NCBI GenBank assembly: GCA_012521335.1
Contig: JAAYMM010000072.1
Coordinates: 1 to 43,622, forward strand
Source: Bacillota bacterium
GTDB taxonomy: Bacteria; Bacillota; Limnochordia; Darwinibacteriales; Darwinibacteriaceae
Direction of reading: 5' to 3'
DNA: 43,622 nucleotides
A model generated the notes under the pieces. That model worked only from the letters and a program-made list of their open reading frames with translations, was not told the DNA's origin and did not search any database. The first letter of the stretch is position 1; each line of letters begins with the position of its first letter. This document shows, piece by piece, positions 1 to 43,622 of this stretch. Both the position numbers and the translations under genes were made by a program.

Positions 1-630
1 AGCAAGGTGTTTGAAGGGGATGTGGTGTTGGTGAGCCTGGGCAGAAGGCCCAATGTGCAGCCCGCGGCCAAGCTCAACCTCGAACTAGAGCGGGGCGCTA
101 TACGCACCGACGAGCACTTGCAGACCAGTGTTCCCGGGGTCTATGCCATCGGCGATGTGAACGGAAAGCAGATGCTGGCCCATGCCGCTTCCGCTGAAGG
201 GCTGGTGGCCGTGGAAAACATCTTAGGCGGCAGCGCTGCGATCAACTACGACAAGGTTCCCGCCTGCATCTACACCTTTCCGGAGGTGGCCATGGTGGGC
301 CTCACTGAGCAGGAAGCAGTGCGCCGGGGCCATAAGGTGGTCGTTGGCTCCTTCCCCCTGTCCGCCAACGGCAAAGCCCTGGCGGAAGGCGAGCCGGAGG
401 GCTTGATCAAGATCGTGGCCGATCAAGCCTACGGCGAAGTTCTGGGTGTGCACATCATCGCCGCCCATGCCACCGACCTGATCTCCGAAGCGGTGCTTGC
501 TCTGGAGCTGGAAGCCACCGTTCACGAGTTGGCCAAAGCCATCCATCCCCATCCCACCTTCTCTGAGGCGCTAATGGAAGCGGCCCATGCCGCTTTAGGG
601 CAGGCGATCCATCTTTTCAAGAAGCAATAG
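1..630 (+). CDS. lpdA: Dihydrolipoyl dehydrogenase (E3), C-terminal part, cut by window start
   Basis: Flavoprotein disulfide reductase that reoxidises dihydrolipoamide of 2-oxoacid dehydrogenase or glycine cleavage complexes with NAD+. The frame is open from base 1, so the real start and the N-terminal FAD and redox-disulfide part lie outside the window. Visible are the end of the NAD domain (LGRRPN), the second FAD contact (VYAIGDV) and the dimerisation domain ending in HPHPTFSE, whose His-Glu pair is the family's catalytic base dyad on the partner subunit. The protein ends LFKKQ at a TAG. A lipoate-protein ligase gene faces it across a shared terminator, consistent with a lipoic-acid-related locus. 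Mercuric or glutathione reductases share the fold, but the HPHPTxSE ending and the neighbour favour E3. Confidence 0.9.
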   Translation, partial: SKVFEGDVVLVSLGRRPNVQPAAKLNLELERGAIRTDEHLQTSVPGVYAIGDVNGKQMLAHAASAEGLVAVENILGGSAAINYDKVPACIYTFPEVAMVGLTEQEAVRRGHKVVVGSFPLSANGKALAEGEPEGLIKIVADQAYGEVLGVHIIAAHATDLISEAVLALELEATVHELAKAIHPHPTFSEALMEAAHAALGQAIHLFKKQ

Positions 631-660
631 GAAGGACAAAGTTGGGCTTCTAGATTATGG

Positions 661-700
661 AAAAAAGGGTGCTTCTCCCACCAGAGAAGCACCCTTTCTT
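661..700. terminator. Bidirectional intrinsic terminator between lpdA and lplA
   Basis: Perfect 11-bp inverted repeat GGGTGCTTCTC (667-677) and GAGAAGCACCC (684-694) around a 6-base loop. It is followed on the plus strand by TTTCTT and preceded by six A residues (661-666), which read as a U-run on the minus strand. It sits 30 bases past lpdA and 20 bases past the lplA stop, so it can end both convergent transcripts. Confidence 0.88.
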
Positions 701-719
701 GGATCTTGAGCCTAACTCC

Positions 720-1706
720 TCACTCAAAAAGACACTGGAGAAACTCTTCCCGGCTGATGTTGAAGAAGAACTCCCCAAACTCAATCCTACCCAGAACTTC
801 TTCCACCACGCTTTCCCTGTACTGCTTGCCGTTGAGCAGCTGGGCGAGCTCCCTTACATCTTTCCGGCCGAAGAAATCGCCGAAGATGTGCAGATCCTGA
901 ATGAGGCCATCTTTAACATTGAACTTGAGCTCCAGCTTGCCTCCGGTGAAGCGGGCTTCTTTCTCGATCTCGCATTCCGGCGAAGCTCCGTAGTTCCAAT
1001 CCCAGCGCGCGTAGCGCTCCTCTTTAATGCGGTGCACAATGGCCCATTCTTCCTCACTGAGGATGTATTCCCGTCCTTCGCCATCGGGAATCAGGTATTT
1101 CCACAATATTTCTTTGAACTCCTCAATGGTGATGGGACTTTTCAGGTAGGGATAGATGTTGGTTACCCTGCTCCGCACCGACTTGACGCCCTTGGATTGG
1201 AGTTTATCTGCCTTCACATTGAGGGCCTCCTGCACTACCGACAGGTCAGAGTTGAACAGAATAGTGCCGTGGTGGAGCAGGCGTCCTTTGGACCAGTACT
1301 GGGCGTTGCCCGAAAACTTCTTGCCATCGATGGTGATATCGTTGCGGCCGAAGAATTCAGCTTGCACCCCGAGGCTGGCCAGGGCCTGGATCACCGGCCT
1401 GGTGAAGTACTCGAAGTTGCTCACTCGCTCTTTTTCCGCATCCACAATAAAGGTGAAGTTCAAATTGCCCAGGTCATGGTAAACCGCCCCGCCGCCGGAA
1501 AGCCGGCGCACCACGTGGATGCCGCGCTCTTTGATGAAGGAGGAGTTTACCTCCGCAAGGGTATTCTGATTGCGCCCAATCACCACTGTGGGCTCGTTCT
1601 GCCACAAGATGGCGTATTCTTCACTGGGGTCTAGGTAGTTCAAAACGTACTCTTCCACCGCCAGGTTGATCCGGGGATCGGTGTGGTTGTTCACTACTTT
1701 GATCAT
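720..1706 (-). CDS. lplA: Lipoate-protein ligase A
   Basis: Cytoplasmic enzyme that activates lipoate with ATP and transfers it to a lysine of lipoyl domains (E2 proteins, GcvH). The 328-residue product has the family signatures in order: RRLSGGGAVYHD (lipoate-binding loop), NLNFTF, GRNDITIDGKKFSGNAQ (with the catalytic-site lysine) and HHGTILFN. A C-terminal domain of the two-domain LplA type follows. The ATG at 1706 is preferred over an upstream TTG at 1730 because AAAGGGGTGG lies just ahead of it. A promoter with a perfect TTGACA lies upstream (1744-1772). The convergent lpdA supports a role in supplying lipoylated complexes. A near full-length antisense open frame over this gene is a shadow. 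Confidence 0.93.
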   Translation of the reverse strand: MIKVVNNHTDPRINLAVEEYVLNYLDPSEEYAILWQNEPTVVIGRNQNTLAEVNSSFIKERGIHVVRRLSGGGAVYHDLGNLNFTFIVDAEKERVSNFEYFTRPVIQALASLGVQAEFFGRNDITIDGKKFSGNAQYWSKGRLLHHGTILFNSDLSVVQEALNVKADKLQSKGVKSVRSRVTNIYPYLKSPITIEEFKEILWKYLIPDGEGREYILSEEEWAIVHRIKEERYARWDWNYGASPECEIEKEARFTGGKLELKFNVKDGLIQDLHIFGDFFGRKDVRELAQLLNGKQYRESVVEEVLGRIEFGEFFFNISREEFLQCLFE

Positions 1707-1743
1707 GCTGCCACCCCTTTTCGAGAACAATAGCTGTACACAG

Positions 1744-1772
1744 ATCTTACGTTAGGATCCAGGTACTGTCAA
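1744..1772 (-). promoter_or_regulatory. Sigma-70-type promoter of lplA
   Basis: On the minus strand TTGACA (1767-1772, perfect -35) is followed after 17 bp by TAAGAT (1744-1749, 4 of 6 matches to the -10 consensus). The inferred transcript would start about 30 bases before the lplA ATG. Confidence 0.6.
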
Positions 1773-1777
1773 TGTAG

Positions 1778-1948
1778 GGCGTTTTGGCGAGAAAGTTTGC
1801 CCTTCAAGGGATGATCAAACGAGTAATTGCGTGCATCAAGAAGATCTGCCGCGAAAAGGGGATCAAGTACATCCGCCTAGATACCGGCATAAACGAGGAA
1901 AAAGTAAAACAGATCTATCTGGATGCGGGCTTAAGATTGAAAAGGTAA
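1778..1948 (+). pseudogene. Remnant of a GNAT-family N-acetyltransferase
   Basis: An open stretch after a TAG at 1775-1777 translates to about 57 residues ending at a TAA (1946-1948). It contains an ATG at 1811 giving a 45-residue product. The sequence VIACIKKICREKGIKYIRLD, then YLDAG, resembles the end of GNAT motif A and motif B (helix, then GIKYIRLDT, then IYLDAGL in place of the usual YxxxGF). The N-terminal strands and the acetyl-CoA loop are missing, and no separate 5' part is visible upstream, where the lplA promoter lies. I read it as a decayed gene; a translated 45-residue peptide cannot be excluded. Confidence 0.5.
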
Positions 1949-1974
1949 TTGAAGGGCGCGGGTTCTTTTTCCCC

Positions 1975-2005
1975 TTGACCTTGACGTTGCGTCAAGGTTT
2001 ATACT
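1975..2005 (+). promoter_or_regulatory. MerR-type operator and 19-bp-spacer promoter
   Basis: TTGACC (-35, 1975-1980) and TATACT (-10, 2000-2005) are separated by 19 bp, the overlong spacer typical of promoters activated by MerR-family regulators through DNA untwisting. Between them lies a palindrome with 8-bp arms, ACCTTGAC (1978-1985) and GTCAAGGT (1991-1998), around GTTGC. It directly precedes the regulator gene at 2025, implying autoregulation. Confidence 0.85.
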
Positions 2006-2024
2006 CATCTCAGGAGGTGAGGTT

Positions 2025-2786
2025 ATGGAGTACACAGTCAAGCAGTTGGGAGACTTAGCAGGGGTGAGCGGCCGTACCCTCCGCTATTACGACCAGATCG
2101 ACCTGCTCAAACCGGCCTGGGTCAGTGAAGCCGGCTATAGATTGTACGGCCCAGAAGAGGTGAAGCGCCTGCAGCAGATCCTGTTTTACCGTGAGCTGGG
2201 GGTCGATCTGCAGACCATCAAGGAACTGCTGGATTCACCTCACTTCAACGCCAAGCAGGCTCTGCTCCAGCACCGCGAGCAGCTGCTGGCCAAGAGAAAA
2301 CAGCTGGATCTGCTGCTGCAGAACGTGGAGCAGACCCTAGCCGAACTGGAAGGAGGAACGCGCATGAGCGACAAGGAGAGATTCAAGGGCTTTAAAGAGA
2401 AGCTGATCAAGGAAAACGAAGAGAAGTACGGTAAAGAAGCAAGGCAGCGGTGGGGCGATGAGGCAGTGGACGCCTCTAACGCTAAGCTGATGGGACTGAC
2501 GGAGGAAGAGTATGCCGAAGTTGACCGGCTGAGCAAGGAGATCATCCAATCTCTAACTGCAGCCTTGGGTAAAGAGGATCCGGCAGGAGCAGAGGGACGG
2601 AGAATCGCCGAGCTGCACCGCAAGTGGCTCACCTATTTCTGGCCCCACTACTCCAAGGAAGCCCATTTGGGCCTGGCCGAGATGTATGTGGCCGATGAGC
2701 GCTTCACCGCCTACTACGATGAGCAGGCGGGGCAGGGTGCGGCCCAGTTCCTGCGCGATGCCATCGCCGCCTACGCCCAAAACTGA
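2025..2786 (+). CDS. MerR-family regulator with TipAS-type effector domain
   Basis: Transcription factor of 253 residues. Residues 1-70 are the winged helix-turn-helix of MerR proteins (YTVKQLGDLAGVSGRTLRYYD, then GYRLYG). Residues about 75-110 form the dimerisation coiled coil. Residues about 115-250 resemble the TipAS / antibiotic-recognition domain (TDxxNxKxxGxT-like DASNAKLMGLT, then a helical globin-like body ending YYDEQAGQGAAQFLRDAI). TipA relatives bind hydrophobic or thiopeptide drugs and activate their own promoter and efflux genes. The start is fixed by AGGAGGTGAGG just upstream and by the operator-promoter at 1975-2005. The ligand cannot be read from sequence. The nearest transporter operon begins about 5.6 kb downstream, so a link to it is only a guess. 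Confidence 0.88.
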   Translation: MEYTVKQLGDLAGVSGRTLRYYDQIDLLKPAWVSEAGYRLYGPEEVKRLQQILFYRELGVDLQTIKELLDSPHFNAKQALLQHREQLLAKRKQLDLLLQNVEQTLAELEGGTRMSDKERFKGFKEKLIKENEEKYGKEARQRWGDEAVDASNAKLMGLTEEEYAEVDRLSKEIIQSLTAALGKEDPAGAEGRRIAELHRKWLTYFWPHYSKEAHLGLAEMYVADERFTAYYDEQAGQGAAQFLRDAIAAYAQN

Positions 2787-2807
2787 TGCCCATACCACTC
2801 AGGACTT

Positions 2808-2843
2808 GAGCCGTTCCAGCAACACACTGGGGCGGCTCTTTTT
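2808..2843 (+). terminator. Intrinsic terminator after the MerR regulator
   Basis: GAGCCG (2808-2813) pairs with CGGCTC (2833-2838), and the stem extends inward through TTCCAG/CTGGGG with two G-T pairs. A run of five T follows (2839-2843). Confidence 0.85.
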
Positions 2844-2864
2844 CTGTGCCAGTTTGGAGCTTTT

Positions 2865-2894
2865 TTGGCAGGAAAGCGCTGATTGAGCGATAAT
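2865..2894 (+). promoter_or_regulatory. Promoter of the activase gene
   Basis: TTGGCA (2865-2870) and GATAAT (2889-2894), each matching 5 of 6 consensus bases, are 18 bp apart. They lie just after the preceding terminator and about 110 bases before the activase start. The leader contains nothing else I can name. Confidence 0.55.
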
Positions 2895-3007
2895 TCAAGT
2901 AAGAGATGGCAATTCTGGGCAAGGCAGCCCGTGCGGTTGGCGGGTTTTGCTCGCCTGGTGTCAAGCAATGATCGTTAGTGATTTGGCAGAAATGGAGGCA
3001 GTTGTGG

Positions 3008-6000
3008 GTGGGCAGAGTAGTGCATATGGGCATTGATGTTGGTTCTACCACCGTAAAGCTCGTCATCTTGGACGAGGATCTCAAGGTGCTCTTTTCCCGG
3101 TACCAGCGGCACTATGCCGAGGTCAAAGGAGTGGTGGTGAACCTGATCACTGAGGCGTATGAGCGTTACCGAGATCATGAGGTTACCGTGGCCATCACCG
3201 GTTCTGGAGGCATCGCCGCGGCTGAACAGTTGGGCGTGGACTTCGTACAGGAAGTGATCGCGGGCACCACAGCCATCTGCAGGTTTCACCCGGAGACTGA
3301 TGTGGTGATCGAGCTGGGCGGGGAGGATGCCAAGATCACTTTTCTCAAAGGCGGAGTGGAACAGCGGATGAACGGCATCTGTGCCGGAGGAACGGGGGCT
3401 TTCATTGACCAAATGGCCGCGCTGCTGCGCACCGATGCCGCGGGCCTCAACGAGTTGGCTAAAGGGCACAAGATCATCTATCCCATCGCCGCCCGCTGCG
3501 GGGTCTTCGCCAAAAGCGACATTCAGCCCCTGCTCAACGAGGGAGCAGCCCGCGAGGATATCGCCGCGTCCATTTTCCAAGCGGTGGTGGTGCAGACGAT
3601 CAGCGGCCTCGCCTGCGGCCGGCCCGTCCGAGGCAAGGTGGCTTTTTTGGGCGGCCCGCTTTTCTTCCTCTCAGAACTGCGCAGGCGCTTTATCGCCACC
3701 CTCAACCTCCAGGAGGGCCAGGTGATCTTCCCCGATAACTCCCAGCTGTTCATGGCCATTGGGGCAGCGCTCTGCTCCATGGGCTCGCGCGCCATTCCGT
3801 TCTCCACCCTCATGGCGCGCGTTCAGGAGACCCGGCAGGTAAAGCTGGAGGAGACGCTGCGCCTGCCCGCCTTGTTTACCAGTGAAGAAGAGCTTGCTGC
3901 CTTCAAGGCCCGCCACAGCCGGCAGGCGGCGCGTCGGCGCGAGCTCGCAGGTTTCAGCGGCAGATGCTTTTTGGGCCTGGATGTGGGCTCCACCACCACC
4001 AAAGCCGTGCTCATCGATGAGGAAGGCTCCATTCTTTACACTTATTACGGCAGCAATGAAGGAAAGCCCCTGAAGTCTGTGCGGCAGGCCGTTTTGGAGC
4101 TCTATGACGCCCTGCCGGAAGGGGCTTGGATTGCCCACTCAGCGGTGACCGGCTACGGGGAAGGGCTGATCAAAGCTGCCCTCCAGGTGGACCTGGGAGA
4201 GATCGAGACAGTGGCCCACTACAAGGCAGCCGAGTTCTTCCTGCCCGGGGTTGACTTCATCCTGGATATCGGAGGCCAGGACATGAAATGCCTGCGCATC
4301 AAAGATGGCGCCATCGACGAGATTCTCCTCAACGAGGCCTGCTCTTCCGGCTGCGGTTCTTTTTTGGAGACCTTCGCCCATTCCCTAAACTTAACCATCG
4401 AAGAGTTTACCCAAGAAGCCTTACTTGCCGCGGAGCCTGTGGACTTGGGCTCCCGCTGCACGGTATTTATGAATTCCCGGGTCAAACAAGCACAGCGGGA
4501 AGGGGCCGCGGTGGGCGACATTTCCGCTGGCTTGGCCTACTCAGTGGTGAAAAACGCCCTTTACAAAGTGATCAAGCTGAGGAAGACTGACGATTTGGGC
4601 CAGCGCATTGTGGTGCAGGGCGGCACGTTCTGCAATGATGCGGTGCTCCGTGCCTTTGAGCTTCTGGCAGGACGCGAAGTGGTCCGCCCCGATATCGCCG
4701 GTCTCATGGGTGCTTTCGGGGCTGCGCTGCTGGCTAAGGAGAGGTATGTGGAAGGCTGCCGCTCTACGCTGCTGGATCGCCAGGCCCTCGAGGAGCTGTC
4801 CCTGGAAACGCGGCACACCAGGTGCCGAGGCTGCGCCAACAGCTGCTTGCTTACCATCAACCAGTTTGGCCCCGGCCGCCGCTACGTGTCCGGCAACCGC
4901 TGCAGCCGAGGGGCAGGCGAAAAACGCAGCCAGGGAGAACTGCCCAACCTGTTCGACTACTGCTGGGAAAGGCTTTTTGCCTACACGCCCCTGGATCCCG
5001 CCCGGGCCAAGCGGGGGACCGTAGGGCTGCCCAGGGTGCTGAACATGTATGAGGATTACCCCTTCTGGTTTACGTTCTTCACAGAGCTGGGCTTCTCCGT
5101 GGTGCTTTCTGCGCGGACGTCCAAGGCGATCTACGAGAAGGGGATGGAAACCATCCCGTCTGAATCCGTGTGCTATCCCGCGAAGTTGGCCCACGGACAT
5201 GTCCTGGACCTGGTGGAAAAGGGTGTGGATTTCATCTTCTACCCCTGCCTAACCCATGAGCACAAAGAGCAGGCCGAGGCGGACAACCACTTTAACTGCC
5301 CCATTGTCATTTCTTACCCTGAAGTGATCAAGCAGAATGTGGGTTCAGTGCATGCTGGAAAGGTCAGGTTCATGTATCCATTCCTGCCCTTTCACCACAA
5401 AGACAGGCTCACAGCACGCCTGCAGGAGGAGTTGGCCCCTCTGGGGATTGGCGCGGCGGAAATCAGGGCGGCGGTGGATAAAGCCTGGGCCGAGCTGCAG
5501 CGCTACCGGGACGATGTGCGGCGCAAGGGCGAAGAGACACTGGCTTATCTGAAGGAGCACGGGCTTAAGGGGATCGTCCTGGCGGGGCGCCCGTATCATC
5601 TGGATCCGGAAATCAACCACGGTATCCCTCAGCTCATTAACGAGCTGGGCTGGGCGGTGCTCACCGAGGATTCCGTAGCTCATCTGGGCCGGGTGCCTCG
5701 GCCTCTCAGGGTTGTGGATCAGTGGGCGTACCATTCTCGCCTGTATGCTGCGGCGAGCTTTGTGGCCCACCAGGAGCATCTGGAACTGGTCCAGCTAAAC
5801 TCTTTCGGCTGCGGGCTGGATGCCATCACCACCGATCAGGTACAGGAGATTCTTCAGGCCCGCTCCAAGATCTACACCTGCTTGAAAATTGACGAGATCA
5901 GCAATCTGGGGGCGGCCCGCATCAGGCTGCGCTCCCTGCGGGCAGCGGTACTGGAGCGGGAGCGGCAGGGACGCAGGCCCGCAGGCGGTGAATACCGCTA

Positions 6001-7228
6001 CGTGCGGCGGATCTTCACCAGGGAGATGAAGAAGAAGCACACCATCATCGTTCCCCAAATGGCGCCGATCCACTTTAGACTGCTGCACGAAGCCTTCCGC
6101 CTTTCCGGATATAACATGGTGATCTGCCCAGCCATGGACAAGGAAGCCGTGGATGTGGGGGTGCAGTATGTCAACAACGACGCCTGCTACCCGGCCATCA
6201 TCGTGGTGGGGCAGCTGCTGAAGGCCCTAAACTCAGGTGAGTACGATCTGAATAACACCACGGTGATCATCAGCCAGACGGGAGGCGGGTGCCGGGCCAC
6301 CAACTACATCGGGTTTATCCGCAAGGCCCTGCAGGATGCGGGTTATGGGCATGTGCCGGTTGTGTCCCTCAGCGCCCAGGGTTTTGAGAAGAATCCGGGT
6401 TTTAGGTTCACAGTGCCCCTGCTGCACCGGGGCATGATGGCCTTGGTCTACGGCGACCTGTTGATGAAGTGCCTGTACCGGGTGCGCCCTTACGAGAAGG
6501 TGCCCGGCTCGGCCAACCTGCTCTACGAGAAGTGGAATGAAATCTGCAGGCTGTCGCTGCGCTCCTACTCTCCCCAGCGCTTCAAAAAGAACATAGCCAG
6601 AATCGTGGAGGAGTTCGATTCCCTAGAAACGCTGGACGAGGAAAAACCTCGGGTGGGCTTGGTAGGTGAGATTCTGGTCAAATACCATCCTACTGCCAAC
6701 AACGATATTGTCACCCTGGTGGAAGCAGAGGGCGCAGAAGCGGTTGTTCCGGATCTCATCGACTTTCTCCTCTACTCGCTCCTGGGTTTCAGCTTCAAGT
6801 ACAGGTATTTGGCGGGCCGCAAGGCGGAAGCAGTGGCCAGCAATGTGCTGATCAGCGTCATCGAGTTCTACCGCCGCACTGCCAAAGAAGTGCTGGCCGC
6901 CAGCCGCCGCTTCAGCCCGCCCAAGCTCATTCAGGAGCTGGCCAAAACTGCTTCCCAGCTCATCTCCCTTGGCCACCAGACCGGTGAGGGCTGGTTTTTG
7001 ACGGGAGAGATGATCGACCTTCTGGAGAGCGGCGTGAAGAACATCGTGTGCATGCAGCCCTTTGCCTGCCTGCCCAACCATGTTACGGGCAAAGGGGTGC
7101 TGCGGGGCTTGAAGATTGCTTATCCAGATAGTAATATAGTGGCAATAGATTATGATCCTGGTGCCAGCGAGGTTAACCAGCTCAACCGGATCAAACTCAT
7201 GTTGTCCAGTGCGTTCAGTAAAGGGTAA
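3008..7228 (+). CDS. Giant 2-hydroxyacyl-CoA dehydratase activase: tandem BcrAD/BadFG ATPase fused to DUF2229/HgdB-like region
   Basis: Predicted ATP-driven, iron-sulfur electron-injection protein of about 1406 residues. Two ASKHA-fold ATPase domains occupy about 1-285 ([16 protein letters not shown]) and 318-590 ([16 protein letters not shown]). Each has a cysteine pair 39 residues apart, C125/C164 and C445/C484, matching the spacing of the ligands of the dimer-bridging [4Fe-4S] cluster in HgdC-type activators. A linker has four more cysteines (C606, C609, C613, C632). The second half is the DUF2229/dehydratase-like region ([22 protein letters not shown], then [20 protein letters not shown] and a final [14 protein letters not shown]). 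GTG at 3008 is chosen because GGAGG lies 9 bases upstream; GTG 2978, GTG 3020 and ATG 3026 are alternatives. No separate dehydratase subunits are nearby, so the substrate is unknown. Such fusions are known in anaerobic Firmicutes. Confidence 0.88.
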
Positions 7229-7261
7229 GGAGAGCAAGGACAAAAGAAAGGAGATGTTTGC

Positions 7262-8206
7262 ATGAAGTACCGCAGACTGGGCCGTTCGGGCCTGAAGGTA
7301 AGTGAGATTTCGTTGGGCAGCTGGCTCACCTACGGCAAAACGGTGGATGATGATATCGCCATCCAGACCATCCGCCGCGCCTATGAGCTGGGAATCAACT
7401 CCTTTGACTCTGCCAACGTGTACGAGCGGGGGGAAGGGGAACGGGTCATGGCTGAAGCCCTGCGGGTGTTCCCCAGGGAGTCGTACATCATCACCACCAA
7501 GGCCTTTTGGCCCATGGGCGATGGCCCCAATGATCGGGGACTGTCCCGCAAACATGTCTTCGAGCAGCTGCACGCCAGTCTTAAACGGATGCAACTCGAT
7601 TACGTCGACATCTTCTACTGCCACCGTTATGATCCGGAAACACCCGTGGAAGAGACGCTGCGCACCATTGACGACCTGGTCCGCCAGGGCAAGGTGCTCT
7701 ACGTGGGCGTGAGCATGTGGACTGCGGCCCAGATCGAAGAAGCGGTGAGGATTGCCGACCGCTACCTCTTGGACCGCATCGTTGTCAACCAGCCGGTGTA
7801 CAACATGGTGAACCGCTGGATTGAGGAAGAAGTCATTCCTGTGTGCGAAAAGCACGGCATCGGCCAGATCGTGTTTTCACCCCTGGCCCAGGGGCTGCTC
7901 ACCGGTAAGTACAGAGGCGGGCGGATCCCCGAGGGAAGCCGCGGCGCCAACCCGGAGATCAACAAGTGGATTCAGGAGAACATCGCCTCGGGAGTAATAG
8001 CCAAGGTAGATGCCCTGCAGGATCTGGCGCAGGAAGCGGGGCTCACCCTAGTGGAAATGGCCCTGGCCTGGGTCCTGCGGCAGCCCAATGTGGCCAGCGC
8101 CTTGGTGGGTGCATCCCGGCCTGATCAGATTGAAGCCAACGTCAAAGCAGTGGATGTGGAGCTGAGCCCCGAGCTGCTGGACAAGATAGAAGAGATTCTC
8201 GCCTAA
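7262..8206 (+). CDS. Aldo/keto reductase, potassium-channel beta-subunit-like
   Basis: NADPH-dependent oxidoreductase of 314 residues with the (beta/alpha)8 barrel of the AKR superfamily. The catalytic tetrad is readable as D49, Y54 (ANVYERG), K80 (ITTKAFW) and H121 (YCHRYD). The C-terminal cofactor loop follows the usual order (FSPLAQGLLTGKY, then SALVGASRPDQIEANV). The opening MKYRRLGRSGLKVSEISLG and overall pattern resemble the Kv-beta/YghZ branch, often annotated as methylglyoxal or general aldehyde reductases. It starts at an ATG after AAAGGAG, 33 bases behind the activase, so the two may be cotranscribed. A strong terminator follows. The substrate cannot be told from sequence. Confidence 0.92.
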   Translation: MKYRRLGRSGLKVSEISLGSWLTYGKTVDDDIAIQTIRRAYELGINSFDSANVYERGEGERVMAEALRVFPRESYIITTKAFWPMGDGPNDRGLSRKHVFEQLHASLKRMQLDYVDIFYCHRYDPETPVEETLRTIDDLVRQGKVLYVGVSMWTAAQIEEAVRIADRYLLDRIVVNQPVYNMVNRWIEEEVIPVCEKHGIGQIVFSPLAQGLLTGKYRGGRIPEGSRGANPEINKWIQENIASGVIAKVDALQDLAQEAGLTLVEMALAWVLRQPNVASALVGASRPDQIEANVKAVDVELSPELLDKIEEILA

Positions 8207-8215
8207 CATGGGTAG

Positions 8216-8255
8216 AGAGCCAGGATGCAGCCCCGAGCTGGCCTGGCTCTTTTTC
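8216..8255 (+). terminator. Intrinsic terminator after the aldo/keto reductase
   Basis: AGAGCCAGG (8216-8224) and CCTGGCTCT (8242-8250) form a perfect 9-bp stem followed by a T run. The rest of the gap up to 8418 shows only a TTAGTC direct repeat (8382-8387 and 8395-8400). I see no convincing promoter for the following operon. Confidence 0.88.
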
Positions 8256-8418
8256 AAAAAATTAAAGAATGGTAGCCCAGAGTTACCTTTCCAAGCAGAG
8301 GAAATCATTCCGGTTCGGAGAAGTGTGTGGCAGCAAGCACGCGCACCCGCCATCCAGCAATTCACAACAGGAACGGGTCCCTTAGTCAAGAAAGTTAGTC
8401 CGGAGGAGGGTCACATCC

Positions 8419-9726
8419 ATGAGCGAATCAATTCTTCCGGAAAGGCTCCGGAACCAGCAGCAGAAACGCAAAACACCTGGGAAAATGCGGCAGCTCAGCT
8501 TAGCCCTGTTCACCATCGCGGCCATTGCCCTCATTGCCTACGGAGCCTACTACTTCTTCATGCCTAAGCAGGAGAGCTTCGTCCTCAACTTCTACACCTA
8601 TGCTTCTGTGGGCATGCAGGATTTCCTGGAAACGCTGACCGTAAAAGGGACGGTGATCCCAGAGAAAGTGGCCATTATCACTCCCAAGGTGGGCGGGACC
8701 ATTGAAGAGGTCTATGTCCAGGAAGGGCAGGATGTGGTCGCAGGGCAGCCTCTGCTCCGTCTGTATTCTGCCGACATCGTTAACGAGAAGAACCTGGCAG
8801 AAACGGAACTCAGTGAAGCCAAGGCCAAGCTCGCGGAGACGGGGATGATCCATGAACGCGAGCAGGAGACAGGGCGCTTGAAAGTGCTGGAGGCCAAGGA
8901 GAAGTTGGCTGCTGCCGAAAAGGATCTGGAGCTGCAGAAACTCCTTTACGAATACGGTACTATTCCCCGCGTAGAGCTGGAACGGGCTGAGCAGGCGGTG
9001 GAAGCGGCCAAACGCCTGGTCACCCAAAGCGAATCGGAGCTGGAGCTCTTGGTGCGCAAGCACGAAGCCGACCTGGCGGCCATCGCCAAGACCATCGCCA
9101 TCAACGAAGAGAAAGTGGCCAAGGCCCAGGAAAAAATAGACAGCTTTTTAGTTACTGCGGAGTTTGACGGGCGCATCCTGTCTTTGAAACTGCCCAACAA
9201 TCGGGTGGTCACAGCCCACCAGGAGCTGGGCGAGCTGGCTGATCTCACCCGCCAGGTGGTGGAGCTGCAGGTGTCACCCGGGCAGACGGAGCGCTTCGGC
9301 GTGGGCACTCCAGTCACGGTGAGTCTGGGGCAGGCCGAGTATTCAGGCGAGGTATCTTACATTGCCCCCCAAGCCAAACAGGGCACCGACGGGCCTACTG
9401 TTTTGGTGCGGGTGGATTTTTTGGAGGAAGTACCCCAGCTGCGTCCCAATAGTTCAGTAACGGCCAACATTCACCTGCATGTACACAAAGACAGCCTTTA
9501 CCTGCCGCGGGGAGCGTACTTAACCAGCGGTCAGCAGCTCTTTGTGTACGTTCTGGACGGCCATCGGGCCTTAAAACGCGAAGTGCAGTTTGGATTGCTC
9601 CAAGGCAACAGTGTTCAGATTCTGCGCGGACTGGAGCTGGGAGAACGGGTGATCATCAGCTCCTATGATGCTTTTCGCCACCTGGATGAGATCCAAATCC
9701 TGCCTGAGGGAGGACATGCGCTGTGA
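8419..9726 (+). CDS. Periplasmic adaptor (membrane fusion) protein of a MacAB-type exporter
   Basis: Adaptor of 435 residues expected to link an inner-membrane ABC transporter to a TolC-type duct. After a basic N-terminus there is one membrane anchor (about residues 32-54, LALFTIAAIALIAYGAYYFF). A first biotinyl-lipoyl half-motif follows (GGTIEEVYVQEGQDVVAGQPLLRLY), then a long helical hairpin (about 115-245), the second lipoyl half (ITxEFDGRI-like VTAEFDGRILSLKLPNNRVV) and beta-barrel/membrane-proximal domains. The ATG follows GGAGGAGGG. The gene overlaps the next by four bases, the first of six tightly linked genes. The paired ABC ATPase and FtsX-type permeases favour a MacA-like role over an RND adaptor. 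I see no substrate information. Confidence 0.88.
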   Translation: MSESILPERLRNQQQKRKTPGKMRQLSLALFTIAAIALIAYGAYYFFMPKQESFVLNFYTYASVGMQDFLETLTVKGTVIPEKVAIITPKVGGTIEEVYVQEGQDVVAGQPLLRLYSADIVNEKNLAETELSEAKAKLAETGMIHEREQETGRLKVLEAKEKLAAAEKDLELQKLLYEYGTIPRVELERAEQAVEAAKRLVTQSESELELLVRKHEADLAAIAKTIAINEEKVAKAQEKIDSFLVTAEFDGRILSLKLPNNRVVTAHQELGELADLTRQVVELQVSPGQTERFGVGTPVTVSLGQAEYSGEVSYIAPQAKQGTDGPTVLVRVDFLEEVPQLRPNSSVTANIHLHVHKDSLYLPRGAYLTSGQQLFVYVLDGHRALKREVQFGLLQGNSVQILRGLELGERVIISSYDAFRHLDEIQILPEGGHAL

Positions 9727-10418
9727 TCCGGCTAGAAGGAATCGTAAAGGAATACTACATGGGTGATGTGGTGGTGCGTGCCCTGGACAGTGTGGATGTG
9801 GAGATCCAGCGGGGCGAGTTTGTGTCCATTATGGGCCCTTCTGGTTCGGGCAAGTCAACGCTGCTGAACGTCTTAGGGGTTTTGGATCAGCCTAGTGCCG
9901 GCGCCTATTACTTAGAAGGCGTGGATATCACGCAGCTGCGGGACAGGGAATTGGCTAAGATCCGCAACCAGCACTTCGGTTTCATCTTCCAGGCCTACAA
10001 CCTTTTCCCCGAACTGACGGCCCTGGAAAACGTTATGGTACCTCTGATGTACGCGGGCAGGCCCAGGCGGGAAAGGCGGGAGCGCGCCGAAGAACTGCTC
10101 AACCGAGTGGGGATGGGGCACAGGCTGCATCACCTGCCCACACAGCTTTCCGGTGGTGAACAGCAGAGGGTGGCCATTGCCCGGGCATTGGCCAACAATC
10201 CAACCCTCCTTTTGGCTGACGAGCCCACGGGGAACCTGGCCACGGACCAGGGGGCTGAAATCATGGGCATCCTCCAAGAGCTGAACCGCCAGGGGACCAC
10301 CGTGGTCATTGTTACCCATGATCCGGCCATAACCGCCTACGGTAAACGTCTGCTGCGTCTGCGCGACGGGAAGATCATCTCCGACGGGCCCGTCAATCAA
10401 GTGGCCCAAGAGGCATAA
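9723..10418 (+). CDS. ABC transporter ATPase, MacB/LolD-like
   Basis: Soluble nucleotide-binding subunit of 231 residues. Walker A is GPSGSGKST (38-46), the Q loop is FIFQAYNLFPELTALENV, the signature is LSGGEQQRVAIARALA, Walker B is LLLADEPTGNL and the switch is VTHD. These, including ELTALENVMVPL, are typical of the MacB/LolD/FtsE group of mechanotransmission ABC systems. It starts at a GTG overlapping the stop of the adaptor gene. In E. coli MacB the ATPase is fused to the permease; here it is a separate protein serving two permeases encoded later in the operon. Confidence 0.93.
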   Translation: MIRLEGIVKEYYMGDVVVRALDSVDVEIQRGEFVSIMGPSGSGKSTLLNVLGVLDQPSAGAYYLEGVDITQLRDRELAKIRNQHFGFIFQAYNLFPELTALENVMVPLMYAGRPRRERRERAEELLNRVGMGHRLHHLPTQLSGGEQQRVAIARALANNPTLLLADEPTGNLATDQGAEIMGILQELNRQGTTVVIVTHDPAITAYGKRLLRLRDGKIISDGPVNQVAQEA

Positions 10419-10432
10419 GGGAGGAGCCGAGA

Positions 10433-11500
10433 ATGCGGAAGAGCGTGAGTCTGGTACTGATCGCGGCACTGCTTGCATGGTGGAGTATGAGCCTGGGAGC
10501 GGCAGCGGCGGAGCCGCTGGAGCTGACGGTGGAAGCTGCCACGGAACTGGCCCTGCAGTACAATTTGAGCTATCGGGTAGCTACTTTGGATTGGCAGAGC
10601 GCCCGGGCAAACCTGGAGCGGGCCCAGATCGTGGGCGATGCAGACATGCTCCGGGATGCTCAAAAGAAATGGGCCCAGGCCGAGAAAACTTACGCCGAAA
10701 AGACGCAGGAGCTTAAGGACTCGGTGCGCACCAGTTATCAGGAGCTGCTGCAGAGCGAGGCCAGTGTGGAAAACGCCCGGCTGGCCAAGGAAAGGGCCGC
10801 AAACCAGCTGGCCATGGATGAGAACAAGTTTAAGGCAGGCCTGTTGTCTTCCCTAGATCTTGAGCGCTCCCAAAACAGCCTCTTCGACGCCGAGCACCGC
10901 TACGAACGGGCGCTCATCGATCTGGCCACGAAGCGCATGCGGTTCAATGAACTGGTAGGGCTGCCTCTGGATACCGAGGTGGTTCTCACGGAACGCCTTC
11001 TCCTTTCCTTTGTACCTTTTGAGTGGGATTTAGAAACCTGCTATGAGCTGGCCCTGCCTCTGGATTCTGGGGTCGCCAGCGCCAGGGAAGCTCTGGCCAA
11101 AGCCCAAGAAGCGGTAGCTGCGGCCCAGAGCCCCTTTACGCCCAAGGTGGAGCTGGAAGAGGCTCTGGTCAATGAAGAAAAGGCCAGGATTCAGCTGGAA
11201 CAGGCTGAGCAGGCCCTGTATTTCCGCATCCGCAGCGAGTACTACTCCCTGCTGGATCAAGCCCACAATCTGGAGATGGCGCAGCGCAATATTGAGCTGG
11301 AGCGCAAAGCGCTGCAGGCCGAGAGAAGCAAGTATGAGGCGGGCGTGATCAGCAATGCCGAGATCGTGGCTAAGCAGGAAAGGCTTGCCCAACTGGAACA
11401 GGAGTACAGCGCAAACCTGCTGCAGTACAGCCTGGCCAGGGTGAAACTGCTGCAGGCCATGGGTAAACACGCAGAATCGGGTGAGCAGAATGAAAACTAG
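10433..11500 (+). CDS. TolC-family protein, apparently lacking the outer-membrane beta strands
   Basis: Exported protein of 355 residues with a signal peptide (cleavage likely after GAAAA, before EPLEL). It has two TolC-like helical repeats: LTVEAATELALQYNLSYRVA starts the first and WDLETCYELALPLDS starts the second. Long heptad-like helices include the family-typical KFKAGLLSSLDLERSQ and KYEAGVISNAEIVAKQ. Where TolC places beta-hairpins between paired helices, this protein has only short turns (AQIVGDADMLRDAQ and AQSPFTPKVELEEA). At 355 residues it is well below the usual 420-490. I infer an all-helical periplasmic tube or a partner of the next gene product. It is cotranscribed with the exporter. 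Signal peptide and repeats are visible; the lack of a barrel is inference. Confidence 0.78.
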   Translation: MRKSVSLVLIAALLAWWSMSLGAAAAEPLELTVEAATELALQYNLSYRVATLDWQSARANLERAQIVGDADMLRDAQKKWAQAEKTYAEKTQELKDSVRTSYQELLQSEASVENARLAKERAANQLAMDENKFKAGLLSSLDLERSQNSLFDAEHRYERALIDLATKRMRFNELVGLPLDTEVVLTERLLLSFVPFEWDLETCYELALPLDSGVASAREALAKAQEAVAAAQSPFTPKVELEEALVNEEKARIQLEQAEQALYFRIRSEYYSLLDQAHNLEMAQRNIELERKALQAERSKYEAGVISNAEIVAKQERLAQLEQEYSANLLQYSLARVKLLQAMGKHAESGEQNEN

Positions 11501-12848
11501 GCTGCGGTTGTGGGCAGGCGCGCTTGCGCTCTGCCTGGCCTTGGGCATCCCCCAGGGGGGAGAGGCGAGCACAGGTCAGCCCATCACGTTAGCAGAAGCC
11601 CTGGAAACAGCCCTAGAGCACAACACCAGCCATGCCCTGTTCCTGTGGGAGCAGGAGCTGGCCCAAAAACGAGAGGAAGCGAAGCGTCAGCCCGTAGTTG
11701 AGGCTCAGGTGAAACCTGCTCAAGTGCGGAATGGAGAGTGGGCAGATGCCGGTGGTTCAGTGACTATCACCGTTCCTTTAGGCCGGCACCTAGGTCTGTC
11801 CGGTGCGCTGGAGGTAGGCCTGGGGGAGTCGGGCTTAGATCTGAACCCAAGCGGAACCCTAACCCTGCGCTATGACTTCTTTGCGCTGTCGGAAGAGAAC
11901 TCAGCCGTGCTTGCGCCCGAAGAAACCCGGCAGCGCCAGGTGAACAGTCTGGTGCTTCAGGTTTTCGATCTCTTCGTTGACCTGCGCCAGGCCATAGATG
12001 AACGGGATTACAGACAGGCAGTTGTGGGCCACGTGCAGAAGCAGCTGGAAGCTGCCCAGCAGACTCCCGACTTTGACGATTTGGAGCTCCGCCGCAAGCT
12101 CCGCAGTGAGCTGCTGTCCCTAGCTGCTGCTGAAGAGAAGGTTAACCAGCTCCAGCTGCAGCTCCAGACGGTGCTGGGCTGGGCCGAAGTGTCCTTATTC
12201 GAGCCGCTGCTGGAAGTAGGTTCCCTGGATTGGGTGTTCTCCGAACCGGAGCTGCAGGAGGAAGTTTTTGCCGCGAGTGTGGAAGTGCGTACAGCGCGAA
12301 GGAATCTGGAGCAGGCCCAAGCCAAGCTGGATCTGGAGCGGAAGACCGGGGGCTGGCAGCTTACCGCCTCCGGCACTCTGTACGCTGGTGAAGTGCCGAG
12401 AGCGGAGCTCCCAACCCTTGAACAGCAAGCTGGAGGCCCGGTGAATTGGAACATCGGACTCAGCGCCTCCAAGACTCTCTATCCGCACAAGATTGTCCTC
12501 GAGGAGCTGGAGCTGGCGGTGGCCAAGGCTGAACATGAGCTGGCCGTACAGGAGAATGCGCTCCTAGGTAGGCTGCGCAGCAGCCTGCAGGCCATCAGAT
12601 CAGCGCAGAACCTCGTGGAGTCCCAAGGAGAGCTGCTCCGTGCCGCTGAAGAAGACTTGGCGCTGCGCCAGCGGCAGTATGCCGCGGGCCTGGTTACGGA
12701 GCTGCAGGTGGAGGAAGCGGCGCTGGCCGTGCACAAAGCAAGGAACGACTACTACCACCAGCAGTTGGCCTATGCCCGCAGTGTGCTGGCCCTTTGGGAC
12801 CTGTGCGGGCGCAGGCTGCAGGATATGGTATTTGCTATTGTGAGCTAG
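11490..12848 (+). CDS. TolC-family outer-membrane efflux protein
   Basis: Exported protein of 452 residues with a signal peptide (about 1-26). Two TolC repeats are seen: ITLAEALETALEHN opens the first and LQEEVFAASVEVRTARRNLE lies in the second. Unlike the preceding paralogue it keeps alternating amphipathic strands between the helices. These are GGSVTITVPLG, GLSGALEVGLG and GTLTLRYDFFA in repeat one, and GWQLTASGTLYA and NWNIGLSASKTLY in repeat two, as expected for a barrel-contributing protomer. The C-terminal half has RQRQYAAGLVTELQVEEAALAV, the family helix motif. ATG 11490 is chosen over GTG 11481; the start overlaps the previous gene. Its presence argues for an outer membrane in this organism. 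Confidence 0.82.
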   Translation: MKTRLRLWAGALALCLALGIPQGGEASTGQPITLAEALETALEHNTSHALFLWEQELAQKREEAKRQPVVEAQVKPAQVRNGEWADAGGSVTITVPLGRHLGLSGALEVGLGESGLDLNPSGTLTLRYDFFALSEENSAVLAPEETRQRQVNSLVLQVFDLFVDLRQAIDERDYRQAVVGHVQKQLEAAQQTPDFDDLELRRKLRSELLSLAAAEEKVNQLQLQLQTVLGWAEVSLFEPLLEVGSLDWVFSEPELQEEVFAASVEVRTARRNLEQAQAKLDLERKTGGWQLTASGTLYAGEVPRAELPTLEQQAGGPVNWNIGLSASKTLYPHKIVLEELELAVAKAEHELAVQENALLGRLRSSLQAIRSAQNLVESQGELLRAAEEDLALRQRQYAAGLVTELQVEEAALAVHKARNDYYHQQLAYARSVLALWDLCGRRLQDMVFAIVS

Positions 12849-12859
12849 GAGGTGCTGCA

Positions 12860-14158
12860 GTGTCTTTGCTGGATCAGTTCAAATGGTCGCTGCGCCACTC
12901 CCGACGCCAGCTTTTGGAATCAACTCTTGTGGTATTCGCTATCGGGCTGGGGATCGGCGTGATCATCACGGTCCTGACCATGTTCCTCCGTTTGGGGGAG
13001 GAGTACGGCCGGATTAGGGAAATGGATTACTTCCGCACCGTGGAGATTTTGGGCCGGGGAGAGTCTGCCCAGTGGCAGTCCACACCCATTACGGTTATCG
13101 GCAGCGAGCTGAACCGCGTAACCTGGGGTGCATCGCTGGACGAGGTGTTGGAGCTGCAGCGCCAGCTGCCCCCCGACATGTACGTCTTTGTGGAACTGTC
13201 TTTGCTGGCCGAAACCCATCTGCTGCCTCAGGAAGCAGATAGAGAAGACGGCGTTTGGTACGGATTCAGGGGCAATCAGCTCTTCATCTCCTGCACTGTC
13301 CCTGCCTATTTCGCCTTCAAGAATGTTGAAGCCGCACAGGGTAACCTCTTCCTACTCGACGATGTGCTCTCTGCCAGCCGGGTGCTGGTGCTCACCGACA
13401 CCCTGGCCCGGGACCTCTTTGGTGAGCAGAACCCCATTGGGCAGGTTGTCCCCTTGAGCTTCGGCCCAGGGCAGGAGGCGGAGGATTTCACAGTGATTGG
13501 CGTGCTGTCTCCGCCGGAAGGGGATATGTACTCCGTGTTCAACGAACGCCGCACGGCATGGGCTCCCATCACGGTCATGCCTTCCTACCGCCTCGGGTTC
13601 GATGATGCTACCAAGTTCTACAACATTTCCGTGGGTCTGGATGAGGATGAGGATTTGGCGGCAGCTGTGGAACTGGTGCGCCGTGAGGCGGCCCTCATGT
13701 GGGGGGAAGAGGCCATCGATGTGCGCAATCCCCTGGACAGCTGGCGGGAATCCATGCAGCAGGTGCAGCGCTACGCTCTGCTCATCGGCACGCTGGCCTC
13801 AGTGGGGCTCGTGATCGCCGTTATCAACATCCTCAACTTGATGCTGGCGCGGCTGCTGAAGCGCACCAAATCCATCGGTTTGAGCATGGCTCTGGGCAGC
13901 TCAAGGGCCCAGGTGTTCCGCCAATTCATGCTGGAGGCCGTTGTCCTGGGGCTGGCGGGAGCTGTTCTAGGCATTCTCCTGTCCTTCGGCTTTTCGGAGA
14001 TCGTGAAGCAGGAGTACGGGGAGTTTGCTGCCGGCAGGCTGAGCACCCGCTTGGGGTTGGGGATCGGCCTGGGCTTTTTGATCAGTCTCTTCTTTGGAGT
14101 CTACCCGGCCTACCTGGGTTCACGCGTTAATCCCGTGGACGCACTGCGCATTGACTGA
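12860..14158 (+). CDS. MacB-like FtsX-domain ABC permease (first)
   Basis: Membrane subunit of 432 residues with MacB topology. One N-terminal transmembrane helix (about 20-43) is followed by a large extracytoplasmic domain (about 45-310, the MacB periplasmic core type with LFGEQNPIGQVVPLSFGPGQ). Three C-terminal helices form the FtsX domain, with the cytoplasmic loop RTKSIGLSMALGSSRAQVF and the ending YPAYLGSRVNPVDALRID. The GTG at 12860 follows AGGAGGTG; an in-frame upstream ATG at 12794 would overlap the previous gene and lacks a ribosome site. It probably forms a heterodimer with the next gene product. Confidence 0.9.
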   Translation: MSLLDQFKWSLRHSRRQLLESTLVVFAIGLGIGVIITVLTMFLRLGEEYGRIREMDYFRTVEILGRGESAQWQSTPITVIGSELNRVTWGASLDEVLELQRQLPPDMYVFVELSLLAETHLLPQEADREDGVWYGFRGNQLFISCTVPAYFAFKNVEAAQGNLFLLDDVLSASRVLVLTDTLARDLFGEQNPIGQVVPLSFGPGQEAEDFTVIGVLSPPEGDMYSVFNERRTAWAPITVMPSYRLGFDDATKFYNISVGLDEDEDLAAAVELVRREAALMWGEEAIDVRNPLDSWRESMQQVQRYALLIGTLASVGLVIAVINILNLMLARLLKRTKSIGLSMALGSSRAQVFRQFMLEAVVLGLAGAVLGILLSFGFSEIVKQEYGEFAAGRLSTRLGLGIGLGFLISLFFGVYPAYLGSRVNPVDALRID

Positions 14159-14172
14159 GGGGGGAAAGCACG

Positions 14173-15423
14173 ATGCTGGAAACGCTCAAGTTCACCTTCC
14201 GGATAATCAAAAAGCGGCCGCTGCGCTCTCTGCTCACCATTCTCCAGGTAGGACTGGGAGTGTGGATTGTCGCGGTGATCTTGTCCCTGAACTTCGGGGC
14301 CACAGGCAGGCTCGACGCAGTGGAGAACGCTTACGGGAACTCCCTGGCCAAGCTCTCCGTATCCCGTTCAGAGGAGTTTGGTGGCGAGAGGATGATGGTG
14401 CGGACGGCCAGCGCCTTCCGCTACGAAGACCTGGCCAAACTTAGGCAGAGCGAGTACATTGACCAGGCTTTTGTTTTCCAGGACATGTGGATGCAGCGCA
14501 TTTTGGTGGACGGCACCGCTTACTCGATCCAGACCGTTGCCGAGACCACCTCTGAATACGCTGAGGCCATGGGGCTGGAACTGGTGGAAGGGCAGTTCTT
14601 CACCCGTGCAGATGAGGAGCAGAAGAACCGGGTTGTGCTGGTATCTGAGGTCATAGCCAAGCAGCTCTTTCCCAACCAGTCGGCCGTAGGGAAGATCATC
14701 GATTTGGGCAACTTCGGGGAAGGGAACATGGAGTTTGAAGTGATTGGGGTGTACAAACAGCAGTCTCCGCTTCTGAGCTTCTTTATCAGCGAAGTCTATC
14801 TGATCTTTCCCCTGGGCACTACCCGGGCGTGGCTGTCACTGGATTCGGAGTTCGGCTACCAGAACATCTACATCAAATCCAAACCTGGCCGCATCTATGA
14901 AGCGGTACAGGACGCCCGTACTCTACTGGCCGACCGCGCCCTGGACGATCTGGAGGTTGATGGGCAGTACCTGCACGAAGCCAACCGCTGGATGGCTGAG
15001 CAGGTCGCCACGATCAGCTTCTTTATGGGGGCGTTTGCCTTTATCGCTGTGTTGGTAAGTGCCATCGGGATTCTCAGCATCATGCTGGTGAGCGTGGTGG
15101 AAAGAACCCGCGAAATCGGCCTCAGGCAGGCCTTGGGTGCTTCCAAGGCTTCCATCATCGGCCAAATCCTCAACGAGTCTTTGGCCTTTTCCCTGGGCGG
15201 TTCCGTCCTGGGGTTAGTGGTAGCCGCCCTGACGGCCCGCAGGCTGCTCAGCGCCATTGTTGAGGAGATGATGTACTCCCAGTTCGGCGATGTGGGCGGG
15301 CTTCATCCCCTGGCTGCGGTGCTGGCAGTTGTGGTGGCTGTGGCCATGGGCCAGCTCTTTGGCCTTTACCCCGCATGGCAGGCGGCCAAGCTGGCACCTG
15401 TAGATGCTCTGCGGGAAGGATGA
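14173..15423 (+). CDS. MacB-like FtsX-domain ABC permease (second)
   Basis: Membrane subunit of 416 residues with the same architecture as its neighbour: one N-terminal helix (about 19-42), an extracytoplasmic MacB-type domain containing LVEGQFFTRADEE and NQSAVGKIIDLGNFGEG, and three C-terminal helices. The FtsX loop RTREIGLRQALGASKASI and the ending YPAWQAAKLAPVDALREG are classic. GGGGGGAAAG precedes the ATG. The two permeases are diverged and probably pair around the shared ATPase dimer. It is the last gene of the exporter operon; a sigma-70 promoter for the next operon begins 18 bases later, and I see no terminator in that gap. Confidence 0.92.
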   Translation: MLETLKFTFRIIKKRPLRSLLTILQVGLGVWIVAVILSLNFGATGRLDAVENAYGNSLAKLSVSRSEEFGGERMMVRTASAFRYEDLAKLRQSEYIDQAFVFQDMWMQRILVDGTAYSIQTVAETTSEYAEAMGLELVEGQFFTRADEEQKNRVVLVSEVIAKQLFPNQSAVGKIIDLGNFGEGNMEFEVIGVYKQQSPLLSFFISEVYLIFPLGTTRAWLSLDSEFGYQNIYIKSKPGRIYEAVQDARTLLADRALDDLEVDGQYLHEANRWMAEQVATISFFMGAFAFIAVLVSAIGILSIMLVSVVERTREIGLRQALGASKASIIGQILNESLAFSLGGSVLGLVVAALTARRLLSAIVEEMMYSQFGDVGGLHPLAAVLAVVVAVAMGQLFGLYPAWQAAKLAPVDALREG

Positions 15424-15441
15424 GCAGACCCTTTCCAGGCT

Positions 15442-15470
15442 TTGACATCGCGCCTCAACTAAACTATACT
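15442..15470 (+). promoter_or_regulatory. Near-consensus sigma-70 promoter of potABCD
   Basis: Perfect TTGACA (15442-15447), a 17-bp spacer, and TATACT (15465-15470, 5 of 6). It lies 46 bases ahead of the chosen potA start. It marks an independent transcription unit even though the exporter operon ends only 18 bases upstream. Confidence 0.85.
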
Positions 15471-15516
15471 GAGCTTGAAGGTTCTTTTCTAGTACGCGCG
15501 GGGAAGGAAGTTGTCT

Positions 15517-16623
15517 GTGAAGCAGCCACTACTCGCTTTGGTCAATCTGAACAAGTACTACGGCGATGTCCATGTCCTGAAGGATATCACCTTTACCATC
15601 AATGAAGGGGAGTTCCTCACTCTCTTGGGGCCCTCCGGCTGCGGCAAAACCACTTTGCTGCGCTGTATTGCTGGACTGGAGCGCATCCAGTCTGGAGACA
15701 TCCTGCTGGAAGGCGCCTCCATCAAAGACCTGGCGCCCAATAAGCGCAACGTGAACACCGTCTTCCAGAATTACGCCTTATTCCCCCACCTGAACGTGTA
15801 TGACAACATCGCCTACGGGCCGCGCATGAAGCGGTCCGTGCGCGAAGCCGAACTCAAACAGAGGGTTGCAGAAGTGCTGGACCTAGTGCAGATGTCCGGT
15901 TACGAAGAACGCATGCCCCATCAGCTGTCCGGCGGGCAGCGGCAGCGCATCGCCATCGCCAGGGCACTGATCAACGAGCCGGCTATCCTGCTTCTGGACG
16001 AACCCCTAGGTGCCCTCGATTTGAAACTGCGCAAACACATGCAGACGGAACTAGCCCGCCTGCAGCGCAAGACCGGTACCACCTTCGTGTACGTCACCCA
16101 CGACCAGGAAGAAGCTTTGAACATGTCCGACCGCATCGTGGTCATCGACCAGGGAGAGGTGCAGCAGCTGGGCACTCCCCGGGACATCTACAACAACCCG
16201 GCCAATCTCTTTGTGACCAGCTTTATCGGTGACCGCAATATCTTTCCCGTGGAAGTGTTGGAAACCGGCGCAGAGCAGGCCAAAGTGCGGCTGGGGGAGA
16301 ACGTGGTCCAGGTACGCAGCTCCGCTGCGGGCCGCGCAGCACTGCGGGCGAAAGAGGAAGCTGTTTTAGCCATTCTTATGGATAAGATGAGGGTTTCCTG
16401 CGCGGAGATGGATAACGCCCTGCGGGGAGAGGTGGTTTCCATCCACTACGCGGGATCCCAGATTCGCATCGAAGTTCGGGTTGCCGACCGGATCCTCACA
16501 GTGGTGGAGTATCAGAAGATGGAATGCGACTGCCAGGTGGGCGATGCCGTTTTCGTGTCTTGGGAGGAGAGCGGAGCAGTCCTGCTGCCCATGGAAGCCG
16601 GGTGGGAAGAGAGAGGCATGTAA
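15517..16623 (+). CDS. potA: Spermidine/putrescine ABC transporter ATPase
   Basis: Cytoplasmic ATPase of 368 residues energising polyamine uptake. Walker A is GPSGCGKTT (38-46), the Q loop is VFQNYALFPHLNVYDNI, the signature is LSGGQRQRIAIARAL, Walker B is LLLDEPLGALD and the switch is VTHDQEEAL. The C-terminal third is a TOBE-type regulatory domain (from FIGDRNIFPVEVLE). GTG at 15517 is preferred because GGAAGGA sits 7 bases upstream; a TTG at 15511 is too close. The order A-B-C-D with overlapping ends and a PotD-type binding protein supports polyamine rather than iron or sulfate transport, although the exact polyamine is not determined. Confidence 0.93.
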   Translation: MKQPLLALVNLNKYYGDVHVLKDITFTINEGEFLTLLGPSGCGKTTLLRCIAGLERIQSGDILLEGASIKDLAPNKRNVNTVFQNYALFPHLNVYDNIAYGPRMKRSVREAELKQRVAEVLDLVQMSGYEERMPHQLSGGQRQRIAIARALINEPAILLLDEPLGALDLKLRKHMQTELARLQRKTGTTFVYVTHDQEEALNMSDRIVVIDQGEVQQLGTPRDIYNNPANLFVTSFIGDRNIFPVEVLETGAEQAKVRLGENVVQVRSSAAGRAALRAKEEAVLAILMDKMRVSCAEMDNALRGEVVSIHYAGSQIRIEVRVADRILTVVEYQKMECDCQVGDAVFVSWEESGAVLLPMEAGWEERGM

Positions 16624-16624
16624 G

Positions 16625-17476
16625 ATGAGGACCTGGAAGAGAAACCTGCTGGCAGTACCTATTCTGCTGTGGATCGGGCTTTTGGTGGGCATTCCCATGC
16701 TTTTGGTGGTCGCGCTGAGCTTCTTGTCCCGGGATCATCTGGGCAACATCGTCTACCAGTTTACCCTAGACAACTGGCGCAAGGTAGTGGATCCCATCTA
16801 CCTGAGGGTGTTCTGGAACTCTCTGCTTATGGCCCTGCTCACGGCGCTGATCACGCTCCTGGTGGGCTACCCCGTGGCCTACATAACCTCCAATTTGAGC
16901 CCTCGGCGGCGCGCTTTATCCTTGGGCCTGATTATGCTGCCTTTCTGGATTTCCAGCCTTCTGCGCACTTACGGCTGGATGATCCTGCTGGGCAATGCCG
17001 GCGTGATCAACAACGTGCTTATGGCGTTAGGGCTCATCGAGCGGCCTCTGCCCATGATGTACAAATTCGGCACCAGCTTGGTGGGCACTGCTTACATGCT
17101 CCTGCCCTTTATGATCGTTGCCGTGTTCAACTCCGTGGACAAACTGGATCGGTCTCTGCTGGAGGCGTCTTACGATCTGGGGGCGAGCAGATGGAAGACC
17201 TTCTTCCACATTACCATTCCCCTTACCCTGCCGGGCATCGTGGGTGGGTTTACCCTGGTGTTCATTCCGGCCCTGGGCCTCTATTTTGTTTCGGACCTGT
17301 TAGGCGGAGGGAACACGGTCTTTCTAGGCAACCTAATCCACACCCTGGCCACAAGGGGTAGAAACAGGCCCCTGGCCGCGGCCTTCTCCTTAGGCATGGT
17401 GGCTCTGGCCCTGATGGTGCTCGCTTTCTACTGGAAAGTGACCAAGGATAAGACGGGGGAGGGGCTGTTTCAATGA
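16625..17476 (+). CDS. potB: Spermidine/putrescine ABC transporter permease PotB
   Basis: Inner-membrane permease of 283 residues with six predicted helices. The MetI-type cytoplasmic EAA loop reads EASYDLGASRWKTFFHITIPLTLPGI. The N-terminal helix (LLAVPILLWIGLLVGIPMLLVVALSF) and the motif LPFWISSLLRTYGWMILLG are typical of PotB. The ATG follows the potA stop by one base, with GAGAGG upstream. It pairs with PotC to form the translocation path. Confidence 0.93.
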   Translation: MRTWKRNLLAVPILLWIGLLVGIPMLLVVALSFLSRDHLGNIVYQFTLDNWRKVVDPIYLRVFWNSLLMALLTALITLLVGYPVAYITSNLSPRRRALSLGLIMLPFWISSLLRTYGWMILLGNAGVINNVLMALGLIERPLPMMYKFGTSLVGTAYMLLPFMIVAVFNSVDKLDRSLLEASYDLGASRWKTFFHITIPLTLPGIVGGFTLVFIPALGLYFVSDLLGGGNTVFLGNLIHTLATRGRNRPLAAAFSLGMVALALMVLAFYWKVTKDKTGEGLFQ

Positions 17477-18258
17477 GGGACAAGACGAGCCGCTTCGGCG
17501 TTTTCTACCTATCCTTGTTCTTTGTTATGCTGTATCTGCCCGTGCTCAGCGTCGTTCTCTACTCCTTCAACGCCAGTTCTTCCACGGCCCAGTGGACCGG
17601 CTGGTCTTTGGAGTGGTACCGCCAGCTCTTTCGGGACAGGACCATCGGGCAGGCCTTCCGCACCAGCATTCAAGTGGCTGTGCTCACAGCGATCCTTTCC
17701 GCGGTTCTGGGCACCTTTACGGCAGTTGTGTCCATGTGGGTATCCGCCCGCATGAAAAAGGCCCTGCAGGGCATCATGATCCTGCCTTTGATCGTGCCTG
17801 AAGTGGCCCTGGGCGTATCGCTGCTCTTCTTTTTCAACGCCCTGCGGCTGCCCTTTGGGATCTTAACTTTAGTGCTGTCCCACTCCCTGTTCTGCGTTCC
17901 GTATGTGTATATCATGGTGCGGCTGCGCCTGGCGGAGATCGATGCATCCATCATCGAATCGGCCCTGGATCTGGGGGCCAGCACCTGGCAGATGGTAAGG
18001 ACCATTATCCTGCCCTTAGTGGCTCCGTCTATAGTTACGGCAGCGCTGCTCTGCCTGGCCATGTCGCTGGATGATGTAATTATCTCCACCTACATGTCGG
18101 GGCCGCGCAGCACAACCCTGCCTGTACACGTCTTTTCCATGATGCGGGTGGGAGTTACCCCCAAAGTTAACGCCCTTTGCACATTGATCTTGGTGGGAAC
18201 GTTCTTCATAATAGGAGTTAGCCAGTTGATTACTAAAAAGAGGAGGTTTGCCAAGTGA
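17473..18258 (+). CDS. potC: Spermidine/putrescine ABC transporter permease PotC
   Basis: Second permease, 261 residues, with six predicted helices and the EAA loop ESALDLGASTWQMVRTIILPLVAPSI. It contains PotC-typical MLYLPVLSVVLYSFNAS and SLDDVIISTYMSGP. It overlaps potB by four bases (ATGA) and potD by four bases (GTGA), indicating translational coupling. Confidence 0.93.
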   Translation: MRDKTSRFGVFYLSLFFVMLYLPVLSVVLYSFNASSSTAQWTGWSLEWYRQLFRDRTIGQAFRTSIQVAVLTAILSAVLGTFTAVVSMWVSARMKKALQGIMILPLIVPEVALGVSLLFFFNALRLPFGILTLVLSHSLFCVPYVYIMVRLRLAEIDASIIESALDLGASTWQMVRTIILPLVAPSIVTAALLCLAMSLDDVIISTYMSGPRSTTLPVHVFSMMRVGVTPKVNALCTLILVGTFFIIGVSQLITKKRRFAK

Positions 18259-19301
18259 AGAGAACAAGCGCTGTGCTGTTCACTGTTGTTGTTCTGGTCC
18301 TTGCGGTTTCTGCCGTGATGTCCGCAGCGGAGATTACCCTCATGACGTGGGGCGGCGACTTCATTCCCCGGGTGATCATCGAGGAGTTTGAACAGGAGAC
18401 GGGCATCAGGGTCAACTACAAAGAAGTGACTTCCAATGAAGACATGCAGTCTCTGCTGGAAGCGAACCCTGATCAATACGATCTGCTGGTCACCACCGAT
18501 TACATGGTGGATATCCTCAGGCAGAACGGCATGCTGGAAGTCCTGGATAAGTCCAAGCTGCCCAACTACGCCAACATCAATCCCCTTTATCTGGGCAAGT
18601 ACTACGATCCCGACAGTGAGTATGCCATCCCCTATGCGGTTTCCATCTCGCTGCTTTTGGTTAATCATGAAGAGGTAGAAAAACTCGGGGCCAAGCCCAT
18701 CACTACCTACAGCGACTTGTGGCAGCCAGAGCTGCGCAATAAAGTGGTTGTGGTAGACTGGTCCGTGGAGATCATGGGCATTGTGCTCAAATCCCTGGGC
18801 TACGATTACAACGAGACTGATCCGGAAAAGGTGGCCCAGGCCAGGGAGAAGCTCTTTGCCCTGAAGCCCAACATTGTCCGCTTTGAAACCAACACACCCG
18901 AAGATTCCCTGATCAATGGAGAAGCCGTGGTTGGTTTCATGTACTCCAACCAGGCGGTAAAGGGCAATGCGGCCGATCCCAGGCTGCAGCCGGTCTTCCC
19001 CACGGAAGGCATGCCTATTTTTATCGACTGCTGGGTCATGTCCAAAGAGGCACCGAACAAAGACGGGGCTTATCAGTTCCTAGACTTCATCATGCGGCCG
19101 GAAATCGCAGCGAGAATTGCCGATATCACCAAATTCACCACGCCCAACAAGGCAGCGGAGCCCTATTTGCCTGACTACTACAGAAACAACCCCATGCTCA
19201 ACCTGCCTGATGAAGTGGCGGCGAACACCAGCTTCTACATTGGTGTAGACAAGGTGCTGGAGGAATACGAACACATCTACGTAGAGTTCAAACTGAGGTA
19301 A
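18255..19301 (+). CDS. potD: Spermidine/putrescine-binding periplasmic protein
   Basis: Substrate-binding protein of 348 residues. The signal peptide (about 1-24, ending VMSAAE) has an AxA-like cleavage site and no lipobox cysteine. The mature part opens with ITLMTWGGDFIPRVIIEEFEQETGI and carries the PotD/PotF pattern of acidic and aromatic residues (YDLLVTTDYMV, YAIPYAVSISLLLVN, GFMYSNQAV, PIFIDCWVMSKEAPN). Firmicute PotD is commonly a lipoprotein, so a freely soluble form fits a periplasm enclosed by an outer membrane. It starts at GTG behind AGAGGAGG. Ligand identity (spermidine, putrescine or another cation) is inferred from the family only. Confidence 0.9.
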   Translation: MKRTSAVLFTVVVLVLAVSAVMSAAEITLMTWGGDFIPRVIIEEFEQETGIRVNYKEVTSNEDMQSLLEANPDQYDLLVTTDYMVDILRQNGMLEVLDKSKLPNYANINPLYLGKYYDPDSEYAIPYAVSISLLLVNHEEVEKLGAKPITTYSDLWQPELRNKVVVVDWSVEIMGIVLKSLGYDYNETDPEKVAQAREKLFALKPNIVRFETNTPEDSLINGEAVVGFMYSNQAVKGNAADPRLQPVFPTEGMPIFIDCWVMSKEAPNKDGAYQFLDFIMRPEIAARIADITKFTTPNKAAEPYLPDYYRNNPMLNLPDEVAANTSFYIGVDKVLEEYEHIYVEFKLR

Positions 19302-19306
19302 CTCAA

Positions 19307-19339
19307 AGAGCCTAGGCCGGTCCTAGGCTCTCTTTTCTT
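19307..19339 (+). terminator. Intrinsic terminator after potD
   Basis: AGAGCCTAGG (19307-19316) and CCTAGGCTCT (19322-19331) form a perfect 10-bp stem with a 5-base loop, followed by CTTTTCTT. The convergent tex gene ends 33 bases further on. Confidence 0.9.
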
Positions 19340-19371
19340 GCAGGGAAAACCAGCTGCGCCTGGCTTTACCC

Positions 19372-21528
19372 CTAATTTTGCGTCTTCATGGTCAGGCTGA
19401 TTCTCTGCAGCTTGGGATCAACCGCAAGCACGCGCACCGTGACTATATCCCCCACCTGAACAACATCGGTGGGGTGGCGGACGTAGGCGTCGCTGAGCTG
19501 CGAGATGTGCACTAGTCCGGCTTTTTTCACGCCGATATCCACAAAGGCCCCAAAATCCACCACGTTCTGCACTGTACCCTGCAGGATCATGCCGGGCTGA
19601 AGGTCTTCGAGGGTGAGAACATCCGCTCTAAACAGAGGCGGGGGCAGCTCGTCCCTGGGGTCGCGCCCTGGCTGGGCCAGGGAGGCGATGATGTCGCGCA
19701 CTGTGGGCACACCTGCTCCCAGGCTTTCCGCAACTTGTTCTGGATTAAGCTCCTGCAGTTCTACCCGCATCCGCTGCAGGGCTGCCCTATCCCGGAGGTC
19801 CTCAGCCCTATAGCCTATCAGAGCTAGAATCTGGCGGGCCAGGGGATAGGATTCGGGATGCACTGCAGTGTTATCTAAGGGTTCGGTTCCTTCCGCAATG
19901 CGCAGAAAACCTGCCGCCTGCTCAAAGGTTTTGGGGCCGATCCCTTTCACTTTCTTCAGCTGGGCACGGGTCTGGAAGATCCCGTTTTCGGCGCGGTAGT
20001 TCACGATTTCCTGGGCGGTCTTGGCCGACAGGCCGGATACGTATTTCAGCAGCGCGCTGGAGGCGCTGTTCAGGTTCACACCAACATGGTTGACACAACT
20101 TTCCACCACCGTGTCCAAGGCGCTGGCCAGCTCCTTTTGGTTCACATCGTGCTGGTATTGGCCCACCCCCAGCGATTTGGGTTCGATTTTCACCAGCTCC
20201 GCCAAAGGGTCCTGTACCCTGCGGGCGATGGACACGGCTCCCCGCATGGATACATCCAGCTCAGGAAACTCTTCCCGGGCCAGCTCTGAGGCGGAGTAGA
20301 CGGAGGCTCCTGCTTCGCTGACCACCAGGTACTGCGCTTGGGGGCAGTGCTGCTGGATGAGCTCGGCCACCAGCTGTTCCGTTTCTCTGCTGGCGGTGCC
20401 GTTGCCGATGGTGATCAGGGTGATCCCGTGCCTCTGAACCAAAGCGGCCAAAACCTTCCGGGCCTCTTCCCACCTGTTCTGGGGTTCGTGGGGATAGATG
20501 GTGGTATACTCTAAGAGCTGGCCAAACTCATCCACGGCCACCACTTTACAGCCGGTGCGGTAGGCCGGGTCGATGCCCAGCACTCTGCGGCCCCGCACAG
20601 GGCTCTGCATAAGCAGGTTGTGCAGGTTTTTGGCGAAAATCTGGATGGCGTGCTGTTCCGCCTTCTCCGTGAGGGCGTTCCTGATCTCCCGCTCCAAGCT
20701 GGGAGCCAAAAGCCGGGCATAGCCATCCTCAATGGCGGCGCGCAGCAAAGGAGCCGCGGGGAAAGCCCCGTTGGTGATGATCTCCTTCATGAGCAGGGCG
20801 TGGATGCGCTCCAGATCCACCTCAATTTTGACCTTCAGGATACCCAACCGCTCTCCTCGGTTGATGGCCAGGATGCGGTGGGGCGGAATTTTGGCCACCT
20901 CTTCGCTGTAGGCAAAGTACATGTGGAACTCATCGGCTTCCGGGCTCTCCTCATCAGCGGCGCGTTCTACCACCAAGACTCCTGTGTCGTGGGTGAACCT
21001 GCGCAGCCGGGCTCGATGCGCAGGATCATCGGCAAACTGCTCAGCGAGGATATCCTGGGCTCCTTGCAGAGCCTCTTCGACGCTGGTTACTTCTTCAGTC
21101 AGAAACTTGACTGCCTCTTGTTTGGGATCCTCTGCCCCCTGGGCCAACAGCAGACGGGCCAGGGGTTCCAGCCCTTTTTCTTTGGCCAGTGAGGCCCGTG
21201 TTTTGCGTTTGGGGCGAAACGGCCGGTACAGGTCTTCTAGTTCCTGCAGGGTGGCTGCTGCCTGGATAGCGGAGGTGATCTCCTGAGTGAGCTGGCCCTG
21301 CGCCTCAATCAGCCGCGCTACCTCTTCCTTGCGGCTGTGTAGATTCCGCAGATACCCCAGCCGTTCTGCGAGCGCCCGGATGACCGTTTCATCCAGTTCA
21401 CCCGTTGCTTCCTTGCGGTAGCGGGCGATAAAGGGGATGGTGTTGCCTTCATCAAGAAGCTGCACCGTGTTCTTAACTTGGGTTGGTCTGAGTTTGAGCT
21501 CGGCCGCGAGCTGTTGTATGATCTCCAT
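19372..21528 (-). CDS. tex: Tex family RNA-binding transcription accessory protein
   Basis: Cytoplasmic nucleic-acid-binding protein of 718 residues that associates with RNA polymerase and RNA in characterised bacteria. Domain order is the full Tex set: N-terminal helical domain (NTIPFIARYRKEATGELDE), a central YqgF/RNase-H-like domain (GIDPAYRTGCKVVAVDEFG), helix-hairpin-helix motifs (KTAQEIVNYRAENGIF, KVKGIGPKTFEQAAGFLRI) and a C-terminal S1 domain (GMILQGTVQNVVDFGAFVDIG). The ATG at 21528 follows GGAAGGAG; an upstream in-frame TTG at 21579 is not needed. The leader can fold over that ribosome site (21539-21571). It is divergent from yigZ. Confidence 0.95.
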   Translation of the reverse strand: MEIIQQLAAELKLRPTQVKNTVQLLDEGNTIPFIARYRKEATGELDETVIRALAERLGYLRNLHSRKEEVARLIEAQGQLTQEITSAIQAAATLQELEDLYRPFRPKRKTRASLAKEKGLEPLARLLLAQGAEDPKQEAVKFLTEEVTSVEEALQGAQDILAEQFADDPAHRARLRRFTHDTGVLVVERAADEESPEADEFHMYFAYSEEVAKIPPHRILAINRGERLGILKVKIEVDLERIHALLMKEIITNGAFPAAPLLRAAIEDGYARLLAPSLEREIRNALTEKAEQHAIQIFAKNLHNLLMQSPVRGRRVLGIDPAYRTGCKVVAVDEFGQLLEYTTIYPHEPQNRWEEARKVLAALVQRHGITLITIGNGTASRETEQLVAELIQQHCPQAQYLVVSEAGASVYSASELAREEFPELDVSMRGAVSIARRVQDPLAELVKIEPKSLGVGQYQHDVNQKELASALDTVVESCVNHVGVNLNSASSALLKYVSGLSAKTAQEIVNYRAENGIFQTRAQLKKVKGIGPKTFEQAAGFLRIAEGTEPLDNTAVHPESYPLARQILALIGYRAEDLRDRAALQRMRVELQELNPEQVAESLGAGVPTVRDIIASLAQPGRDPRDELPPPLFRADVLTLEDLQPGMILQGTVQNVVDFGAFVDIGVKKAGLVHISQLSDAYVRHPTDVVQVGDIVTVRVLAVDPKLQRISLTMKTQN

Positions 21529-21538
21529 GCTGAATCGC

Positions 21539-21571
21539 TCCTTCCAGATTAGAATAGCAGAACTGGAAGGA
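21539..21571 (-). promoter_or_regulatory. Hairpin in the tex leader overlapping its ribosome binding site
   Basis: In the tex mRNA, TCCTTCCAG (plus 21563-21571) can pair perfectly over 9 bp with CTGGAAGGA (plus 21539-21547) around a 15-base loop. The 3' arm contains most of the GGAAGGAG Shine-Dalgarno sequence. It could limit translation or act as a protein or RNA binding site. Inverted repeats also act as DNA operators, so this is a structural observation only. Confidence 0.45.
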
Positions 21572-21611
21572 AGAAGCAAAGCAATGTGGAACCTTTGCTT
21601 GAGGTGGTAAT

Positions 21612-22256
21612 ATGCTGGCAGAATATAGGACGGTGGCGCGGGAGGCAGAGATCACCCTTATTGAGAAGAAGTCCAAGTTCATCGCCCGCATCAGGCCCGT
21701 GGAGAGTCGGGAAGAGGCGGAAGCGTTCATCGAGGAAGTGCGCAAAGAGCACTGGAATGCCACCCACAACGTCCCGGCCTATATCATCGGTATGAATCAG
21801 GAGATACAGAAATATAGTGATGACAATGAGCCCAGCGGCACGGCGGGCCTGCCTGTCCTGGAGGTGCTTAAGGCCCATGATGTGGTCAATGCCGCCATCG
21901 TGGTCACCCGCTACTTCGGCGGAATTCTCCTGGGCCGGGGCGGGCTGGTCAGAGCTTACGGCGGAGCGGCCCGTGAGGCGCTGAAGGCCGCGGGCATTGT
22001 GCGCATGGCCCCTGCCAGGGAAGTAGGTATTACGGTGGATTACGTGCATGCGGGCAGAATCCAAAATGAACTCCTCGCGCAGGGGATTGTCCTCAAAGAT
22101 ACGGAATACTTGGAAAAGGTAACCTTCCACGTGCTGCTCCTGCCCCAGGATCAAGAAAGCTTGCGCCAGAACATCCAGGAACTGACGGCCAACGAGTTCC
22201 TCTGGAGGGAAGGCCAGGAAGTGTACCGGGCGGTGCCCGTGGAAGAAGAAAGGTGA
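21612..22256 (+). CDS. yigZ: YigZ/IMPACT family protein (UPF0029)
   Basis: Small cytoplasmic protein of 214 residues. Residues about 15-125 are the UPF0029/Impact N-terminal domain with KKSKFIARIRPV, HWNATHNVPAYIIG, SDDNEPSGTAGLPVLEVL and VVTRYFGGILLGRGGLVRAYGGA. Residues 135-210 are the smaller C-terminal UPF0029-like domain. Bacterial members are broadly conserved, but their molecular role is not settled; the eukaryotic homologue IMPACT regulates translation through GCN1. GAGGTGG precedes the ATG. It leads a four-gene run on the plus strand. Confidence 0.92.
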   Translation: MLAEYRTVAREAEITLIEKKSKFIARIRPVESREEAEAFIEEVRKEHWNATHNVPAYIIGMNQEIQKYSDDNEPSGTAGLPVLEVLKAHDVVNAAIVVTRYFGGILLGRGGLVRAYGGAAREALKAAGIVRMAPAREVGITVDYVHAGRIQNELLAQGIVLKDTEYLEKVTFHVLLLPQDQESLRQNIQELTANEFLWREGQEVYRAVPVEEER

Positions 22257-22296
22257 GCCCTTTGGGGCCTAAAGCCAGTTGATGGGAGGGAGTAAC

Positions 22297-22857
22297 GTGA
22301 AGAAACTGACCCGCGCCGGGGCTCCTATGCTCTATCCGCTGCCGCCGGTTCTGGTGACCTGCAGGCATGAAGGCCGGGCTAATATCATCACTCTAGCCTG
22401 GGCGGGAGTGGCCTGCTCCGATCCAGCAATAATCAGCTTGGGGATCCGCCCGCAGCGCTATTCCTATGGTATAATCAAAGAATCTGGCGAGTTCGTAGTG
22501 AACATCCCCACAGCTTCCCAGGTGGAGCAGGTAGACTTCTGCGGCAATGCCAGCGGGCGGGAGGTAGACAAGTTCTCCCACTGCGGCTTTACACCGGTGC
22601 CGGGGCAGTCTGTAGATGCGCCCCTCATCGCCGAGTGCCCGGTGAACCTGGAATGCCAAGTTGTCCAGGTTGTGCCCTTGGGCAGCCACGACCTCTTTTT
22701 GGGGAAAGTCCTCGCAGTACACTATGCTGAGGAGTATGTGGCCGCCGGGCGCTTCGATCTGAGCCAAGCCGATGCCCTGGTGTACGGGCTCAATGGCTAC
22801 TATCGCGTAGGGGAAGTACTGGGGCGCCACGGGGAGTGGATGAAAAGAGAGAGGTAG
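22297..22857 (+). CDS. Flavin reductase family protein (FMN-binding split barrel)
   Basis: Protein of 186 residues with the flavin reductase-like split-barrel pattern: PVLVTCRHEGRANIITLAWAG (flavin-phosphate strand-turn), CSDPAIISLGIRPQRYSYGII, EFVVNIPT and a CGNASGREVDKF segment seen in anaerobe members. Relatives reduce flavins with NAD(P)H or act as flavoredoxin-like electron carriers. GTG at 22297 is preferred with GGGAGGGAG five bases upstream; the earlier TTG/ATG at 22279/22282 falls inside that ribosome site. It lies 40 bases after yigZ and 3 bases before the next gene. Electron donor and acceptor are unknown. Confidence 0.87.
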   Translation: MKKLTRAGAPMLYPLPPVLVTCRHEGRANIITLAWAGVACSDPAIISLGIRPQRYSYGIIKESGEFVVNIPTASQVEQVDFCGNASGREVDKFSHCGFTPVPGQSVDAPLIAECPVNLECQVVQVVPLGSHDLFLGKVLAVHYAEEYVAAGRFDLSQADALVYGLNGYYRVGEVLGRHGEWMKRER

Positions 22858-22860
22858 AAC

Positions 22861-23616
22861 ATGGAAAAGAAACGCAAGCTAGTCGGGTTGGGCATTGTTT
22901 TGGTCTGTGTGTTTGCTTTGACAGCTGCGGTGTGGGCGGCCTTTCCCCAGCCCCAGGGCTTTGTCAACGACTTTGCCAATGTGCTGGACCGCCGCAGCCA
23001 ATCGGAACTGCAGGTCTTAGCGGAACAGCTCCGCAAAGATCAGGGGATCGAACTGGCTGTGGTGACCGTCGCCACCACTGACCCCCTGGATCCCAAGGAG
23101 TACACCACGGCCTTGTTCAACGAGTGGGGCATCGGAGGCCCTGAAGACAGCGGTCTGCTTATGCTCTTGGCCGTTGCTGAACGGGCCATCGAAGTGGAGC
23201 CCGGGTACGGGCTGGAAGGGGTTCTGCCCGATGGCCTAATTGGGGCGGTAATCGATCAGGAGGGCATGCCCCATTTCACCAAAGGGGACTATGGGGCAGG
23301 GCTAACCGCTATGGCCAAGGCCTATGCGGCCATCTTAGCCGGTGAGGAGTTCGCAATTGCTGGAGAGAGGAAAGTAGATACTGGCTGGTTGTTCTCCTTC
23401 TTCATTTTTGTGCTCATCGTGCTGCTGCTGCGCCGCAACCGCTTCTACCCGCCCAGGGGAGGCGGCGTTGGCGGCGGAGGCTCGGGCCGGCGAACCGTAT
23501 TTGTCCCGGGGCCCACATTTGGCGGGCCGCGCATGCCCACAGGCAGGGGGTCCGGAGGCTTCGGAGGGTTTGGCGGCGGCCGCAGCGGCGGAGGCGGCGC
23601 AGGAAGGAGATTCTAA
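22861..23616 (+). CDS. TPM-domain membrane protein with glycine-rich tail
   Basis: Protein of 251 residues. A signal or anchor helix (about 8-28) precedes an extracytoplasmic TPM_phosphatase (Psb32/YgcG) domain, about residues 35-160, with GFVNDFANVLD, GIELAVVTV, GPEDSGLLMLLAVAERAIEVEPG and YGLEGVLPDG. A second membrane helix (about 176-192) follows. The tail of about 55 residues is almost wholly glycine, arginine, serine and phenylalanine repeats. The TPM-then-LemA order is a recurrent bacterial pairing, so the two products may act together in the envelope, but the biochemical role is not established. The gene begins 3 bases after the flavin reductase stop. Confidence 0.9.
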   Translation: MEKKRKLVGLGIVLVCVFALTAAVWAAFPQPQGFVNDFANVLDRRSQSELQVLAEQLRKDQGIELAVVTVATTDPLDPKEYTTALFNEWGIGGPEDSGLLMLLAVAERAIEVEPGYGLEGVLPDGLIGAVIDQEGMPHFTKGDYGAGLTAMAKAYAAILAGEEFAIAGERKVDTGWLFSFFIFVLIVLLLRRNRFYPPRGGGVGGGGSGRRTVFVPGPTFGGPRMPTGRGSGGFGGFGGGRSGGGGAGRRF

Positions 23617-23639
23617 GGAAGGAAAAGGAGAGTGAGAGG

Positions 23640-24203
23640 ATGAAAAAAGGGACTATAATCCTCATTATCATCGCAGCGATCATCGTGTTACTAGGCGCCA
23701 GAGTGATTTCCGGCTACAACCAACTGGTTGAGCTGGAGCAGAACGTAGAGGGCCGTTGGGCACAGGTGGAGAACCAGCTGCAGCGGCGTGCTGATTTGAT
23801 TCCCAACTTGGTGGAGACGGTTAGGGGCTATGCCAGCCATGAACAGCAGGTCTTCTCCGACGTAGCCGAAGCACGTTCCCGCTTACTGGCAGCCAGGACT
23901 CCCGAGGAGCAAATGGAAGCCAACGCTGGGCTGGACTCCGCGCTGGGCAGGCTCTTGGCCATCAGCGAAGCATATCCGCAGCTCAAGGCCGATACCAGCT
24001 TTATCCGCCTCCAGGATGAACTGGCCGGCACAGAAAACCGCATCGCCACTGAGCGCATGCGCTTCAATGAGTCGGTGCAGACCTGGAACACGACTATCCG
24101 GAAATTCCCCATGAACCTTCTTGCCAGCATGCTGGGTAAAGAGCCCAAGCGCTTCTTCGAGGCGGCGCCCAGCGCACAAGAGGTTCCCCAGGTACGGTTC
24201 TGA
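23640..24203 (+). CDS. lemA: LemA family protein
   Basis: Envelope protein of 187 residues: N-terminal membrane helix (4-22, GTIILIIIAAIIVLLGARV) then a four-helix body. Family motifs are GYNQLVELEQNVEGRWAQVENQLQRRADLIPNLVETVRGYA (residues about 25-65), YPQLKADTSFIRLQDELAGTENRIA and the end motif FNESVQTWNTTIRKFPMNLLASMLG. The role of LemA is poorly defined; a membrane-anchored scaffold or partner of the TPM protein is the usual suggestion. AAAAGGAGAG precedes the ATG. It ends at a bidirectional terminator. Confidence 0.93.
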   Translation: MKKGTIILIIIAAIIVLLGARVISGYNQLVELEQNVEGRWAQVENQLQRRADLIPNLVETVRGYASHEQQVFSDVAEARSRLLAARTPEEQMEANAGLDSALGRLLAISEAYPQLKADTSFIRLQDELAGTENRIATERMRFNESVQTWNTTIRKFPMNLLASMLGKEPKRFFEAAPSAQEVPQVRF

Positions 24204-24208
24204 AGCAA

Positions 24209-24239
24209 AGGCACTCTCTGCGGAGAGTGCCTCTTGTTT
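24209..24239. terminator. Bidirectional terminator between lemA and the RING/SBP gene
   Basis: AGGCACTCTC (24209-24218) and GAGAGTGCCT (24223-24232) form a perfect 10-bp stem with a TGCG loop, followed by CTTGTTT on the plus strand. Read on the minus strand it is followed by TTGCTT. The hairpin lies directly beyond both convergent stop codons. Confidence 0.8.
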
Positions 24240-25005
24240 ACATGCCGAACATGGGCAGCGGGAAGGTTCCCCGCTCGCGCAGGTTTTCTAGATCCACAGG
24301 AGGGATGCCGCTGCGGAAATAGTGCAGTACCTCCTGGGCTTCCGTTGGATGGGCGGTACTGCCCCACACCACAAGCTGAGACAGCTGGGCCGGATGCTGC
24401 AGCCCGTAGATGGGCTGGCCCTCCTCATCGTAGTCCAGGGCCAAGAGAGCCCCCTGTTCCACGAAATAGGGGAAGCGGTTCTCAGGCAGGGCGATTACAT
24501 CGGGGGCTTCACCCGCAGCAACCATAACCAGCAGTTTGGGATCTAGGGTGCCCGTAGGCAGGAGCTGGAGGTCAATGTAGATCTCCTCATGGGATGTGTT
24601 CCAAGACTCTGCCAGCTGCTCCATGATCTCGCCTAAGTCGTAGGATGCTTCAGCAAGGAACACAACTTTAACACGGCCCATGGCCGGATCCGGCGGCTGA
24701 GGCCGGAAGATCATGTACAGAATAAGGGCAGCCACCACCAGCACGGCCCCAGCGATAACTTTCTTGGATACAGGGGGCGGTGGGCCGTCTCCTTTGGGCT
24801 TTTCCCCGAGGATAGCCTGGGCGAGTTGGGGGCAGCCGGCTTTGCCGCAGCCTCCTTTGCTCTTCCAGCATTCCACATGCTGCACACTGCGGCAGCGGGG
24901 GCAGACGACCACTTCATCTTGGGCCGTGATGGCCTTCTGGCAGAGGACGCAGGGCTGCCCAACGTGGGCTTCTCCCGAGGTGATTTTTTCCGCTTTTCCA
25001 GCCAT
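24238..25005 (-). CDS. RING-like zinc-finger / transmembrane / one-lobe solute-binding chimera
   Basis: Protein of 255 residues with three parts. Residues 19-58 hold C19, C22, C35, C38, H43, C46, C53 and C58, a cross-brace spacing like the prokaryotic RING-finger family, so two zinc ions are likely. Residues 82-100 are a membrane helix (KKVIAGAVLVVAALILYMIF). Residues 111-255 resemble the first lobe of family-1 extracellular solute-binding proteins (ESWNTSHEEIYIDLQLLPTG, then AAGEAPDVIALPENRFPYFVEQGALLALD and a short HPTEAQEVLHYF). The second lobe is largely missing. The likely topology is zinc domain in, binding lobe out. The ATG at 25005 follows GGGGAGAG. It has no transporter neighbour. 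Function unknown; a membrane sensor is a guess. Confidence 0.7.
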   Translation of the reverse strand: MAGKAEKITSGEAHVGQPCVLCQKAITAQDEVVVCPRCRSVQHVECWKSKGGCGKAGCPQLAQAILGEKPKGDGPPPPVSKKVIAGAVLVVAALILYMIFRPQPPDPAMGRVKVVFLAEASYDLGEIMEQLAESWNTSHEEIYIDLQLLPTGTLDPKLLVMVAAGEAPDVIALPENRFPYFVEQGALLALDYDEEGQPIYGLQHPAQLSQLVVWGSTAHPTEAQEVLHYFRSGIPPVDLENLRERGTFPLPMFGM

Positions 25006-25108
25006 AGATTCTCTCCCCAAAATCCAAAAGATCGTATAGTATGGTATCATTATTATTGTAACACTTTGTCCCAGCGGTGCCAATTCACGGAGCTGGGCAA
25101 AAGGAGTG

Positions 25109-25555
25109 ATGACTCTGAGGCCGCAGGTGGAAATCTACACTGACGGTGCGTGCAGCGGCAATCCAGGGCCGGGGGGCTGGGCAGCCATTCTCAAGTCCGG
25201 CCAGCACGAAAAGGAGATCTCCGGCTTTGAGCCTGACACGACCAATCAGCGGATGGAGCTCACCGCGGCCATCAAGGGTTTGGAGGCTCTGAAAAAACCC
25301 TGTAGGGTCAGGCTTTACTCCGACAGCGCCTATCTGATCAACGCCTTTAAGCAGGGCTGGCTGGAGAACTGGCGCCGCAACGGGTGGCTTACCGCGCAGA
25401 AAAAGCCGGTGAGCAACGCAGACCTCTGGCAGCGGCTGGCTGCCCTGGCTGAGATCCACCAGGTGGAGTGGATCAAGGTGCAAGGGCACAGCGACAATGA
25501 GTATAATAACCGGTGTGATGCGCTCGCCCGGGCTGCCATTGCGTCGAAGCGTTAG
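25109..25555 (+). CDS. rnhA: Ribonuclease HI
   Basis: Cytoplasmic endonuclease that cuts RNA in RNA-DNA hybrids. The 148-residue product carries the four metal-binding acids in place: D12 (IYTDGACSGNPGPGG), the Glu in QRMELTAAIKGLEAL, the Asp in RLYSDSAYLINAF and the Asp in NNRCDALAR. The catalytic-loop histidine is in VQGHSDNEYNN. It includes the basic handle region (WRRNGWLTAQKKPVSN) found in type 1 enzymes. The start is uncertain: AAAAGGAG abuts both GTG 25106 and ATG 25109, leaving short spacing. A very short gap separates it from the next gene. Confidence 0.95.
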   Translation: MTLRPQVEIYTDGACSGNPGPGGWAAILKSGQHEKEISGFEPDTTNQRMELTAAIKGLEALKKPCRVRLYSDSAYLINAFKQGWLENWRRNGWLTAQKKPVSNADLWQRLAALAEIHQVEWIKVQGHSDNEYNNRCDALARAAIASKR

Positions 25556-25570
25556 GGGGTGCAGCAACCA

Positions 25571-26911
25571 ATGCAGAGAGACTACCAAGAACTACTGGCA
25601 GAGATCAAGGAGATTACCACGGCCGACGGCTTTGTTTCTTCCTGTTTGGAGATTAAGGAAAGCCTGTTTTTCTATGAACTAGATCTCATGCTGGCAGCTT
25701 ACACTGCTTCACTGGAGCTCTTGACGGTGGTGGCGCTGCTCAATGCCGCCCTGAAGAGCAAGCGCGATTTGGGGAAGGCCCGGGCGGAAGTAGAGCTCGA
25801 TGTGGACACTCTTCTGGAGGAGCTGGGGAAGTACCAGTTCCCGTTGGACATACAGTATGTGGTGGACCGGTTTCTGCACGGCCCAGCGCCGCGCATCCGC
25901 TGGCGGCTCGGTATCTACCTGGAGATGGTCCGGGCCTATGCCCTTTTAGGAGAAGAAGCGCCGGCGGACCTGGACGCCCTGCTCTGCCAGGCCCATCAAC
26001 TCCTGCGGGGGCCGGAGGCCGAAAACAGGCCCCGCTTAGTGGAAGTGCTGGCCCAGGTGGGGGCGCACATGCTGAGGGGAGTCCGCCTGCGTCCGGTCTG
26101 GCTGCAGATCAGCCATCCGCGGGTGCAGGTGGTCCTTTCGGGCCTGCAGACGCTGGTGAGCAACCTGCGCGTCACCCCATATTTCAACTACCCTTTGGCC
26201 GATTTGGCTACCGAAAGGCAGAAGCGCCGAAAGGTCAAGGGTAATGTAGTCGCGGATCTGGGCGTGTTCCGCAACTTCCGGCAGGGCGGCTCAGGCTTCA
26301 CTGAGTTGAACATTCCCTTTGAGCGGGATGAATACGACACATTTCTGGAGGGCTTCTACACGGGCTTTCAGTACCTGGACGTGGAGCCGGACCGGACCGC
26401 AACCGATCTGATCAAGGCCGTCTTGGAAGCTCGCCTGGTGCATCCCGGCATCGACGGGCGTTTTCTGCTCAGGCTGCTGGTGTACTGCAACCGCTGGAAG
26501 CTGAGCCAGGTGAGCGATGTCATCCTGGAACTGTTGGCCGAGCTGGATTGGGACGATCCGCTCTTTTATGAGTCCTGGGTGCTGCTCAAATCCTTTGCGG
26601 GCAAAGCCCTGCCCGCCATGCGCCGTTTTGTCAGGGCGCACCCGGATTCTCCGCTCCTGCCGTATTTGGCTCTGTTTCTGAGCAGCGGCCCGCCCAGTAA
26701 GCGCCGGTGGAGCCTGCTCAAGGAGATCTTCGAGCATTACCCCGATGAGAACGAGGACAAGGCCCACATCGCCCTTTCCATTGCCCGCTACGGAGGCGAG
26801 GATGCGGTAGCCTGCCTGGAGCAGGCGCTGACCTCGGCCAAAAGGAACGGGCCCTACCGGCGGGAATTGGAAAAGGCACTGGAGGCAGCCAAACAAGAAG
26901 CGAGGAGTTAA
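25571..26911 (+). CDS. Unrecognised 446-residue protein with helical repeats
   Basis: I do not recognise this family. The product is rich in Leu, Ala, Glu and Arg with no signal peptide, membrane segment or clear enzyme motif. The N-terminal 180 residues look wholly helical. A middle region (about 205-255) has a more variable segment, VKGNVVADLGVFRNFRQGGS. The C-terminal 190 residues read as helical pairs (LVHPGIDGRFLLRLLVYCN, DPLFYESWVLLKSFAGKAL, DKAHIALSIARYGGEDAVAC) resembling HEAT/ARM-like repeats. ATG 25571 sits 9 bases after AGGGGGTG; GTG 25559 lies inside that site. It follows rnhA by 15 bases and overlaps queG tail to tail by four bases. Its terminator lies inside queG (26925-26981). 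Confidence 0.7.
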   Translation: MQRDYQELLAEIKEITTADGFVSSCLEIKESLFFYELDLMLAAYTASLELLTVVALLNAALKSKRDLGKARAEVELDVDTLLEELGKYQFPLDIQYVVDRFLHGPAPRIRWRLGIYLEMVRAYALLGEEAPADLDALLCQAHQLLRGPEAENRPRLVEVLAQVGAHMLRGVRLRPVWLQISHPRVQVVLSGLQTLVSNLRVTPYFNYPLADLATERQKRRKVKGNVVADLGVFRNFRQGGSGFTELNIPFERDEYDTFLEGFYTGFQYLDVEPDRTATDLIKAVLEARLVHPGIDGRFLLRLLVYCNRWKLSQVSDVILELLAELDWDDPLFYESWVLLKSFAGKALPAMRRFVRAHPDSPLLPYLALFLSSGPPSKRRWSLLKEIFEHYPDENEDKAHIALSIARYGGEDAVACLEQALTSAKRNGPYRRELEKALEAAKQEARS

Positions 26912-27930
26912 GTGAGTCGTTGTACAGCCCAGGCCGCAGCTTCCCTCACCACGGAGCTGGGGTGTTCCTGGGCTGTTTTTTGCAGAGTGGGCAGGGCCGC
27001 CTGCTCCCGCTGATTCCCCAGTACTATGCATGCGTTGCGCTGGAGCGTGTTTTTGCCCCGCCATCCCAGTGCGGTCGGGCCGAACCTTTCTTTGAACTCC
27101 TGGTTGGTCAGATCCAGCAGGGGAAGCAGAGGAACGTGGGGGCCCACCAAAGGCGCGAATTCGGCATGGCGGGTGTGCGGTGCCTTCCGATTGATGGGGC
27201 AGGCCTGCTGGCAGGTATCGCAGCCCCAGAGCCTGCTCCCGAGCTTGCCGCGCAGATCCAGGGGAATGGGGCCTGTCATCTGGGTTAGGTAAGAGAGGCA
27301 CCTCTGGGGCTTGATCTTGCCGGGAGCGAGGAGGGCGCCGGTGGGGCAGGCGCGCACGCAGAGATCGCAGCCTACTGGACATGACCAGTTACCCCCCGGG
27401 GGACTGGTGGGAGGCAGAGCCACATCCACCAGGATCTCAGCTAAAAAGACCCAGGACCCGAAGGGCGGCACATATACCGCACAGTTGCTGCCGGGATAAC
27501 CCAACCCTGCCTCTACGGCCAAGGCCCGGTCCACAAGGAATGTGGTGTCCACGGCCTTGGTGCACTCCCGGGCTCCCAAGCGTTCCCTGAGGTAGTCTAT
27601 GAGCCTATCCATGCGGGAGTGGAGGACGCGGTGGTAATCCAAGCCCCAGGCATAGCGGGAGATAGTTCCGTGCAGGGGCTCAGCCGGTCCAGGCGGCCCG
27701 GTGTTGTAGCTCACGGCTAGGGCAAGGACAGATTTGGCGCTGGCCTGCAGGTGCCTGGGATCAATGCGCTTTTCTACATTTTGCTCCACAAAATCCGGGT
27801 AGCGGCCTTCCTCCTGGGCCTGCCGCAGGAGGGGAAGCATGCGCTTCAGCGGCCGCGCCGGCATAACCGCAAACGCATCAAATTCCGCTTCCCAGATCAC
27901 TTCGGCCAGGCTCTCTAGGATCTGCGACAT
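26908..27930 (-). CDS. queG: Epoxyqueuosine reductase QueG
   Basis: Cobalamin-dependent enzyme that reduces epoxyqueuosine to queuosine in tRNA, the last step of queuosine synthesis. The 340-residue product has an N-terminal cobalamin-binding domain (YNTGPPGPAEPLHGTISRYAWGLDYH, then VDTTFLVDRALAVEAGLGY with the conserved catalytic-region Asp). Two ferredoxin-type [4Fe-4S] motifs follow (CDLCVRACPTGAL and CDTCQQACPIN), then a C-terminal HEAT-like stretch (LQRNACIVLGNQREQAALPT). The ATG at 27930 follows GGGGAGG. Its last codons overlap the convergent plus-strand gene, and its coding sequence contains that gene's terminator. No other queuosine genes are in the window. Confidence 0.95.
   Translation of the reverse strand: MSQILESLAEVIWEAEFDAFAVMPARPLKRMLPLLRQAQEEGRYPDFVEQNVEKRIDPRHLQASAKSVLALAVSYNTGPPGPAEPLHGTISRYAWGLDYHRVLHSRMDRLIDYLRERLGARECTKAVDTTFLVDRALAVEAGLGYPGSNCAVYVPPFGSWVFLAEILVDVALPPTSPPGGNWSCPVGCDLCVRACPTGALLAPGKIKPQRCLSYLTQMTGPIPLDLRGKLGSRLWGCDTCQQACPINRKAPHTRHAEFAPLVGPHVPLLPLLDLTNQEFKERFGPTALGWRGKNTLQRNACIVLGNQREQAALPTLQKTAQEHPSSVVREAAAWAVQRLT
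26925..26981 (+). terminator. Plus-strand intrinsic terminator embedded in queG
   Basis: CAGCCCAGG (26925-26933) and CCTGGGCTG (26967-26975) form a perfect 9-bp outer stem, with an inner CAGCT/AGCTG pairing in the 33-base loop. Six T follow (26976-26981). It lies 14 bases past the stop of the plus-strand gene ending at 26911 and within the last codons of queG. Confidence 0.7.
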
Positions 27931-27959
27931 TTCGGAACCTCCCCTCACTGGCCTTATGT

Positions 27960-27984
27960 AAAAAAAGAGGAGCTGCCGCTCCTC
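27960..27984 (-). terminator. Intrinsic terminator after the NifU-domain gene
   Basis: On the minus strand GAGGAGC (plus 27978-27984) pairs with GCTCCTC (plus 27967-27973) around a GGCA loop, followed by seven T (plus 27960-27966). It separates the NifU-like gene from queG, so queG needs readthrough or a promoter I cannot see. Confidence 0.82.
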
Positions 27985-27996
27985 TCCTCAGTATAT

Positions 27997-28221
27997 CTAG
28001 TTGGCTGCTTCCACCGCGACGACCTCGGGAACCTCCTGCTTGAGGATGCGCTCAATACCGGCTTTGAGAGTCAGCTGAGACATGGGGCACCCCACGCAAG
28101 CGCCGGTCAGTCTTACCTTAACTACGTTGTCAGGGCTGATCTCAACCAGCTCCACATTCCCGCCATCGGCTTGAATAGCTGGACGAATTCTATTGAGAAC
28201 CGCCTCTACTCGTTCTCGCAT
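27997..28221 (-). CDS. NifU C-terminal-domain iron-sulfur scaffold protein
   Basis: Small cytoplasmic protein of 74 residues made of one NifU C-terminal (Nfu) domain: helix ERVEAVLNRIRPAIQADGGNVELVEI, a strand pair, then CVGC (C42 and C45), the CxxC that carries a [4Fe-4S] cluster between two protomers. Such stand-alone Nfu proteins deliver clusters to apo-proteins. AAGGAGGTG precedes the ATG, and a promoter with a 17-bp spacer lies upstream (28253-28281). The adjacent queG encodes an Fe-S enzyme, so a functional link is plausible though unproven. Confidence 0.93.
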   Translation of the reverse strand: MRERVEAVLNRIRPAIQADGGNVELVEISPDNVVKVRLTGACVGCPMSQLTLKAGIERILKQEVPEVVAVEAAN

Positions 28222-28252
28222 GTCCACACCTCCTTGGGCGTCTTCTTTTCTA

Positions 28253-28281
28253 AGTATACACCTAATGTTTTGCAAAGTCCA
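28253..28281 (-). promoter_or_regulatory. Promoter of the NifU-domain gene
   Basis: On the minus strand TGGACT (plus 28276-28281, 4 of 6) and TATACT (plus 28253-28258, 5 of 6) are 17 bp apart, about 30 bases before the start codon. Confidence 0.5.
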
Positions 28282-28299
28282 TGCCGAATCTGGCGCATC

Positions 28300-29181
28300 T
28301 TAGGTTCCGCAAAAGGTGCGGTAGGGCATGGGGGAAGGCTCGGGCGGTTGGGCATACTCATGCTGCTGAGCACTGTGGGCGAACGGGTCTTTCAGCACGT
28401 CCAGCAGCTTCTTCACTAGGCTGTAGTCGCCAGCCTGCACCGCGGGGCGCAGCGCCTCTTCCACCCGGTGGTTGCGGGGAATGACCGCAGGGTTGCTGCG
28501 TTTCATCAGTTCGTGCACACCGTCTCTGCTCAGTGGGCTGCGGGCCAGCCGCTCCTGCCAGCGGGTTTTCCACTGGGCGAATTCTGGCGAACGATAGAGC
28601 TCCCCTCCTTCCAGGCGCGCATAGGTCAGATCCAAGAAGGTTCCGGAAAAGTCTGCCTGGTAGGCATGCATCAGGCGCAGCAGGTCACGTACTAGGCTCT
28701 CGTCTTCTGGTTCAGCATCTACCAGTCCCAGCTTTCCGCGCATGCCGTCGAGATAGTGCTTGTGGTAGAGTTCGGGGAAGCGGGCCAGTTCCACAGCGGC
28801 CATTTCCTCGGCCCTGTCTTGGTTAGGGTCTAGGAGGGGGAGCAGTGTTTCGGCAAAGCGCTGCAGATTCCAAAGGGCGATGGCTGGCTGCCGACCGTAG
28901 GCGTAGCGGCCCTGGTAGTCGATGGAACTGAAAACAGTATTGGGATCGTACGTATCCACAAAGGCGCAGGGCCCATAGTCAATGGTTTCGCCGCTGATGG
29001 CCATATTATCTGTATTCATCACTCCGTGCACAAAACCCACGAGCATCCACCGGGCGATGAGCACAGCCTGCTGTTCGATCACCCGGCGCAGCAGGGCTTG
29101 ATAGGGGTTTTCCTCGAAGAGCGCAGGGGGCAGGCGGGCATAGGAATGATCGAAGTTGAAACCAAACTCATTGGTCTGCAT
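28300..29181 (-). CDS. selO: SelO (YdiU) family protein with a large internal deletion
   Basis: SelO is a pseudokinase-fold enzyme of about 480 residues that AMPylates proteins. This product has 293. It begins like SelO (FGFNFDHSYARLPPALF, residues 6-22) but jumps within a few residues to ALLRRVIEQQAVLIARWMLV, which in full-length homologues lies about 190 residues later. The glycine-rich and GDGRA nucleotide-binding segments are therefore missing. The rest is intact: HGVMNTDNM (52-60, catalytic loop), TIDYGPCAFVD (metal-binding DFG-like), QGRYAYGRQP, WNLQRFAETLLPLL, NPAVIPRNH and the C-terminal end. AGGAGGTGG precedes the ATG. AMPylation seems unlikely without the N-lobe; it may be a decaying gene that happens to stay in frame, or a repurposed remnant. 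Confidence 0.8.
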   Translation of the reverse strand: MQTNEFGFNFDHSYARLPPALFEENPYQALLRRVIEQQAVLIARWMLVGFVHGVMNTDNMAISGETIDYGPCAFVDTYDPNTVFSSIDYQGRYAYGRQPAIALWNLQRFAETLLPLLDPNQDRAEEMAAVELARFPELYHKHYLDGMRGKLGLVDAEPEDESLVRDLLRLMHAYQADFSGTFLDLTYARLEGGELYRSPEFAQWKTRWQERLARSPLSRDGVHELMKRSNPAVIPRNHRVEEALRPAVQAGDYSLVKKLLDVLKDPFAHSAQQHEYAQPPEPSPMPYRTFCGT

Positions 29182-29278
29182 GGTCCACCTCCTGACCCTA
29201 GTATGCGCGGGCAGGAAGATGGCGAACTATACCGAAATCAGTATACATTCCAAGCCGCAAGCACAGTGGAGGATTTGC

Positions 29279-30199
29279 ATGCAGCGCAACAAGGTGTTGG
29301 TTATAGGCAGTCTGAACATGGACCTGGTCGTGCAGGTGCCTAGGGTTCCCCGTGACGGCGAAACCGTCTTAGGCAGTGAATTCCACCGTTATTTCGGAGG
29401 GAAAGGAGCCAACCAAGCCGTGGCTGCCGCCAGACAGGGGGCGCCCACCATCATGGCCGGCCGCGTAGGGGCTGACGCCTTCGGCCGGGATCAAATCGCT
29501 GCCCTGCAGGCGGAAGGAATTGATACAAGCTATCTGCTCGTCGATGCAGAGTGTTCTTCGGGAGTAGCTTTCATTGTCATAGATACCCAGGGCAATAACC
29601 GGATTATGGTCGTCCCGGGAGCCAACGGGGCTGTAAGCCCCCAGGACATGGCAGCCCTGGAACCTGTGATGGCAGAGTGTTCCTGTGTTGTGATTCAGCT
29701 GGAAATCCCTTTAGCAGCGGTGCTGGCCGCGGTGCGCGCTGCCCATGCTCAGGGCGCAAAAGTGATTCTCAACCCCGCACCGGCCCAGCCCCTTCCCCTG
29801 GACATTTATCCCTGTCTTACAGTAATCACCCCTAACGAAAGCGAGGCCCAGCTGCTCACGGGCGTGGCAGTGTCCGATCTGGCGTCGGCACGGCAGGCTG
29901 CCCAAGTGCTGCTGGACCGGGGAGTTTTGGCCGTGGTCATCACCTTGGGCGCGCAGGGGGCGTACGGCTTGACGCTGTCCGGCGAGTTTCACTTCCCGGC
30001 GCATCCCGTTGATGTAGTGGATACAGTGGCCGCGGGTGATACTTTTACCGGAGCTTTAGCGGCCCTGATCGCTGAAGGGCGCAGCCTGAAGGAGGCAGTG
30101 GAATACGCCAACGCGGCCGCGGCTCTGGCGGTGACCCGCAGGGGAGCTCAGCCTTCCGTGCCCACCAGGGCAGAAGTGCTGCGCTTTTTGGGGAAGTGA
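29279..30199 (+). CDS. rbsK: Ribokinase (PfkB family)
   Basis: Cytoplasmic sugar kinase of 306 residues phosphorylating ribose or a similar pentose with ATP. PfkB signature 1 is YFGGKGANQAVAAARQG near residue 40. The sugar-site motif SLNMDLVVQVPRVP opens the protein, NPAPAQPLP and TPNESEAQLLTG lie in the middle, and signature 2 is DTVAAGDTFTGALAALI with catalytic D254. The second motif usually reads GAGDTF; here the first glycine is alanine, a tolerated change. The ATG at 29279 follows TGGAGG and fits the family start. It is divergent from the SelO gene and not linked to a ribose transporter here, so the substrate may be another sugar or nucleoside. Confidence 0.9.
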   Translation: MQRNKVLVIGSLNMDLVVQVPRVPRDGETVLGSEFHRYFGGKGANQAVAAARQGAPTIMAGRVGADAFGRDQIAALQAEGIDTSYLLVDAECSSGVAFIVIDTQGNNRIMVVPGANGAVSPQDMAALEPVMAECSCVVIQLEIPLAAVLAAVRAAHAQGAKVILNPAPAQPLPLDIYPCLTVITPNESEAQLLTGVAVSDLASARQAAQVLLDRGVLAVVITLGAQGAYGLTLSGEFHFPAHPVDVVDTVAAGDTFTGALAALIAEGRSLKEAVEYANAAAALAVTRRGAQPSVPTRAEVLRFLGK

Positions 30200-30214
30200 A
30201 GGTAGAAGCTGAGG

Positions 30215-30249
30215 GGAGCTGCCTTGCCTGCAGGTGGCTCCGTCTTTTT
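30215..30249 (+). terminator. Intrinsic terminator after rbsK
   Basis: GGAGCTGCC (30215-30223) pairs with GGTGGCTCC (30233-30241) over 9 bp including two G-T pairs, followed by GTCTTTTTC. No clear promoter for the next gene is visible between here and 30308. Confidence 0.65.
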
Positions 30250-30308
30250 CTCGGCCGAAAGTGAAAACATAGGATCGGGATGACTTTTTCCTAGACAGGA
30301 GGCAGACC

Positions 30309-32552
30309 TTGACCGAGCACACAGCGACACGTACCTATCGCGGCTACGTGCTGGACCCTTTCCAGCAGGAGGCCGTTGATTACATCGATGAGAACAAGTC
30401 CGTCCTGGTGGCCGCGCCCACAGGCGTGGGCAAGACGCTGATCGCTGATTATATCATCGAAAAGATCTACCGGGAAGGCGGGCGGGTGGTGTACACCGCG
30501 CCCATCAAGGCCCTGAGCAATCAGAAGTTCCGGGAGTTCAAAGGGGTTGTGGGTGAAGAAGGGGTGGGCATTCTCACCGGCGATGTGGTGATCAACCCCG
30601 ATGCCCCCATCCTGATCATGACTACGGAAATCTTCCGCAACATGCTGCACGAGGACCCGGAGCGGGTTCGCGATGTGCGTTATGTGATCTTCGATGAGAT
30701 TCACTATATCGACGATCCTGAGCGGGGCAGCGTGTGGGAAGAGAGTCTGATTTTCATGCCCCCGTCCATGCGCTTTCTGGGGCTGAGCGCCACCATCCCC
30801 AACGTGGATCAGCTGGCCAGCTGGATTTCCGAGGTGCAGCAGCAGGAAGTTAAGGTGGTGACCAATTTCCACCGCGTGGTTCCTCTCAAGCATGCCCTCT
30901 TCGAGCGCTCCTTAGGCTTTACCAACATGCGCGCTCTGCAGAAGAAGTACAGGCGGCTCGCCGGCCAGAACCCTTCCGGCCGGCTCGAAGTGCCGGCTAC
31001 CACTCATCTCGACCTGATCAGCGCGATTAAGGAGGAGTACCTGCCCTGCCTGTTCTTTACCTTCAGCCGGTGCAAATGTGAAAGCAACGCCTTGGAGCTG
31101 GGTGAAGAAGAGGACTTCTTAGATCGGCAGCAGAAGCAGCAGGTCAGCCAGGTGATCGACGAGGTGCTGGAGCGTTATCCCGCCATGGAAAGCGGGCGCT
31201 GGCCCCATCTGCGCCGCCTGCTCATGAAGGGAATCGCCTATCACCATGCGGGCATGCTCCCCGTGCTCAAGGATATTGTGGAGGAGCTGTTCACCCGCCG
31301 GTTGATCGCGGTTTTGTACTGTACCGAAACCTTTGCCGTGGGGCTCAACTTCCCTTGTAAAACGGTGTGTTTTGACTCCAGCACCAAGTGGGACGGCATG
31401 ACCTTCAGGCCCATCTCCAACCGGGAGTACTTCCAGATGGCAGGTCGGGCCGGCCGCCGGGGGATTGACCCGGAAGGCTTTGCCTTTATGCTGGTGGATC
31501 TGAACTACTTCGATCCCAGCCAGTTTCCCAGCATGAATGAGGCTGAAGTGGAGCCCCTGCAGAGCCAGTTCAGCCTGACCTACAACTCCATCCTCAACTT
31601 GGTGAAAAACTACAGCGAAGAAGAGATCTACCGCATTTTAGGGCAGAACTTCGCCACTTACCAGGCCTCCGCGGAGCGCCAGGGGGTGCTGGTGGAAATG
31701 GAGCTGCTGGAAGAAGAGCTGGCCCCTTACATCAAGCACATGCGGGGCCGGGAGCGCTTTATCAGCACTCTGCGGCAGCGCCTGGACCTGGAACGGCAGC
31801 TCAATACGGCGTATAATAAGCGTACCCGCACCAGGCTGAAGCGGGAAATCCGTGCCCTCACGCAGCGCCTGGACAGCGCCTTCTACCGGGCTTACCCAGG
31901 CAGGGAGCGGGCTTCCCTGCGCAGGGAGAACCGCCGCTACCGCAGAAAGCTCAAAGCCTACGAGCGCCTGCTCCTGCGGGAGCAAGCCCTCAACCCCCTA
32001 GAACGGTACATCCAGGAGTTTGAGGATAAGAAAGCACTGCTGGAAACCTTAGGTTACCTGGAGCAGGATCAGCTCACCTCGGCGGGGTTGTTTGCCAGCC
32101 AGATTCACGGGCATGAGCTCATGCTCACGGAAGTGTTCATGGAGGGGCTCTTCCACACCTATCCTCCTGCGGAGCTGAATGCGGCGTTGGTAGCGGTGGG
32201 ATACGAACCCCGCAAGAATGAGTTCCGCATCAAGCACAGGCTGGATTTCGGGCCCATTTTGCGCATCTACCACGGACTCCTTAAGCTGGAACAGAACATG
32301 CTGGGCTATACCACCGTGCGGTTCTATGATCATGTAGCTGCGCTGGCTTACCGCTGGAGCAACGGGGAAAGCTTCACCAAGCTGATTGAGGAGGCCTCTG
32401 TGGATGAAGGCGACCTCGTCTTCGCCTTCCGGCGGGGCATTGACCTGCTCAGACAGGTGCGCAATGCCGCGGGCGATGATCCCGTGCTCCACGAAAAGCT
32501 GCGGGAATGCATCAGCTTGATGGACCGCGACGAGGTTTCCATCTGGCTGTAG
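30309..32552 (+). CDS. Ski2/Mtr4-like DEAD/DEAH-box RNA helicase
   Basis: Superfamily 2 helicase of 747 residues. Motifs in order are: I AAPTGVGKT (about 35-43), Ia TAPIKALSNQKFREF, II FDEIHYIDD (about 128-136), III LSATIPN (about 160), and VI QMAGRAGRRGID (about 375-386). The cysteine-containing FFTFSRCKCESNALEL is typical of Ski2-like proteins. Residues 480-600 form a highly charged, coiled-coil-like insertion (RERFISTLRQRLDLERQLN and on), and the C-terminus matches the helical DSHCT-type domain. Bacterial relatives such as HelY are presumed RNA helicases. It starts at TTG, six bases after AGGAGGC. It heads the long plus-strand run to the window end. A DNA substrate is possible given the following addBA genes. 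Confidence 0.88.
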   Translation: MTEHTATRTYRGYVLDPFQQEAVDYIDENKSVLVAAPTGVGKTLIADYIIEKIYREGGRVVYTAPIKALSNQKFREFKGVVGEEGVGILTGDVVINPDAPILIMTTEIFRNMLHEDPERVRDVRYVIFDEIHYIDDPERGSVWEESLIFMPPSMRFLGLSATIPNVDQLASWISEVQQQEVKVVTNFHRVVPLKHALFERSLGFTNMRALQKKYRRLAGQNPSGRLEVPATTHLDLISAIKEEYLPCLFFTFSRCKCESNALELGEEEDFLDRQQKQQVSQVIDEVLERYPAMESGRWPHLRRLLMKGIAYHHAGMLPVLKDIVEELFTRRLIAVLYCTETFAVGLNFPCKTVCFDSSTKWDGMTFRPISNREYFQMAGRAGRRGIDPEGFAFMLVDLNYFDPSQFPSMNEAEVEPLQSQFSLTYNSILNLVKNYSEEEIYRILGQNFATYQASAERQGVLVEMELLEEELAPYIKHMRGRERFISTLRQRLDLERQLNTAYNKRTRTRLKREIRALTQRLDSAFYRAYPGRERASLRRENRRYRRKLKAYERLLLREQALNPLERYIQEFEDKKALLETLGYLEQDQLTSAGLFASQIHGHELMLTEVFMEGLFHTYPPAELNAALVAVGYEPRKNEFRIKHRLDFGPILRIYHGLLKLEQNMLGYTTVRFYDHVAALAYRWSNGESFTKLIEEASVDEGDLVFAFRRGIDLLRQVRNAAGDDPVLHEKLRECISLMDRDEVSIWL

Positions 32553-32566
32553 GATTGAGGTGAACC

Positions 32567-33388
32567 ATGAAGTACAAACTGCTGGCCATAGATATCGACG
32601 GTACGCTGCTCAACAGCAGTTCCCAGCTCACTCCCAACACTGCTGCTGCTGTGCAGAAGGCGCAGGAGCGGGGGATCAAAGTGGTGTTGGCCACCGGACG
32701 CCGCCTGGGCAATTCCCTGGCTTTGGCCAAGGAGCTGAACGTGCGCGAGCTCATGGTGGTGCACAACGGCGTTGTGGTGGTCGATCCTGTCACTTGTCAG
32801 CCGGTGATCCAATCGGGCATCTGCCCGGTTTTGGCTGGGGAACTTGTGGACAAGCTCAATGCCTGGTCGGTCAACTACGTGGTTTACACCGGGGAATCTG
32901 CCGGCGAGAAAGTGCTGGCACCCAGCGGACGCTGGCAGGAGCCGGACAATCTCCTGGCTTACTTTTTGGGAGAAGCGGCCGAATTTGTGGACGAGATCGA
33001 GATCTCCAGCCCGCCAGTGCGCTTGGCCATCATCGATCAACCCGCTAAGGTGGATCCCCTGTATACTACCCTCAAGAGGGACTATGCCCAGCAGGTCAGC
33101 GCGCTGCTCTTCGGCGCCGAGCGGGATGATTGGCGCGGGATTGAGCTGCTGCCGGCCCACTGCAGCAAGGGGGCGGGTGTGGCCTTGGTGGCCGATCGCC
33201 TGGGTATCTCTCCTGCAGAGTCGGTGGCTATCGGCGATAACATCAATGACCTGGAGATGATCCTCTGGGCCGGCTTGGGCATTGCCATGCAAAACGGTTC
33301 ACCGCTCCTAAAGGAGCAGGCCAAAATGATTGCCCCCAGCAACGATGAAGATGGCGTGGCCCGCATCATTGAAGAGCTCCTGCTCTGA
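32567..33388 (+). CDS. Cof-type HAD-IIB family phosphatase
   Basis: Cytoplasmic hydrolase of 273 residues. HAD motif I is AIDIDGTLLN (nucleophile and acid Asp), motif II is VVLATGRR, the motif III lysine is in HCSKGAGVALVADRLG and motif IV is VAIGDNINDLEMI. A C2B-type cap lies between (about 85-190). Relatives dephosphorylate sugar phosphates, nucleotides or cofactor precursors such as FMN; specificity cannot be read from sequence. GAGGTGA precedes the ATG. It sits between the helicase and addB. Confidence 0.93.
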   Translation: MKYKLLAIDIDGTLLNSSSQLTPNTAAAVQKAQERGIKVVLATGRRLGNSLALAKELNVRELMVVHNGVVVVDPVTCQPVIQSGICPVLAGELVDKLNAWSVNYVVYTGESAGEKVLAPSGRWQEPDNLLAYFLGEAAEFVDEIEISSPPVRLAIIDQPAKVDPLYTTLKRDYAQQVSALLFGAERDDWRGIELLPAHCSKGAGVALVADRLGISPAESVAIGDNINDLEMILWAGLGIAMQNGSPLLKEQAKMIAPSNDEDGVARIIEELLL

Positions 33389-33405
33389 TTAGGGGAGGTG
33401 AGGTT

Positions 33406-35859
33406 TTGACTGTCTTGCACCTTGTGCCTAGTACATATCTGCGTCAAACCAGGCGCCGCTTGTCTCGGGAGGGGCAGCCCGCTTTGGCGGCAACGCTAGG
33501 GGGGCTGGCGGCCCAAATCCTGCGCGCCGGGATGGTATCCTACCAGGAGAACCGCCTGTTGGAAGGGGTGGCCGTCTGGCAGTGCGTGCAGGATCTGGAG
33601 GAGCGCCTGGAATTTTTCGCGCCCATCGCCCAGTTCAAGGGCTTCAGGCAGGAACTGCAGTGGTTGTTCGGCCGCTTGGATTACGGTGAGGATATCTACG
33701 GAGCCATGCCCCAGCCGGGGCGCGCGGAATTGGAGCTTCTCCACAGGCGCTACCATGAAATTCTGGAGGAGCACGGAGTTGTTACGGCTCCAGGCCGCCT
33801 CAAACTGGCGCTGGAGCTCATGGGGCAGGGACGGGTGCTCCCCGAAGTGGACACCGTGATCCTGGAGGGGTTGGGCGAACTCAGGCCTCTGGAACAGGCC
33901 TTTGTGGCCGCGTTTACCGCAGGGCGCCAGGTAGAAGTGGTCAAGCGGCAGGCGCAGGACCCTGTGCTCAAGGTGACTAAGGCGCAGGATCCTGCGGATG
34001 AAGTGGAGCTCATGGCCCAAGCTCTGCGCCGCCAGATTGAGCGGGGCACCCCCCTCGAGGCCGTGGCCGTTGCCTTTCCCAGCCCCGAACAGTACCTGCC
34101 CCTGATCATCCCCACCTTTGCCCGCTTGCACATTCCCTGGCAGGCACCGGGGACCAGCCTGCGCAACACTCCCTTGGGCAAGACGCTGCTCATCCTCATC
34201 GCCGGGACGCTGGCTGATTGGGACAAGCGTTCTTTGGAGCTGCTCACCGCGCCGGGCTGGGGTTTTCCTTTTGGCCTGAGCGGGGAAGCGCACAGGCTGC
34301 TGCGCTTGGCTCCGCCCTTGAAGGGGCTGGCCAGCTGGCGCAGTTACCTCGGGCAGCAGGAGGGGTGGGAGCCTGTTTTCCAGGTTATGGCGGAGGTGGA
34401 GGCTGAACTCAGGCTGCGCCCCCTGTCCGAGTATGGGGCATGGCTGGAAAGCCTTCTCGATAGGCTTGATCCCCAGCTGTGGGTCACCCCGGCAGACAGT
34501 GTGGAAACCTGGGCTGAGCTGGTCAAAGCATGGGATGGCCTGCTGGATGTGGCTCAGACCCTGCGGCGCTTCAGCTGCGCCCTGCCTCCGGCACAGTTCC
34601 TGCAGCTCTTGGAAGATCTTCTAGGCAGCTATCTGATCCGCCCCCGGCGCGTGTTCAGCGAGCGGGTCCAGGTGCTGCGCACGGACCAGCTGGGCGGGTT
34701 CGTTTACGACTATCTGTTTGTGGGCGGCCTGGTGGAAGGACAGTTTCCTCCCCACGGGCGGGCCCACTGGCTTACGAAGGCACGGGCTGAGGTGGAAAGG
34801 GAGCAGCTCTTTACGGCTCTTACTGGATCGGCCCGGCATGTTTTTCTCTATTACCCCGAGGTGGATCGGGAGGGTAAGCGGAACCTGCCTGCCACGGTTC
34901 TTCACCCTGCTGAAGCAGAGGAAAAGGCTGCCGCCCGGGAGCCTGTACACTTTCCTTCGCTGTTTATCGGCAGCGGGCTGCTGAACGATGCGGATCTTCT
35001 GGAGCAGCTGAGGGAGAAAGTGCTCAAGCAGGGGCTCAGCGTTTCCCAGCTCAATACGTACGCCAAATGCCCCTACCGTTTCTTCTGCGAGTACGTCTTG
35101 AATCTGGAGGCGCTGGAGGAAGAGTCCTTAGAGCTGGATGCTAGAGAAAAGGGGATCATCGTCCACAGCGTGCTGCGCACCTTTTGGGCAAGACACCTGG
35201 AAGGCCCCCTGCCTTCCTTGGAGGAGGCCCAGCTGCTGCTGGAAGAGCTGCTCACCAGTGCCTACCGGGAAAGGGGGTTTGCGCCCCCCGCGGATCTGGT
35301 CCGGGCTCTGCGCTTTTTTATCCGGCAGGATCTCCAGCGGGTACAGAAGGGTTTCCGCCCAGCCTACTTAGAAAGGGCCTTTGGGCAGGTAGTGATCCCC
35401 AGTGCCCACGGCCCCGTGCCCATGCGGGGCAGGATCGACCGCATCGACTGGCATCCCGATGGAGCTTACGTCCTTTATGACTACAAAACCGGGGATCCTC
35501 CCAGCAACGAGTCTGTGCGGGAAGGTAAGGACGTTCAGGTCGCCGCTTACCTGGTGGCTGCCCAGACCCTACTCCCCCAAGGCCGAGCTGTGGGCGCGGC
35601 CTATTACCCGATCGACGGCGGTTCCCCGCGGGGTGTTTTCCACCAGGATTACCGTGACGAACTGGCCGCGGCCAGAGGCAGCACCATGGCTGGGGAGGAT
35701 TATCTTCAGCAGCTGGCCAAGTTCGAGCAGATCTTGAGCGAGCTGGTGGACTCTATCCTGGAGGGCGCCTTCCCCGTGGAACCGGCCGACTCCCGGGTCT
35801 GCAGCTACTGTCCCTTCCAGGGCATCTGCCGCAAGGAGGTGGGCCTAAGTGGAATTTAA
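33406..35859 (+). CDS. addB: AddB-like helicase-nuclease subunit with Fe-S nuclease, no Walker A
   Basis: Subunit of 817 residues of an AddAB-type complex that resects double-strand breaks and loads RecA. The N-terminal 540 residues follow the inactive-helicase fold of AddB but lack any GxGxGKT near the start (MTVLHLVPSTYLRQTRRRLS). The C-terminal nuclease has VHSVLRTFW (His), GRIDRIDW (about 675), LYDYKTGD (about 692) and QVAAYLVAAQ. Fe-S cluster cysteines are C555, C799, C802 and C808 (C, then C-x2-C-x5-C). B. subtilis AddB is about 1150 residues and retains a Walker A, so this is a short form. It starts at TTG after GGGGAGGTGAGG and overlaps addA by 11 bases. Confidence 0.85.
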   Translation: MTVLHLVPSTYLRQTRRRLSREGQPALAATLGGLAAQILRAGMVSYQENRLLEGVAVWQCVQDLEERLEFFAPIAQFKGFRQELQWLFGRLDYGEDIYGAMPQPGRAELELLHRRYHEILEEHGVVTAPGRLKLALELMGQGRVLPEVDTVILEGLGELRPLEQAFVAAFTAGRQVEVVKRQAQDPVLKVTKAQDPADEVELMAQALRRQIERGTPLEAVAVAFPSPEQYLPLIIPTFARLHIPWQAPGTSLRNTPLGKTLLILIAGTLADWDKRSLELLTAPGWGFPFGLSGEAHRLLRLAPPLKGLASWRSYLGQQEGWEPVFQVMAEVEAELRLRPLSEYGAWLESLLDRLDPQLWVTPADSVETWAELVKAWDGLLDVAQTLRRFSCALPPAQFLQLLEDLLGSYLIRPRRVFSERVQVLRTDQLGGFVYDYLFVGGLVEGQFPPHGRAHWLTKARAEVEREQLFTALTGSARHVFLYYPEVDREGKRNLPATVLHPAEAEEKAAAREPVHFPSLFIGSGLLNDADLLEQLREKVLKQGLSVSQLNTYAKCPYRFFCEYVLNLEALEEESLELDAREKGIIVHSVLRTFWARHLEGPLPSLEEAQLLLEELLTSAYRERGFAPPADLVRALRFFIRQDLQRVQKGFRPAYLERAFGQVVIPSAHGPVPMRGRIDRIDWHPDGAYVLYDYKTGDPPSNESVREGKDVQVAAYLVAAQTLLPQGRAVGAAYYPIDGGSPRGVFHQDYRDELAAARGSTMAGEDYLQQLAKFEQILSELVDSILEGAFPVEPADSRVCSYCPFQGICRKEVGLSGI

Positions 35860-38800
35860 GCCAACTGAGCGCCAACAAGAGGCCATCACCACCATCCACT
35901 GCCCGGTTGCGGTTGTGGCCGGGGCAGGCTCGGGCAAAACCAGGGTGTTGGTGGAAAGGTATCTCTATCTGCTGGACAAAGGCGTTAAGGTGGATGAAAT
36001 CGCAGCCATCACCTTCACCAAGAAGGCCGCCCAGGAGATGAAAGAACGCCTGCGCAAAGCCAGGCCGGAACTCATCCCCGATCTGGAACGGGCCCAGATC
36101 TCCACTGTCCACAGCCTCTGCCAGCGCATCATCCAGGAGCATCCTCTGCAGGCCCGGATGGATCCCCGCTTTCGGGTGGGAGAAGAGTGGGAGACCCGGC
36201 TGCTGCTGGCCGAGGTGATTGAGGAAGTGGTGCAGGAAACGGCCCCCCCCAGTGACCTGGGCACCTTTGGGGATGTCTGCTCTGTGGTGCTGGGCTTGTA
36301 TGAAAAAATGCTCAGCAAGGGCGATCTCCGTTTTGAGCGGGCCTTCAGCGAACCTCTCGCCGAGTTTCCCCTGCTGCCGTTGGAAGCCGAAGTGAAGAAG
36401 GCTTTAGCGATTGTGCCCAGCACGGTGCGGCAGCGGGAAGTCTTGGCGGAACTGGCCGAGGAATGGCCTTACTTGGTAGAGCTGCTGCGCCTGCCCGATG
36501 ACAATCTGCGCCTGGAGGCCCTGGAGATCCTGCGCCGGCAGGTGGGCAAGATTCGCGGCAAGCTTGCCGAGGAGGTTAGGGCCTTGAAAGAGCTCATCGC
36601 CTTTGCCGAAGAGCTGATTGCAGAGGGCAAGGGCAGGGCAGTGGTTACCTACCTGGGCCAAGTGCTGCAGCGGATCCATGCGCTCTACTCCGAACGTAAA
36701 CGCCTGGGCGGACTGGTTGACTTCAACGACCTGGAGCGGATTACGTGCGAACTGCTGCAGGATCCCCTGGTGGCGGCGGACTATCCTTTTTCCCATGTTC
36801 TGGTGGACGAGTTCCAGGACACTAATCCCCTGCAGAAGAGAATAGTGGATGCCTTCACAGCCCGCGGCGCCCTGCTCTTTGTGGTGGGAGATCCGAAGCA
36901 GTCCATCTACCGTTTTCGCGGCGCCGATGTGGGGGTCTTTCTCCAGGCTGAGCAGGAAGTTCAGGGGAAAGGCCGGCGCATTGTGCTGGACACCAACTTC
37001 CGTTCCACTCCCGAACTGATCCAGTTTGGCAACGCGTTCTTCGCCAAGCTCTTGGAGGGAGAGCTGATCGGCTTTGACGCCAGTTGTCACCACAGAACGC
37101 ACGCCCACCGCCCCTGTGTGAGCATCCTCCAGGTGGCCGCCGATGATCTGGCTGTGGACGAAGCCCGGGCCCTGGAAGCCCGGCAGATCGCCTTGAAGAT
37201 CCGGGAACTGGTGGACAGCGGACGGTACAGATACGAGCAGATTTCTATTCTCTTCCGGGCCATGACCAGTGTGTACATCTATGAGCGGGCCTTGAAGGAA
37301 GCGGGAGTACCCTATGTGAACCTGAGTGGGCGCGGTTTTTATTCCAAGCAGGAGATCCAGGATGTGCTGCACTACTTCCGCTGGCTGGAGGATGCCGGTG
37401 ATGAAGTGGCCAGGCTGGCTGTGCTGCGCTCGCCCTTTTACCTCATCTCTGACTCAGGACTATTCTGGCTGCGCCAGGGCCGCGAGGACAAGCTCAGCCC
37501 CAAAGAGCAGGCAGCACTGGCCCAGGCCGCGCAAGACTACGCTGCGCTGCAGCTTTTGGCCAAGCATCGGCCCGCCCCCGAGGTGATCACGGAGCTGCTC
37601 CGGCGCACCAACTACGTGGAAAAGACCTGGAAGCTGCCCTTTGGCCCGCAGAAGGTGGCCAACATTGAAAAGCTTTTGGAGCAGAGCTGGGATCTTTTTG
37701 CCCGCAACGTGTACACCATCCCCGAGCAGGTGAGGTACCTGCGCCTTTTGGCGCGGGAGGCCCAGAAGGAAGGGGAAGCGCAGCTCGATGCGGAGCATGC
37801 CGATGTGGTGGTTCTGCGCACGATCCACAGCGCCAAGGGTTTGGAGTTTCCCGTAGTGTTTTTGGCGGACACCAGCGCCGCGGCGGTGCGAGCCCCGAAA
37901 GGCAAGGCGCTCTACCATCCGGAGGTTGGGCTTGCCTGGCGGGGGATGCGCGATTACAAACTGATTCAGGAGCAGGAAAAGGCGGCGGAGATCAGCGAAT
38001 CCAAACGGCTGTTGTACGTGGCCTTCACCAGGGCCCAAGAAGAACTTTACTGGTGTGCCCGCAGAGGCAGGGAGGTCACAGACAGCTGGTGGAGTTGGCT
38101 GCAGGCCCATCTGGAATCCATTGACCCGCAGCTCTACCAACTGGTGCCCGGCGAGCTGCCGCCGCTGGAGCCGCAGCCCCAAGGAGAAACAGCGCGCCTG
38201 GAACTGTCCCGTTATCAACCCCTGCCTCCCCAGTACAGTCAGGTGGTCTTTTCCGTGACGGAGCTCATGAACTATGACCGCTGCCCCCGCTATTACTACC
38301 TGCGCCATATCTTGGGCCTGCCCGAAAGGAGTAGGGACAAGCAGGGAGCCTTGGGCGCTTCCAGCGGCCTCAGCGCCACAGAACGGGGGAGCATTGTGCA
38401 CCGGGTGGTAGAGCTGATCAAAGATCCAGCGGCCTTGAGCGTGCTGGTGGAACAGGCCGCCGCCCTGGAGGGGGTAGAGTTGGATGCCCGGCAGAGGGCC
38501 CAGTTGGAAGAGATGATCCTCCCTTACCTGCGCAGCGAATTCTTCGCCCGGGTGCAGGCTGAGCCCGCCGGCCAGCTGTACAAAGAACGCAGTTTCTTCC
38601 GGGCCGCGGGGGACTTTATCGTCAACGGCCTGGTGGACCAGGTTTTTGTGGGGGAAAAGGGTGTTGAAGTTGTGGACTTTAAGACGAATTGGATCACCGC
38701 GGATCAGGTACCAGAGGTGGGCGCGGCCTACGCTGTGCAGCTGCGGCTGTATGCCTGGGCCATGGCCCGGGAGCTCGGGCGGCCAGCGGTGAGCTCCCAG

Positions 38801-39064
38801 GCTTACTTCCTGATCCCCAACCGCCTGTATGCTTTGGATCCTGAGCTGCTCGATGCCGACGAAACAGAGCAGTGGATCGTAGACACCTGTCAGCGCATTA
38901 TCCGCGGCGCAGAATTGGGGGCTCAGGCCTTTCTCCCCCGGGACAACTGCGCGCTGTGCCGCCAAAATTACTACTGCCTGCATGCTTGGAACGCTGGTAA
39001 GGATGGCAGGTTTGGGGAGACTACAGATGTTGAGGAAGATCTGCTGGAGGAGGAACTGCTATGA
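35849..39064 (+). CDS. addA: AddA-like UvrD-family helicase-nuclease
   Basis: Motor subunit of 1071 residues. Superfamily 1 motifs: Q-motif TERQQEAI, I VAGAGSGKT (24-32), Ia AAITFTKKAAQEM, II VLVDEFQDTNPLQ (about 318), III VVGDPKQSIYRFRGADV, IV LDTNFRS, V ADVVVLRTIHSAKGLEFPVVFLAD and VI LLYVAFTRAQEELYW. The C-terminal RecB-like nuclease has RGSIVHRVVEL, LVDQVFVGEKGVEVVDFKTNW and QLRLYAWAM. It also has C812 (YDRCPRYYYL) and C1034, C1037, C1043 in the C-x2-C-x5-C arrangement of an Fe-S nuclease, which is known from AddB rather than AddA. GTG start within the end of addB, after AAGGAGGTG. Its stop overlaps the next start (ATGA). Confidence 0.9.
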   Translation: MEFKPTERQQEAITTIHCPVAVVAGAGSGKTRVLVERYLYLLDKGVKVDEIAAITFTKKAAQEMKERLRKARPELIPDLERAQISTVHSLCQRIIQEHPLQARMDPRFRVGEEWETRLLLAEVIEEVVQETAPPSDLGTFGDVCSVVLGLYEKMLSKGDLRFERAFSEPLAEFPLLPLEAEVKKALAIVPSTVRQREVLAELAEEWPYLVELLRLPDDNLRLEALEILRRQVGKIRGKLAEEVRALKELIAFAEELIAEGKGRAVVTYLGQVLQRIHALYSERKRLGGLVDFNDLERITCELLQDPLVAADYPFSHVLVDEFQDTNPLQKRIVDAFTARGALLFVVGDPKQSIYRFRGADVGVFLQAEQEVQGKGRRIVLDTNFRSTPELIQFGNAFFAKLLEGELIGFDASCHHRTHAHRPCVSILQVAADDLAVDEARALEARQIALKIRELVDSGRYRYEQISILFRAMTSVYIYERALKEAGVPYVNLSGRGFYSKQEIQDVLHYFRWLEDAGDEVARLAVLRSPFYLISDSGLFWLRQGREDKLSPKEQAALAQAAQDYAALQLLAKHRPAPEVITELLRRTNYVEKTWKLPFGPQKVANIEKLLEQSWDLFARNVYTIPEQVRYLRLLAREAQKEGEAQLDAEHADVVVLRTIHSAKGLEFPVVFLADTSAAAVRAPKGKALYHPEVGLAWRGMRDYKLIQEQEKAAEISESKRLLYVAFTRAQEELYWCARRGREVTDSWWSWLQAHLESIDPQLYQLVPGELPPLEPQPQGETARLELSRYQPLPPQYSQVVFSVTELMNYDRCPRYYYLRHILGLPERSRDKQGALGASSGLSATERGSIVHRVVELIKDPAALSVLVEQAAALEGVELDARQRAQLEEMILPYLRSEFFARVQAEPAGQLYKERSFFRAAGDFIVNGLVDQVFVGEKGVEVVDFKTNWITADQVPEVGAAYAVQLRLYAWAMARELGRPAVSSQAYFLIPNRLYALDPELLDADETEQWIVDTCQRIIRGAELGAQAFLPRDNCALCRQNYYCLHAWNAGKDGRFGETTDVEEDLLEEELL

Positions 39065-40344
39065 AATTCACCCAGCACCAGCTGGGGCCGGGGGTGCGGC
39101 TGCACCTCTGTGCAACGGATAAGTTCAAGACGCTGACCTGCAAAGCTTTTATTCAACAAGATCTTCAGCCCTGGGAAGCAGCCAGCACAGCGCTTGTGCC
39201 CCTCCTTTTGCGCCGGGGTTCCCAGAAGCTGCCAACCACCCTGGACATTGCCCGGGAACTGGAAGAGCTCTATGCTGCCGACTTCGGCTCCGACGTGCTG
39301 AAGATTGGGGAACGCCAGATTCTGGAGTTTCATTTTCAGATGGTGGATCCGGCCCACCTGCCCCAGAGCGGAAAACTTCTGCGCCGAGGATTGGAAGCTT
39401 TCTGGGAGATTGCTTCCAGCCCCTACGGAGATGGTAGTTTCCACGAACCCTATTTTGAACAGGAAAAGCACATCCTCGCCCAAGAGCTGGAGGGCTTGGT
39501 GAATGATAAGCGTACCTACGCCCTGGTGCGCTGCACCGCCCTCATGTGCGCTCAAGAGCCCTTTGGGATCTACAAGTACGGCGATGTAGAGACGGTGCGT
39601 TCACTGGCCAACAGCGATGTATATGGCCACTACCAGAAACTCCTGGGCAGCTATCCTTTGGATATCTTCGTCGTGGGCTCTCAGGCGGAACAAGCAGCTG
39701 AAGTCCTCTCTGGGTTGATTTCTGGCCGCGCAGGCGGCATTGAACTTCGGGGGCCCCAGCAGGTGGCAGTAGACGAACCCAGGTTCTTTGAGGACAACTT
39801 GGATGTGCAGCAGGCTGTTCTGGTCATGGGTTACCGCACCGGGATAACCTACCCCGATGCTGACTACTACGCCCTTTTGGTGGGCAACGGCATCTTGGGG
39901 GGCTTTGCCCATTCCAAGCTCTTTGTCAATGTGCGGGAGCGGGCTCATCTGGCCTATTACGTTAGTTCCGCCATCGAGGGCAGCAAGGGCCTGCTCACGA
40001 TCAGCGCTGGCATCAGTGGTGAAAAGCAGGAACAGGCGGTGCAGATCATTCAGGAGCAGGTCCGGGAAGTCCAGGAGGGTCAGATCAGCCCCCAAGAGCT
40101 GGAGCAGACCAAGCTGGGATTGATCAGGTCCATGAACAGCATGAACGACAACCCCTCGGGTCTGATTGACCGCAACATCATCGGTATTGTCCATGATCAG
40201 CTGCGCAGTATCGAGGACGTGGTGGCAGCCATTGCCGCGGTGAGCCGAGATGATGTGGTCCGGGCCATGCAAAAAGTGCAGCTGGATACGACCTATATCC
40301 TCCGCTCTTCTCCGCAGAAAGGAGTAGGCCATGGAACAAATTAG
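39061..40344 (+). CDS. M16 peptidase-like protein, inactive subunit (YmfF-type)
   Basis: Protein of 427 residues with the M16/pitrilysin two-domain fold but no HxxEH zinc motif: the equivalent segment reads ALVPLLLRRGS followed by LEELYAADFGSDV. The C-terminal M16 domain is clear (DNLDVQQAVLVMGYRTGI, LLVGNGILGGFAHSKLFVNVRERAHLAYYVSS). Pairing with a neighbouring active M16 gene is the ymfF-ymfH arrangement of Firmicutes, where an inactive and an active subunit probably form a heterodimer. It starts by ATGA overlap with addA and overlaps the next gene by 14 bases. The substrate is unknown; a peptide or processing role is the family expectation. Confidence 0.88.
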   Translation: MKFTQHQLGPGVRLHLCATDKFKTLTCKAFIQQDLQPWEAASTALVPLLLRRGSQKLPTTLDIARELEELYAADFGSDVLKIGERQILEFHFQMVDPAHLPQSGKLLRRGLEAFWEIASSPYGDGSFHEPYFEQEKHILAQELEGLVNDKRTYALVRCTALMCAQEPFGIYKYGDVETVRSLANSDVYGHYQKLLGSYPLDIFVVGSQAEQAAEVLSGLISGRAGGIELRGPQQVAVDEPRFFEDNLDVQQAVLVMGYRTGITYPDADYYALLVGNGILGGFAHSKLFVNVRERAHLAYYVSSAIEGSKGLLTISAGISGEKQEQAVQIIQEQVREVQEGQISPQELEQTKLGLIRSMNSMNDNPSGLIDRNIIGIVHDQLRSIEDVVAAIAAVSRDDVVRAMQKVQLDTTYILRSSPQKGVGHGTN

Positions 40345-41614
40345 ACTCCCAGGCGGCGAATCAATATATTCAGGGTATTTGGATAACGGGTTAGCTGTGC
40401 TGGTGCTGCCCAAGAAGCAGTTCCTGCGCACCTATGCCATGCTCTCGGTGAATTACGGCTCGCTGGATTACAAGTTCCAGCTGCCGGGGGAAGAGGCAGT
40501 GGAAGTCCCGCCAGGTATTGCCCACTTCCTCGAGCATAAGCTGTTTGAGGAGGAAGAAGGAAGCGTTTTCGACCGCTTTGCTTCCTGGGGCGGCTCGGTG
40601 AATGCGTACACCAGCTACAGCCAGACCAGCTACCTGTTTACCACCATTGAGCACTGGCAGGAAAGCCTGGTTTACCTCTTAGAGTTTGTGAACAGGCTCC
40701 ACTTAACAGAAGAAAACGTGGAGAAGGAAAAAGGGATTATCGAACAGGAACTGCGCATGTACGCAGACCATCCTGACCACAGGATCCACAGCACCTTGCT
40801 GGAGAACCTTTACCACGAGCATCCCGTGCGCTTGGATATCGGGGGGACGGTGGAATCGGTGCGCAGGATCACCCTGGCTGAACTGGAGCGATGCTATTAC
40901 ACCTTCTATCAGCCTGGGAATATGGCCCTAGTAGTGGTAGGCGATGTGGACCCCAGGGCAACCTTTGAACTGGTGCGCCGCAGTTACCCCGACCGCGCTT
41001 GGTCTGGTCAGAAAGTAGAACGCCTGGATCCAGAGGAACCCTCCGGCATCGTCAAGCCCTGGGCTGAAGAGCAGCTGGCCATCTCTCGGCCCCGCTATAT
41101 GCTGGGTTTTAAGCACGATCCCATCTGGCAGGGGGAGGAACTGCTGCGCGTTCAGATTGCCATGGCTTTGGGCCTGCGGCTGATTGCCGGTCGGAGCTCG
41201 GCTGCCTTTGCCCAGCTCTACGAAGCCCAGCTTGTGGATGACTCGTTCTCTGCCAGTTTCCGGGGCCATCCCCGCTTTGCCCATACCGTCTTCAGTTCCG
41301 AAACGGATAACCCAGAGGCCCTCCATGAACGGCTTGCGGAGATCATCAAGCAGCTGCAGGCGGGCGGGGTGGAGCAGGCTGAGATTGAGCGCTTGAAAAA
41401 GAGCTTCTACGGCATGTTCCTGGGGGCGCTGGATTCCTTTGAATACACAGCTAACCGCATTACCGCCCAGTACTTCGAAGGTACTCCCTACCACAGGTAT
41501 TTGGAGGTGCTGCAGCAGCTTTCTCACCAGGATGTGCAGGCGGCCCTGGCCGATTTACTGGATTGGGAGCGTTCCAGCGTGTCTATCCTCCGGCCGGTGA
41601 ACCACCATGGCTAA
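40331..41614 (+). CDS. M16 zinc metallopeptidase, catalytic subunit (YmfH-type)
   Basis: Zinc peptidase of 427 residues. The inverted zinc motif is H65-F-L-E68-H69 in GIAHFLEHKLFEEEEGSVFDRFA. The distal zinc ligand is expected in EKGIIEQELRMY about 75 residues on. The substrate-side sequence SWGGSVNAYTSYSQTSYLFTT is typical, and the C-terminal M16 domain lacks zinc ligands as expected. No signal peptide is seen, so both partners are probably cytoplasmic. AAAGGAG precedes the ATG, which lies inside the end of the previous gene, suggesting coupled synthesis of the two subunits. Confidence 0.92.
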   Translation: MEQIRLPGGESIYSGYLDNGLAVLVLPKKQFLRTYAMLSVNYGSLDYKFQLPGEEAVEVPPGIAHFLEHKLFEEEEGSVFDRFASWGGSVNAYTSYSQTSYLFTTIEHWQESLVYLLEFVNRLHLTEENVEKEKGIIEQELRMYADHPDHRIHSTLLENLYHEHPVRLDIGGTVESVRRITLAELERCYYTFYQPGNMALVVVGDVDPRATFELVRRSYPDRAWSGQKVERLDPEEPSGIVKPWAEEQLAISRPRYMLGFKHDPIWQGEELLRVQIAMALGLRLIAGRSSAAFAQLYEAQLVDDSFSASFRGHPRFAHTVFSSETDNPEALHERLAEIIKQLQAGGVEQAEIERLKKSFYGMFLGALDSFEYTANRITAQYFEGTPYHRYLEVLQQLSHQDVQAALADLLDWERSSVSILRPVNHHG

Positions 41615-42164
41615 GCGGCAGCTGCGCCAGCAGCTCATGGAGGAACGGGCTCAGGTGCCGGCGGCCACCCGGGCGGTGTGGGATGCGGAGATCAGGAGTT
41701 CCCTCAAGGACCTGCCCGCGTTCGCGGCCGCACAGCGCGTACTGGTGTACCTGTCCATCAACTGGGAGGTGGACACCTGGGGAATAGTGGATGAGCTGCA
41801 GAAGCGGGGCAGTGAGGTTTACGTCCCGGTGGTGCAGAAGAACCCACGCGCGCTCATCCCTACGCTGTTTACCAGCCGGGAGAATCTGGTGCCCGCGTCT
41901 TTCGGGATTCTGGAGCCTCCCCTTGGCACGCCCACGGTCGCGCCGCGCGAGCTGGATCTGGTTATCGTGCCAGGCTTGGCCTTTACCAAAGAAGGCTACC
42001 GCATTGGCTACGGCGGCGGTTTCTACGACCGGCTGCTGGCTGAGATCACCGTACCAACGGTGGGCTTGGTGTACACTGCCTTTCTCCGCTCCTTCCAGCC
42101 GGACCCCTGGGATCGGCCGGTGGATTTCTTAGCCACCGAGCGGGGGCTTATCGGGAGGAAATAA
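41607..42164 (+). CDS. 5-formyltetrahydrofolate cyclo-ligase
   Basis: Cytoplasmic enzyme of 185 residues converting 5-formyl-THF to 5,10-methenyl-THF with ATP. Family marks are the N-terminal KRQLRQQLMEERAQVPA, VLVYLSINWEVDTWGIVDEL, the folate/ATP-site LDLVIVPGLAFTKEGYRIGYGGGFYDRLLAE and the closing PVDFLATERGLI. The ATG at 41607 overlaps ymfH by eight bases and has no strong ribosome site, so it likely depends on coupling. A perfect 9-bp hairpin straddles its stop codon. Confidence 0.93.
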   Translation: MAKRQLRQQLMEERAQVPAATRAVWDAEIRSSLKDLPAFAAAQRVLVYLSINWEVDTWGIVDELQKRGSEVYVPVVQKNPRALIPTLFTSRENLVPASFGILEPPLGTPTVAPRELDLVIVPGLAFTKEGYRIGYGGGFYDRLLAEITVPTVGLVYTAFLRSFQPDPWDRPVDFLATERGLIGRK

Positions 42165-42196
42165 GCCCCAGTCTGCAGAACTCTGCACAGTGCAGA
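42143..42196 (+). promoter_or_regulatory. Two hairpins between the cyclo-ligase gene and glpK
   Basis: GGGGCTTAT (42143-42151) pairs with ATAAGCCCC (42161-42169) over 9 bp around a CGGGAGGAA loop; no T run follows, so it is not a classic terminator. Nine bases after its 3' arm ends (TCTGCA also appears at 42172), TCTGCAC (42182-42188) and GTGCAGA (42190-42196) form an inverted repeat that abuts the AGGAGGA ribosome site of glpK. It may stabilise mRNA or modulate glpK expression; no known regulator site is recognised. Confidence 0.4.
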
Positions 42197-42209
42197 AGGA
42201 GGACTGATC

Positions 42210-43622
42210 ATGGCGGGAAAATATGTGCTGGCCATTGACCAGGGGACCACGGGAACCACGGTGATCTTGTTCAACCGCAGCTCGGAAATGGTGGGCAAAG
42301 TGTACGAGGAGTTCACCCAGCACTATCCCCGGCCCGGTTGGGTTGAGCACGATGCCCAGGAGATCTGGGAAGGCACTAAGAACTTGTTGGAGCGCGTTTT
42401 TGAGGAGACGGGCGTTCAGCCCTCCCAGGTGGCGGCCATCGGTGTCACCAACCAGCGGGAAACGGTTGTACTCTGGGACCGGCGCACAGGTGAGCCGGTG
42501 ACCAGAGCCATCGTCTGGCAGTGCCGGCGCACTGCCGGTATCTGCGATGAGCTGCGCAGCCGGGGGTTGGAACCCACCTTCCAAGAAAAAACAGGACTGG
42601 TCCTGGACGCTTATTTTTCCGGGACTAAGTTGAAATGGATTTTTGACCATTATCCTGAACTGAAGCAGCGGGCGCGCCAGGGCGGCCTGGCCTTTGGCAC
42701 CATTGATTCGTGGCTGATCTATAAACTGACGGGAGGCCAGGTGCACTGCACCGATTACACCAACGCCGCGCGCACCCTGTTGTTCAACCTGCGCGAACTG
42801 AAGTGGGATCCGGAACTGCTGGAAATCCTGGATATTCCCGAGGCAGTGCTGCCTGAAGTGCGTTCCAGCAGTGAGGTCTATGGCCACACGGCGGACTTGG
42901 GAGTCCTGCCCGCGGGTATTCCCATCGCCGGCGCGGCTGGCGATCAGCAGGCCGCCCTCTTCGGACAGGCCTGTTTTGAGCCGGGCACAGTCAAAGCCAC
43001 CTTTGGCACCGGGGCCTTCATCTTGATGAACACAGGGCCCGAGCTGATTGCCTCCAAGAACGGGCTGCTCACCACCATCGCCTGGGGCCTGAACGGCCGA
43101 GTGGAGTATGCCCTGGAGGGCAGTGTATTCGTCGCCGGCGCAGCGGTGCAGTGGCTGCGCGACGGACTGGGGATTATCAAGAGCGCCGCGGAGACGGAAG
43201 CTTTGGCCCTTTCCGTGCCGGATACCAACGGCCTGTATTTTGTCCCGAGTTTCGTGGGCCTGGGCGCTCCCCATTGGAATCCTTATGTGCGGGGGATGAT
43301 TATGGGCATCACCAGAGGCGCAGGCAAAGCGCACCTGGTGCGGGCGGCCCTGGAGTCCATAGTCTATCAGACCAAAGAGGTTGTGGATGCTATGGTTGAA
43401 GATGCTGCCATCCCCCTCACCCAACTGAAGGTGGATGGAGGAGCTTCGGTCAACAACTTCATCTGTCAGTTTCTGGCCGATGTGGCCCAAACCCAGGTGC
43501 AGCGGCCGCAGGTGTTCGAAACCACAGCGTTGGGCGCAGCTTATCTGGCAGGTCTTGCTGTGGGCTTTTGGGAGGACCAGGACGAAATCCGCAGGCTGTG
43601 GCGGGTAGACCGCAAATACGAG
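42210..43622 (+). CDS. glpK: Glycerol kinase, cut by window end
   Basis: Cytoplasmic kinase making sn-glycerol 3-phosphate from glycerol. 471 codons are present of about 500, open to the last base. FGGY-family marks are AIDQGTTGTTVILFN (phosphate loop), HYPRPGWVEHDAQEIW, VTNQRETVVLWDRRTGEP, FSGTKLKWIFDHYPE, GTIDSWLIYKLTGG and TDYTNAARTLLFNL. Later come GAAGDQQAALFGQACFEPGTVKATFGTGAF, PSFVGLGAPHWNPYVRGMIMG, and LKVDGGASVNNFICQFLAD. The R-x-TR-like and WNRRT-type positions match glycerol rather than xylulose kinases. The ATG follows AGGAGGA. It is the last visible gene of the run from 30309, but two hairpins before it suggest separate control. Glycerol uptake or GlpD/GlpA genes may lie beyond the window. 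Confidence 0.95.
   Translation, partial: MAGKYVLAIDQGTTGTTVILFNRSSEMVGKVYEEFTQHYPRPGWVEHDAQEIWEGTKNLLERVFEETGVQPSQVAAIGVTNQRETVVLWDRRTGEPVTRAIVWQCRRTAGICDELRSRGLEPTFQEKTGLVLDAYFSGTKLKWIFDHYPELKQRARQGGLAFGTIDSWLIYKLTGGQVHCTDYTNAARTLLFNLRELKWDPELLEILDIPEAVLPEVRSSSEVYGHTADLGVLPAGIPIAGAAGDQQAALFGQACFEPGTVKATFGTGAFILMNTGPELIASKNGLLTTIAWGLNGRVEYALEGSVFVAGAAVQWLRDGLGIIKSAAETEALALSVPDTNGLYFVPSFVGLGAPHWNPYVRGMIMGITRGAGKAHLVRAALESIVYQTKEVVDAMVEDAAIPLTQLKVDGGASVNNFICQFLADVAQTQVQRPQVFETTALGAAYLAGLAVGFWEDQDEIRRLWRVDRKYE

Follow-up and report, generated by a model that had tools for sequence, protein, structure and literature searches.

The addB–addA gene pair of the window (the whole stretch of DNA that was analysed, 43,622 nucleotides) probably encodes an AddAB enzyme in which both nuclease domains are of the iron-staple type, a second [4Fe-4S] cluster locking the nuclease domain of AddA. 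The Fe-S cluster of AddAB is commonly taught as a feature of AddB. Our reading derives from sequence comparison, which established the position of four cysteines in AddA, their homology to the AddB ligands, their conservation and all-or-none occurrence, compensating swaps of ligands, and the integrity of the catalytic motifs.

The gene pair and its family assignment

The window belongs to a draft genome of 1.72 Mb in 93 contigs. Two loci of its phylum (L167, L168) branch next to Thermoanaerobacterium (L019) in the tree of AddA-like proteins, so the phylum is presumably Bacillota. Both genes lie on the forward strand, addB first, and their open reading frames overlap by 11 bases. The product of addB (33406..35859; 817 amino acids) is a short form of the protein, without the Walker A motif and with a PD-(D/E)XK nuclease domain, and that of addA (35849..39064; GTG start, 1071 amino acids) is an SF1A helicase with a C-terminal PD-(D/E)XK nuclease domain. 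AddA matches the Pfam models of the UvrD N- and C-domains and, at residues 801–1043, PF12705, which is also matched by AddB at residues 544–809. The closest NCBIfam model for AddA is TIGR02785 (addA_Gpos), with 338 bits against a cut-off of 708, and the best named model for AddB is TIGR03623, the best AddB score being 134 against a cut-off of 300. Neither protein reaches the curated cut-offs, which are thresholds for naming and not functional features of the family, and the pair is therefore a divergent member of AddAB.

The features characteristic of AddAB are nevertheless present in the pair. AddA combines a C-terminal PD-(D/E)XK nuclease with an SF1 motor predicted to be active by its Walker A motif (AGAGSGKT, residues 24–31; 35918..35941), and the adjoining AddB has a helicase-like fold, a nuclease, and a four-cysteine staple. 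In the order to which the window belongs, AddA is encoded in all 37 genomes and AddB is detectable in 36, normally directly upstream. None of the 35 AddBs of the order carries a Walker A motif; we do not count the motif as a requirement for membership in AddAB, because the motor is carried by AddA. The AddBs of class relatives carry GRAGxGKT, and those of the order are approximately 350 amino acids shorter. Given the AddB-like fold and the active AddA motor, the pair of the window is AddAB.

Elsewhere in the window, HlyD-like, outer-membrane efflux (OEP/TolC-like), and MacB-like proteins are encoded in one gene run (8419-15423), which suggests that this Bacillota lineage possesses an outer membrane.

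Cysteines flanking the two nuclease domains

The nuclease domain of AddA with its staple spans residues 784–1071 (38198..39061). Its predicted staple ligands are C812 (38282..38284), in the context MNYDRCPRYYY, and C1034, C1037, and C1043 (38948..38950, 38957..38959, and 38975..38977), in the context NCALCRQNYYC, that is, one plus three cysteines spanning the domain, as in iron-staple nucleases. Between them lie H851 of the GSIVH nuclease motif (38399..38401), the nuclease core GLVDQVFVGEKGVEVVDFK with D930, D943, and K945 (38627..38683), whose D and K columns are invariant in an alignment of 51 sequences, and the QLRLY motif with Q964 and Y968 (38738..38752), identified by motif and alignment. 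The catalytic columns G, H, D, D, K, Q, and Y of the RecB family are all invariant in the alignment of the AddA nuclease. With the Walker A motif, H851, D930, D943, K945, Q964, and Y968 intact, both the motor and the nuclease of AddA should work. A fifth cysteine, C1014 (38888..38890), located on the helix preceding the Cys loop, is found in 36 of 37 AddAs of the order and, despite this conservation, is uninvolved in the ligand swaps described below.

The staple ligands of AddB are C555 (35068..35070), within NTYAKCPYRFFC, and C799, C802, and C808 (35800..35802, 35809..35811, and 35827..35829), within RVCSYCPFQGIC; the nuclease core, recognized by its motif, comprises D678, D692, and K694 (35437..35487). 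C555 is conserved in 34 of 34 AddBs of the order, C799 and C802 in 33 of 33, and C808 in 30 of 33. Serine replaces C808 in three genomes (G008, G009, G015), which lie in the clade that lost C1043 in AddA. C561 of AddB (35086-35088), six residues past C555, is invariant as well (34 of 34 AddBs of the order). An earlier note on this DNA had reported the four cysteines of AddB and those of AddA flanking its nuclease, and we reproduced the positions in both proteins, as well as the frame, length, and coordinates of AddA.

The same note had pointed to a shared C...C-x2-C-x5-C layout, and profile comparison places the cysteines of both proteins on the same columns: in the hhalign alignment of the AddA and AddB nuclease profiles (probability 99.8%, E 3e-28), C812 of AddA falls onto C555 of AddB, and CALCRQNYYC onto CSYCPFQGIC. 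Aligned with AddB of B. subtilis, the AddB profile falls onto ACPFSHF, opposite C555, and CTYCAFKSVC, the region known to bind the cluster (PMC3466216, PMC7311471). The solved AddA of B. subtilis ends at position 212 of the 264 profile positions and has neither the C-terminal helix nor the Cys loop. In shuffled AddA sequences, C-x2-C-x5-C occurred within the last 86 residues in 14 out of 200,000 shuffles, and, taken together with the conservation, this rules out the four cysteines as a product of chance.

The AlphaFold2 (AF2) model of the AddA nuclease domain has pLDDT 85.5 and pTM 0.80; the Cys loop is its least confident part before the tail (mean pLDDT 68 for block 251-260). Among the Foldseek matches of this model, AddA of B. 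subtilis is the top one by E-value, and AdnA of AdnAB has the best TM-score (0.60 over 283 columns, near full-length); AddB, Cas4, Dna2, and 3L0A, a zinc protein, are among the other matches. The model of AddB (pLDDT 86.4) retrieves AddB of B. subtilis first (E 7.9e-33) and AdnA next (3.0e-25).

Conservation, ligand swaps, and distribution of the AddA staple

Conservation in close relatives had been set beforehand as the point on which the cysteine claim would stand or fall, and it was found: C812 and C1034 are present in 37 of 37 AddAs of the order, C1037 in 34, and C1043 in 33, the losses being matched by a gained cysteine at position 815. Irrespective of spacing, which is C-x2-C-x5-C in the family of the window and C-x2-C-x3-C in others of the order, the staple cysteines number four in 36 of 37 AddAs and five in the remaining one (G019, with an adjacent extra cysteine). 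C1043 is missing in four AddAs (G008, G009, G010, G015), and C1037 is replaced by serine in three (G026, G028, G030); exactly these seven, and no other AddA of the order, have C815, so that the motif reads CPRC where the others have CPRY, CPRH, or CPRR. C815 lies three residues, approximately one helical turn, from C812. The association of C1037 or C1043 loss with C815 gain (seven of seven vs. none of 30) has a Fisher probability of 9.7e-8 with kinship ignored; in the helicase-only tree of the order, well-supported branches force three separate swap events, too few for a sign test to reach significance. Loss of a C-terminal ligand paired with gain of C815 would be expected of a metal-cluster site and seems otherwise hard to explain, and such exact bookkeeping of ligands would be predicted if selection maintained a four-ligand metal site. 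In one further genome of the set (G025, locus L141), addA is interrupted by an in-frame TGA, which may be a sequencing error or reflect a broken gene.

The staple is not private to the genome or genus of the window, as demonstrated by its order-wide and wider occurrence. Among 249 sampled genomes of the phylum, at least 41 from outside the order have an AddA nuclease match running through the loop, and all 38 such AddAs that were inspected, from approximately 25 families, have the four cysteines. Their AddB partners, where the complete sequence is legible, are all four-cysteine proteins with looser spacing; outside the order, a four-cysteine AddA nearly always stands beside a four-cysteine AddB. 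An apparent loss of the AddB staple with the AddA staple kept (in Negativicutes and Planctomycetota) turned out to be an artefact of over-strict spacing, as the AddB motif is often C-x3-C-x5-C or longer, and among the loci compared there is none with a staple in AddA alone. Four-cysteine AddAs were also found in Acidaminococcaceae, Thermoanaerobacterium, Tissierellia, and Tumebacillus, and, in other phyla, in Pyrinomonadaceae (Acidobacteriota), Aquicultor and Thermoleophilia (Actinomycetota), two cyanobacteria, one planctomycete, and one deltaproteobacterium. AddAs without the loop include those of the B. subtilis type, of Chloroflexota, and of Erysipelotrichaceae, as well as those of all 16 sampled class-mates from the sister orders. 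In Peptoniphilus mikwangii (L008), both AddA and AddB are without staple cysteines. By these sequences, the AddA staple is widespread, broader than the earlier note stated, and what the order of the window adds is the natural swaps of ligands.

The N-terminal cysteine and the loop occur together: outside the order, 59 AddA-like proteins have both, 42 have neither, and two (L018, L021) are exceptions, with four (L160, L031, L056, L029) scored by reading the sequences. Across 120 AddA-like proteins, an unrooted helicase-only tree calls for 11 changes of the trait, supported branches forcing six or more of them. The UvrD-Cas4-like builds (L031, L034, L040, L043, L057, L072, L074) branch apart from AddA in the tree and likely belong to the UvrD-Cas4 fusions.

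In three loci (AddBs L178:2671-5352, L181:2775-5420, and L185:2758-5418 from genomes G208, G234, and G258), the D..DxK catalytic residues are gone from AddB but its four cysteines are kept, and the AddA beside it keeps both an intact nuclease and four cysteines. Judged by their motifs, such dead-nuclease AddBs would fit a cluster role apart from catalysis.

The predicted second cluster and comparison with known systems

In AddB, the cluster acts as a staple that pins the nuclease domain, and both the binding of ends and stability depend on it (PMC7311471, PMC4176176, PMC7430649). It has been used as a sequence signature (PMC7430649, PMC3466216, PMC7311471), and iron-staple domains are described as rare (PMC7430649). 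By analogy, C812 at the entrance of the AddA nuclease domain and C1034, C1037, and C1043 in its C-terminal loop would bind one cubane [4Fe-4S] cluster, which would tie both ends of the domain to each other and support the channel feeding the AddA-side strand to the active site (H851, D930, D943, K945, Q964). We infer that the metal site is [4Fe-4S] and that, like the cluster of AddB, it is likely structural and required for DNA binding. The two-cluster AddAB suggested in the earlier note is thus supported as a prediction, the putative ligands being homologous in position, conserved in the order, and swapped compensatingly in three lineages.

The main rival, that the four-cysteine site of AddA holds zinc instead of an iron-sulfur cluster, appears unlikely but deserves attention: 3L0A, which the fold search with the AddA model also retrieved, binds zinc by four cysteines in the same arrangement (PMC3466216), and the swapped two-plus-two layout (CPRC...CxxC) resembles classical zinc sites. 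Against this, the AddB that pairs with AddA is an Fe-S protein, as are AddB, Cas4, and Dna2, the closest structural relatives sharing the one-plus-three layout, and most AddAs compared retain that layout. It is considerably less probable that the cysteines are a conserved relic, cofactor-free and serving packing only. A nuclease of this family can indeed work without the site, as AddA of B. subtilis and those of the sister orders have no loop, but a relic would neither hold the count at four through three swaps nor lose both ends together.

The earlier note had also considered a form between AddAB and AdnAB, a reading favored by AdnA, which matches the AddA nuclease domain best in structure over its full length. 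We consider it highly improbable and abandoned it: the AddB fold matches AddB best, none of the AddBs of the order has Walker A, the UvrD N-terminal domain is absent from AddB, AddA matches AddA by sequence, and the trait is scattered across many lineages rather than situated at one transition.

If the two-cluster reading is correct, the absence of the loop from AddA of the B. subtilis type may be a secondary simplification and the textbook AddAB a reduced form. It is conceivable, although we hold this only tentatively, that AddAB was ancestrally a two-cluster enzyme, that the AddA staple was lost in several lineages, the B. subtilis type among them, and that one ligand of the AddA cluster moved three times in the order of the window. 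If a substantial fraction of Bacillota, along with members of other phyla, does carry an AddA staple, current models of end binding and two-cut-site control by AddAB are founded on a reduced enzyme. Nature supplies enzymes with both clusters, with the AddB cluster only, with swapped ligands, and with a dead AddB nuclease that keeps its cysteines, a series of ready-made controls by which what the cluster does for structure, for DNA binding, and for catalysis could be told apart. The literature surveyed on the staples of AddB, Cas4, Dna2, and Bad and on UvrD-Cas4 fusions places none in AddA; the founding papers on AddAB and AdnAB lie outside this survey and may mention one.

AddAB of B. subtilis (PDB:3U4Q, 4CEJ) shares with the pair of the window the gene order addB–addA, an AddA motor with Walker A and a PD-(D/E)XK nuclease, and an AddB fold with the Fe-S nuclease. 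It differs in that its AddA stops before the C-terminal helix and the Cys loop, whereas AddA of the window has four staple cysteines, and in that AddB of the window is approximately 350 amino acids shorter and lacks Walker A. In AdnAB, the cluster is known only from AdnA. The mycobacterial AdnAB (PDB:6PPR, 7SJR) similarly has two nuclease domains, that of AdnA giving the best match in structure to the AddA nuclease over its full length, and both its subunits have UvrD-like motor domains (PMC13309787). In contrast, AddB of the window has no motor domain (neither a match to the UvrD N-domain nor Walker A), and the pair is therefore not AdnAB.

The iron-staple nucleases Cas4, Dna2, and Bad have, like AddA, one plus three cysteines around the same nuclease core, but they are single or differently fused proteins rather than the subunit that supplies the 3'-5' motor to a resection heterodimer. 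In the UvrD-Cas4 fusions of PF12705, as in AddA, an SF1 3'-5' helicase is joined to a Cas4-like four-cysteine nuclease (PMC5704561). These fusions have been reported as stand-alone proteins or from defence settings (PMC5704561), whereas AddA of the window is encoded in an addB–addA operon and belongs to a different clade.
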